Below, in pieces: positions 1-46,157 of a DNA stretch of 46,157 nt (the first letter of the stretch is position 1; every line of letters starts with the position of its first letter). Position numbers and translations under genes: made by a program. The stretch comes from Anaerolineae bacterium (GTDB taxonomy: Bacteria > Chloroflexota > Anaerolineae > B4-G1 > SLSP01). The notes beneath the pieces were generated by a model. The model had not been told where the DNA came from, ran no database searches, and worked only from the letters and a program-made list of their open reading frames with translations. The stretch lies in the NCBI GenBank assembly GCA_026991395.1, contig JALXBP010000107.1:1-46157 (forward strand), written 5' to 3'.

Positions 1-1
1 C

Positions 2-1843
2 GAGGGCTTCAGTGAGTTCTTCCTCCGCTCCGAGGACGCCCTGGACGGTCGCGATCGAGAGCTTTTCTTGTTGCTCCATAGCACCTTGCTGCAAGCCCGT
101 GAGATCCTCCGTGTGCGGAAGCAACTCGGCTCTCCATCCGCTACCACCGGACGGGACATGTCCGACATCATTGGCTCGAACGCCCCTGACTGGTGCGCCA
201 ACTACCCCCTTGAGCCGTGGATCGACTATGACCTGGCTCTGCGCTGGAGCCGTTATCTCCTCTTCGTGGAAAGCGATGCCCAACGTGCTCAAACCTTGCT
301 CGAAAAAGCACGCTTCTGGCAAGGGAGGGATGCAACGCTCATCAATCCCCTGCTCAAGGCGCAGTACAAGTTCTACCAGGCCCTTATCCTTCTTCGTGCA
401 GGAGGGGATACTCAAAAAGTTCAAGAGACTCTCCACGGTATATTACAAGTTGTAAGTGACGAAGTTCCTGCATCGTCGAAGTGCTCAAAGATCACAGAGT
501 TACTCCGTGCGTATGCCGTAAGCTACCTCGGCTACCTGGATCGACTCAAAGGAGAATATTATTCCGCCATCCATCATTACCAAGAGGCAGTGCAAAAGTT
601 TCGCCAGCTTAAACTCTCCACATTGACGACAACACTGGCCAACTTGGCTTACGCGATGACAATGGTCAGCTGGTTCCGCCGCGCCCGCCAGAACCTGGAT
701 GAAGCGCAGCATCTGGCGGAGCGACGTGGCAACAGCTATGAACTGGCCGTGATTCTCAACGTCGCTGGTATTCTGGAGGCACAGGATTCCAATTATGCGG
801 AAGGGATAAAGTACGGCGAGGAAGCCCTCAAAATACTCGAAGATAATAACCTTGAAGCCCCCTTCCTCCGCGCACTCATCCATACCAATCTCGCCCGCGC
901 CTACCGCTACGCGTGGAACAGAAAAGTCTCTCAGGAACGCTGGCATGAAAAATCAACCTGGACAAAGACGCTCTGGCCTGCCTATGACCATATTCGTCAG
1001 GCTCTGACTTTCAAACAGCCTTTATCCTACTACCTCGCTGAACGCTGGGGTGAACGGGGATGCATTGCCCGTGAAATGGCATGGCTCTATCGGAAATGGC
1101 AGGATATGCGGCGTGTGCTCACAACTACATTGATAGAAGAGGAGATAGAGGCCTTTCAGCAATCGAACGAGCAAGCCGATCGATACCTGATGGCCACCGC
1201 AGGCGTTATGAGCACTCCGGAGGACAAGCCGCCTGTGGACCTGCCGGAAGGGCTGGAAATCTGGAAAGAGCGTGGTTGGCGGCGCATCGAGAAGCTCGGA
1301 GGAGACCCCTACCTGCCCGCACTTGCCCTCACAAATCTTGGCTGGCACTGGCACTATCAACGAAGGGCAAAGGAGCGGCTTCAGGCTATCTACGAACTGG
1401 TCTATGCCCTCATCCCCGAGGCCTACCATCTTCCCGAGCCGAAAAGGAAGCGCCAGCATGCCCATATTATGCTCTGGAGCGTGCTCGGCAAGGTTGAAAT
1501 GCTCCTCTTCCACAGTGCCCTGCGCGGATGGTGGAAATATTCCCAAGCAGAACGCGAGAGGATCATCAGGGACAACATCGGGCATGTCATTTACGCCTTG
1601 GAATATGTCCATATGATGGGGGAAAACCACTATGACATGCGCCGTGCTGAAGAGGGGCTTAATAACTTGCTCCTCAGCATCGAAGGGTGGGAGGATGAAC
1701 TGCTCCCTCTGCTCTATCAGTACGGGCGAGAATTTATCGAGAACCATCAGCTCCAGTATTCCTACTGGCGCAATGACGTGGACGGTGTAGCTTTTATGCA
1801 ATGGCTCGATGAACGTTTTGGTTCCTATTATCCAATGGAATAG
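2..1843 (+). CDS. TPR-type helical repeat protein, 5'-truncated by the window edge
   Basis: The frame is open from the left edge to the TAG at 1841-1843, giving at least 613 residues, so the true start lies outside the window; the TTG at 68 is only the first start-like codon inside. The visible part is almost entirely alpha-helical. It has TPR-like helix pairs, for example the segment containing YLGYLDRLKGEYYSAIHHY and the next containing ANLAYAMTMVSWFRRARQNL. No catalytic motif, signal peptide or membrane segment is visible. The missing N-terminus could carry an ATPase or DNA-binding domain, as in STAND-type TPR regulators, but that is inference. The stop lies 15 nt before the radical SAM gene, so the two are probably co-transcribed. 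Base composition is clearly lower in G+C than the rest of the window (about 42% in bases 541-600 by hand count), which suggests separate ancestry. Confidence 0.75.
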   Translation, partial: EGFSEFFLRSEDALDGRDRELFLLLHSTLLQAREILRVRKQLGSPSATTGRDMSDIIGSNAPDWCANYPLEPWIDYDLALRWSRYLLFVESDAQRAQTLLEKARFWQGRDATLINPLLKAQYKFYQALILLRAGGDTQKVQETLHGILQVVSDEVPASSKCSKITELLRAYAVSYLGYLDRLKGEYYSAIHHYQEAVQKFRQLKLSTLTTTLANLAYAMTMVSWFRRARQNLDEAQHLAERRGNSYELAVILNVAGILEAQDSNYAEGIKYGEEALKILEDNNLEAPFLRALIHTNLARAYRYAWNRKVSQERWHEKSTWTKTLWPAYDHIRQALTFKQPLSYYLAERWGERGCIAREMAWLYRKWQDMRRVLTTTLIEEEIEAFQQSNEQADRYLMATAGVMSTPEDKPPVDLPEGLEIWKERGWRRIEKLGGDPYLPALALTNLGWHWHYQRRAKERLQAIYELVYALIPEAYHLPEPKRKRQHAHIMLWSVLGKVEMLLFHSALRGWWKYSQAERERIIRDNIGHVIYALEYVHMMGENHYDMRRAEEGLNNLLLSIEGWEDELLPLLYQYGREFIENHQLQYSYWRNDVDGVAFMQWLDERFGSYYPME

Positions 1844-1858
1844 AGGTCGGTAACGGCC

Positions 1859-3313
1859 ATGCAGAGGCCTGAAATTCTCTTCCAGATAGAGGCCCACAGG
1901 TCTATAGACTGCGACTGCGCCTGCGGCACGCCTTATCCCGCCTCGAGCACTTCTCCGCCGCCGCTATCAGGCATGTGGCAAGCCAGGCAGCCCGCCCTCA
2001 CGCAGTCCATCGAGCGCGGCGCATGGCGGGCCTATTACGTCCCCACGGCAACGACCCCCGTCACGGTCATGAACGCGGCCGCACAGCGCCTGTGGTCGGC
2101 GCTCTCCGAACCACGCAGCGTGGCGGAGCTGGCTTCCCTCTTCGACCTTCCTCGCACGGACGTGGAGGCCCCGCTGGCGACCATGGCCCGCGTGGGCCTC
2201 ATCCGCCCGTGGGAAGCCGTCGAGATCGCGCCCCCTCTCGAGCCGCAGCCCACAACGTTGACCGCCTGGCTCTATCTCACCCAGCAATGCAACCTCCGCT
2301 GCCCCTACTGCTATGTGCCGCATCGTAACGCCTCGATGGACGAAGCCACGGCCCGCGCCGCCATCGCCAAACTGACGGAGATGACTAAGCGCCATGGGTA
2401 CCGCCGCATCAAGATCAAATATGCCGGGGGCGAGCCAACGCTTCGCTTCGACCTCATCCGCACGATACAGTCCGCCCTGACCGAGCAGAGCCGGGCGGCG
2501 GGGCTGGAAGCGGAGAGCGTCGTCCTCACCAACGGGACGACCTGGAACGAAGAGCGGCTCGACTTCATCGCCGAGCACGGCATCCACATGGCCATCTCCC
2601 TCGATGGCGGAGCCGAGGCCCATAACCGCCTGCGGGCCTTCCCTAATGGCCGGAGCAGCTACGAGAAGGTGCTGTGGACCATCGAGAAAGCTCTCGAACG
2701 CGGGATAGAGATCACCCTCTCGCTCACCATCACAGCCTGGAATCTGGACGGCGTCAGTGATGTCGTGCGTCTGGCGATGGAAAAGGCCCTCCCCTTCAAT
2801 CTGAATTTCGTCCGCGAGAGGCAGCCCCAACCTTGGGTACCGGAGGCCGAGGCGCTGGCGCAAGCCCTGCACTCGGCCTTCCGCGTTATGGAACAGCACA
2901 TCGCCACCTACCCCCACCCGCTGACCGCCAGCTTCGACCGCGCCCGCTTCGACTTCCCTCACACGCACACCTGCGCCGCCGGAAGGGACTACATCGCCAT
3001 CCTGCCCGATGGACGCATTGCGCCCTGCCATATGGAAACGGCGAATCCACTCAGCACCATCGAGGCCACAGACCCGCTCGCGGAGGTGCGACGGCGAAGC
3101 AAGGCGACCTTCGCCCCTGCCGTGGACGAGCTGCCCGATTGCGCAACGTGCCCCTGGCGCTACGCTTGTGGCGGGGGATGTCCCCTCCTGCGAGGTACGG
3201 AGGCCCACCGCCGCTACTGTCGCATCTATCGCCGCTTCTATCCAGAACTCATCCGTCTGGAAGGCCTACGGCTCCTGTACCGGCACCGGAAAAGCCCCTT
3301 CTCCATCGACTGA
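1859..3313 (+). CDS. Radical SAM/SPASM protein with N-terminal PqqD-like domain and Cys-rich extension
   Basis: 484 residues. Residues about 45-125 resemble a PqqD-type RiPP recognition domain (motif VMNAAAQRLW followed by a winged-helix-like stretch). The radical SAM core starts near residue 135 and has the Cx3Cx2C cluster motif CNLRCPYC (Cys144, 148, 151), then a GGEPTLR motif. The C-terminal 110 residues hold SPASM-type cysteines (CATCPW, ACGGGC, YC) expected to bind one or two auxiliary [4Fe-4S] clusters. Family knowledge: such proteins modify peptides post-translationally, as in PqqE and sactipeptide maturases. Start choice: ATG 1859 has AGAGG 12 nt upstream, whereas the internal ATG at 1973 has no SD. 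The longer form adds about 38 residues containing Cys18-x-Cys20-x-Cys22 and a Ser/Pro-rich stretch. No separate precursor peptide gene was seen nearby. Confidence 0.85.
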   Translation: MQRPEILFQIEAHRSIDCDCACGTPYPASSTSPPPLSGMWQARQPALTQSIERGAWRAYYVPTATTPVTVMNAAAQRLWSALSEPRSVAELASLFDLPRTDVEAPLATMARVGLIRPWEAVEIAPPLEPQPTTLTAWLYLTQQCNLRCPYCYVPHRNASMDEATARAAIAKLTEMTKRHGYRRIKIKYAGGEPTLRFDLIRTIQSALTEQSRAAGLEAESVVLTNGTTWNEERLDFIAEHGIHMAISLDGGAEAHNRLRAFPNGRSSYEKVLWTIEKALERGIEITLSLTITAWNLDGVSDVVRLAMEKALPFNLNFVRERQPQPWVPEAEALAQALHSAFRVMEQHIATYPHPLTASFDRARFDFPHTHTCAAGRDYIAILPDGRIAPCHMETANPLSTIEATDPLAEVRRRSKATFAPAVDELPDCATCPWRYACGGGCPLLRGTEAHRRYCRIYRRFYPELIRLEGLRLLYRHRKSPFSID

Positions 3314-3325
3314 TGCTCCGCCCCG

Positions 3326-3353
3326 GCGGCCTGCTTTTTCGAAGGCAGGCCGC
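3326..3353. terminator. Inverted repeat between convergent genes
   Basis: A perfect 9-bp inverted repeat (GCGGCCTGC / GCAGGCCGC) with a 10-nt loop sits between the stop of the radical SAM gene and the stop of the convergent lyase gene. It lacks a long T-run after either arm, so it is a plausible but not ideal bidirectional terminator. Confidence 0.5.
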
Positions 3354-3367
3354 TTCCTACGCCACGC

Positions 3368-4900
3368 TCACGCGGGAACGGCCTCCACCAGAGCGCCCTC
3401 CGTCACCAGCTTGCGCGCCTGCTCGATGAGGGGGGCCAGAGGGCGGTCGTGCTCCAGGAAGGGGATCGTCTCACGCACGACGGCATAAGCCCGCGCCGTC
3501 CCCGCGCCGAGCACGGCGGAGGTGCCCAGTTGCTCGCGGCGGAAGTCGATCCCCTGCGCGGCGGCAAGCAGCTCGATGGCGATGATCGTCTCCACACTCT
3601 CGATGACGGCCAGGGTGTGATGCGCGGCATTCGTCGCCATGCTCACGTGATCCTCGGTGTTGGCGGAGGTGGGGATCGTGTCGGCGGTGGAGGGATGGGC
3701 GAGCACCTTGTTGCGCGAAGCGAGCGAGGCGGCGGTGTACTGTGCCAGCATGAAGCCGCTTTCCAGCCCGCCGTGGCGGGTGAGGAAAGGCGGCAGACCG
3801 TTGCTCAGGCTCTCATCCACGAGGCGGGCAATGCGCCGCTCACTGATGTTGCCCAGTTCGACCAGGCCGAGCTTGAGGTAGTCCAGCGCCAGGCCGATCG
3901 GCTCGGCGTGGAAGTTGCCGCCGGAGAGGACGACCGGCTCCTCCCCCTCGAAGAAGATGAGCGGATTGTCCGTTACCGCGTTCAACTCGATCTCCAGCGC
4001 CCAGCGGGCGTAGGCGACGGTATCGCGGATGGCCCCGTGCACCTGGGGGATGCAGCGCAGACTGTAGGCATCCTGAATGTCGCGCGGATCGCGCGGGCGG
4101 AGGAAGGTGCTCCCCTGCAGCAGACGACGGATGAAGGCCGCCGCCTCGACCTGGCGGGGATGGGGGCGGACCAGGTGAATCCGCTCGTCGAAGGCATCGG
4201 GCGTGCCGCGCAGGGCCTCCAACGTCATCGCGCCGACGATATCCGCCGTGCGGATGAGCCGTTCGGCGCGGAGCGTCGCCAGCGTGCCTAACGCCGTCGT
4301 AACCGCCGTCCCGTTGATCAGCGCCAGCCCCTCCTTCGCCCGAAGCTCCACCGGCTCCAGCCCGGCGCGGCGCAGCGCCTCACCGCCGGGCAAGCGCTCG
4401 CCGCGGTAGAAGGCCTCGCCCTCGCCGATGAGGACACAGGCCAGGTGCGCCAGCGGGGCCAGATCGCCGCTCGCGCCCACCGAGCCGTAGGCGGGGATGC
4501 AGGGGACGAGATCGTGGCGCAGCAGGTCGAGGAGGCGCTGCACCACCTGCGGACGGATGCCGGAGTAGCCCATCGCCAACGTGTTGGCCCGCACGGCGAT
4601 GACGGCGCGCACCGCCTCGCGCCCCAGCAGCGGCCCAACGCCGGAGGCGTGGCTGAGGACGAGGTTGCGCTGGAGCGCGGCCACCTCGTGCGGCGGGATG
4701 ATCCGCCCCTTGAAGGCCCCGAAGCCCGTCGTGATGCCGTAGGCGATCTCGCCGCGGGCCAGCAGGCGCTCGACGCCCCGCCGCGAACGCGCCATCGCCG
4801 CTACCGCCTCCGGTGCGAGCGTCGCCGTCGCCCCCGTTGCGATCGCGGCCACCTCCTCCATCGTCAGATGCTCACCGGTAATCTGAATCGTATGCCCCAT
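3368..4900 (-). CDS. hutH: Histidine ammonia-lyase (MIO-containing aromatic amino-acid lyase)
   Basis: 510 residues from ATG 4900, the usual length for HutH (about 500-510). It deaminates histidine to urocanate in the cytoplasm. The MIO-forming triad Ala-Ser-Gly is at residues 143-145 in [11 protein letters not shown]. Other HAL landmarks are Tyr54 in YGITTGFG, Ser83-His84 in LVLSH (the His/Phe/Tyr selectivity position, His type), Asn196 in LINGT, the QDAYSLRC motif, GGNFHA, Met384 in SGFM and Glu416 in TEDHVSM (equivalent to Glu414 of the Pseudomonas enzyme, from memory). All catalytic positions look intact. An AGGAGGG sits directly upstream of two consecutive ATGs (4903 and 4900); spacing favours the second. 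No hutU, hutI or hutG lies in the window, so either histidine degradation is encoded elsewhere or the lyase has another use. Confidence 0.88.
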
Positions 4901-5054
4901 CATCCCTCCTGCTGTGGTCGATGTGAACGCTTCCGTCACGCCGCCGTCGGCTTCCGCGGACGGCCCACGCGCCATGCTACGCAGCACGAGCGGCGTGGCA
5001 AGTCCCGCCCGCCGCTTTTTGACGGGATTTTTAGCAAACTCGATGCGCGAGCGC

Positions 5055-5083
5055 TTGACAAATCCCGCCCTCCATGCTATCAT
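5055..5083 (+). promoter_or_regulatory. sigma70-type promoter of groES-groEL
   Basis: TTGACA at 5055-5060 and TATCAT at 5078-5083 with a 17-nt spacer, about 70 nt upstream of groES. Just upstream, TTAGCAAACTC (5031-5041) and GAGCGCTT (5049-5056) look like a degenerate CIRCE operator overlapping the -35; the arms are imperfect, so HrcA control is only possible. Confidence 0.75.
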
Positions 5084-5152
5084 CAGCGTGGATTTTGGCA
5101 GTCCAACCCACCGATTGCCAACAAACCAGATCAACAGCTATGGAGGTACAGG

Positions 5153-5461
5153 ATGAGCGTGAAGATTCGTCCCTTGGGTGACCGCATCTTGGTCGAACCG
5201 ATCGAAGAGGAAGAGGTTACCATCGCAGGCGGCAAGCTGGTACTCCCCGACACCGCCAAGGAAAAACCCCAGCAGGGCAAGGTCCTCGCCATCGGCCCGG
5301 ATATCATCACCGAGGATGAGGACGGCAACATCGTCGGCCCGAAAGTGGGCGACATCGTCATCTACGCCAAGTACGCCGGCACCACCTTCAAGACGGCGGA
5401 AGGCAAGGAATGGCTGATTCTGCGCGAGGACGACATCCTCGGCATCGTCGAGAACGACTAA
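5153..5461 (+). CDS. groES: Co-chaperonin GroES (Cpn10)
   Basis: 102 residues beginning [16 protein letters not shown], a standard GroES N-terminus, with the mobile-loop region ([19 protein letters not shown]) and a C-terminal beta-strand ending ILGIVEND. Heptameric lid of GroEL in ATP-dependent protein folding in the cytosol. The start is ATG 5153 with GGAGG at 5142-5146, 6 nt upstream; the same frame is open much further upstream but antisense to the lyase gene, and that part is not coding. groEL follows after 23 nt, so the two form the usual operon. Confidence 0.97.
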
Positions 5462-5484
5462 TCCCTGAGTGAGGAGGCAGAAGG

Positions 5485-7128
5485 ATGGCTAAGCAGTTAT
5501 TGTTCGGTACCGAAGCACGTGCTGCGTTGAAGCGCGGTATGGACGTGATGGCCAAGGCCGTCATCACCACCCTGGGCCCGAAGGGGCGCAACGTCGCGCT
5601 GGACAAGAAATGGGGTTCGCCCACCATCACCCACGACGGGGTTACGGTGGCGAAGGAGATCGAACTGAAGGACCCCTTCGAGAATATGGGGGCGCAGTTG
5701 CTCAAGGAAGCAGCGACGAAGACGAACGACATCGCCGGTGACGGCACGACGACGGCGACGCTGCTCGCCCACATCCTCATCGAGGAGGGGATGAAGAACG
5801 TTGCCGCGGGCGCGAACCCGATGCTCCTCAAGAAGGGCATCCTCGCCGCGGCGGAAAAGGTCGCTGCGGCCATCAAGGAGGCGGCGATCGAGGTCGCCAC
5901 GAAGGAAGACATCGCCAACGTGGCCTCCATCTCCGCCCAGGATCGCGCCATCGGTGAGTTGATCGCCGAGGTGATGGAGAAGGTCGGCAAGGACGGCGTC
6001 ATCACCGTCGAGGAGTCCAAGGGTCTGGAGTTCGAGACCGAGTACGTCGAGGGTATGCAGTTCGACCGCGGCTACATCAGCCCCTACTTCGTCACCAACG
6101 CGGAGACGATGGAAGCGGTCATCGAGGAGCCGTACATCCTCATCCACGACAAGAAGATCTCCGCCGCGCAGGACCTGGTGCCGATCCTGGAGAAGCTGGT
6201 GCAGCAGGGCGCGCGCAACCTGGTGATCATCGCCGAGGACGTGGACGGCGAGGCGCTCGCCACGCTGGTCGTCAACAAGCTGCGCGGTCTGCTCAACGTG
6301 CTGGCCGTCAAGGCCCCCGGCTTCGGCGACCGGCGCAAGGCGATGCTCCAGGATATCGCCATCCTCACCGGCGGGCACGTCATCACCGAGGAGGAAGGGC
6401 GCAAGCTGGATAGCGCCACGCTGGCCGACCTCGGTCGCGCCGACAAGGTCGTTTCCACCAAGGACGAGACGACGATCGTCGGCGGGCGCGGCGATGAGGC
6501 GATGATCAAGGCACGCATCGAGCAGATCAAGGCCGAGATCGAGCGCTCCACCTCCGACTACGACCGCGAGAAGCTCCAGGAGCGGCTGGCGAAGCTGGCC
6601 GGGGGCGTGGCGATCATCCGCGTCGGGGCGGCGACGGAGACCGAGCTGAAGGAGAAGAAGCACCGCGTCGAGGACGCCCTTTCCGCAACCCGCGCTGCGG
6701 TCGAGGAGGGCATCGTCCCCGGTGGCGGCGTGGCCCTGCTCAACGCCCGCAAGGCCCTCGACGGCATGAAGATGGACTACGCCGACGAGCAGACCGGCGT
6801 CACCATCCTGCGCAAGGCCCTGGAGATGCCCGTGCGCAAGATCGCGGAGAACGCAGGAATGGACGGCGCGGTCATCCTCGCCGACGTGCTGCGCAAGCAG
6901 GCGGAAGAGGGCAACGACCACATCGGCTACGACGTCATCACCGGCAAGTTCGAGGATATGGTGAAGGCGGGCATCATCGATCCGGCCAAGGTGACGAAGG
7001 GCGCGCTGCTCAACGCGGCCTCCGTGGCGGCGATGGTGCTCAGCACCGAGGCGCTCATCACCGACATCCCGGAGCCGGAGAAACCGGCAGCGCCGGGCGC
7101 GGAGATGGGCGGCGGGATGGGCTTCTAA
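5485..7128 (+). CDS. groEL: Chaperonin GroEL (Cpn60)
   Basis: 547 residues, typical length. Recognisable segments are [14 protein letters not shown], the ATP-binding AGDGTTTAT near residue 85, the signature [15 protein letters not shown] near residue 405, and the GGM-type tail (GGGMGF). Forms the tetradecameric folding chamber with GroES. A clear SD (GAGGAGG) precedes ATG 5485. A strong intrinsic terminator follows the stop. Val-Thr codon pairs here often use GTC/GTG (for example at about 6085, 6799 and 6989), unlike most neighbouring genes, which use GTA/GTT before Thr; highly expressed codon choice may explain this. Confidence 0.98.
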
Positions 7129-7152
7129 GCTCCCGTACTTCCCGATAGCACG

Positions 7153-7186
7153 AACGCCGACGGGCGGATAACCCGTCGGCGTTTTT
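7153..7186 (+). terminator. Intrinsic terminator of groESL
   Basis: Perfect 12-bp stem (AACGCCGACGGG / CCCGTCGGCGTT) with a 7-nt loop, followed by T residues (TTTTT counting the end of the stem). It lies 25 nt after the groEL stop and also faces the end of the convergent gltD-like gene. Confidence 0.9.
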
Positions 7187-7203
7187 GCATCCGGAACGAA
7201 CGC

Positions 7204-8634
7204 TCAGCCCTCGCCGCGGAGGTAAGCATCCATCGCCTGGGCGACCTTGCGGGCATCGGCGACGGCGGGGGCGACGAGAGAAGCCCCGCGCACCAGATCG
7301 CCCGCGGCGAAGAGGCCGGGGACGCTCGTGCGTCCCGTCTCCTGCGACTCGACCTTGGGCGATCCCCAGCGCTCCAGTTCGAGGCCGGGAATCTGCTCCA
7401 GCGCGGAGGGATCGGGGCGGAAGCCCAACGCCAGCACGACGTCATCCACCTCGACGGTGAACTCCGAGCCGGGGATGGGGACCGGACGGCGGCGACCGCT
7501 CTCATCCGGCTCGCCAAGCTCCATCCGCTGGTAGACGATGGCCTTCAGCCGCCCCTGCTCGTCGCCGAGGAAGCGGACGGGGCTGGCCTGCCAGACGAAG
7601 CGACCGCCCTCCTCCAGCGCGTGGCGGTAGTCCTCGGCGTGGGCGGGCATCTCCGCCTCGCTGCGGCGGTAGTAGCAGGTCGCCTCCGTCACGCCGGGGA
7701 GGCGCACCGCCGTGCGGATGCAGTCCATCGCCGTGTCACCGCCGCCGAGGACGTGAATGCGCGGCCCGAAGGGCTTCTCCTCCTGCCATTCGGGGGGCAG
7801 AATCTCGAAGGGGAGGTTGGCGCGGGAGAGAAACTCCAGCGCCAGGTGGACGCCCTTCAGCTCCACGCCGGGGATGCGCGGGACGACGGGACGATGGGCG
7901 CCCATCCCCAAGAAGATGGCGTCATAGTCGGCCAGAAGCTGCTCGAAGGTGATGGCCTTGCCCACATCGACGCCGCAGCGGAACTCGACCCCCAGGGCCT
8001 CCAGCCAAGCGATCTTGCGCTCGACGCGCTTCTTGTCCAGCTTGAAGTTGGGGATGCCGTAGAGGAGCAGGCCGCCCGGACGGGGATGGCGCTCGAAGAC
8101 GACGACCTCGTGCCCGGCGATGGTGAGCAGCTCGGCCACGGTCAGACCGGCGGGGCCGCTCCCGATGACGGCGACCTTCTTGCCGCTCGGAGGGGCCTTC
8201 TCCGGCAGCGGCTCGCCGTCCTGCTCGACACGGGCGGCGTTGATGAAGGTCTCCAGCCGCCGCGTGTTGATCGGCTTGCCCGCCTTGTTGAGGACGCAGG
8301 CATCCTGGCAGAAGGTCTGCGGGCAGAGCATGCCGCAGATTTCCGGCAGGGTGCTGGTGCGGCGGTAGACCTCCGCCGCGCCGACGACGTCGCCCTGCTC
8401 CAGCAGCCACAGGGCCGCGGGGATGTCGTTGTGGATGGGGCACGCTTTCTGACAAGGCGCGGTGGGGCACTGCAGGCAGCGCGAAGCCTCCAAAACGGCC
8501 TCCTCCATCGAGTAGAGGACGAGGATTTCGTCGAAATCGCGCACGCGCTCCTCCGGCGGACGTTCCGGCGTTGGGACGGGCGCCATCTTCATCCGCGCCT
8601 TGCGATCGACTTTGGGACGGTTGGATTTGGGCAT
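7204..8634 (-). CDS. GltD-like NAD(P)-dependent FAD/Fe-S oxidoreductase
   Basis: 476 residues with the architecture of the glutamate synthase small subunit and relatives (NfnB, DpyD N-terminal half, SudA). The N-terminal 110 residues carry two cysteine clusters (CLQCPTAPCQKACP and CGMLCPQTFCQDAC) typical for two [4Fe-4S] centres. A dinucleotide motif VIGSGPAGL binds FAD and a second, VLGGGDTAMD, binds NAD(P)H; the C-terminal GLFAAGDLV is the usual FAD contact. It moves electrons between NADPH and an unknown partner. No large glutamate synthase subunit lies beside it, so the partner is unassigned and I do not give the gltD symbol. AGGAGG sits 6 nt before ATG 8634. It is the last gene of a minus-strand group with deoC and lepB, 68 nt after deoC. 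Confidence 0.85.
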   Translation of the reverse strand: MPKSNRPKVDRKARMKMAPVPTPERPPEERVRDFDEILVLYSMEEAVLEASRCLQCPTAPCQKACPIHNDIPAALWLLEQGDVVGAAEVYRRTSTLPEICGMLCPQTFCQDACVLNKAGKPINTRRLETFINAARVEQDGEPLPEKAPPSGKKVAVIGSGPAGLTVAELLTIAGHEVVVFERHPRPGGLLLYGIPNFKLDKKRVERKIAWLEALGVEFRCGVDVGKAITFEQLLADYDAIFLGMGAHRPVVPRIPGVELKGVHLALEFLSRANLPFEILPPEWQEEKPFGPRIHVLGGGDTAMDCIRTAVRLPGVTEATCYYRRSEAEMPAHAEDYRHALEEGGRFVWQASPVRFLGDEQGRLKAIVYQRMELGEPDESGRRRPVPIPGSEFTVEVDDVVLALGFRPDPSALEQIPGLELERWGSPKVESQETGRTSVPGLFAAGDLVRGASLVAPAVADARKVAQAMDAYLRGEG

Positions 8635-8702
8635 CTTGACCTCCTGAATCTGAGAATCGGTACCGTATGCGCTACGGGAAGATTCGCCTCGTCGAGGGGC
8701 GG

Positions 8703-9368
8703 TTACGGCTCGGCCCCCGCGATGATCTGCAGGCTACGGCTGGCCCCGATGCGGGTCGCCCCCGCCTCGATCATCGCCATCGCCTCCTCGTAGGTGTGGA
8801 TGCCGCCCGCCGCCTTCACCCCCATCTCCGGCCCGACGGTGCGCCGCATCAGCGCCACGTCCTCGACTTTGGCGCCGCTCCTGGCGAAGCCGGTGGAGGT
8901 CTTGACGAAGTCGGCGCCCGCCTCTTTCGCCAGACGACAGGCCCGCACCTTCTCCTCGTCGGTGAGCAAGGCCGCCTCGATGATCACCTTCAGGTGCGCG
9001 TCCTCGGCGTGGCAGACGGCGGCGACGGCGGCGATGTCGCCCTTCACCGCCTCATCCTCGCCCGCCTTGAGCAGGCCGATGGGCAGCACCATATCGATCT
9101 CGCCCGCGCCCTCGGCGATAGCCAACTGCGTCTCGCAGACCTTGACGGCGGTCGGCGTCGCACCCAGGGGGAAGCCGACGACGGTGCAGACGCCCACGTC
9201 GCTGCCGCGCAGCTTTTCCGCCGCCAGGGGGACGTAGACGGGGTTGACGCAGACGGTGGCGAAGTGGTAGGTCAACGCCTCCTCGCAGAGTTGCTCGATC
9301 TGCTGCGGCGTCGCCTCCGGCTTGAGCAGGGTGTGATCGATCATCCGCGCCAATTGCGCTCGCTTCAT
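8703..9368 (-). CDS. deoC: Deoxyribose-phosphate aldolase
   Basis: 221 residues, typical for the bacterial DeoC class I aldolase. It cleaves 2-deoxyribose-5-phosphate to glyceraldehyde-3-phosphate and acetaldehyde in deoxynucleoside salvage. Landmarks are the N-terminal [11 protein letters not shown], the IDMVLPIG strand, the Schiff-base lysine in FVKTSTGF and the phosphate-binding GVKAAGGI followed by GATRIGAS. The start ATG 9368 has AGGAGG 7 nt upstream. It sits 12 nt downstream of the lepB stop and so is co-transcribed with it; the functional link between the two is not obvious. Confidence 0.96.
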
Positions 9369-9380
9369 CGTAGCACCTCC

Positions 9381-9995
9381 TCAGGGTTCGGCTTGCCGGA
9401 GTTCGGGGTAGGTGTAATGCGGCATCGGTCCCCAGTATTCCGGCGGCCAGTAGCAAAAGATGGCCTTGCCGATGAGTTTGTCCCGTGCCAGCAGCCCCCA
9501 GACGTGGGAATCGCTGGAATTGTTGCGGTTATCACCGAGGACGAAGTAATGATCGTCCGTTACCTTCCATTCCCCGTGATAGAGCGGCGGCCCGCTGATG
9601 TAAGGCTCGTTGATCGCGACGCCGTTGATCCAGACCCGGCCATCAGCGATCTCCACCGTATCTCCCGGCAGGCCGATGATGCGCTTGATGTAGGGAATGT
9701 CGCCTGCGGGCGGACGGAGGACGACGATGTCCCCCCGTTCCGGCGGATGCAGCCAGTAGGAGATTTTACTGGCGATGATGTACTGTCCCTCGTGCAGGCT
9801 CGGCTCCATACTTTGCCCGTGCACTTGGTAGCGCCCGCTGATGGCATTGATGACCAGGAAGAGGATAACGGCCAGAAGCAATGTTTCGAGGGTATCCTGA
9901 AGCCAGGATTTCACCCCTGCGTTCGGTGCCGGTGCTTCGGGCACCTGCGGAAGCTCCGGCGAAATTTCGACAGGTTCTTCGACTGTATCCGACAA
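9381..9995 (-). CDS. lepB: Signal peptidase I
   Basis: 204 residues. A Pro/Glu-rich cytoplasmic N-terminus of about 30 residues precedes one membrane segment (about 35-53, LLLAVILFLVINAIS) and an extracellular S26 domain. The catalytic Ser is in GQSMEPSL and the general-base Lys in YIKRIIGLPGD; box E (GDNRNNSSDSHVWG) is present. It removes signal peptides from exported proteins. The start is a TTG at 9995: an AAGGAGG lies 7 nt upstream and no in-frame ATG fits. A divergent promoter (TTGGCT, 16 nt, TATAAT) lies upstream. First gene of the lepB-deoC-gltD-like group. Confidence 0.95.
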   Translation of the reverse strand: MSDTVEEPVEISPELPQVPEAPAPNAGVKSWLQDTLETLLLAVILFLVINAISGRYQVHGQSMEPSLHEGQYIIASKISYWLHPPERGDIVVLRPPAGDIPYIKRIIGLPGDTVEIADGRVWINGVAINEPYISGPPLYHGEWKVTDDHYFVLGDNRNNSSDSHVWGLLARDKLIGKAIFCYWPPEYWGPMPHYTYPELRQAEP

Positions 9996-10048
9996 CTGCC
10001 GCCTCCTTGCGCATCTCCAAAATGACAGGGCGCACGCCCACGCGCAGG

Positions 10049-10076
10049 ATTATAGCCCATCTTCGAGACAAGCCAA
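10049..10076 (-). promoter_or_regulatory. Promoter of lepB-deoC-gltD-like operon
   Basis: On the minus strand TTGGCT (10071-10076) and a perfect TATAAT (10049-10054) are 16 nt apart, about 55 nt upstream of the lepB TTG start. Confidence 0.7.
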
Positions 10077-10127
10077 TGGCCGTGCCCTCATCCCTCCCAA
10101 GCCGCCGTGCCGAGCGGCCCTCTCCGG

Positions 10128-10155
10128 TTGTCCTTTCGCTCAATCATCCTATAAT
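10128..10155 (+). promoter_or_regulatory. Promoter of the kinase/phosphatase/FHA operon
   Basis: TTGTCC (10128-10133), 16-nt spacer, perfect TATAAT (10150-10155), about 60 nt before the GTG start of the kinase. It is the only convincing promoter seen for the seven genes up to 17030. Confidence 0.75.
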
Positions 10156-10216
10156 TCAGGTACACACCATAGCCGCACAGGAGTAGAGTGGCGATTTTTG
10201 GCGCAAGGAGCACCCG

Positions 10217-12355
10217 GTGAATCAGAAGGACGACAAAGAAGCACAAAAGCCTCTCAAGACGAGACGCATCCGCGGGCTTTCCCAGCGGCTGCACAAGCCG
10301 CTCAGCGTGGAGGCCAACCTGCCTCCCGACACCGCTCCTCCCGCTCCTGCGCCCGCACCGACACGCGCCATCTCCTCTCACGAGGGCAAGACGCAGACAG
10401 CGCCGCAGGCACAGGCGGCGCAGCCAACACCTGCGGACCAGCCTTCCCCCACGCGCCAGATCCGCCGTATGACGACGGGACAGGTTCGCGCCAAGGCGGT
10501 GGAACAACAGGCGCGACCGGCGGGCGGGCTTCTGCAGGCGGGGGTCATGCTCCAGCGGCGCTACAAAGTCCTCGGCGTCATCGGCGTTGGCGGGATGGGC
10601 GCGGTCTACAAGGCGCAGGATATGCGCTTCCCCAACGTGCAGCGCCTCTGCGCCATCAAGGAGATGATCAACACGGCCACCGACCCGCAGGTGCGCCAGA
10701 TGATCGTGCGCAACTTCGAGCGCGAAGCGAGCATCCTGGCCACGCTCAATCACCCCGCCATCCCCCAGGTGTACGACTACTTCACCGAGGGGGATCGCAG
10801 CTACCTGGTGCTGGAGTACATCGAGGGGAAAGACCTGGAGGCGTTGCTCAGCGAAACCGAGGGATTCTTCCCGGAGGTGCAGGTCATCGAATGGGCCGTC
10901 CAGGTCTGCGACGTCCTTTCGTATCTGCACAATCACAAGCCGCGCCCCATCATCTTCCGCGATCTCAAACCGTCCAACATCATGCTGGACGTCCACGACC
11001 GCATCCGCCTGATCGACTTCGGCATCGCCAAGCTCTTCCAGAGCGGGGAGAAGGGGACGATGATCGGGACGGAGGGCTACTCGCCACCCGAGCAATACCG
11101 CGGTATCGCCGAGCCGCGCGGCGACATCTACGCGCTGGGAGCGACGCTGCACCACCTGCTCAGCAAGCAGGACCCGCGCCTCGAACCGCCCTTCTCGTTC
11201 CACGAGCGCCCCATCTACAAGAGCAATCCCACCGTCTCCCGCGAGCTTCAGGAAGTCATCGACAAGGCACTCGAGTACGACATCAACAAGCGGTGGGGCT
11301 CGGCGGAGGAGTTCAAGCGGGCGCTGCTCGCCGTGCCGACGGCGCGGGGCATCAGCGGCAAGCTGCGCAGCGAAACCGCTGCCTTCGCCAAGAGCGGGCT
11401 GGTCAAGCCGCTATGGCGTTTTGCCTGCGAGGACGAGATACGCGCGGGCGTCACGGTAGCCCAGGGGCGCGTCTTCGTCCCCTCCTACGATCACAACGTC
11501 TATGCCCTCGACGCGGAAGACGGCAAGTTCATCTGGAAATATGCCGCCGAGGGGGGCATCGGGACGCAGCCTGCGGTCGCGGAAGGAGCCGTCATCTTCG
11601 GCTCGGTGGACAAGGTCGTCTATGCCGTTTCCATCGACAGCGGGCGTCTCCTCTGGACGGTGCCGACGGAGGGGCGCATCTACAGTTCCCCGCGCCTCGA
11701 ATTCGGGCATGCCTTCATCGGCTCCGATGACCGACAGCTCTACGCGATCCACATCGCTGCAGGACGCCCCTCGTGGAAGTACCAGGCCGACGGCCCGATA
11801 CGCACGCGCCCCCACATTGCCAACAACGTGATCTTTTTCGCCTGCCAGGCGGGCATCGTCTACGCCCTCAACCTCGACCGGACGATCCGCTGGCGCTTCC
11901 GCTCGCGGCGGGCGATCCTCTCCTCGCCCACCGTCGCCGAAGGGCTGCTCTACGTCGGTTCGATGGACTGGAATTTCTACGCGCTGGACGTGCGCTCCGG
12001 CTGGTCGGCGTGGAAGGTGCGCACAGGGGGGGCGATCGTCTCCTCCCCGGCCGCCGGACTGGGGATGGTCTTCTTCGGCTCGGCGGATGGCTTTATCTAC
12101 GCCGTCGATGCACGCGAAGGGCGCGTCGTCTGGAAATATGAGGTCGGTGAGCAGGTTACCGGTTCTCCCCTCCTCTACCGCGACAGCCTTTACATTGGCG
12201 CGGTTAACGGTATCCTCTATCATCTCGATGCCCGTAACGGCACACTCCGCTGGCACTACGAGACCGATGGAGCCATCACCGGCACGCCGGTCATCGCCAA
12301 CGACGTGCTCTACTTCGGCTCGCTTGACCATTACGTGTACGCGATCCCCGTGTAG
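10217..12355 (+). CDS. Ser/Thr protein kinase fused to a PQQ-type beta-propeller
   Basis: 712 residues from GTG 10217, with AAGGAG 6 nt upstream. Residues 1-105 are Pro/Ala/Thr-rich and probably disordered. Residues about 115-375 are a Hanks-type kinase: glycine loop IGVGGMGAVYKA, catalytic Lys148 in CAIKEM, FRDLKPSN with Asp249 (Phe instead of the usual His of HRD), DFG at 267-269, and an activation segment ending EGYSPPEQY. From about 395 to the end run repeated PQQ-like blades (YALDAEDGKFIWKY, YAVSIDSGRLLWT, YAVDAREGRVVWKYEV). No transmembrane helix is visible, so the propeller is cytoplasmic and may bind protein or ligand rather than periplasmic PQQ. Followed after 10 nt by the PP2C phosphatase, a likely counter-enzyme. 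Confidence 0.93.
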   Translation: MNQKDDKEAQKPLKTRRIRGLSQRLHKPLSVEANLPPDTAPPAPAPAPTRAISSHEGKTQTAPQAQAAQPTPADQPSPTRQIRRMTTGQVRAKAVEQQARPAGGLLQAGVMLQRRYKVLGVIGVGGMGAVYKAQDMRFPNVQRLCAIKEMINTATDPQVRQMIVRNFEREASILATLNHPAIPQVYDYFTEGDRSYLVLEYIEGKDLEALLSETEGFFPEVQVIEWAVQVCDVLSYLHNHKPRPIIFRDLKPSNIMLDVHDRIRLIDFGIAKLFQSGEKGTMIGTEGYSPPEQYRGIAEPRGDIYALGATLHHLLSKQDPRLEPPFSFHERPIYKSNPTVSRELQEVIDKALEYDINKRWGSAEEFKRALLAVPTARGISGKLRSETAAFAKSGLVKPLWRFACEDEIRAGVTVAQGRVFVPSYDHNVYALDAEDGKFIWKYAAEGGIGTQPAVAEGAVIFGSVDKVVYAVSIDSGRLLWTVPTEGRIYSSPRLEFGHAFIGSDDRQLYAIHIAAGRPSWKYQADGPIRTRPHIANNVIFFACQAGIVYALNLDRTIRWRFRSRRAILSSPTVAEGLLYVGSMDWNFYALDVRSGWSAWKVRTGGAIVSSPAAGLGMVFFGSADGFIYAVDAREGRVVWKYEVGEQVTGSPLLYRDSLYIGAVNGILYHLDARNGTLRWHYETDGAITGTPVIANDVLYFGSLDHYVYAIPV

Positions 12356-12365
12356 GGAGGACGAT

Positions 12366-13376
12366 ATGTTCGAGAGCGTGAAACAATGGTGGAAACGACT
12401 TTTCACCTCGGCCCCGGTGGATGAGGGGGAGATCGGCGCGGAGGAAGCAGAAGATACCGCAGAAAAGACCTTACAGACTACGACGGAGGCCGTCGAAGCG
12501 GCCAGGGATGCCTTGCACGACACCATTCCCCTGCCCGTGCGCAGCGAACGGCTTGCTTCGCAAGAGGAGCGCTGGCGGATGCTCACCTCCGGTGCCCTCT
12601 GGGCCGGCTGGCGCAGCGATGTCGGGCAGGTGCGTCAGCACAACGAGGATGGCCTCTTCGTTTTCATCGCGGAACAGGAAAGCGACCATCCCCTCATCCC
12701 CTTCGGCCTCTTCATCCTCGCCGACGGGATGGGCGGCCATCAGGCCGGCGAAGTCGCCAGCGCCGTCGCCACGCGCGTTACGGCGGGGTATTTGCTGGAC
12801 AAAATCTACCTCCCTATCCTGCTGGGGCATGACCGCAGCGGCGGCCAGGCCTCGCTTACGGAAGTGATGCAGCAGGCCATTTCCACGGCCAACACCGAGG
12901 TCGGCACCATCGCACCGGGGAGCGGCACGACGCTGACCTGTGCGATGATCGTCGGAGAGCGGCTGATCATCGGGCACGTGGGCGACAGCCGCGCCTATCT
13001 GCGGCGCACCTCCGAAGCGGACAAACCAATCACGCTGCTGACGAGGGACCATTCCCTTGTGCACAAGCTCGTCGAGATCGGGCAACTGACGCCGGAAGAG
13101 GCCGCCGTCCATCCGCAACGCAACATGCTCTACCGCGCCGTGGGGCAAGGCGATACACTCGACGTCGATGTGATGAGCTACCCCCTCCGCTCCGGCGATC
13201 AGATTCTGCTGTGCAGCGACGGACTGTGGGGCGAGGTGTCGGAACCGGACATCTGGCAGATCATCGAGCACGCCTCCACGCCTTCGGAAGCCTGCCTCCG
13301 CCTGACCGAAGCGGCCAACATGGCGGGAGGCAACGACAACATCACTGTCATCCTCGTGGAATTTCATCCCCAGTGA
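12366..13376 (+). CDS. PP2C-family Ser/Thr protein phosphatase
   Basis: 336 residues from ATG 12366 (AGGAGG just upstream). Residues 1-80 are a charged, Glu/Ala-rich segment without recognised domain. The PPM/PP2C domain spans about 80-334: VRQHNEDGLF, LADGMGGHQAGEVAS, GDSRAYL, the DHSLV motif, SDGLWGEV and GGNDNITVILVE. The metal-binding acidic residues of motifs 1, 2, 8 and 11 are all present. It should dephosphorylate Ser/Thr phosphoproteins, most simply targets of the adjacent kinase. No membrane segment. Located 10 nt after the kinase and 12 nt before the J/VWA gene. Confidence 0.93.
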   Translation: MFESVKQWWKRLFTSAPVDEGEIGAEEAEDTAEKTLQTTTEAVEAARDALHDTIPLPVRSERLASQEERWRMLTSGALWAGWRSDVGQVRQHNEDGLFVFIAEQESDHPLIPFGLFILADGMGGHQAGEVASAVATRVTAGYLLDKIYLPILLGHDRSGGQASLTEVMQQAISTANTEVGTIAPGSGTTLTCAMIVGERLIIGHVGDSRAYLRRTSEADKPITLLTRDHSLVHKLVEIGQLTPEEAAVHPQRNMLYRAVGQGDTLDVDVMSYPLRSGDQILLCSDGLWGEVSEPDIWQIIEHASTPSEACLRLTEAANMAGGNDNITVILVEFHPQ

Positions 13377-13388
13377 GAGAAGGGGCCT

Positions 13389-14876
13389 ATGCGAGCGACG
13401 ATCGATCCCCAGAAAGATTACTACCAGGTGCTCGGCGTAACGCAGGACGCCAGCATCGAGGAGATCAAAGCCGCCTTTCGGGCGCTTGCCCGGCGCTACC
13501 ATCCCGACAGTGCCACCGGTGATGCGGAACAGTTCCGTCTGGTGCAGGAAGCCTACGACGTCCTCCGCGATCCGGCGCAGCGCCTGGCCTACGATCGCCA
13601 GCGGGCCTCGCTCGGCCTAAGCTCGGATGCCCCGCTCCAGATCAAGAGCTGGGTCAGTGCATCCGTCCTGCCCGCGCTCGAGAGCGAACAGTTGCTCTAC
13701 GTGATGGCGGAAATCAGCCCAAAATCCGCGCAGGGGACGGGCGAACAACCGCTGAACCTGGCGCTGGTCATCGACCGCAGCACCTCGATGCGCGGCACGC
13801 GGATGGAAAATGTCAAGCTCGCCATTCACGAGTTCATCGATGCCCTCAAGCCGGAGGACAGACTGGCGGTGATCGCCTTCAGCGACCGCGCCGAGGTCAT
13901 CGTTCCCTCCGTGCGGGGGACGGAGAAGCGGCGGCTGCACGCCGCCATCAGCCGCCTGGTGCCCAGCGGGGGAACGGAAATCTACCAAGGGCTGATGACG
14001 GCTCTGGAGGAGGTGCGCCGCTACGTCGGGGGGCGCTACGTCAGCCACGTCATCCTGATGACCGACGGGCGCACATACGGCGACGAGGAACTGTCCCTCA
14101 TCGAAGCCAAACGGGCCGCCGCGCAGGGGATCGGCATCTCCGCCCTGGGCATCGGCGAGGACTGGAACGACCTCTTCCTCGACGCGCTGGCCCAGGCAGG
14201 CCATGGCCTCTCCCAGTACATCAGCGCTCCTTCGCAGCTTCAGCGCCTGCTCCAGCAGCACCTGCGCGGGCTCAGTTCCGTCATCGCCCGTAATCTCGAT
14301 CTCTTCGTCAAACCGGCGGAGGGGATGGTATTGCGCTCCATCTACCGCGTGCGCCCGCATATCGGCCCGCTGCCCCTCCCCGAGGGCGGAGCCATCGCTC
14401 TGGGCCATCTGAGCGATGAGTCCATTGGCGTCCTGCTGGAGCTGGTCGTCCAACCGGAGCCGCCTTTGGGCGAACATCGCATCCTGCGCTTCGAAGTCGA
14501 AGCCCTCTGCGGGAACGATCTCAAGCGCACCCGCCTCCGCCACGACGTCAAGGTAACCTTCACCACCGGCGAGGTTCCCCCGCAGGAAGTCCCGGCCCGC
14601 CTGCTCAACACCCTGGCGCGGTGGAGCGTCTATCGTTTGCAAGAAAAGGCGTGGCGTTTTCTGGAAAAGGGGGACACGCGCGAGGCTACGACGCTGTTGC
14701 AATCGGCGGCCACACGCCTTTTCGATATGGGGCAGCGCGAGTTGGCACGGGTAGCGATGCTGGAGGCCGACCGCATCGACCAACAGGGGGCCCCTTCCTC
14801 GCGCGGACGCAAGCAGTTACGCTATGGCACACGCAGTCTGGCCATTTCCCCTGCGGATGACAAGCTCCGTTCATAG
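13389..14876 (+). CDS. J-domain/VWA fusion protein
   Basis: 495 residues. Residues 10-70 form a J domain with the essential HPD at 38-40 (RYHPDSATGD) and the helix IV-like DPAQRLAYDRQ. After a short linker, residues about 122-300 form a von Willebrand A domain with a complete MIDAS start (Asp129-x-Ser131-x-Ser133 in LVIDRSTSMRG) and the second strand motif LMTDGRTYGDE. The C-terminal 190 residues are beta-rich then helical and not recognised. J domains stimulate Hsp70 ATPase, and VWA domains make metal-dependent protein contacts. The fusion suggests a scaffold that recruits DnaK to a signalling complex (inference). No DnaJ zinc-finger or C-terminal domains are present, so it is not a canonical DnaJ. 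SD AGAAGGGG precedes ATG 13389. Confidence 0.88.
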   Translation: MRATIDPQKDYYQVLGVTQDASIEEIKAAFRALARRYHPDSATGDAEQFRLVQEAYDVLRDPAQRLAYDRQRASLGLSSDAPLQIKSWVSASVLPALESEQLLYVMAEISPKSAQGTGEQPLNLALVIDRSTSMRGTRMENVKLAIHEFIDALKPEDRLAVIAFSDRAEVIVPSVRGTEKRRLHAAISRLVPSGGTEIYQGLMTALEEVRRYVGGRYVSHVILMTDGRTYGDEELSLIEAKRAAAQGIGISALGIGEDWNDLFLDALAQAGHGLSQYISAPSQLQRLLQQHLRGLSSVIARNLDLFVKPAEGMVLRSIYRVRPHIGPLPLPEGGAIALGHLSDESIGVLLELVVQPEPPLGEHRILRFEVEALCGNDLKRTRLRHDVKVTFTTGEVPPQEVPARLLNTLARWSVYRLQEKAWRFLEKGDTREATTLLQSAATRLFDMGQRELARVAMLEADRIDQQGAPSSRGRKQLRYGTRSLAISPADDKLRS

Positions 14877-14924
14877 CCGCCGCGCAGGGATTATCCCACA
14901 GGATGGTTAGCTGAAGGAGGGAGT

Positions 14925-15467
14925 ATGAGTGACGAAAGCAAGGGCACAGCGATCATCTGCCCGGCTTGTGGAGCGGAGAATCTGCCGGGGACGCTCTTCT
15001 GCACCGAATGCGGCATCTACCTGCCGTCGGGCGGCCCCCTGCGCACCGAACCGCTTCCCGACGAACAAGAGGGGGCAACCTCGCGCCGATGGGTGCAGGA
15101 ATCGACGCTCGGCGTCAATCAACTCGTCGGCATTACGATCGAGGTTCTGGAGAGCGGGCGACGGGTTCCGCTTGCCCTGGAGGAGGGGAAAGAGATCTTC
15201 ATCGGACGCCTCGACGCCGTCCACGGCATCTTCCCGGAACTCGACCTGACCAACGACGGCGGCCTGGGGCACGGCGTTTCGCGCCGCCATGCCCGCATCC
15301 ACACCAAAAACGGCGTCTGCTTCCTGGAAGATATGGACAGTACCAACGGCACCTACCTCGAAGACGAACGGCTGACGCCATACCTCCCCTACGAACTGCA
15401 CGACGGCGACATCATCACCCTGGGGACGATGCGCCTGCGCGTGCGCCTGCACAAACGGGCGGCGTAA
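14925..15467 (+). CDS. Zinc-ribbon and FHA-domain protein
   Basis: 180 residues. The N-terminus has a double CxxC zinc ribbon (Cys12, 15, 26, 29: CPAC...CTEC). Residues about 75-165 form an FHA domain with GVSRRHARIH and MDSTNGTYLEDERL, which contain the conserved Ser-Arg, His and Asn residues that bind phosphothreonine. It is the likely reader of phosphorylation by the upstream kinase. AAGGAGGG precedes ATG 14925. It lies 48 nt after the J/VWA gene. Confidence 0.92.
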   Translation: MSDESKGTAIICPACGAENLPGTLFCTECGIYLPSGGPLRTEPLPDEQEGATSRRWVQESTLGVNQLVGITIEVLESGRRVPLALEEGKEIFIGRLDAVHGIFPELDLTNDGGLGHGVSRRHARIHTKNGVCFLEDMDSTNGTYLEDERLTPYLPYELHDGDIITLGTMRLRVRLHKRAA

Positions 15468-15527
15468 CCTCCTTTCGGCGCAGAGGGGAGAGCAACAGGC
15501 AGACCAGGACAATCAGGAGGAAGAGCT

Positions 15528-15770
15528 ATGCCCTACACGATTCTTGTCCACGTGCTCAACGAGGATGCCGTCGTCGGCGAAGTGGACGAGCTACCCGACC
15601 CGCACTCCCAGTTCATCGTCCTCAACAGCCCCCGCCTCCGCGATGGCCGCGACGTAACCTACTTCCTGCCGGAGACGACGACGGCCATCTATCCCTGGCA
15701 CCGCATTCACAGCATCGAGATTCTGCCGCAGGAGGGAGAGGAATCCATTGTTACCTTCATCCGTGAGTAG
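15528..15770 (+). CDS. Small unknown protein of the signalling operon
   Basis: 80 residues, no family recognised. It is rich in beta-strand-like segments ([40 protein letters not shown]), acidic, without cysteine and without signal peptide or membrane segment. A good SD (AGGAGG, 8 nt before ATG 15528) and tight packing support translation. Its 3' end overlaps the response regulator start by 23 nt, so translational coupling is likely. Possibly a small adaptor; no function is claimed. Confidence 0.75.
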
Positions 15771-16515
15771 AGGCAGCGAGGCGAAGAGCCATCCCCTCAT
15801 CCTCGTGGTCGATGACGAGGCGCGGATCATCCGTTTCGTGCGCATCAATCTGGAGATGGAAGGGTTCCGCGTCATCGAAGCGCACAACGGCCTGGAGGCC
15901 GTCGAGATGGTGCGCAAGGCGATGCCCGACCTCGTCATCCTCGACGTGCTGATGCCGGAGATGGACGGCTTCGAGACGCTGGAGATGATCCGCGAATTCT
16001 CCGATGTGCCCGTCATCATGCTCACCGTGCGCAACAGCGAAGAGGACAAAGTGCGCGGGCTTGACGCCGGGGCCGACGACTACATCACCAAACCCTTCAG
16101 CCCGCGCGAACTGGTGAGCCGCGTGCGGGCCGTCCTGCGGCGGCACCGAACTTTGCCCTCGCCGGACGAGGCCATCCTCAAGATCGACGATCATCTCAGC
16201 GTCGATTTCAACTCCGGCGAGGTCATCGTCGATGGTGAACGCATCAAGCTGCGCCCCACGGAATTCCGCATCCTCCGCACGCTGATCGAAAACGCCGGGT
16301 GGACGATGCCCTACAGCACGCTCCTGACCAAAGTCTGGGGGTATGAGTACAAGGACGAACTCCCTTACCTGCGTACCTACATCAACTACCTGCGGCGCAA
16401 GATCGAACCCGACCCCTCCAATCCGCGCTACATCTTCAACGAGCGGGGATTGGGTTACCGCTTTGTCGATTTCCGCAAATCCGCCCGTACCTCGGCCAAG
16501 GAAGAGGAGCTATGA
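15748..16515 (+). CDS. OmpR/PhoB-type response regulator without adjacent histidine kinase
   Basis: 255 residues from TTG 15748; GGAGGGAGAGG lies 6-7 nt upstream, while the alternative GTG 15763 has no SD at proper distance. The receiver domain (about 17-130) has the acidic pair VVDDE, phospho-acceptor Asp66 in LVILDVLMP and the Lys in YITKPF. The winged-helix domain (about 150-240) ends with [20 protein letters not shown] and GLGYRF, typical for OmpR-type DNA binding. No histidine kinase is in the window. The gene overlaps the 80-aa gene upstream and shares ATGA with the GTPase downstream. It is the presumptive transcriptional output of the operon (inference). Confidence 0.92.
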
Positions 16516-17030
16516 AGCGCTACAAAGTCGTCATTCTCGGACCCTTCAATGCCGGCAAGACGGCCTTCGTGCGCACGGCCAGCGATATGGAGGTTCTCAC
16601 CACGGAGCGGCGGAACTCGGACCTCGAGGCCGCCCGCATCAAGGCGGAGACAACGGTGGCGCTGGACTACGGGCAGGTGCGCCTGAGCGATCGCCTCCTC
16701 CACCTCTACGGCACCCCCGGCCAGGAGCGCTTCGACTTCATGCGCACCATCGTGGGGCGCAACGCCGACGTCCTCCTCCTGCTGGTCGATAGCACCGATC
16801 GCGGCAGCCTGATGGAAGCGATGCAGATTCTCCGCGCGGCCAGGCGGACGTGGCGAAATGTCCCCTACCTCGTCGTCGCCAACAAGCAGGACGGGAGGCG
16901 TACCCTCTCCACGGAGACGATCGCCCGCCTTCTCAAGCTCCCGCGGACGGCCCACGTCGTCCCCTGCATCGCCCGAGATCGAGAGAGCGTCCTCGGCGTC
17001 CTGCAGAAGGCCATCGAGACCATCGAATAG
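16512..17030 (+). CDS. Small Ras-like GTPase (MglA/COG2229-like)
   Basis: 172 residues, a single G domain: P-loop GPFNAGKT (10-17), Thr47/Thr48 in a probable switch I, G3 as GTPGQE (67-72) and NKQD (124-127) for guanine specificity. Bacterial small GTPases of this type act as switches, for example in polarity and motility with roadblock partners. No roadblock or GAP gene is next to it. The ATGA overlap with the response regulator gene (16512-16515) shows translational coupling. It is the last gene of the signalling operon; the next gene is convergent. Confidence 0.9.
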
Positions 17031-17044
17031 CGCCGCCTGCCCCG

Positions 17045-18226
17045 CTAAGGCACGCGCTCCCCGGCGAGATGCGAAGCCGCCCACGCGGCGAGCGCCGTCG
17101 TCAGCGGCACGGCCAAGATCAAGCCGCTGCTGCCGACCAGCGTGCGCACCAACTCCTCGGCGATCAACTCCCGGTTGAGCGTCAGATACCACGGCTCGGT
17201 GTAGAGGTAGAAGAGAATGAGCAGCGGCAGAGCCGCGCTGGCGTAGGCCAGCACCAGCGTGTTGACCATCGAGGCCAGGTGCGCGTTGCCCATCTTCATC
17301 CCGCGCCGGTAAAGCTCCCGCGCCGAAAGCGTCGGATCGACGGCGGCCAACTCGAACGTCCCCACCGCCTGAGCCAACACCACATCATCCAGCACCCCCG
17401 CCGCCCCGATGATCACACCGGCCAGGAAGAGGCCGCGCATATCCAGACGCACCCCCGTCGCCTGCAGGTACATCGTCTCCTCCGAGCCGAAGCCGGTCAG
17501 ATGCGCCAGGTAAGTCCAGCCCAACGCCAGCAGACCGGTGAGGAAGAGGCTGCCCGCCATCCCCAACAGCGCCGTGTGCGTTACCGGATGCCATCCCTGA
17601 ATGACGTAGAGCGTGATGGCCAGGAGCGCGGCGGCCCCGATGACAGCCACGAGGACGGGATCGCGGTCGCCGAGAATCTGCGGCAGGATGAAGCCGCCGA
17701 TCACGACGAGGCTCAGCAAAAGCCCCAGCAAGGCGCTCACGCCCTGCCGCCCGCCCACGGCGACCGTCAGGATCACGAAGAAGAGCAGCAGAAGCCCCAG
17801 CGGCTCGAGCCGCATACGGTCAGCGACGGCAAAGTGCACCGTCCCGTCGGGGCGCGTGGCCGCCATCAGGACGAGCTTGTCGCCGACGCGGAAACGGACA
17901 TCGCGCAGAGCCGGGCCAAGGCCGTTGTAATCCACCGTAACCTCGCGGCCCGCGTAGGCCCCGGACGAGAGAATGCGCAACCGCAATCGCTGGGAGATGG
18001 CGACCATCCCGTTCTCGTCCCTCTCGACCGCCTCCTCCTCCACCTCCAGCACCTGGGCGCGGACCGTCGTCTCGGACGAGGCATCGGTCGCCTGATAGTG
18101 CAGAGGCGGACGGGTCGCGTAGAGGACCCCCATCGCTGCCACGAGCAGGATGATCACCAGCACGGCCAACCCTTCAAGCGTGTAACGGGCGGTCTGAGGC
18201 GCTCGAAGCTGCCGTTGACTATTCAC
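17045..18226 (-). CDS. YibE/F-like multi-pass membrane protein
   Basis: 393 residues from GTG 18226 (AGGAGG 7 nt upstream). The reading frame stays open further upstream, but it runs through the promoter region and has no SD there. One N-terminal membrane segment (about 16-36) is followed by a 110-residue extracytoplasmic stretch (VRAQVLEVEEEAVERDENG) and then about six to seven hydrophobic helices (for example LLLLFFVILTVAVGG and LAITLYVIQG). It matches my memory of the YibE/F-like family, whose function is not established; a transport role is often suggested. Convergent with the GTPase gene, 14 nt between stops. Confidence 0.75.
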   Translation of the reverse strand: MNSQRQLRAPQTARYTLEGLAVLVIILLVAAMGVLYATRPPLHYQATDASSETTVRAQVLEVEEEAVERDENGMVAISQRLRLRILSSGAYAGREVTVDYNGLGPALRDVRFRVGDKLVLMAATRPDGTVHFAVADRMRLEPLGLLLLFFVILTVAVGGRQGVSALLGLLLSLVVIGGFILPQILGDRDPVLVAVIGAAALLAITLYVIQGWHPVTHTALLGMAGSLFLTGLLALGWTYLAHLTGFGSEETMYLQATGVRLDMRGLFLAGVIIGAAGVLDDVVLAQAVGTFELAAVDPTLSARELYRRGMKMGNAHLASMVNTLVLAYASAALPLLILFYLYTEPWYLTLNRELIAEELVRTLVGSSGLILAVPLTTALAAWAASHLAGERVP

Positions 18227-18259
18227 CGTATCGCCTCCTTTGCCCCCGAAGTCAGGGGG

Positions 18260-18287
18260 ATTATAGCGCAAAGAGCGCCTCTCCCAA
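18260..18287 (-). promoter_or_regulatory. Promoter of the YibE/F-like gene
   Basis: Minus-strand TTGGGA (18282-18287), 16-nt spacer, perfect TATAAT (18260-18265), about 34 nt upstream of the GTG start. Confidence 0.65.
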
Positions 18288-18315
18288 GCGGTGTAGTCGC
18301 TCGGCTCAAATGGTG

Positions 18316-18321
18316 TATAAT
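18316..18321 (+). promoter_or_regulatory. Probable -10 element of menG
   Basis: Perfect TATAAT 37 nt upstream of the menG start, divergent from the YibE/F-like promoter. No good -35 hexamer was found 16-18 nt upstream. Confidence 0.5.
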
Positions 18322-18358
18322 TGGAGCTTAGATAATCAGCCCCAAAGAGAGAGAGGCT

Positions 18359-19060
18359 ATGCAAAGCGCCGAAATCCTCCAGCAGGAAAGCCGTATCCGG
18401 CGGATGTTCTCCGACATCGCCCACCGTTACGACCTGCTCAACCACCTCATCTCGCTGGGACAGGATGGACGCTGGCGGAAGAGGATGCTGGCCCAGGCCG
18501 ACCTGCCGCCGCGAGGCCGCCTGCTCGATCTGGCGACGGGCACGGGCGACGTCGCCCTGATGGCCGCGCGGCGCTTCCTCCACGGCACCATCATCGCCAC
18601 CGACCTGACGCCTTCGATGGTGGAGCAGGCCCGCCGCAAGCGCGGCGCGGAGACCGTCCGCTGGGGCATCGCCGACGCCCTCGCCCTCCCCTTCCCCGAC
18701 CGCACCTTCGACGTCGTAACCTCGGCCTTTATGCTGCGCAACGTCCCCGACGTCCGGCGCGCCTTCGCCGAACAGTATCGCGTGCTCCGTCCGGGCGGAC
18801 GCTCGCTCACCTTAGAGATGTGCTGGCCCGATCGTCCGCCGATGTCGTGGCTCTTCCGGCTCTACTTTTTCCACTGGACGCCCCTCATCGGCGGCCTGCT
18901 TTCCGGCCACCGGGAGGCGTACACCTACCTGCCGACCTCCGTCCACCGCTTTATGCGCCCGCCACAGGTGGCCGAGTTGATGACGCAGGTTGGATTCCGG
19001 CAGGTCGAATGGTCGCTGCACATGGGCGGCACGGTCGCGCTCTATCTCGGTGTAACATAG
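18359..19060 (+). CDS. menG: Demethylmenaquinone methyltransferase
   Basis: 233 residues. Class I SAM methyltransferase of the UbiE/MenG family: N-terminal FSDIAHRYDLLNHLISLGQD (a family signature), SAM loop LDLATGTGDVAL, central IADALALPFPD, and the second signature RVLRPGGRSLTLEMCWPD. It performs the last C-methylation of menaquinone (quinone type assumed from the organism). The start ATG 18359 follows an AGAGAGAGG purine run. It lies 54 nt upstream of the decarboxylase operon with no terminator between, so read-through is possible. Confidence 0.92.
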   Translation: MQSAEILQQESRIRRMFSDIAHRYDLLNHLISLGQDGRWRKRMLAQADLPPRGRLLDLATGTGDVALMAARRFLHGTIIATDLTPSMVEQARRKRGAETVRWGIADALALPFPDRTFDVVTSAFMLRNVPDVRRAFAEQYRVLRPGGRSLTLEMCWPDRPPMSWLFRLYFFHWTPLIGGLLSGHREAYTYLPTSVHRFMRPPQVAELMTQVGFRQVEWSLHMGGTVALYLGVT

Positions 19061-19114
19061 CGCGGCTCATCGCTGCGCACGTTTATCCTATCACTCATCG
19101 TAAGGAGGTTCAAT

Positions 19115-20653
19115 GTGACTGAGATTATCGATCCTCGTCTGCAGAAGTTGAAAGAGGCCCGTCAGCGGGCCGAAATGGGCGGCGGCGAGTCACGCATCGC
19201 CAAGCAGCATGCCAAGGGCAAGATGACGGCCCGCGAGCGGATCGCCGCCTTCCTCGATCCCGGCTCCTTCCAGGAACTGCAGCCCTTCACCATCTCGGCG
19301 AGCAGCAAGAACATCCCCGGCGATGGCGTCGTAACCGGCTTCGGGACGGTGGACGGGCGCACGGTCTTCATCTACGCGCAGGACTTTACCGTCTCCGGCG
19401 GCTCCGTCTCGCTGGCGCACGCCCGCAAGATCGTGCAGGTCGTCGAACTGGCGATGCAGAACGGCGCGCCGGTCGTCGGCTTCCTCGATTCCGGCGGGGC
19501 ACGCATCCAGGAAGGCATCCGCGCCCTGCAGGGCTACGGCGAACTCTTCCGCGCCAATGCGATGGCCTCCGGCGTCATTCCCCAAATCTCGGTGATGATG
19601 GGGCCGTGCGCGGGCGGGGCGGCCTACAGCCCGGCGCTGACCGACTTCATCGTGATGACGGACAAGACCTCGATGATGTTCATCACCGGCCCCGACGTCG
19701 TCAAGTCGGTTACGGGCGAGATCATCGACCACCAGGGACTGGGCGGGGCGCACGTCCACGCGACGCGGAGCGGCGTCTCCCACTTCATCGGCAGCAGCGA
19801 GGAGGAGTCGATGGCCATCACGCGCAAGCTCCTCTCCTATCTGCCCTCGAACAATATGGAAAGCCCGCCCGTCGTCCCCACGGAGGACGATCCCTTCCGC
19901 ACCGATGAGGTACTCAACAGCCTCGTGCCGGAGGACCCGAACACGCCCTACGATATGTACGAGGTCATCCGGCGGGTCGTCGATCTCGGCTCCTTCTTCG
20001 AGGTCCACGCCGGATGGGCGGGGAACGCCATCGTCGGCTTCGCCCGCTTAGAGGGGAAGACAGTCGGCATCGTCGCCCAGCAGCCGATGGTGATGGCCGG
20101 CGTGCTGGACATCAACGCCTCGGACAAGATCGCCCGCTTCGTGCGCTTCTGCGACGCCTTCAACGTCCCGCTCATCACCTTCGTCGATTCGCCCGGCTTC
20201 CTCCCCGGCACGGCGCAGGAGCACGGCGGCATCATCCGCCACGGCGCGAAGGCGCTCTACGCCTACATCGAGGCGACGGTGCCGAAGATCTCCATCGTCA
20301 CGCGCAAAGCCTACGGCGGGGCCTACATCGTGATGAGCAGCAAGAGCATCGGCGCCGACCTCCACCTGGCCTGGCCCTCGGCGGAGATCGCCGTGATGGG
20401 GGCCGAGGGCGCGGTCAACATCCTCCATCGCCGCGACCTGAAGGCGGCGGAGGACCCGGAGGCGAAGCGCAAGGAACTGGTGGAAGCCTACCGCGAGGAA
20501 TTCTGCAACCCCTATCGCGCCGCCGAATACGGCATCGTGGATGACATCATCGAACCGGCGCAGACCCGGCCCGTCCTCGTCAAGGCGCTGCGGGCCATCC
20601 GCGAACCGGCCCGCTACGTCCCGCCGAAGAAGCACGGCGTGATGCCCGTCTGA
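19115..20653 (+). CDS. mmdA: Carboxyltransferase subunit of a methylmalonyl-CoA decarboxylase-type Na+ pump
   Basis: 512 residues from GTG 19115 (AAGGAGG 6 nt upstream). Tandem crotonase-like carboxyltransferase domains with two oxyanion-type glycine motifs: FLDSGGARIQEGI and GPCAGGAAYSPALTDF in the first half, SPGFLPGTAQEHGGIIRHGA and KAYGGAYIVMSSK in the second. The same fold occurs in propionyl-CoA carboxylase beta. The following OadG-like, biotin-carrier and beta-subunit genes favour the Na+-translocating decarboxylase, which transfers CO2 from methylmalonyl-CoA to biotin. Substrate is inferred from length (GcdA is longer) and not proven. First gene of the operon. Confidence 0.9.
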   Translation: MTEIIDPRLQKLKEARQRAEMGGGESRIAKQHAKGKMTARERIAAFLDPGSFQELQPFTISASSKNIPGDGVVTGFGTVDGRTVFIYAQDFTVSGGSVSLAHARKIVQVVELAMQNGAPVVGFLDSGGARIQEGIRALQGYGELFRANAMASGVIPQISVMMGPCAGGAAYSPALTDFIVMTDKTSMMFITGPDVVKSVTGEIIDHQGLGGAHVHATRSGVSHFIGSSEEESMAITRKLLSYLPSNNMESPPVVPTEDDPFRTDEVLNSLVPEDPNTPYDMYEVIRRVVDLGSFFEVHAGWAGNAIVGFARLEGKTVGIVAQQPMVMAGVLDINASDKIARFVRFCDAFNVPLITFVDSPGFLPGTAQEHGGIIRHGAKALYAYIEATVPKISIVTRKAYGGAYIVMSSKSIGADLHLAWPSAEIAVMGAEGAVNILHRRDLKAAEDPEAKRKELVEAYREEFCNPYRAAEYGIVDDIIEPAQTRPVLVKALRAIREPARYVPPKKHGVMPV

Positions 20654-20670
20654 GCGGAGAGGAGCGAACG

Positions 20671-20994
20671 ATGATCGAACTGCTGAAACAGGCCCTCTGG
20701 CTGACGCTGATGGGGATGGGGATGACCTTCCTCGCCATCGGGGCGCTGGTCGGGCTGATGTACCTGCTCACCGCGCTCTTCTCGGAAAAGGCGGAGGAAG
20801 AGGCGGCGATCACCTCCCCGGCGGAGGCCGCCGCCGAGACGCCGACGGCGGGCGACGACCGTTACCGCGCCGCAGCCGCCGCCGTCATCCTCGCCCTGAC
20901 GCTGGAACAGGCCCGCCGTCGCGAAGCGGAGCATCGTCCCGACGATCCGTGGACCATCTACGCCCGCAGCCAGAAGCTGCGGCGAACCTTATGA
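20671..20994 (+). CDS. OadG-like small membrane subunit
   Basis: 107 residues. One N-terminal transmembrane helix (about 8-36, rich in Met, Leu, Gly: LTLMGMGMTFLAIGALVG) followed by an acidic/Ala-rich linker and a helical C-terminus. This is the layout of the gamma (Oad) or delta (Mmd) subunit that anchors and assembles the decarboxylase complex. The C-terminal AAAAAVILALTLEQARRREAE resembles the helix seen in OadG-related proteins of Na+ pumps. Located 17 nt after mmdA, with an ATGA overlap possible with the next frame. Confidence 0.82.
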   Translation: MIELLKQALWLTLMGMGMTFLAIGALVGLMYLLTALFSEKAEEEAAITSPAEAAAETPTAGDDRYRAAAAAVILALTLEQARRREAEHRPDDPWTIYARSQKLRRTL

Positions 20995-21011
20995 GACGGA
21001 GTGAAGCACCT

Positions 21012-21437
21012 ATGACCACTTATCGCGTTCGAATCGGAGAGAACGAGTACACCGTTGAGATCGCCAATCCCCACGAGCGCCCCGTGAAGGCCATCGTCGA
21101 TGGGGAACCGGTCGAAGTCTGGATCGAAAGCCAGGCGGCGGTCGATGTCGCGGAACCCAAGACGCCCCCTCGACCCGCCGCCCAGCCTGCGCCGAGCGCC
21201 CCGCCGAGCGACACCGGCGCAGCGCCCGGCGTCATCACCGCGCCGCTGCCCGGCGTCGTCGTCTCCATCGCCGTCAAGGAAGGGGACAAGGTCGAACCGG
21301 GGATGGAGGTCTGTGTTCTGGAAGCGATGAAGATGAACAACCCCATCCGCGCGACGTCCGGCGGGACGGTCAAAGCCGTTCACATCGCCGTCGGCCAACA
21401 GGTTCAGTACGGAGCACCGCTCATCACGTTGGCGTAA
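21012..21437 (+). CDS. Biotin carboxyl carrier subunit of the decarboxylase
   Basis: 141 residues from ATG 21012 (GGAGTG 9 nt upstream); an alternative ATG at 20991 overlaps the previous stop. Residues 1-45 are a small beta domain, 50-75 a Pro/Ala-rich flexible linker (PRPAAQPAPSAPPS), and 76-141 a biotinyl domain with the biotin-accepting lysine in LEAMKMNNP. It shuttles carboxybiotin between the cytoplasmic carboxyltransferase and the membrane beta subunit. Confidence 0.94.
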   Translation: MTTYRVRIGENEYTVEIANPHERPVKAIVDGEPVEVWIESQAAVDVAEPKTPPRPAAQPAPSAPPSDTGAAPGVITAPLPGVVVSIAVKEGDKVEPGMEVCVLEAMKMNNPIRATSGGTVKAVHIAVGQQVQYGAPLITLA

Positions 21438-21438
21438 G

Positions 21439-22233
21439 ATGGCCCGACGACGCGAGCGGAAGCGGCGAGCACCGACCATCCCCCTCACCTGCCAGGTGAA
21501 GGTGATGCAGCAAGACCCGGAATGGGTGCTGGAGCACTACGCCTTCGTGGCCAGTGCCACGGCCAACGCCGGGCTGTGCGATCTCGTCTGCTCCCCCTCG
21601 ATGGCCGTGGCCTACTGCCCGGCGCAGCGCGCAGCTCAGCCAACCCTCGCCTTCAGCGGGGCCTCCGCCGAGGAGATCCGCAGTTACGCGGCCTTCTTTA
21701 TGGAAAGCAACGAGGAGATCATCGTCATCGCCAACGAGGAGGAACGCGCCATCGTCGAGGAGGCGCTGACGGTGCTGGAGATCGCCCCTCTGTGGCAGAT
21801 GGTCTTCGAGGGCGATCCCGCTGCCCTGCCCGACCTGGAGGCCGCCATGCTCACCCCGAAAGATCGCGCGGCCATCCAGGCGCTCGGCCACAGCACCGAT
21901 GCCCCGCTGGATGCGGACGCCCTCTTCGCCTTCGGGCCGGTGTGGGGGCGGTGGCGCAGTTACACGCTGACCGCACTGGCCGCCGTCGGACTGCGTCTCC
22001 CCGGCGTCGTCGAGGTCGCGCCACCGGTGCGCCATCCGCTGCTGGGCACGGACGAGGATGTTACCGCCGTCCTGGTCAACCTCACCCGTACCCTGTTGCA
22101 GGCGGAACCGTCGCTGCGGCTCTTCACCCTTCATCCACAGAGCACAGAGGCGCACGCCTTGCAGGCCGCAGGCTTCCGGCCACGTCGTCCCATCTACCGT
22201 ATGCGCTGTCGCCATGCGGACGACCTTTCGTGA
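21439..22233 (+). CDS. Unrecognised protein inside the decarboxylase operon, possibly GNAT-fold
   Basis: 264 residues, starting 1 nt after the biotin carrier stop. The N-terminal 12 residues are strongly basic (ARRRERKRRAP). The last 70 residues have the rhythm of an acetyltransferase (GNAT) C-terminal half: strand with VVEVAPPVRHP, helix VLVNLTRTLLQ, strand LRLFTLHPQS, helix AHALQAAGF, strand RPIYRMRC. No clear acetyl-CoA loop (Q/RxxGxG/A) is seen, since the expected position reads RHPLLGTDED, so activity is doubtful. It lies between subunits of an enzyme complex, which suggests a role in assembly, biotinylation or regulation, but I cannot assign one. Confidence 0.7.
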   Translation: MARRRERKRRAPTIPLTCQVKVMQQDPEWVLEHYAFVASATANAGLCDLVCSPSMAVAYCPAQRAAQPTLAFSGASAEEIRSYAAFFMESNEEIIVIANEEERAIVEEALTVLEIAPLWQMVFEGDPAALPDLEAAMLTPKDRAAIQALGHSTDAPLDADALFAFGPVWGRWRSYTLTALAAVGLRLPGVVEVAPPVRHPLLGTDEDVTAVLVNLTRTLLQAEPSLRLFTLHPQSTEAHALQAAGFRPRRPIYRMRCRHADDLS

Positions 22234-22266
22234 AGTACCTCAATCGTCAAGAAGGAGGACTTTTCC

Positions 22267-23391
22267 GTGGATCTAAGCAGTGTTATCAACAACGTCTTCG
22301 CCGGGTTGTTCGCCATCACCTGGGGCAACCTGGTGATGATGGCCGTGGGAGGAATTCTCATCTATCTGGCCATCGCCAAGGAGTACGAACCGGTGCTGCT
22401 CCTCCCCATCGGCACCGGCATCATCATCGGCAACCTTCCCCTTTCGGCGATGATCGAGCCGGGAGGGATGCTCTACGTCCTCAAGGAAGCGGGCGTCGAT
22501 AACGAACTCTTCCCGCTGCTCATCTTCGTCGGCGTCGGCGCGATGATGGATTTCAAGCCGCTGCTTTCCCAGCCCTTCTTCGCGCTGATGGGCGCAGCGG
22601 GGCAGTTCGGCATCTTCGGGACGCTCATCCTCGCCATCGTCCTCGGCTTCGATATGAACGAGGCGGCGAGCATCGGCATCATCGGCGCGATCGACGGGCC
22701 GACGAGCATCTACGTCGCCAACCTGCTCGCGCCGCACCTGCTGGGGATCATCGCCGTCGTCGCCTATTCCTACATGAGCCTCGTGCCCGTCATTCAGCCG
22801 CCCATTATGCGCCTGATGACGACGCGCCAGGAGCGCCGCACCCATATGGCCTACTCCCCCCGCCCCGTCTCGCACCTGGCGCTGGTCATCTTCCCCATCG
22901 CCGTCACGATCGCCATCGGCATCCTCGTCCCGACGGCAGCGCCGCTCATCGCCGCCCTGATGCTGGGCAACCTGCTCAAAGAGTCGCTGGTCGTCGATCG
23001 CCTCTCGCAGGCGGCGCAGAACGAGATCGCCAACGTCTCCACGCTCTTCCTCGGCCTCGTCATCGGCAGCACGATGACCGCCGAAGCCTTCCTCAACGCC
23101 CAGACGCTGTACATCCTCTTCCTCGGCCTCATCGCCTTCGGACTGGATACGGCCGCCGGTGTCCTCTTCGGCAAGTTCCTCTACCTCGTCTCCGGCAAGA
23201 AGATCAACCCTCTCATCGGCGCGGCGGGGATCAGCGCCTTTCCCATGGCCGGGCGGCTGGTGCAGAAGATCGCGCAGGAGGAGGACTATTCCAACTTCAT
23301 CCTGATGCACGCGATGGGCGCGAATACGGCGGGCCAGTTAGGTTCGGTCATCGCAGGCGGGGTGCTTCTCGCCCTGCTCGGAGGCGGCTAA
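22267..23391 (+). CDS. mmdB: Na+-pumping decarboxylase beta subunit
   Basis: 374 residues from GTG 22267 (AAGGAGG 8 nt upstream). A polytopic membrane protein with about nine hydrophobic stretches and the OadB/MmdB/GcdB landmarks: LLLPIGTGIIIGNLP, the Na+-site region DGPTSIYVANLLAPHLLG and the C-terminal MHAMGANTAGQLGSVIAGG. It couples decarboxylation of carboxybiotin to Na+ export, leaving CO2 and free biotin. It closes the operon before a terminator; the 33-nt gap to the previous gene is the largest inside the operon. Confidence 0.95.
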   Translation: MDLSSVINNVFAGLFAITWGNLVMMAVGGILIYLAIAKEYEPVLLLPIGTGIIIGNLPLSAMIEPGGMLYVLKEAGVDNELFPLLIFVGVGAMMDFKPLLSQPFFALMGAAGQFGIFGTLILAIVLGFDMNEAASIGIIGAIDGPTSIYVANLLAPHLLGIIAVVAYSYMSLVPVIQPPIMRLMTTRQERRTHMAYSPRPVSHLALVIFPIAVTIAIGILVPTAAPLIAALMLGNLLKESLVVDRLSQAAQNEIANVSTLFLGLVIGSTMTAEAFLNAQTLYILFLGLIAFGLDTAAGVLFGKFLYLVSGKKINPLIGAAGISAFPMAGRLVQKIAQEEDYSNFILMHAMGANTAGQLGSVIAGGVLLALLGGG

Positions 23392-23406
23392 GCCACACGT
23401 GGACGA

Positions 23407-23435
23407 GGGGGCCATCCAGGGGGGTGGCCCCCTTT
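23407..23435 (+). terminator. Terminator of the decarboxylase operon
   Basis: GGGGGCCA (23407-23414) pairs with TGGCCCCC (23425-23432), 10-nt loop, followed by TTT. It starts 16 nt after the mmdB stop. Confidence 0.75.
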
Positions 23436-23468
23436 CCTCGTGGCCCATTCTTGCCGGAGCCGGGGAGA

Positions 23469-23496
23469 TTGCCAAAATCCGACGAACCCGTATAAT
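23469..23496 (+). promoter_or_regulatory. Promoter of the cNMP-binding/ABC transporter operon
   Basis: TTGCCA (23469-23474), 16-nt spacer, perfect TATAAT (23491-23496), about 34 nt before the start. The -35 continues as AAATCC, shared with other promoters in the window. Confidence 0.75.
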
Positions 23497-23529
23497 GCGA
23501 AAATCGCGGGGGCTTGTAGGAGGTGAACG

Positions 23530-24036
23530 ATGTACCTGAAGGAAAGCAAGGAGGTCCTGCGCAAGGCGGCCCTGTTCCGCGATCTCAGCGCACCACATCT
23601 CGATCTCATCCTCACCATCTGCGAAGAAACATTCTACAACGCGGGTCAATTCATCTTCCGGCAAGATGATGTCGGCGATGCCCTGTACCTCATCGCCGAT
23701 GGGGAGGTGGATATCCTCCTGGAATCTTCCGATGAGGGGAACAAGCCCATTCTCTTGGCGACCCTGCATTCGGGGGAGATCTTCGGGGAGATCGTCCTCC
23801 TGGAGGCCGGACACCGCACGGCCAGCGCCCGCGCACGGACGGATGCCCATCTGCTGCGCATGCCCCGGCGACGCCTGCTCGGCCTCCTCAACGACTACCC
23901 GGAGGTCGGGTATCGCATTATGCGCCGCATGGCCATCGACCTGGTCAACAAGCTGCGCTCGGCCAACCGCAGTATGCGGGAAAATATCGTCTGGCAGCCG
24001 CTGGATGAACTCGAAGACGAGGAGCAGGCCGAATGA
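23530..24036 (+). CDS. Cyclic-nucleotide-binding domain protein (no DNA-binding domain)
   Basis: 168 residues. Residues about 12-130 are a CRP-type cyclic-nucleotide-binding beta-roll: [36 protein letters not shown], and a phosphate-binding cassette region [21 protein letters not shown]. The C-terminal 35 residues form one helix and an acidic tail; there is no helix-turn-helix, so it is not a transcription factor of the CRP type. The strong SD GGAGGTG precedes ATG 23530. ATGA overlap with the ABC ATPase gene means the two are co-translated, so it may regulate the transporter in response to a nucleotide (inference). Confidence 0.88.
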
Positions 24037-24794
24037 CCCAGCCCATCGTGCGCATCGAGGAACTGCACAAGCGCTACGGCGACAACGAGGTCCTCAAAGG
24101 CGTCTCGCTGGAGGTACAGAAGGGCGAGGTCGTCGTCATCATCGGGCCAAGCGGCACGGGAAAGAGCACGCTCCTGCGCTGTGTCAATCTCCTCAGCCGT
24201 CCGGATAGCGGGCACGTCTGGGTCGAAGGCGAGGAGGTTACCGCCCCACACGTGGACATCAACCGCATCCGCGCCAAAGTGGGGATGGTCTTCCAGGACT
24301 TCAACCTCTTCGCCCACCTCACCGCCCTGAAAAACGTGATGGCCGGGCCGGTCTGGGTGAAGAAGATGCCCAAGGAAGAGGCGCGCGAATTGGCGATGGA
24401 GGAACTGCGCCGCGTCGGCCTGGCCGACAAGGCCGACGCCTACCCCGGCCAACTCTCCGGCGGGCAGAAGCAGCGCGTCGCCATCGCCCGCGCCCTGGCG
24501 ATGAACCCGAAGGTGATGCTCTTCGACGAGCCGACCTCCGCGCTCGATCCGGAACTCATCGGCGAAGTCCTCGCCGTGATGAAAGACCTGGCCCGCGAAC
24601 ATATGACGATGCTCGTCGTGACCCACGAGATGGGCTTCGCCAAAGAGGTCTCCAACCGCATCATCTTTATGGAAAAGGGCGTCATCGTCGAGGAGGGGCC
24701 GCCGGAGCAGCTCTTCTACAATCCGCAACATCGGCGGACGCGGCAATTCTTGGGCAAGATCACCGAACTCTACGGCAACGCAGAGACAGGATGA
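24033..24794 (+). CDS. Polar amino-acid ABC transporter ATP-binding protein (GlnQ/HisP type)
   Basis: 253 residues. Walker [11 protein letters not shown]-loop VFQDFNLF, signature LSGGQKQR, Walker B VMLFDEP and H-loop VVTHEMG are all intact. Length and sequence ([20 protein letters not shown]) match the polar amino-acid uptake ATPases. It overlaps the upstream cNMP-binding gene and the downstream permease gene by ATGA each. Substrate cannot be read from the sequence. Confidence 0.95.
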
Positions 24795-25516
24795 GCTGGT
24801 TGATCGACTTCTGGCATATGATCTGGCCGCACCTGGGACGTGGCCTCCTCGTTACGCTGAAGCTGAGCGGCGGCGCTTTGCTCATCGGCTTCCTGCTCGG
24901 CCTCCCCACCGCCCTCATCCGCGTTTACGGTTCGCCGTGGGCCAAGCGCCTGGCGACGCTCTACGTGGACGTCTTCCGCGGGACGCCGCTGCTCGTGCAA
25001 CTCTTCTTCATCTACTACGGCCTGGCCGACCCCCACCTCACGACCTTAGCCGAGTCGATCGGCCTCCCGCCCTCGCTTCTGGTCCTCCCGCCGATGACAG
25101 CGGCCTACGCCGCCCTCGGTCTGAACAGCGGCGCTTACCAGGCGGAGTATTTCCGCGGTGCCATCCAGGCCGTCAGCGGGGGGCAGATGATGGCCGCCCG
25201 CGCTTTGGGGATGAGCCGCTGGCAAGCCATCCGCCACATCGTCCTGCCGCAGGCGCTGCGCATCGCCATCCCTCCCTGGTCGAACGAGGCGGCCTACCTC
25301 GTGAAGTACACCTCCGTCGTCTACATCATCGCCGTCCCCGACCTTTTCGGCGAGGCACGGCGCATTATGAGCGTCCACTACAATCAGATGATTATGCTGC
25401 CTTTCGTCGGCTTCATCTACCTGCTGATGGTCCTCTTCATCACTTGGGTGATGGGCAAGGTCGAGGCCGCCTTGCGCATTCCCGGCCTGGAGATGGAGGA
25501 GCAGGAGCGGTTCTGA
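24791..25516 (+). CDS. Polar amino-acid ABC transporter permease (HisM/GlnP type)
   Basis: 241 residues, about five membrane helices. The coupling (EAA) motif reads [23 protein letters not shown], and [16 protein letters not shown] is the usual family segment. It forms the membrane channel with the GlnQ-like ATPase. No periplasmic binding-protein gene follows; instead a convergent gene overlaps its last 77 nt. Confidence 0.93.
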
Positions 25517-26864
25517 CCATCCCCGCGGCGACGAGGACGACGACGGCAGGAATGGCGGGCAGGTAGAACCGCTCGTAGGCGATGGGGCCGGGCAGCAGCA
25601 GGAAATAGAGCACCGTCCCGGCAAGGACGATCCTCACCCGGCGAGGCAGGCGGCGCAGAGCGCGCAGCCCCCACCACCAGAGCGCCATCCGCCCAAGCCA
25701 CAGCCCCCACCACAGCCACGCCGCCTCCGGCGGCAGACGCACCATCCGCTCGCGCCAGAAAGCCAGCAGCGCATCCCCCACCGCCCCCCGTTCGAACGAC
25801 CATCCGATGCGTGCCCAGATGTCGGGGACGACGCCCGTCTCCGCCCAGGGGCGGTGCCAGAGGACGGCGTACCAGAAACGATGACCGGGGTCGAGGAGCG
25901 ATCGCACGACGCCGCGCAGATGGGCCCGCAGCGCAGCCTCCGGATGCCGAAGCACCACCTGCCGCGCCGAGGCCGCCACCGCCGCCTCCCGCCGACGACG
26001 CTGCGCACAATCCCCCACCTCTACCGCAGGGATCGCCCATCCCTCACGCTGCGCCGTCATCCGCACCAGCGCATCGTAGAACGCCTCCCACGTGGGCGTC
26101 CACGGCTCCGCGGGCACGTGGCGCACCTCGGCCATCGTCGCCACGGCGCTGACCCTCGCCAGATTGACGCGGAAGGCCGTGCTCACCGTCCACGTCCCCG
26201 TCCGCAGGCCGTTGCGGAGCAGCCACGGGGCGAGCAGCAGCCCCGCGGCGATCGGCGCAGGCCACCAGACCCGCAGCCGGTCCCGCCTCATCGCCCACAG
26301 CGCCGTCGCCGCAAGCCAGAAAAGCAGCAGGTAGAGGAGATTCGGCTTGACGAGCAGGGCCGCCCCCCACGCCGTCCCCATCACAGCCGCCGACGCGGTG
26401 CGCGGCGACTCGAACCAGCGCACCATCTGCCACAAGCCCAACGCCATCAGCGGCAGCAGGAGGATTTCGGCGTAGAGATCGCCCGTGTATCGCCACGTCG
26501 TCCCGTTGAGCGCGTAGAGCAGTGCGGCCAGCCGCCCGACGCGGCGATCGCCCATCTCGGCCCCCAGCCGCACGATCAGCGCCGTGGTCAGAACCTCCAG
26601 AAGCACCTGCAGGAAGATCGCGCCGCGGACGCCTCCCGCGAACCGATAGGCCAGGGCGAGGAAAAGGGGATAGCCGGGGGTGCGCAGCGTCGTCGGGCAG
26701 AAAGGCGGCAGGCGTCTCAGCGAAAGCCCCACCCCATCGAGCAGATTGTGGGCCAGCAGATCGTACCCGCGCGCATCCACCGCCGCCAGCGGCTGCGGCG
26801 GAACGGCGCGCAGCCAGAGCACCCGCACGACCATCGTCAGCATCAGCAGGCACACTTCGAGCAT
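25440..26864 (-). CDS. Membrane glycosyltransferase-like protein (GT39/ArnT-like)
   Basis: 474 residues, about ten hydrophobic helices. The first loop carries an acidic residue region (AVDARGYDLLAHNLLDGVGLS) and TLRTPGYPLFLALAYRFAGG, which resembles the dolichyl-phosphate-mannose/undecaprenyl-phosphate glycosyltransferase superfamily (PMT/ArnT). The C-terminal tail ([24 protein letters not shown]) is odd, Pro/Arg-rich and coincides with the 77-nt overlap with the permease gene, so this tail may be a read-through extension. Start ATG 26864 has only a weak SD (AGGA, 8 nt). Donor and acceptor are unknown; cell-envelope glycosylation is likely. Confidence 0.75.
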   Translation of the reverse strand: MLEVCLLMLTMVVRVLWLRAVPPQPLAAVDARGYDLLAHNLLDGVGLSLRRLPPFCPTTLRTPGYPLFLALAYRFAGGVRGAIFLQVLLEVLTTALIVRLGAEMGDRRVGRLAALLYALNGTTWRYTGDLYAEILLLPLMALGLWQMVRWFESPRTASAAVMGTAWGAALLVKPNLLYLLLFWLAATALWAMRRDRLRVWWPAPIAAGLLLAPWLLRNGLRTGTWTVSTAFRVNLARVSAVATMAEVRHVPAEPWTPTWEAFYDALVRMTAQREGWAIPAVEVGDCAQRRRREAAVAASARQVVLRHPEAALRAHLRGVVRSLLDPGHRFWYAVLWHRPWAETGVVPDIWARIGWSFERGAVGDALLAFWRERMVRLPPEAAWLWWGLWLGRMALWWWGLRALRRLPRRVRIVLAGTVLYFLLLPGPIAYERFYLPAIPAVVVLVAAGMVRTAPAPPSPGRECARRPRPCPSPK

Positions 26865-26915
26865 GGCGACATCCTATCACGCCCGCCCAGGGCAGCAACG
26901 ATGTACTCGCCGACC

Positions 26916-26943
26916 TTGCGAAAATCCGCCCTTATGCTATACT
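26916..26943 (+). promoter_or_regulatory. Promoter of tRNA-Val
   Basis: TTGCGA (26916-26921), 16-nt spacer, TATACT (26938-26943), with the mature tRNA beginning 8 nt after the -10. The -35 continues as AAAATCC. Confidence 0.8.
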
Positions 26944-26950
26944 CTCGCGC

Positions 26951-27024
<74 letters not shown>

Positions 27025-27026
27025 CA

Positions 27027-27055
27027 ACGCGGTCGGCCACAACCGACCGCGTTTG
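27027..27055 (+). terminator. Terminator after tRNA-Val
   Basis: Perfect 10-bp stem ACGCGGTCGG / CCGACCGCGT with a 6-nt loop, followed by TTGT; begins 3 nt after the tRNA. Confidence 0.8.
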
Positions 27056-27078
27056 TCATCTCGAAAGGAGCACCGAGG

Positions 27079-27846
27079 ATGCAACGGCACGAAGCGCAGG
27101 GGCTCGCCTGGTACACCTTTCCGGGGAGATGGCCGCCGCACGCGCTGATTACGCGGCTTGGCGGCGTCAGCCGCGGCCCCTTTGCCTCGCTCAATCTTGG
27201 GCACACCGTCGGCGACGATCCCGCCGCCGTCGCCGAGAATCACCGCCGCCTCTTCGCCCAATTCGGCCTGCGCGCAGCGATGGTCGTCAGCCCGCACCAG
27301 GTGCACGGGGCGCGTGTCGTGCGCGTTGGCCGCGCCGAGGGGGGAAGCATCGTCCGCAACTGCGATGCGCTGATCACCGACGAGCCGGGCGTGGTGCTGA
27401 TGATGCGCTTCGCCGATTGTCTCCCCATCCTCCTCTACGACAGGGAGCATCAGGCCATCGGTTTGGCGCACGCCGGTTGGCGGGGTACGGCCTCCGGCGT
27501 CATCGCGGCGACCGTCGAGGCGATGAAGGCGGCCTTCGGGAGCCGTTCGGAAGCGCTGCAGGCAGGCATCGGCCCCGGCATCGGCGTCGAAAGCTACGCC
27601 GTCGGCGCGGAGGTCGTGGAGGCCGTCGCCGCGACGCTTCCGCCGGGCACGCCGATCGCCCGATGGCGAGGCGGGCAGTGGTATCTCGACCTGCCGCTGG
27701 CCGCGCAGCGGCAACTGGAGAGCCTCGGCGTGGGGCAGATCACCGCCTCCGGTCTGGATACCGCGGCGCACACCGACGAGTGGTACTCCCATCGCGCCGA
27801 GCGCGGGCGCACCGGCAGGTTTGGCGTCCTGCTCTGGCTGCCGTAA
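27079..27846 (+). CDS. pgeF: PgeF/YlmD-family laccase-domain protein
   Basis: 255 residues from ATG 27079 (AAAGGAG 9-10 nt upstream); the frame is open upstream but that part overlaps the tRNA and terminator. Landmarks of the Cu-oxidase_4/YfiH family: GGVSRGPFASLNLG, SPHQVHGA, CDALITDEPGV, RFADCLPILLYD and AHAGWRGT, giving the His-Cys-His metal/active-site triad. In E. coli the family member removes wrongly incorporated residues from peptidoglycan precursors; older names are polyphenol oxidase or laccase, and purine nucleoside phosphorylase activity has been described for relatives. Stop lies 3 nt from the stop of the convergent gene. Confidence 0.93.
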   Translation: MQRHEAQGLAWYTFPGRWPPHALITRLGGVSRGPFASLNLGHTVGDDPAAVAENHRRLFAQFGLRAAMVVSPHQVHGARVVRVGRAEGGSIVRNCDALITDEPGVVLMMRFADCLPILLYDREHQAIGLAHAGWRGTASGVIAATVEAMKAAFGSRSEALQAGIGPGIGVESYAVGAEVVEAVAATLPPGTPIARWRGGQWYLDLPLAAQRQLESLGVGQITASGLDTAAHTDEWYSHRAERGRTGRFGVLLWLP

Positions 27847-27849
27847 CGG

Positions 27850-29061
27850 TCAGAGCAGGTCCTTGTAGCGACGCTCGCCATACTGGCGCAGGGCTTTGAC
27901 GTGCTCCTGCGAAACCTCCATCCCCTCTCTGGCAAGACCCTGCACGCCCTTCTCCCAACGGCGCATCGACTCCTGCATCTCTTTCCAGAGGGCCATCAAC
28001 TCCTCATAGTAGAGCTTGATATCTTCGTTGATCTCGCCCAACTGCTGTGCCGTCTGCTGATTGGCTTCATCCTGGCGACGCCAGCGATCCTCTTCGGTAA
28101 CGAGGCGGCGTTGCCAATCCCGCGAGAAGGTCTCCTGCCACTCCTCCCACTGCCGCTTCATCCGCTCCTCATTGAGGCGGAGCATTTCCAGCAACTCGTT
28201 CTGCCGCGTCTCCATACGGGTACGGAACTCCTCCAGCGCGGTCAGGGCCTGCTGATTCTGGTTGTAGAGCAAGGTGTACTTCTGCGTCTCCTTGACCAGA
28301 CGCGATAGCTCCTGCTCCACACGAGCGGCCTGGTCCAGGTACTTCTTCACCCGCTGTTCACGCTGGAAATCGGCCACGCGCAGCGCCTCGATGCGCGGAT
28401 CGTAGCTCTTGACGAGCTTCAAGGCATCCTCGACCCGCGTCGCCTGCTTGCGCAGGCCCTCTTCTATGCGGGCTATGCGGGAACCGAGCGGTGTAACCTC
28501 CTTGCGAAGCGCGGCCAAGTCGCTTTCCAAAGCGGCCAGGCGTCGCAGATCGGCGCGGCGCTGCTCTTCCAGATAGACGATGGCCTGCAGCCGATCCTCC
28601 GTCCGTTTGACGAAGTCGTCGAAGGCCGCCGCCAGTTGCTGCAGGCGCGACTGGAAGCGCTGATCGGCATCTGTACGCGCACGCAGCGCCTCTTCCAGGC
28701 GCGGGATGACCTTGGTACGCCGCTCGACGGCGATCACCTCCTCCTGCAGCGCCGCCAGCGAGGTATGCCACATCTGGTCGCTTTCGCCGAGATCGCGCTG
28801 GAGCTGGCTGCGCAGATCGTCGAGTTCCGCCTCGACCTCACGGCGCGCCTTCTCGACCAGCGCAGGGTAGTCATCGGTGCGGCGGACGTCCGTTTCCAGA
28901 GCGGCAAGCTGCTGTTGCAGCGCCTTGATCTCCCGCGCCTGGGCCTCCATCGCCAGCGATTGCTGCTCGACGAGGCCCTGCAGCGCGGTGATCGTGGCCT
29001 TGTCCCGCTTGCGCTCCTCGTCGAGCCAGCGGACCATCTGTTCCAACTGAGAAAGCTCCAT
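27850..29061 (-). CDS. Long coiled-coil protein of unknown function
   Basis: 403 residues, almost entirely predicted coiled coil: heptad-like Leu/Ala spacing with abundant Glu, Arg and Gln from the N-terminus (LSQLEQMVRWLDEERKRD) to about residue 380. No signal peptide, membrane helix, cysteine pair or catalytic motif is visible. Resembles cytoskeletal or chromosome-associated structural proteins only in composition. AAAGGAG precedes ATG 29061 and a TATAAT lies about 55 nt upstream. Divergent from the sigma factor gene; no function is assigned. Confidence 0.8.
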   Translation of the reverse strand: MELSQLEQMVRWLDEERKRDKATITALQGLVEQQSLAMEAQAREIKALQQQLAALETDVRRTDDYPALVEKARREVEAELDDLRSQLQRDLGESDQMWHTSLAALQEEVIAVERRTKVIPRLEEALRARTDADQRFQSRLQQLAAAFDDFVKRTEDRLQAIVYLEEQRRADLRRLAALESDLAALRKEVTPLGSRIARIEEGLRKQATRVEDALKLVKSYDPRIEALRVADFQREQRVKKYLDQAARVEQELSRLVKETQKYTLLYNQNQQALTALEEFRTRMETRQNELLEMLRLNEERMKRQWEEWQETFSRDWQRRLVTEEDRWRRQDEANQQTAQQLGEINEDIKLYYEELMALWKEMQESMRRWEKGVQGLAREGMEVSQEHVKALRQYGERRYKDLL

Positions 29062-29116
29062 AACCCACTCCTTTGCTCTGCAGCGCCGTGCGCCGCGGAG
29101 GAGGATTCAACGGGAG

Positions 29117-29122
29117 CATTAT
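29117..29122 (-). promoter_or_regulatory. Probable -10 of the coiled-coil gene
   Basis: Minus-strand TATAAT about 55 nt upstream of ATG 29061. The best -35 at 16 nt spacing is TTTCCG (29139-29144), a poor match. Confidence 0.5.
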
Positions 29123-29224
29123 AGCCGAGAGTGGATTTGCGGAAAATCGGGCGGGGAAGGGACAGGAGGGGGCAAGCGGGGGACTGGCAGCGCCGGAACT
29201 TGCGCCAACTTCGCCGACACCCCC

Positions 29225-29253
29225 TTGACAAATCCAAATATGCCGTATTATAG
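29225..29253 (+). promoter_or_regulatory. Distal promoter upstream of the sigma factor gene
   Basis: Perfect TTGACA (29225-29230) followed by the AT-rich TATTATAG (29246-29253); spacing is 15-17 nt depending on which -10 frame is used. Transcription would begin near 29258, about 27 nt before a strong terminator. Confidence 0.75.
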
Positions 29254-29257
29254 AAGA

Positions 29258-29321
29258 GGTAACGTCAGCATCCATCCGCATGGCGAGCACAGGTGAAGCC
29301 CCTTCACCCGTGCTCTTTTTT
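29258..29321 (+). ncRNA. Candidate short RNA or attenuated leader upstream of sigA
   Basis: The stretch from the inferred start of the distal promoter to the end of the T-run is only about 64 nt and ends in an intrinsic terminator. No gene upstream on this strand could need that terminator, because the neighbour is divergent. Either a small RNA is made, or transcription into sigA is attenuated here. No known RNA family recognised. The exact 5' end is inferred. Confidence 0.5.
29285..29321 (+). terminator. Intrinsic terminator in the sigA leader
   Basis: GAGCAC pairs with GTGCTC and GGTGAA with TTCACC, one A/C mismatch between the two helices and a 5-nt GCCCC loop, followed by six T residues (29316-29321). 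The orientation is towards sigA. Confidence 0.85.
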
Positions 29322-29350
29322 CCGCCGCTGCGGAAAGGCCGACGAAAGAC

Positions 29351-29379
29351 TTGAAGATTTTGGAATAGTAGGCTACACT
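29351..29379 (+). promoter_or_regulatory. Proximal promoter of sigA
   Basis: TTGAAG (29351-29356), 17-nt spacer, TACACT (29374-29379). Transcription would start about 14 nt before the ATG at 29400, giving a very short leader without SD. Confidence 0.65.
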
Positions 29380-29399
29380 AAAGTCAGCCAAACGAGACA

Positions 29400-30668
29400 A
29401 TGTACGGACAAATCGATAACATCACGGTAAAGGATTGGGCCTTGGGCGACGAAAAGCTACTCGATGAAGAACAGCTAATCGAAGAAGATGAGGGGCTCGT
29501 CGAGGACGAGACGGGGGAAGAACACCTCCTCGCCATCGGGTACGAGCGCGGATACGTAACCTATGACGACATCCTGCGTCTCTTCCCCGAAGCGGAGGAG
29601 GACCTCGACCGCCTGGACGAGATCATCTCGACCTTGCTCGACCACGGCATCACCGTCGGCAGTGGTGATGGCGCGGACGGTGTGCTGCACCGCAAGGAAG
29701 CTCCCGCTCCCGCGGAAGAGGCGGACGAGGAGAACGAGATCGAAGAGGACATCTACCGTGCCATCGAAGTCGATGACACGATCGGGCTTTACCTGAAGGA
29801 GATCGGCAAGGTCTCCTTGCTCACCGCCGAAGAAGAGGTCGAACTGGCCAAGCGTATGGAAGCGGGCAAAAAGGCCCAGCAGCGATTGAAGAAGGTCAAA
29901 TCAGCGGCCAAACGGCGCGAACTGGAGAAGATCATCGAAGACGGGCGGGCCGCGCGGGAGCACCTCATCCGCGCCAACTCGCGCCTCGTCATCAGCGTGG
30001 CGAAGAAGTACATCGGGCGCGGTGTCCCCTTCCTCGATCTCATCCAGGAGGGAAACATCGGCCTCATCCGCGCCGCCAACAAGTTCGACTACACGCGCGG
30101 ACACAAGTTCTCGACCTACGCCACGTGGTGGATTCGGCAGGCCGTAACCCGCGCCATCGCCGACCAGAGCCGCACCATCCGCGTTCCCGTCCACATGGGC
30201 GACCAAATCAACAAGCTGCTGCGCATCTCGCACCAGCTCACCCAGCGGCTGGGACGCGAACCGACGCCGGAGGAACTCGCCGCCGAACTGGACATCCCCG
30301 TGCGCAAGGTCGAGCAGATGCTCGACGTGGCGCGGCGTCCGCTTTCGCTGGAGATGCCCACCGATGACGAGGAGGAAAGCACGTTGGGTGACTTCGTCGA
30401 AGATACCGACAGCCCATCGCCGCCCGACGAGGTCAACGCGGCGATGCTGCGCGAGGCGTTGATGAAGATTCTCGCCGACCTGCCGCCGCGCGAGGTCAAA
30501 ATCCTGCAGATGCGCTACGGCCTCCTCGACGGCCAGACCTACACGCTGGAAGAGGTCGGCAAGAAGCTCGGCGTTACGCGCGAGCGCGTGCGGCAGATCG
30601 AAGCGCACGCCCTGAGCCGCCTGCGTCATCCGGCCCATGCCCGGCGTCTGCGCGATTACCTGCGCTAA
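29400..30668 (+). CDS. sigA: Primary sigma factor (RpoD/SigA)
   Basis: 422 residues. Acidic region 1.1-like N-terminus (1-100), region 1.2 ([19 protein letters not shown]), region 2 with [29 protein letters not shown] and the -10-melting [18 protein letters not shown], region 3 (RIPVHM-like [13 protein letters not shown]) and region 4 with the -35-binding [20 protein letters not shown]. All marks of a group 1 housekeeping sigma factor. No SD precedes ATG 29400 (AACGAGACA); with the proximal promoter the mRNA would have a leader of about 14 nt. A second promoter plus terminator lies further upstream. Followed by a strong hairpin. Confidence 0.96.
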
Positions 30669-30678
30669 AGCGACCGAA

Positions 30679-30713
30679 GGCAATCGGGGCGAGCCTTCTT
30701 CGCCCCGATTGCC
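30679..30713 (+). terminator. Hairpin after sigA
   Basis: Perfect 14-bp stem GGCAATCGGGGCGA / TCGCCCCGATTGCC with a 7-nt loop, 10 nt after the sigA stop. The T-tract is short (CTT), and the SD of the next gene starts 5 nt later, so it may terminate incompletely. Confidence 0.75.
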
Positions 30714-30734
30714 CTTGCAAGGAGCGATCTTTCG

Positions 30735-33700
30735 ATGAACGCACCCCATCGCCCTCGCGCTGTGAGGGCCAGACAGAAGAAGATGCCGCGGGAGGTGATG
30801 CTCACGCTCATCCTCTCCCGCAGGGAACGCAAGCGGCTGCGGAGCCGTACCGGCTTCAACCTCGTGCTCCGTGCCGTGGCGACGGTCGTCGTCATCTCCA
30901 TCCTCACCGGCGGCGTCGCCTTCGCGATGGGGATGGGAGCAGCCGGAGCAGCCTACGCCGCAATGACCAAGAACCTCCCCTCACCGGAGGAGGTGCGCAG
31001 TGCCAGCGAGGAGACCTTCGAGACGACGAAGATCTACGACCGCACGGGCCAACACCTCCTCTACGAGATCATCGATCCCAACGCGGGGGATCGCCACTGG
31101 GTTTCGATCGACGACCTGCCCGACTACCTCCTCTGCGGCACCGTCGCCTCGGAGGACAAGACCTTCTGGACCAATCCCGGCGTCGATCCCCTGGGGATCA
31201 CCCGTGCCTTCCTCAACAACCTGCAGGGTCTGCCCACACAGGGCGGCTCCTCCATCACCCAGCAGGTCGTCAAGCAGACGGTCATCTCGCCGGAAGAACG
31301 CTACCGGCGCAGCTACAGCCGCAAGATCAAGGAAATCCTCATCGCGCTGGAGCTGACCCGTCGCTACGACAAACGGCAGATTCTGGAATGGTACCTGAAT
31401 ACCATCTTCTACGGCAACCTGGCCTACGGCATCGATGCCGCCGCGCGGGTCTACTTCGGCAAGGCGGCCAGCGACCTCACCCTCTCCGAGGCGGCCACGC
31501 TGATCGCCATCCCGCAATCCCCGGCGCTCAACCCCTTCGACGCGCCGGAGGAGGCGGAGAAGCGCAAGGAAGTCATCCTGAACCGTATGGTCGATGAGGG
31601 CTGCATCACGGCGGCGGAGGCGGAGGCCGCCAAGGCGGAACCCTGGCATCTGGCGGAGACGACCCGCCGCTTCAACATCGAAGCGCCGCATTTCTCGATG
31701 TACGTCCGCCGCCAGTTGGAGGAGATGTTCGGGCCGGAGATGGTCGCCGGTGGCGGGCTGCGCGTCTACACCACGCTCGATCTCGACCTGAACAATCAGG
31801 CCCAGTGCGTCGCGCAGACCTACCTGCGCATCCTGGGAGGGGCCGACCCCGCCGATGTCATTCCGGAGGCCGTCGCGCAGGGCTGCGATGCCGCGCAGTA
31901 CCTCCCCGACGTCCCCTACTCGCGCATCGGCAAGGACTTCAACGTGAAGAATGCCGCCGTCGTCGTCATCCGTCCGACGACGGGGGAGATTCTGGCGATG
32001 GTCGGCAGCGCCGACTACTGGAATCAAGCGATCGACGGCAAATTCAATGTCGCCGTGGACGGATTGCGGCAGCCCGGCTCCTCCTTCAAGCCCTTCACCT
32101 ACGTAACCTTCCTTGCCCAGGGGCACAACGCCGCCCATCTCTTCTGGGACGTGCGCAAAGCCTTCGACCAGGGGCCAGGACGTCCGCCCTACGTGCCGGA
32201 GAACTACACGCGCACCTACCACGGGCCGGTTACGCTGCGCTACGCACTGGCGCAATCGCTCAACATCCCCGCCGTCGAGGCGATGTCCATCGCCGGTATC
32301 GACAACGTGCTCAAGACGGCGCACAGGATGGGCATCAACACCCTCGACAAGGGGCTGCAGTACTACGGCCTCAGCCTCACCTTGGGCGGCGGCGAAGTCC
32401 ACCTCATCGATATGGTCTATGCCTATTCCGTCTTCGACAACAACGGCGTGATGTACGGGCGTCCGGTGCCGGAGGCCAAGCGCCGCCCCGGCTTCCGCGA
32501 ACTCGACCCCGTTGCCATCCTCCGCGTCGAGGACCGCAACGGCAACGTCCTCTACGAATACGACAAGCCGGAAGCCCAGCAGATCCTCGACCCGCGGCTG
32601 GCCTACATCATCACCGACATCCTCTCCGACCGCCGCGCCCGCATCCCCGCCTTCGGCACGCCCAACGCCCTGGAACTGGCCGACAACCGTCCGGCAGCGG
32701 CCAAGACCGGCTCGACCAACAACTTCACCGACAACTGGACGATCGGCTACACGCCGCAACTGGTTACCGGCGTCTGGATGGGGAACAAGGATGCCGACGA
32801 CTATATGATCAACACACCCGGCTCCCGCGGCGCGGCCTACATCTGGCACGCGGTGATGGAGTATGCCCTGCACGATCAGCCGATCGTCCCCTTCACCCGC
32901 CCCGAGGGGCTGGTGGACGTAACCGTCTGCGCCCTTTCGGGAGCCAGGCCGAACGAACACTGCCCCACCCGCAGCGAGATTATGATCCCCGGCACGGAGC
33001 CGGAGGAGACCTGCCACATCCACCAGGTCTTCCTCGTGGACAAGGAGACGGGACGACTGGCGACCATCTACACGCCGCCCGACAAGGTGGAAGAGCGCGT
33101 CTACGAGGTCTATCCCTCCGAGGCCCAGGACTGGCTCAACAGCCTGCCGGAGGACAAACGCCCGCCGACCCCTCCCACCGAGTACGACACCATCTACGGC
33201 CCCAACCTCACCCAAGCCGAGGTCGCCATCATCTCCCCGACCGCCTACTCCTACGTGCGCGGCATCGTGCCCATCATCGGCAACGCCAAGGGCGGCAATA
33301 TGGCCCTCTACCGGCTCCTCTTCGGCGAGGGGATGAACCCCACCGCCTGGACGCAGATCGGCCCCGACCACAACAACCAGGTGGACAACAACGTGCTGGA
33401 GAACTTCGACACGACCGGCCTCGCCGACGGCCTCTACACGCTCCAGCTACAGGTCATCGGCCACGATCAGAGCGTCCGCCAGGCCACCATCCAGCTCACC
33501 GTCGATAACACGCCGCCCGTCGTTGACCTCACCTATCCGCCGGAAGGGCAGGAGTACGAGTACGGCTTCGACGAGTGGGTCAACGTCAATGCCGAGGTGC
33601 AGGACGCCTACACCATCGACCGCGTGGAGTTCTTCGTCCACAAAGTCGGGGAACCGGAGCCGACCCCCGACGCCCAGGGCAACATCCCGCCGCGGACGCC

Positions 33701-33851
33701 CTTCGCCGTGCGCACCGTCGCCCCCTTCAACGTCAACTGGACGCTGGAAGGCATCGGCGAGTACGAATTCAGCATCAAAGTCTACGATGCTGCGGGCAAC
33801 GTCAGCGAGGCGGGACCTGTGCGCATCAAAGTCGTCCCCCACAACCACTGA
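30735..33851 (+). CDS. Class A penicillin-binding protein (GT51 transglycosylase/transpeptidase)
   Basis: 1038 residues, longer than the usual 650-900. A basic cytoplasmic tail (1-40) precedes a membrane anchor (about 42-70). GT51 follows with CGTVASEDKTFWTNPGVD and GGSSITQQVVKQ. The transpeptidase has the SxxK serine in QPGSSFKPFTY, SLN in LAQSLNIPAVEA and KTG in AAAKTGSTNNF. The C-terminal 250 residues hold an Ig-like/Big module (VDNTPPVVDLTYPPEGQEYE, DRVEFFVHKVG, EYEFSIKVYDAAGNVS) probably binding wall or glycans. It polymerises and cross-links peptidoglycan outside the membrane. AAGGAG lies 10 nt before ATG 30735. Confidence 0.95.
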   Translation: MNAPHRPRAVRARQKKMPREVMLTLILSRRERKRLRSRTGFNLVLRAVATVVVISILTGGVAFAMGMGAAGAAYAAMTKNLPSPEEVRSASEETFETTKIYDRTGQHLLYEIIDPNAGDRHWVSIDDLPDYLLCGTVASEDKTFWTNPGVDPLGITRAFLNNLQGLPTQGGSSITQQVVKQTVISPEERYRRSYSRKIKEILIALELTRRYDKRQILEWYLNTIFYGNLAYGIDAAARVYFGKAASDLTLSEAATLIAIPQSPALNPFDAPEEAEKRKEVILNRMVDEGCITAAEAEAAKAEPWHLAETTRRFNIEAPHFSMYVRRQLEEMFGPEMVAGGGLRVYTTLDLDLNNQAQCVAQTYLRILGGADPADVIPEAVAQGCDAAQYLPDVPYSRIGKDFNVKNAAVVVIRPTTGEILAMVGSADYWNQAIDGKFNVAVDGLRQPGSSFKPFTYVTFLAQGHNAAHLFWDVRKAFDQGPGRPPYVPENYTRTYHGPVTLRYALAQSLNIPAVEAMSIAGIDNVLKTAHRMGINTLDKGLQYYGLSLTLGGGEVHLIDMVYAYSVFDNNGVMYGRPVPEAKRRPGFRELDPVAILRVEDRNGNVLYEYDKPEAQQILDPRLAYIITDILSDRRARIPAFGTPNALELADNRPAAAKTGSTNNFTDNWTIGYTPQLVTGVWMGNKDADDYMINTPGSRGAAYIWHAVMEYALHDQPIVPFTRPEGLVDVTVCALSGARPNEHCPTRSEIMIPGTEPEETCHIHQVFLVDKETGRLATIYTPPDKVEERVYEVYPSEAQDWLNSLPEDKRPPTPPTEYDTIYGPNLTQAEVAIISPTAYSYVRGIVPIIGNAKGGNMALYRLLFGEGMNPTAWTQIGPDHNNQVDNNVLENFDTTGLADGLYTLQLQVIGHDQSVRQATIQLTVDNTPPVVDLTYPPEGQEYEYGFDEWVNVNAEVQDAYTIDRVEFFVHKVGEPEPTPDAQGNIPPRTPFAVRTVAPFNVNWTLEGIGEYEFSIKVYDAAGNVSEAGPVRIKVVPHNH

Positions 33852-33853
33852 TT

Positions 33854-33881
33854 TTGTCCAGCGGTTAAAGGCAAGTATAAT
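33854..33881 (+). promoter_or_regulatory. Promoter of the GNAT gene
   Basis: TTGTCC (33854-33859), 16-nt spacer, perfect TATAAT (33876-33881), about 40 nt upstream of ATG 33922 and directly after the PBP stop. Confidence 0.8.
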
Positions 33882-33921
33882 GGGGGCGAGACAGGCGGAA
33901 ACAGCACGAGGAGCAACAGAG

Positions 33922-34410
33922 ATGGAGATCAAGGTACGCCGCGCCAACCTGCGAGATGCCCAGCGCATTGCCGACTTCGTCAACAAGGCCAACCGTGACA
34001 ACGCGGTTACCCGGCAGATGGTCGCCCTGCGCTTCAGCGACGTCGGCTTTCTCCTGGCGGAGATGGAAGGTGAACTGGTCGGCATGCTGGGCTGGCAGGT
34101 GGAAAATCTCGTCGCCCGCGTTACCGACTTCCTCGTCTATCCCGCCGTCGATCGCGTGATCGCCGGGCGGGCGCTCATCGAGGCGATGGAGGAAGAGGCG
34201 AAACTGCTCCAGGCCGAAGCCATCATCCTCTTCCCGCCCCCCAATCCCAGCCGCGAGCTGCTCGACTACTGGGGCCTCTTCGGCTACGAGCGCCAAGCGA
34301 TCGCCAACCTCCCACGGGCCTGGCGCGAGGTCGCCAGGGAATGGAACCCGCAGGCTACCGAGGTCATCCTCAAACAACTCCGCACCGGCCTCGTCAACCG
34401 CCCACTTTAG
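33922..34410 (+). CDS. GNAT-family N-acetyltransferase-like protein
   Basis: 162 residues from ATG 33922 (GAGGAG upstream). N-terminal strand IKVRRANLRDAQRIADFVNKAN is typical for GNAT proteins, then FLLAEMEGELVGMLGWQVE (strands 2-4), and a helix RALIEAMEEEAKLLQAEAI preceding ELLDYWGLFGYERQ, the usual end of the fold. The acetyl-CoA pyrophosphate loop is poorly conserved (PAVDRVIAGRAL), so substrate and activity are uncertain. It has its own promoter and is followed 15 nt later by a small membrane protein. Confidence 0.75.
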   Translation: MEIKVRRANLRDAQRIADFVNKANRDNAVTRQMVALRFSDVGFLLAEMEGELVGMLGWQVENLVARVTDFLVYPAVDRVIAGRALIEAMEEEAKLLQAEAIILFPPPNPSRELLDYWGLFGYERQAIANLPRAWREVAREWNPQATEVILKQLRTGLVNRPL

Positions 34411-34425
34411 TTCTGGAGGCAGTCA

Positions 34426-34647
34426 ATGGACAAGCTCAAGACGTTCGTCAACGAACATCCGCAATGGACCTCGTGGATCGTCCTCTCCATCGGCCTGGTC
34501 GCCATCCTCATCTGGTCGGCGCGGGACGTAGGGCTGACTGCAGGGCAATGGGCCACGTTCATCCTGGCGACCATCGGCGTCGCCGGACTTTCCGTCTGGA
34601 TCATCGGCTGGGAAGACGAAGAGGACGAGGAGAGCGACGCCGCCTGA
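34426..34647 (+). CDS. Small two-helix membrane protein
   Basis: 73 residues. Two hydrophobic helices (about 17-33, WIVLSIGLVAILIWSA, and 43-61, ATFILATIGVAGLSVWIIG) followed by an acidic tail (EDEEDEESDAA). TGGAGG lies 8 nt before ATG 34426. Not recognised as a family. Its TGA and the stop of the convergent large membrane protein are embedded in a small palindrome (GAGCC-TAC-GGCTC, 34646-34658) that may serve as a weak bidirectional terminator. Confidence 0.8.
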   Translation: MDKLKTFVNEHPQWTSWIVLSIGLVAILIWSARDVGLTAGQWATFILATIGVAGLSVWIIGWEDEEDEESDAA

Positions 34648-34649
34648 GC

Positions 34650-37600
34650 CTACGGCTCCAGCGGCACGATCAGCAGATCATCGGGCAACGCCTGCCCCGC
34701 CCCATCGCGCGCGGGCAGGCGTTCGAGCGTCTGCGGATCGTACCAGCCGAAGCCCAGCCGCCGCCCGCCGGGCACGGCCTCGAGCGTAACCGTCTCGCTC
34801 ACCACCTCCCCCGCCGCCCACCACGACGTGGGATAGTGCCATTCGCGCGGCACCGCATCATCCTGCGCCAGCAGCCGCCCGTCCTCCCCGTAGAGATGAA
34901 CGAAGCGCTTGTAATCCCGCCCCGGCTGCGCCACCGCCTGCCACCAGAGCGTCAACCGCAGCCCCTCCTCGCCGCGATCGAGATCGTACCCCAGGAGGCG
35001 GATCAGGCCGCCGAAGGTCGCCGACAGCGGATGCTCGATCTCGGCGGGCGGCGCGAAACAGCGTGGCCGACGCTCCACGGGAAGCGGCTCCTCCATCTCG
35101 CAGCGATACGACGCTTCCCCTCCCTCGACCGTCAGCACCAGATGATAGGGCGGCCTGTCGAGCAGCGGCGGCAGCACCAGACGGACGGGGGCACGCACGA
35201 GCGCGAAGCGGGGCCAGAGGCGCGTATCGCTCCCCGCCGCCGGAGGCCCCTCCACACTGGCGACGACCTCGCCGTCGCCGTCCACCACCTCCCAGCGGGC
35301 GCGGAGCGCCGCCCTGGGCGTCGCGATCGCCGTCCACTCCGCCGTGAAATCCAGCGGCTGCCCCTCCACGATCCGCTCCGGCATCTCCACCTTCTTCAGG
35401 AAGAGATCGCCCGCCGGGCAGCGAAGCGTCAGCCCCTTGCGCACCAGCGGGCAATGCTCCTCCCGCGAATTCCACAGCGTCGCCTGCGTCAGCGTTACGG
35501 GGAAGGTCGCCGAAGCGCCATCCCCCATCGTCGCCTCCAAGTAGGTAACGACCTCCAGCCGATAGCTTCCCGGAGCCGTCCCGTAGGGCAGCGCCAGGCC
35601 GACCGTCATCGAAACGGCCTCTCCCGGCGACCAGAGCGTCGTCGGCAGATAGCCGTAGCCCGGCTGACCGTCCCACTGGGCGAGCGTCCGCCCCTCCACA
35701 TCGTGCAGGCGCAGGGAAAGCGACCAGTTGCGCGGCGTCCCCAACGGAGCCGACCAGCGCATCCCCACCGCCACCGTCTGCGGCGAGGTCTGGCGCACCC
35801 ACAACGCCTCCAGGTGCAGATCGGGGAAGCGGGCCTGCGGACGCCCCTCTGCCTGCGGGCCGTGGCGCACCCGCACGATGCCGACGTAGAGATCGCCGAG
35901 CGGCGCTCCGCGCATCGAGCGGGCCGTGAGCGCCCCCCTCCGTCCAGCCACCCGCAGATTGACGAGGTAGAGACCGCGCGGCAGATCGTCCGGAAGGCGC
36001 AGCGACCAGGCCGACGGCGGCGCATCGGCGGGGAAGGTATGCTCGCTCAGCGCGCAAGGCACCCCGTGCCGAGGTTCGGCGGGCGACACCAGCCGCAGCG
36101 TTACCGTCAGCGGCTCCGAAACGGCCAGCGAGCGCAGCGGCACCGTGATCGTCTCGGCGGGGCGTGCCTCGATCTCCATTGGCGCGATCGCCGCCCGCAA
36201 GCCCCCGAAATCGGCCACCCCGCGGTGCGGCCAGGGACTGCGCACGAAGTCGAAGAGCGTCGCCGGGGCCGGCAAGGGCGCACAACGGTGCACACCCCAC
36301 GGAAGGCCAACCGCCACCACCAGCGCCGCCACGACCAACCGCGCCGCGCCGAAGCTCGGCCTGCGGCGGCGCAGGCTCACGCCGCCCCACCCCGCCAGCA
36401 CCAGCAGCGCACCCAGCGAGAGCAGATCGGCCAGACGGCGGAGCGGGGTCTCACGCAGGCGCAGCACGACCTCGTGCCGACCGGCCTCCATCGCCACCGC
36501 GAGCCGCCCCGATCCCTGCACGGACGAAACCTCGACCGGCACCCCGTCCACCTCCGCCGACCAACCGGGCCAGGCATTGACCGGGAAGGCTACGAGAGCG
36601 TCCCGCTCCAGGCGCACCTGCCAGCGCTGCCCGCGGGGCGTGGCGGAAAGCAGCGTCCCCTGCGGCGGAGGCTGCCCGTCGGCACGCAAAGCCCCCACGC
36701 CGTCCACCACCACCTCCGAGATGTAGAGCCGCGGGACGACCTCCCGCGGCAGGTACTCGTAGCGGATCGTCGTGCCGAGATTGGCGGTGAAGCTCTCGTA
36801 GAAGAGCAGGTGCTCGCGCGTAACATCCTCATCGGCGATGAGCAGCCGTTCCGGGTGCAGATCGGCCAAGGCGGCCCAGAGCGTCGCCCCGACCAGCAGG
36901 AGCGCCGCAGGAAGCCGCCATCGCGCCTCACGCGCCCCGTACTCCTCCAACAGTACCCCCGTCAGCGCAGCGGTGAAGAGAGCCTGCACCGAAAGGAAGC
37001 GCCAGGGGAACTGCGTCTTCGCCAGCAGGCCGATCCGCGCCCACAGCGGCGCGGAAAGCGGCGTGATCATCAGCGTCGCCAGCGCCCCGCCGCCGAGCAG
37101 GAAGAGCCGCCAGCCGCGGGTGCCGCTCCGGCGGACGAGCAGCACCACCGCTCCCACGAGCGCCATCAGCGCCTGCACCGCCCCCATCGCGAAAGGCCCC
37201 GCCTCGTCCGCCGACCCCGCCACGCGGTAATCGAAGCGCCACGTCCGCTGCACGAGATTCCAGGCGCGGAAGTGCCGGTCGTAGTGGAAGTACCCCGCCG
37301 TGAAAGCCTCCCCCAGTTGCCCGTAGTCCAGTTCGGCCAGGGCGGGCAGCCAGAACCACAAGCTCAGCAGCAGGGCCAGCAGGAAGGGCGCGACGACGAC
37401 CCGCGCCGCCCGTCCCCAGGCCGCCCTCTGCCCGCACGCGGGCAGGCAACTCCGCAGCAGCGCATAGCCAAGGGCGAAAGGCGCGAAGATCAACGCCGAG
37501 ACGTTGTGCGTGAGGATGAGCGCGGCATAGGCCAGCGCCGCGGCCACCAAGCGCCCCTTCGAGGCCGGACGCTCGGCCAGCCGGTCGATCGCCAGCAGGA

Positions 37601-38105
37601 TGAGCGGGTACCAGACGAAGGCGAAGAACTCAGAAAGCGAATCGCCGCGCACGTAGAGATTGACGAGGTGGAAGGGCGCGAAGGTGTAGGCCGCCACGGC
37701 CAGCGTGCGCGCCCAGGGCGAACGCAGATGCCCGGCCACCCAGCGCCCGAAGGTCAGCGCGGCGAGGATCAGCCCCAACGTCTGCACCGCCTGGATGGCG
37801 ACGAGGATGGGCAGGCCAAGCCCGTGCAGCGCAGCGGCCAGGTAGTAGGGAAGCGCGGCGTAATAGTTGAAGAAGGGATAGCCCAGCCCGCAGGCCGCAT
37901 CGGGCATCCAGCGGACGGGGAAGAGACCGGCACGCAGCGCGTCGGTCATCTCCGCCACGCGCCAGAGGAGGAAGGGACTGTCGCCGCCGCCGCGCGTTTC
38001 CACCATCCCCGCTCCCCAGAGCGGCGCGGCAGCGGCCAGCGCGAAGAGCAGCGGCAGCAGATCGTCCGCCAACCGCGGACAGCAGCGCCCCTTCCCGCGC
38101 CTCAC
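34650..38105 (-). CDS. Large membrane protein with PTPS-related domain and C-terminal beta modules
   Basis: 1151 residues from GTG 38105 (GAGGG upstream). The N-terminal about 600 residues contain some twelve hydrophobic helices and the motif PDAACGLGYPFFNYYAALPY, which I associate with the 6-pyruvoyl-tetrahydropterin synthase-related membrane family; the acidic residue before it and the topology resemble GT-C glycosyltransferases. The C-terminal half is soluble and beta-rich, with at least two related modules of the type LPTTLWSPGEAVSMTV...PGSYRLEVVTY and YPTSWWAAGEVVSETVTL...RRLGFGWYDPQ. Probably a lipid-linked-sugar glycosyltransferase, but no substrate can be given. Starts 12 nt after the S9 peptidase stop. 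Confidence 0.75.
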   Translation of the reverse strand: MRRGKGRCCPRLADDLLPLLFALAAAAPLWGAGMVETRGGGDSPFLLWRVAEMTDALRAGLFPVRWMPDAACGLGYPFFNYYAALPYYLAAALHGLGLPILVAIQAVQTLGLILAALTFGRWVAGHLRSPWARTLAVAAYTFAPFHLVNLYVRGDSLSEFFAFVWYPLILLAIDRLAERPASKGRLVAAALAYAALILTHNVSALIFAPFALGYALLRSCLPACGQRAAWGRAARVVVAPFLLALLLSLWFWLPALAELDYGQLGEAFTAGYFHYDRHFRAWNLVQRTWRFDYRVAGSADEAGPFAMGAVQALMALVGAVVLLVRRSGTRGWRLFLLGGGALATLMITPLSAPLWARIGLLAKTQFPWRFLSVQALFTAALTGVLLEEYGAREARWRLPAALLLVGATLWAALADLHPERLLIADEDVTREHLLFYESFTANLGTTIRYEYLPREVVPRLYISEVVVDGVGALRADGQPPPQGTLLSATPRGQRWQVRLERDALVAFPVNAWPGWSAEVDGVPVEVSSVQGSGRLAVAMEAGRHEVVLRLRETPLRRLADLLSLGALLVLAGWGGVSLRRRRPSFGAARLVVAALVVAVGLPWGVHRCAPLPAPATLFDFVRSPWPHRGVADFGGLRAAIAPMEIEARPAETITVPLRSLAVSEPLTVTLRLVSPAEPRHGVPCALSEHTFPADAPPSAWSLRLPDDLPRGLYLVNLRVAGRRGALTARSMRGAPLGDLYVGIVRVRHGPQAEGRPQARFPDLHLEALWVRQTSPQTVAVGMRWSAPLGTPRNWSLSLRLHDVEGRTLAQWDGQPGYGYLPTTLWSPGEAVSMTVGLALPYGTAPGSYRLEVVTYLEATMGDGASATFPVTLTQATLWNSREEHCPLVRKGLTLRCPAGDLFLKKVEMPERIVEGQPLDFTAEWTAIATPRAALRARWEVVDGDGEVVASVEGPPAAGSDTRLWPRFALVRAPVRLVLPPLLDRPPYHLVLTVEGGEASYRCEMEEPLPVERRPRCFAPPAEIEHPLSATFGGLIRLLGYDLDRGEEGLRLTLWWQAVAQPGRDYKRFVHLYGEDGRLLAQDDAVPREWHYPTSWWAAGEVVSETVTLEAVPGGRRLGFGWYDPQTLERLPARDGAGQALPDDLLIVPLEP

Positions 38106-38117
38106 GCGCCCCCTCCC

Positions 38118-40046
38118 TCAATCGAGACCGGCAATCGGCACCGGCTCGATCGCATCGGCAGGCTCGAAGCCGAGCACGCGCCCGTAGAAGTAAAGCTCGG
38201 CCTCCAGCGAACGGCGGAGGTTCGCCTCCTGACGGAAGCCGTGCCCTTCCCCGCGGAAGAGCAGGTAGGCCACCGGCACCCCCTTCGCCTTCAGCGCCGC
38301 GACCATCGTCTCCGCCTGGTTGGGCGGGACGACGCGATCCTCATCCCCCTGGAAGAAGATGACGGGCCGCGCCAGCCGCTCGATGTGGTGGATGGGCGAA
38401 CGGGCCAGGTACTGCTCGCGTGCCTGCGGATAGGGGCCGATCAGCGCGTCGAGGTAATGCGACTCGAACTTGTGCGTCTCGCGCGTCAACGCCTCCAGAT
38501 CGCCGATGCCGTAGTAGCTCGCACCGGCGGCGAAGGCATCGTGGAAGGTCAGCGCGGCCAGCGTCGTGAAACCACCAGCGCTCCCGCCGCGGATGAGCAG
38601 CCGCGCCCCATCCACCAGCCCCGCCTCCACCAGGTGCCGCGCCCCGTCCACCATATCCGTAACGTCGATCAAGCCCCAGCGGCCCCGCAGGCGATTGCGG
38701 TAGGCCCGTCCGTAGCCCGTGCTGCCGCTGTAGTTGACGTCGAGCACGGCGAAGCCGCGGCTCGTCCAGAACTGGATGGCCGGTTTCAGCACCGGCACCG
38801 TCGCCGAGGTCGGCCCGCCGTGGCCGACGACGATCAGCGGCGGGCGCTCCCCCGCGGGGGCCTGAAAGTCCGGGTTGTGCGGCGGGTAGAAGAAGGCGTG
38901 CACCGGCCCCATCCGCCCCCGGAAGGTGAGCGGTTGGGGGCGCGAGAGGTAAGCCCCGTCCCACGGCACCGTCGAGGAGGAGCGCAGCACCGTCCAGCGC
39001 CCGCTCTCCGGCTCCAGGCGGACGATCGCAAGCGGCAGGTCGGGCGAGGCCACCCGCAGGATGAGGCTTTCTCCCAGCACCTGCGGCGCATCGATGTAGG
39101 TGAAGGGCACCTCCAGCGGCGTGAAGCGTCCGCTGCGCAGATCGATGTGCGCCAGGTACCAGAAGCCCCCCTGCGTGTAGATGGTGAAGAGCCGCTCTCC
39201 CTCGATGACGAAGGAGCGCATCCCGAAGACCCAGGACGGCGGGCAGAACTCCGCCTCCATCGGATGCAGGGCACGCGGACGCCCGCCCTCCAGCCGGTAG
39301 AGATTCCACCAGCCGCTGCGGTCGGAGATGAAGTAGAGCCGCCCCTGCGCATCCCACGTCGGCTGGCAGACGGCCTCCGTCTCGCCCCCGGCCACGGCCC
39401 TCCGTCCGTGCAGCCGTCCCTCTGCCCCGACTTCCGCCAGCCAGAGCGTCGTGCTGTCCCAGGGCATCCGCGGGTGATCCCAGGTCAACCAGGCCAGGTG
39501 CCGCCCGTCGGGCGCAAGGCGCGGCGCGGCGAAGAAGTCGTGGCCCTCCGCCAGGACCTCGCCGCCCTGCGCATCGTAGGGCAGCCGCACGCTCACCAGC
39601 GTGTTGACCACGCCTTCGGGGCGCGGATCGCTGTGATCCTCCCGCACGCAGATGAGCCGCCCGCGCGAGGCGTCCACCACGCAATCGGCGTAGCGGTAGG
39701 GCACCCCGTCCGGCGTTACCGGCACCGCGCCCGACGCCGTCAGGTGGTAGAGGCGCTGGTCGGCATCGTTGACGAAGTAGACTTCCCCCTCGTGGACGGT
39801 TACCGCGCCGCCGCCGTACTCGTGGACGCGGGAGCGGGCGCTGAAGGGCGGCGGCAGCAGATCGCGCACCCCCTCGCCCTCCCGCCAGCGGACGATGACC
39901 GAACGCCCGCCCTCGGCGGGGCGGCCCTCCGTCCAGTAGACCGATGTCCCGTCCACCAGCGGCGAACCGACACGGAGGCTCTTGCCCGCCACCGCCGCCG
40001 CCTCGATCGGCGAAGCCCAACTCCCGTAAGGCCGCTCGACTCGCAT
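38118..40046 (-). CDS. S9-family serine peptidase (prolyl oligopeptidase/acylaminoacyl peptidase type)
   Basis: 642 residues from ATG 40046 (AGGAGG 6 nt upstream; an ATG 3 nt earlier is closer to the SD and overlaps the rsmA stop). The N-terminal 370 residues form a seven-bladed propeller with LYFISDRSGWWNLYRL-type repeats. The C-terminal alpha/beta-hydrolase has the nucleophile Ser in RGGSAGGFTTL, the oxyanion HGGP motif (VGHGGPTSA), the acidic residue after QGDEDRVVPP and His in GEGHGF. No signal peptide, so it should hydrolyse oligopeptides in the cytoplasm. Coupled to rsmA by ATGA overlap. Confidence 0.92.
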   Translation of the reverse strand: MRVERPYGSWASPIEAAAVAGKSLRVGSPLVDGTSVYWTEGRPAEGGRSVIVRWREGEGVRDLLPPPFSARSRVHEYGGGAVTVHEGEVYFVNDADQRLYHLTASGAVPVTPDGVPYRYADCVVDASRGRLICVREDHSDPRPEGVVNTLVSVRLPYDAQGGEVLAEGHDFFAAPRLAPDGRHLAWLTWDHPRMPWDSTTLWLAEVGAEGRLHGRRAVAGGETEAVCQPTWDAQGRLYFISDRSGWWNLYRLEGGRPRALHPMEAEFCPPSWVFGMRSFVIEGERLFTIYTQGGFWYLAHIDLRSGRFTPLEVPFTYIDAPQVLGESLILRVASPDLPLAIVRLEPESGRWTVLRSSSTVPWDGAYLSRPQPLTFRGRMGPVHAFFYPPHNPDFQAPAGERPPLIVVGHGGPTSATVPVLKPAIQFWTSRGFAVLDVNYSGSTGYGRAYRNRLRGRWGLIDVTDMVDGARHLVEAGLVDGARLLIRGGSAGGFTTLAALTFHDAFAAGASYYGIGDLEALTRETHKFESHYLDALIGPYPQAREQYLARSPIHHIERLARPVIFFQGDEDRVVPPNQAETMVAALKAKGVPVAYLLFRGEGHGFRQEANLRRSLEAELYFYGRVLGFEPADAIEPVPIAGLD

Positions 40047-40966
40047 CATTCGCCTCCTTCCTCTGCTCTGTTTACGCGCCCCCCGCGGGAGGCCGCCACT
40101 CCGCTCTCCTCCGCCCACGCCCGCGCAAGCCGTCCCCACGCCTCCAGATCGAGCTGCTCCGCCCGCGCCTTGGGCGACACCTCGGCCCGCCGCAGCAGCT
40201 CCTCCGCCAGCGCCGGGGGAAGATGCAGTCCCGCCGCCAGCGCGTTGCGCAGTTGCTTGCGCTTCTGCGCGAAGCCGGCCCGCACAACGCGAAAGAAGGC
40301 CGCCACGTCGGGGACGGAGACGGGCGGCGCATCGTGGCTCTCGATGACGACGACCGCCGACTCGACCGCAGGCGGCGGGTAGAACGCGCCCCGCTTCAGG
40401 CGCATTGCCAGCCGCGGGCGTCCGTAGAACTGCACGCTGACGGCCAGCAGGCTCCGCCGCCGCTCGGCGACCATCCGTTGGGCCACCTCCCGCTGCACGG
40501 TCACGACCAGCCGCTCCGGGCGCGGCGAGGCTTCCAGCAGGTGGCGGAGGACGGCGGCGGTGATGTAGTAGGGCAGGTTGGCGACGACGCGATAGCCCTT
40601 TTCCCGCGGCGGCCAGCCATTGTGCGCCCGCGCAGGCAGTTCGAGGCCCAGCAGCGAGGCCGGCGCTAACGCGAGGATGTCGCCGTGGACGAGGCGGACG
40701 TTGGGCAGGTCGGCGGTCTCCGCCTCCAGCACGGGGAGCAGATGGGGATCGGTCTCCACGGCGATGACCTCTCCCGCCCTCTCCGCCAGCGCACGGGTGA
40801 GCGTCCCCAGCCCCGCGCCGACTTCGAGCACACGTTCCTCCCCCTGCAGTTCGGCCAGCGCCGCGATGCGTGCAGGCGCGACGGGGTCTACGAGGAAGTT
40901 CTGCCCTAACGAGCGACGCGGGCGCAGACCATAGCGGCGCAAGAGGGCACGGGGATCGTGGCTCAT
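40046..40966 (-). CDS. rsmA: 16S rRNA dimethyladenosine transferase
   Basis: 306 residues from ATG 40966 (MSHDPRALLRRYGLRPRRSLGQNFLVD). Motifs: GQNFLVD, SAM loop LEVGAGLGTLTRALAE, the NLPYYI catalytic motif, and AQKRKQLRNAL near the C-terminus. It dimethylates two adjacent adenines in helix 45 of 16S rRNA. No SD is seen; the start overlaps the upstream stop as ATGA (40963-40966), so translation is coupled to the YabE-like gene. The order yabE-like then ksgA/rsmA matches Bacillus, where only rnmV lies between them. Confidence 0.95.
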   Translation of the reverse strand: MSHDPRALLRRYGLRPRRSLGQNFLVDPVAPARIAALAELQGEERVLEVGAGLGTLTRALAERAGEVIAVETDPHLLPVLEAETADLPNVRLVHGDILALAPASLLGLELPARAHNGWPPREKGYRVVANLPYYITAAVLRHLLEASPRPERLVVTVQREVAQRMVAERRRSLLAVSVQFYGRPRLAMRLKRGAFYPPPAVESAVVVIESHDAPPVSVPDVAAFFRVVRAGFAQKRKQLRNALAAGLHLPPALAEELLRRAEVSPKARAEQLDLEAWGRLARAWAEESGVAASRGGRVNRAEEGGE

Positions 40967-42351
40967 GGCAGCAGGTAGTTGATCTGATCGGGCACGGGCG
41001 TCAGCAGGTAGACGTCCACCCAGGCATACCACAGTTTCAGGTGCTCATCATCGTAGCCCAAGTCGATGCGCCGACCGCGGATGGCCCCGCCGGTATCGGC
41101 GGCCAGCCCCAGGCCGTAGCCGGGCACGTAGACCTTCGTCCCCAGCGGGATGACGCGGGGATCGACGGCGACGATGCCGTCGCCCATCGGCAAGCCGGTG
41201 GCGGTACGTCCGTAGTAGGGGAGATCGGGGGAGACGCCTGCCGTGCTCGCACTGTAGGAGGTCGCCAGCGCGTGAATGACGCGCCAGTAGTTCACCGGCC
41301 CGGCCTCCGTTTGCAGCGTGCGGATGACGATCTTCGTCCCGTAGCCCATCACGCGATTGACCGGGGCTTCGACGACGCTCTCGCCTTCCACCTGACGGGC
41401 GACAACTTGCCCGTCCTCGTAACGGATGCGGATGCGGCGCTCCAGAACGCCCGGCTTGCCTTCCTGCAGCAGCCCCTGATGGTCCAACTCCATCTCCGGA
41501 TCGGCCTGCCAGACCGTCTCGAAGGGGATCGGGCTTTGTTCGACGACGATCGACTCGCTCACCCGCACCACGCGGATCGCCGCCCCGTCGCCCAAGGGGG
41601 CATCGAGCGGCGGATCGCTGTAGTCCAGGCCGCTGAGGATGATCCCCAACTCGGCCAGCACCTCGCCGACGGTGTGCCGGTGCGTTCGCGTGCGCAGGGT
41701 GTGCCCGTTCACCTGCACGGAGACGGGGATGGAACGCTCCAGGCGGATGTGCATCCCGCTCTGGACGGGGGTCTCCGGCCCGGGGAAGATGTGATCGGCG
41801 CGGTAGAGGAGGATGCCGTTCTGCAGGAGCGCCTCGCCGACCGTCGCCGCGTCGGTGTAGAAGAGCGTGCGCACCGCCCCCTCCTCCAGCACGACGGGTA
41901 CGGCATGGCGGACGAGGAGATGGACGACCGTCCCGGCGGGATCGGTCGGGGCGGGCGGTTCGACACGGACGGTGTCGTGCTCGCCGACGACAACGCCCGC
42001 CTCGCGCAAGATGGCATAGGGGTCGGCCTGGCGAAGGTAGAGGACTCGCTGCTCGCCGTCCACCTCCAGCACCACCGGACGGGCACGGCGGATGGCGATG
42101 GTCATCCCGTCCTGCAGCGGCGTTTCCAGCGCCGGTTCGACGGCATCCTCCGCACGCAGGGCGATCCCCTTGTCGGCGAGGAGGTAGGCCACGGTCGGCT
42201 GATGGGTGTGCACGCGGTGGCTCTCTCCATCGACCTCCAGCGTAACGGCGAAGGCCGTCGCGCGGTAGGCGGCGACGAAAGCGATGAGCGCCGCCAGCAC
42301 GACCACCGCTTCGATCCATCGATGCCGCCCGAGGGCCTCTCTGTTGCCCAT
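40963..42351 (-). CDS. YabE-like secreted protein: DUF348 repeats, G5 and 3D domain
   Basis: 462 residues. A signal-anchor (about 12-33, WIEAVVVLAALIAFVAAY) is followed by three to four ubiquitin-like DUF348 repeats (TVAYLLADKGIAL, DPYAILREAGVVV, TVGEALLQNGILL, TVGEVLAELGIIL), a G5 domain (FETVWQADPEMELDHQGLLQEGKPG...) and a C-terminal 3D domain with TATGLPMGDGIVAVDP, IPLGTKVYVPGYG, AADTGGAIRGRRIDLGYD (the conserved Asp residues). Family knowledge: similar proteins (YabE, RpfB) act on peptidoglycan; the 3D domain resembles a lytic transglycosylase fold. A GGAGG lies upstream of ATG 42351, which is about 28 nt downstream of the SRP RNA end. Confidence 0.92.
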   Translation of the reverse strand: MGNREALGRHRWIEAVVVLAALIAFVAAYRATAFAVTLEVDGESHRVHTHQPTVAYLLADKGIALRAEDAVEPALETPLQDGMTIAIRRARPVVLEVDGEQRVLYLRQADPYAILREAGVVVGEHDTVRVEPPAPTDPAGTVVHLLVRHAVPVVLEEGAVRTLFYTDAATVGEALLQNGILLYRADHIFPGPETPVQSGMHIRLERSIPVSVQVNGHTLRTRTHRHTVGEVLAELGIILSGLDYSDPPLDAPLGDGAAIRVVRVSESIVVEQSPIPFETVWQADPEMELDHQGLLQEGKPGVLERRIRIRYEDGQVVARQVEGESVVEAPVNRVMGYGTKIVIRTLQTEAGPVNYWRVIHALATSYSASTAGVSPDLPYYGRTATGLPMGDGIVAVDPRVIPLGTKVYVPGYGLGLAADTGGAIRGRRIDLGYDDEHLKLWYAWVDVYLLTPVPDQINYLLP

Positions 42352-42378
42352 CTGCTCCCTTCACCTCCGAACCGACAC

Positions 42379-42552
42379 GGGCCGCCCCGAAGACCAGCCG
42401 CGAAAGGTGCCGTGGCCCAGATGCACTGCGGCACCCGGAGACCATGCCTTACCGTTGCTTCCTCCCGGACCTGGCGGGGTTCGACAGGCTCCGCCGCGCA
42501 GGACCCAGGCCACAACACCCTTCGAGGCTCGTCCTCGCCGAGGCGGCCCATC
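42379..42552 (-). ncRNA. ffs: Signal recognition particle RNA (4.5S type) with extended helix
   Basis: The conserved SRP helix 8 region is unmistakable on the minus strand (AGGTCCGGGAGGAAGCAACG at about 42471-42452, then GGTAAGG and GCATGGT). The usual hairpin would span about 42412-42513. The flanks continue to pair: about 36 further base pairs in four helices (GGGCCGCC/GGCGGCCC, CGAGGAC/GTCTTCG, AGCC/GGCT, and a 17-bp helix ending GTGGCC/GGCCAC) extend the rod to about 42379-42549. A promoter gives a start at about 42552, matching this longer form. No Alu-type domain fits. Ends are inferred from pairing. Confidence 0.85.
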
Positions 42553-42558
42553 AGGGCC

Positions 42559-42586
42559 ATGGTAGTGGAAGGAGCGAGGATGTCAA
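42559..42586 (-). promoter_or_regulatory. Promoter of SRP RNA (and perhaps of the YabE-like/rsmA genes)
   Basis: Minus-strand perfect TTGACA (42581-42586), 16-nt spacer, TACCAT (42559-42564). The start falls near 42552, at the outer end of the extended SRP rod. No terminator is visible between the RNA and the YabE-like gene. Confidence 0.7.
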
Positions 42587-42675
42587 GAAAGGCCAAACAG
42601 GCATCGATTTCCATATTCCGCGCAGGAAAACGGGGGGAAGAGACGACAAAATAAGCAGATAACGGCGTTGTCATC

Positions 42676-42827
42676 GGTCCGCCCGTGGGGGGCGGGCCGG
42701 GGGGACTGGGTACAAGGAGGGTACCCAGAGCAGGCTCGGCGGCATCGGCGGCGTCCATAGGGGGGAGGTAGAACGAATGGTTCTGCCCGGCGCAACCGGT
42801 GCCGCCGAGCTTTGTGATGCCACAAGC
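42676..42827 (+). promoter_or_regulatory. Structured leader upstream of the 107-aa gene
   Basis: Five hairpins occur in 152 nt: 9 bp GGTCCGCCC/GGGCGGGCC (42676-42698); perfect 8 bp CTGGGTAC/GTACCCAG with loop AAGGAGG (42706-42728); perfect 11 bp GCTCGGCGGCA/TGCCGCCGAGC closing 42734-42810; inside it 8 bp GGTAGAAC/GTTCTGCC (42767-42787) with an ATG in its loop; and TTGTG/CACAA (42812-42825) just before the SD. No known riboswitch class recognised. No convincing promoter was found in 42600-42675. Confidence 0.55.
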
Positions 42828-42839
42828 AAAGGAGGGACT

Positions 42840-43163
42840 ATGATACCTGTCGAACAGATGATGGCCTCTGCACGCGCGCTCCTCGAGGCCCTGCGCAAGA
42901 AAGATGCTGCAGCCATCAAAGGCGCGGCTTCGCGCTTCGTTCACAGCGTCGAAGCAAGTTGGCGGGCTTTCGAAGACGGGGAAATCGCCATCCATATGCG
43001 GGGACGGGCCTTTCCGCTGATGATGTACAATTTCGCCGTCGTCGAACTGCCGGAACGTATCACCGATCCAGAAAGCTGGTCTGCGCTGGCACAGGAACTG
43101 CGCGGCTTCATCAATATGATTGGCCTCCTCGCCCCTTCGGATACGACAGACGAATCCTCTTGA
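42840..43163 (+). CDS. Hypothetical 107-residue protein
   Basis: Mostly helical, neutral to acidic; starts MIPVEQMMASARALLEALRK and ends LAPSDTTDESS. A central segment VEASWRAFEDGEIAIHMRGRAF is followed by a hydrophobic strand-like MMYNFAVVELP. No signal peptide, membrane helix or known motif. Start ATG 42840 has AAAGGAGG at 4 nt. An in-frame ATG at 42777 with GGGGGAGG 8 nt upstream would give 128 residues, but that start is inside a hairpin loop and the extra residues look uncharacteristic. Unknown function; followed by pcrA with its own promoter. Confidence 0.75.
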   Translation: MIPVEQMMASARALLEALRKKDAAAIKGAASRFVHSVEASWRAFEDGEIAIHMRGRAFPLMMYNFAVVELPERITDPESWSALAQELRGFINMIGLLAPSDTTDESS

Positions 43164-43188
43164 CCTTGCGGCCGGCCGACGGCAGTAG

Positions 43189-43216
43189 TTGCCCGTCATT
43201 TGCACCATGCTACAAT
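43189..43216 (+). promoter_or_regulatory. Promoter giving a leaderless helicase mRNA
   Basis: TTGCCC (43189-43194), 16-nt spacer, TACAAT (43211-43216). The expected start (6-8 nt after the -10) falls at or within 1-2 nt of the ATG at 43223, and no SD precedes that ATG. Confidence 0.7.
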
Positions 43217-43222
43217 GGCCGC

Positions 43223-45397
43223 ATGGAAGAGCTGCTGAACGATCATCCGCTGCTCCGCACACTCAACGGTCAACAACGCGAAGCCGTTACTGCTGAAGAC
43301 GGTCCCGTCCTCGTCCTGGCCGGGCCGGGCTCCGGCAAGACGCGCGTCCTCACCTATCGCATCGCCTGGATGCTGGAGGAGCACTGGAGCCGCCCGTGGC
43401 ACATCCTCGCGGTAACCTTCACCAACAAGGCGGCCCGCGAGATGCGCGAGCGGATCGCGCTGATGGAAGGGCGCGATGTCGCCCGCGCGATGACCGTCGG
43501 CACCTTTCACGCCACGTGCGCCCGCATCCTGCGCCGCGAGGCCGACCTGCTCCCCTTCACCGCCGACTACCTCATCTTCGATGCGGACGATCAACGTGCC
43601 CTGATGAAGAGCATCGTGCGGGAATTCGGCCTCGACGAGAAACGCTATCCACCCCGCGCCCTGCTGAGCGCCGTCTCCAGGGCGAAGAACGAACTCATCA
43701 CCCCCGACGACTACCCTGTCCGCACCTACTACGATGAACTCGTCGTCCGCGTCTACCGGCGCTACGAGGAGACGCTGCGGGCCAGCAATGCGCTCGACTT
43801 CGACGATCTGCTGATGGAGACCGTCTTTCTCTTCCACCAGGTACCCGAAGTCCTCGCCCGCTATCGGGAGCGCTACCGCCATATCCTCGTGGACGAATTC
43901 CAGGATACGAATGTCGCGCAGTACATCCTGCTGCGCCAATTGGCCCTCGAACACCGCAGCCTCTTCGTCGTCGCCGACGAGGATCAGTCGATCTACTCTT
44001 GGCGCGGTGCCGACTACCGCAACATCCACCGACTGCGCAAGGATTTCCCGGAACTGCGGCAGATTCTCCTGGAGGAAAACTACCGCTCGACGCAGATCAT
44101 CCTCGACGCAGCCCGGCACGTGATCGCCAACAACAGCGACCGCACGCCCAAACAGCTCTTCACGCGCCGCAAGGGGGGCACGCCCATCATCGTGTGGGAA
44201 GGCTATGACGAGACCGAGGAGGCCCGCTTCGTCGCCAGGACGATGCTCGAGCGCCACCGCCGGGGCATTCCCTGGTCGGAGATGGCGGTGATGTACCGCG
44301 CCAACGCCCAGTCCCGCGCCCTGGAGGAGGCCCTCATCCGCAAGGACATTCCCTACCGCCTCGTCGGCGCGACACGCTTCTACGCCCGCCGCGAGGTCAA
44401 GGATATCATCGCCTATCTCCGCCTGGCGCAGAATCCGCGCGATGACGTCAGCTTCGCCCGCGTGCTCAACCGACCGCCAAGGGGGCTGGGCAATCGGACG
44501 GCGGAAAAGCTGATCCTCCGCGCCCAGGAGGCGTCGGTCAGCCGCTACGAGGCGGCGAGGATGCTCTTGCACACCGGACTGTTGCGCGGGCCGCAACGGC
44601 GGGCCGTCGAGAGCTTCCTGACGATGATCGAGGGGTGGGTCCGCGACCGCGACCGCCTGCCCCTGCTCCAACTCTTCGATCGCATCGTACAGGAGACGGA
44701 CTACGAGCGTTTCCTGCGCGATGGCACCATCGAAGGCGAATCCCGCTGGGAGAACATCCTGACGCTGCGCGGCGTCATCGCCGATGCGCCGGAGGTCAGA
44801 CTCAGCGATTTCCTCACCGAGGTTGCCCTTATCGCCGACGTGGATACACTGGAGGAAACGGAAGAGGCCGTTACACTGCTGACGCTGCACAGCGCCAAGG
44901 GGCTGGAATACCGTATCGTCTTCATCGTCGGCCTCGAAGAAGGGCTCCTGCCCCACCGTCGCTCACTGGAAGAGTCCCTCGATGCGCTGGCGGAGGAGCG
45001 GCGGCTCTTCTACGTCGGTATGACGCGGGCCAAGGAGGAACTCTATCTCACCCGCGCCTTCCGTCGAGGCTGGTACGGCGGCGATCAAGTTACCGAGCCA
45101 TCGCGCTTCCTGGAAGAGATTCCCGCCCATCTGCGGAGGGAACAAGGCCGACCGCCGCAACCAAGCCACACGCTGCCGCAGTGGCAGTCGGCCACCTGGC
45201 AGCGTCAACAGAGTGCCGAGCGCCGTTTCCGCGCGGGAGAGCGGGTGCGGCACAGGCGCTTCGGCGTCGGGCGCGTGCTGGACAGCCGCATCGAGGACGG
45301 CTATGAGATCGTGACCATCCTCTTCTCCGACAACGGCATCGGCGTCAAACAGTTCCTGGCCGAAAAGGCACCGCTCGAACCGGTCTCCAATGCCTGA
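43223..45397 (+). CDS. pcrA: PcrA/UvrD-type DNA helicase
   Basis: 724 residues from ATG 43223 (MEELLNDHPLLRTLNGQQ). SF1A helicase: Q motif LNGQQREAV, Walker A AGPGSGKT, motif Ia FTNKAAREM, motif II VDEFQDTN, motif III DEDQSIYSWRGAD, motif IV LEENYRST, motif V LHSAKGLEY and motif VI VGMTRAKEEL. The C-terminal Tudor-like RNA-polymerase-binding patch (GERVRHRRFGVGRVLDSRIE) is present as in PcrA/UvrD. Unwinds DNA 3'-5' in repair and transcription-coupled processes. The frame is open upstream, but neither SD nor family similarity supports an earlier start; the promoter implies a leaderless mRNA. The next gene starts 19 nt after the stop. Confidence 0.95.
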   Translation: MEELLNDHPLLRTLNGQQREAVTAEDGPVLVLAGPGSGKTRVLTYRIAWMLEEHWSRPWHILAVTFTNKAAREMRERIALMEGRDVARAMTVGTFHATCARILRREADLLPFTADYLIFDADDQRALMKSIVREFGLDEKRYPPRALLSAVSRAKNELITPDDYPVRTYYDELVVRVYRRYEETLRASNALDFDDLLMETVFLFHQVPEVLARYRERYRHILVDEFQDTNVAQYILLRQLALEHRSLFVVADEDQSIYSWRGADYRNIHRLRKDFPELRQILLEENYRSTQIILDAARHVIANNSDRTPKQLFTRRKGGTPIIVWEGYDETEEARFVARTMLERHRRGIPWSEMAVMYRANAQSRALEEALIRKDIPYRLVGATRFYARREVKDIIAYLRLAQNPRDDVSFARVLNRPPRGLGNRTAEKLILRAQEASVSRYEAARMLLHTGLLRGPQRRAVESFLTMIEGWVRDRDRLPLLQLFDRIVQETDYERFLRDGTIEGESRWENILTLRGVIADAPEVRLSDFLTEVALIADVDTLEETEEAVTLLTLHSAKGLEYRIVFIVGLEEGLLPHRRSLEESLDALAEERRLFYVGMTRAKEELYLTRAFRRGWYGGDQVTEPSRFLEEIPAHLRREQGRPPQPSHTLPQWQSATWQRQQSAERRFRAGERVRHRRFGVGRVLDSRIEDGYEIVTILFSDNGIGVKQFLAEKAPLEPVSNA

Positions 45398-45416
45398 GAA
45401 AGAACGGAGCGAAGAG

Positions 45417-46157
45417 ATGAACGCGAAAAGGAAACAAGGGGCCGCCTTTGCCGTCGTGCTGACGGTATGGGCGGCTATCGTCGCCGTCGGCATCATCCTG
45501 AGCACGACGCCGCTCCAGGCCGCCCATCCGCGCCACGACGATGCTCGCCCCCTCCTCAACCTGCCACACATCTACGCAGCCCAAAGCTCCACCATCACCT
45601 GCACGCTGAGCACGACGACGACCGATGCGCTGCCGGGCATCAACAGCTTCGACGATGCGGCCATCCTCGCCAACTACACCGGTCTGGCCCTGGCGAGTGG
45701 CAACAAGGGCGAGGAGGTCAATCCCGAAGAGGACTACTTCCGCCTGGACAATGCGACGCTCCACTGGAGCTATGCCGTGCAGGCCGTGCCGGACGGCGTG
45801 GGCAACTACAACCTGGCGATGATCGTCTACGACCACACCCGCACCCCCATCCTCACCGACACCAATCCCTTCGACGGCAACTCCGCCTCCGTAACGCTCG
45901 TCGCTACGAATAGCGGTCCCTACTACTTCAAGGTCTTCCAGTACAGCGACCAGTGCAGCGGCGGTACCTACCACATCTCCGTCTCGGCCACAGCCCCCAC
46001 CCCGACCCCCACGCCGACGGGAACCCCTGCACCGACGCCGACAACGGCGACGCCAACGGCGACGTGGGTCGGCGGCTTCGACCGGTACGAGCCGAACTAC
46101 GACTTCGACCACGCCAAGATCATCGCGCCAGACGTGGCCTACGACCTCAACTTCGTC
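45417..46157 (+). CDS. Secreted protein with PPC-like domains, 3'-truncated by the window edge
   Basis: ATG 45417 (GGAG about 8 nt upstream) opens a frame that runs to the right edge, 247 codons without stop. A signal peptide (MNAKRKQ then AAFAVVLTVWAAIVAVGIIL, cleavage near PLQAA) leads to an export domain of about 150 residues with two cysteines (ITCTLS and DQCSGG), rich in Tyr/Asn/Asp and resembling a bacterial pre-peptidase C-terminal (PPC) beta-sandwich (NYNLAMIVYDHT, GPYYFKVFQY). A Pro-Thr linker (PTPTPTPTGTPAPTPTTATP) separates it from the start of a second module (FDRYEPNYDFDHAKII), the typical DxYEPN opening of PPC-like repeats. Likely an extracellular or cell-surface protein; rest outside the window. 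Confidence 0.85.
   Translation, partial: MNAKRKQGAAFAVVLTVWAAIVAVGIILSTTPLQAAHPRHDDARPLLNLPHIYAAQSSTITCTLSTTTTDALPGINSFDDAAILANYTGLALASGNKGEEVNPEEDYFRLDNATLHWSYAVQAVPDGVGNYNLAMIVYDHTRTPILTDTNPFDGNSASVTLVATNSGPYYFKVFQYSDQCSGGTYHISVSATAPTPTPTPTGTPAPTPTTATPTATWVGGFDRYEPNYDFDHAKIIAPDVAYDLNFV

Follow-up and report, generated by a model that had tools for sequence, protein, structure and literature searches.

The window analysed here, a stretch of 46,157 nt from contig JALXBP010000107.1 of an Anaerolineae bacterium, contains a gene for a 107-aa protein that is preceded by a dense run of predicted hairpins (Table 1), raising the question of whether this segment serves the gene as an RNA leader and, if so, in what manner. 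RNA folding places four stem-loops between 42674 and 42825, immediately 5' of the gene at 42840-43163, the third of which (H3) holds an inner hairpin, accounting for the five hairpins counted in the initial annotation. The perfect 8- and 11-bp stems, the AAGGAGG loop and the ATG-bearing loop after GGGGGGAGG described there are likewise all present in the fold. The last stem had been said to abut the Shine-Dalgarno (SD) sequence; H4 does lie just 5' of it, although 2 nt intervene. Pairing probabilities leave the loop of H2 unpaired (probability ∼1.0), and in a longer fold the SD and the ATG at 42840 form some pairs with the beginning of the coding region. The inner hairpin of H3 is rivalled by an alternative minimum free energy (MFE) pairing at the same place, and its loop, GAATG, contains an ATG (42777) that is in frame with the 107-aa gene and 8 nt 3' of GGGGGGAGG. 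Since no anti-SD-like segment (CCUCC) was seen in the leader, a classic SD-sequestering switch inside it is not apparent. It may be conjectured that H1 forms the start of the transcript, were initiation to occur near 42669. A possible minicistron, the start codon of which falls within the loop of H4, may be a chance occurrence. Two further candidates were rejected. G-runs exist in the leader, yet folding with quadruplexes allowed returned the same structure, and a LexA-like reading of AGAACGAATGGTTCT, present in single copy in the 46-kb window, has a spacer of 5 that misfits the Bacillus LexA box.

Table 1. Predicted elements of the leader, adjacent features and the two loci that outrank the leader in folding score. 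Positions are those of the window unless a locus is named.
Feature	Position	Strand	Description	Basis
H1	42674-42700	+	GC-rich hairpin TCGGTCCGCCC-GTGGG-GGGCGGGCCGG, 11 pairs, 3 of them G-U	RNA fold
H2	42706-42728	+	Perfect 8-bp stem, CTGGGTAC-AAGGAGG-GTACCCAG	RNA fold
H2 loop AAGGAGG	42714-42720	+	Complementary to the anti-SD of 16S; fully unpaired in the ensemble	
H3	42733-42811	+	16-pair outer stem (11-bp perfect core), 2x2 internal loop, 5 pairs, inner hairpin	
H3 inner hairpin	42767-42787	+	8 pairs, GGTAGAAC-GAATG-GTTCTGCC	Centroid structure
H4	42812-42825	+	TTGTG-ATGC-CACAA, 5 bp	RNA fold
Possible 8-codon minicistron MPQAKEGL	42817-42843	+	TGA overlaps the ATG of the gene (ATGA); no SD of its own	
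SD AAAGGAGGG	42828-42836	+	Followed by ATG 42840	Sequence
107-aa gene	42840-43163	+	Four-helix bundle (predicted); scattered occurrence in the phylum	
Small SRP RNA	42412-42510	-	RF00169, 64.1 bits; transcribed away from the leader; neighbour, outside the element	
Promoter-like sequence of SRP RNA	42586-42559	-	TTGACA-16-TACCAT	Promoter scan
Promoter-like sequence of downstream uvrD	43189-43216		TTGCCC-16-TACAAT	Promoter scan
L128 (G000:C140)	1-100 of locus		Perfect palindrome at contig end; outranks the leader	
L135	∼19,200 of locus		Hairpin pair (terminator pair) between convergent genes; outranks the leader	

The fold of this segment is statistically striking. For 42670-42860 the MFE is -101.8 kcal/mol, whereas dinucleotide shuffles average -76.1 kcal/mol (z -6.0) and none of 200 is as stable; the value for 42670-42839 is -99.3 kcal/mol (z -7.3; 0 of 300 shuffles as stable). 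When 170-nt windows were tiled over the 46 kb, the leader was the lowest of the 542 both in energy and in z, its tiling z of -8.35, based on only 24 shuffles per window, being followed by -4.84. Against a GC-corrected genome background, sampled as stretches amounting to ∼566 kb of 2.46 Mb, the leader is outranked only by the palindrome of L128, which is probably an assembly artefact, and by the hairpin pair of L135; neither the glmS ribozyme nor any tRNA in the same stretches ranks above it. The glmS ribozyme (RF00234, 78.2 bits) of the window's own genome lies at 6539-6716 of locus L152. The sense strand, at -99.3 kcal/mol and with 8 G-U pairs, is also more stable than the antisense strand (-79.9 kcal/mol, 2 G-U pairs), as expected for RNA and not for DNA palindromes. 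When the leader was shuffled 4000 times, one shuffle produced a perfect stem of ≥8 bp enclosing a loop with GGAGG, a post hoc figure, since the identity of the loop was noticed before the test.

The frame of the gene is open from 42663 onwards, and initiation at the ATG at 42777 could in principle yield a 128-aa protein, in which case the region would be coding. Codon log-likelihoods per codon, taken for the leader in the frame of the gene, are -0.30 for the leader and -0.43 for 42777-42839, compared with values of 0.08 in the 107-aa gene and 0.39 in uvrD; no codon-position GC bias was detected in the leader, and homologues of the 107-aa protein align from 42840. A coding extension from 42777 is ruled out by the codon statistics together with the homologue starts, and, with the absence of GC bias, these observations are the reason for which the leader is taken as untranslated. 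The proposal in the initial annotation that this is a structured leader is thus upheld by the significance of the fold, the bias towards the sense strand and the lack of a coding signal, and translation from 42777, which it had named as one outcome that would overturn the proposal, finds no support.

The presence of related leaders elsewhere was examined by several routes. No Rfam family scored at its gathering threshold in the leader and, at E values up to 10 across 4227 families, the one match, to a miRNA model, is on the other strand, falls well short of that model's cut-off and is ascribed to chance, in agreement with the earlier statement that no known class fits. A single-sequence covariance model recovered the leader alone from 396 class-level genomes and, besides palindromic repeats and weak chance matches, from 48 order-level genomes; these large searches use stricter filters with which weak matches can be lost, and the genomes include no other species of its genus. 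A second copy was absent from its own genome, with only short or coding matches elsewhere. The leader had no match in plasmids and phages, nor the exact core of H2 in the genome (GTDB contigs) and viral collections. The best matches of a DNA search of 60 related genomes, 22-27 nt in length, lie in coding sequence and mostly represent a recurring ATGGIGGVHRGHPED protein motif; they were rejected as homologues. Rejected too were covariance matches in genome G015, which are palindromic repeats, one of them a long perfect palindrome. This genome, of the same family, carries MITE-like repeats with three consecutive long GC-rich near-perfect hairpins (L054, ∼1501-1665; L055, ∼1501-1714), and also long perfect palindromes on a contig (L048 and L051, G015:C637) that are probably assembly artefacts. 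With the leader seen in a single genome, comparison gives no proof of its function; it is a real, statistically striking and unclassified structured leader, for which a role as RNA is neither established nor refuted by these searches.

The protein encoded downstream has no sequence match in Pfam, NCBIfam or the PDB, nor any in the genome and viral collections. A single-sequence AlphaFold model predicts a four-helix bundle (pLDDT 83), the structural resemblances of which are generic and without significance, FliS, hemerythrin-like and designed proteins appearing among many helical bundles. The other 23 genomes of its own family have no homologue. Across the class, 11 of 396 genomes gave a match, and across the phylum 7 of 400; both figures count its own genome, and some of the matches are weak or partial. 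The nearest homologues, at 32-37% identity, come from three sister-family genomes and lack such a leader; the sister-family homologue sits directly 3' of a gene that we take to be mrp-like from a reading of its translated sequence, with a gap of at most ∼90 nt and no significant fold. A lack of stem conservation among relatives had been set down at the outset as evidence against a functional RNA, and this is in part what was found, the leader being absent from the three nearest gene homologues and from the other genomes searched, all of which belong to other genera. In a distant genus (G615, G646 and G587) the homologue is preceded by a promoter-like TTGCCA-17-TATAAT sequence and a short leader with a 9-bp hairpin, the stem of which is constant and the loop variable. 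That leader likewise precedes a homologous gene, but differs from the present one in sequence and layout, folds more weakly (z -1.6 to -2.6) and is not homologous to it. Two of the five copies of the gene in the distant genus (L133 and L134) look decayed or truncated, which suggests that it is dispensable there.

The sporadic distribution of the gene and the lack of homologues of the leader would both fit a functionless cluster of DNA palindromes, either a MITE-like remnant or chance repeats inserted 5' of the gene, and G015 provides an example of repeated multi-hairpin palindromes in a sister genome. However, the single copy in its own genome does not fit a MITE, the sequences of the different stems are unrelated to each other, and the clear advantage of the sense strand in folding is unlike that of a perfect DNA palindrome. 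This explanation is considered unlikely, while retaining an appreciable chance of being correct.

Consideration of the surroundings bears on how the leader might be transcribed. The small SRP RNA gene on one side and uvrD on the other each have a promoter-like sequence of their own, the TACAAT box of the latter having a similar counterpart ahead of uvrD in several relatives. The leader and the 107-aa gene thus have the appearance of a distinct unit of transcription. A consensus scan revealed no convincing sense-strand promoter 5' of the leader. The type of SRP RNA varies within one order: tested members of the window's family have only the small form (RF00169), whereas sister families have a 265-nt large form (RF01854, 171-186 bits), the loci compared being L056, L057 and L072 versus L058, L060, L068, L075, L081 and L085. 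This suggests that the Alu-like domain was lost or gained between families. A scan for terminator-like sites, defined as a hairpin followed by a T-run, was negative throughout 42330-43300, although this criterion may be unsuited to the lineage. The latter result is relevant to the suggestion that H3, and perhaps H1 and H2, are leader terminators of an attenuator, the gene being expressed only upon read-through or antitermination. H3 is very stable and GC-rich and is followed by CTTTGTG, and hairpins between convergent genes in this organism also lack long T-runs, such as GGCGGCCTTTGTGG at ∼19,200 of L135. Set against this are the negative scan at the leader itself, the mere three T residues after H3 and the failure to find an alternative antiterminator pairing, and attenuation is accordingly regarded as doubtful.

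On the reading that is tentatively preferred, with a chance of being right that falls somewhat short of even, the 107-aa gene has in 42674-42836 a structured 5' leader peculiar to its lineage, by which the frequency of translation initiation would be set and in which AAGGAGG, the loop of H2, would act as a standby or decoy site for the 30S subunit. The leader and gene would be co-transcribed, and stable hairpins would conceal most of the leader, leaving the H2 loop, ∼115 nt 5' of the real SD, as a putative landing or diversion point for the 30S subunit; the real SD would meanwhile alternate between an open state and pairing with the first part of the coding sequence, and binding of the 30S subunit at the H2 loop may play a regulatory role. 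In silico support is provided by the significant, sense-biased fold, the exposed SD-like loop, the start at 42840 and the non-coding character of the leader, with strong structure and an accessible single-stranded site 5' of the SD, the combination looked for in a standby leader, both being predicted. Structured standby sites can change initiation by more than 100-fold, and distant sites are usable (Espah Borujeni et al. 2013, PMC3936740). The leaders described in that work resemble the present one in having stable hairpins 5' of the SD, a single-stranded landing site and the possibility of distant binding, but what may serve as the landing site here is an SD-like sequence predicted to lie within a hairpin loop. 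Counting against the standby reading are the restriction of the leader to one genome, the nearest gene homologues that lack it, the absence of CCUCC and the want of a convincing promoter. In a variant of this scheme, judged improbable, the hairpin copies the SD of the gene itself (CAAGGAGGGUAC versus CAAAGGAGGGAC), such that the decoy would capture a regulator, possibly the 107-aa protein, or the anti-SD, resulting in feedback on translation.

The remaining explanations fare less well than a leader that sets translation initiation. The strong structure of the sense strand would suit a standalone small RNA gene lying by chance 5' of the 107-aa gene, and the element could equally be transcribed alone, but it ends 2-3 nt from a good SD, no terminator-like site separates it from the gene and no homologue was found, making this idea quite improbable. 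A metabolite-sensing riboswitch of an undescribed class would share with orphan riboswitch candidates and Rfam cis-regulatory RNAs a long structured leader, here immediately 5' of the SD, that matches no known class. Riboswitches are recognised, though, by cores conserved across species, and none was found in the 48 order-level and 396 class-level genomes searched; the leader is a single sequence, the gene downstream has no metabolic assignment, and the ligand riboswitch reading, unsupported as it stands, is very unlikely. Least probable of all, with only a slight chance of being right, is a CsrA/RsmA-like GGA-recognising repressor occupying the H2 loop and the SD as in glgC, since, although H2 (GUACAAGGAGGG) agrees with RUACARGGAUGU, the SELEX consensus, at 10 of 12 positions and, as in the glgC leader, a loop GGA flanked by paired AC and GU is combined with a second GGA at the SD (PMC7652899), its stem of 8 pairs exceeds the mostly ≤4 contiguous pairs of SELEX stems (PMC7652899), its 7-nt loop differs and is also plainly an SD, PF02599 had no match in its own genome (2 of 48 genomes in the order; three control genomes positive) and the 566 kb sampled contain no surplus of such hairpins, 8 having been counted where 5-10 are expected. 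CsrA itself was rejected as the binder for lack of a protein match and of an excess of GGA hairpins; binding of H2 by another protein with a CsrA-like preference is possible.

Should the leader prove functionless, it would illustrate that a regulatory RNA class cannot be recognised from an extreme folding score by itself when relatives are lacking. If functional, conversely, it would represent a strongly structured and unclassified leader from a lineage in which few cis-regulatory RNAs have been described, and would offer a clean test of whether a copy of the SD in a hairpin loop recruits ribosomes or diverts them.
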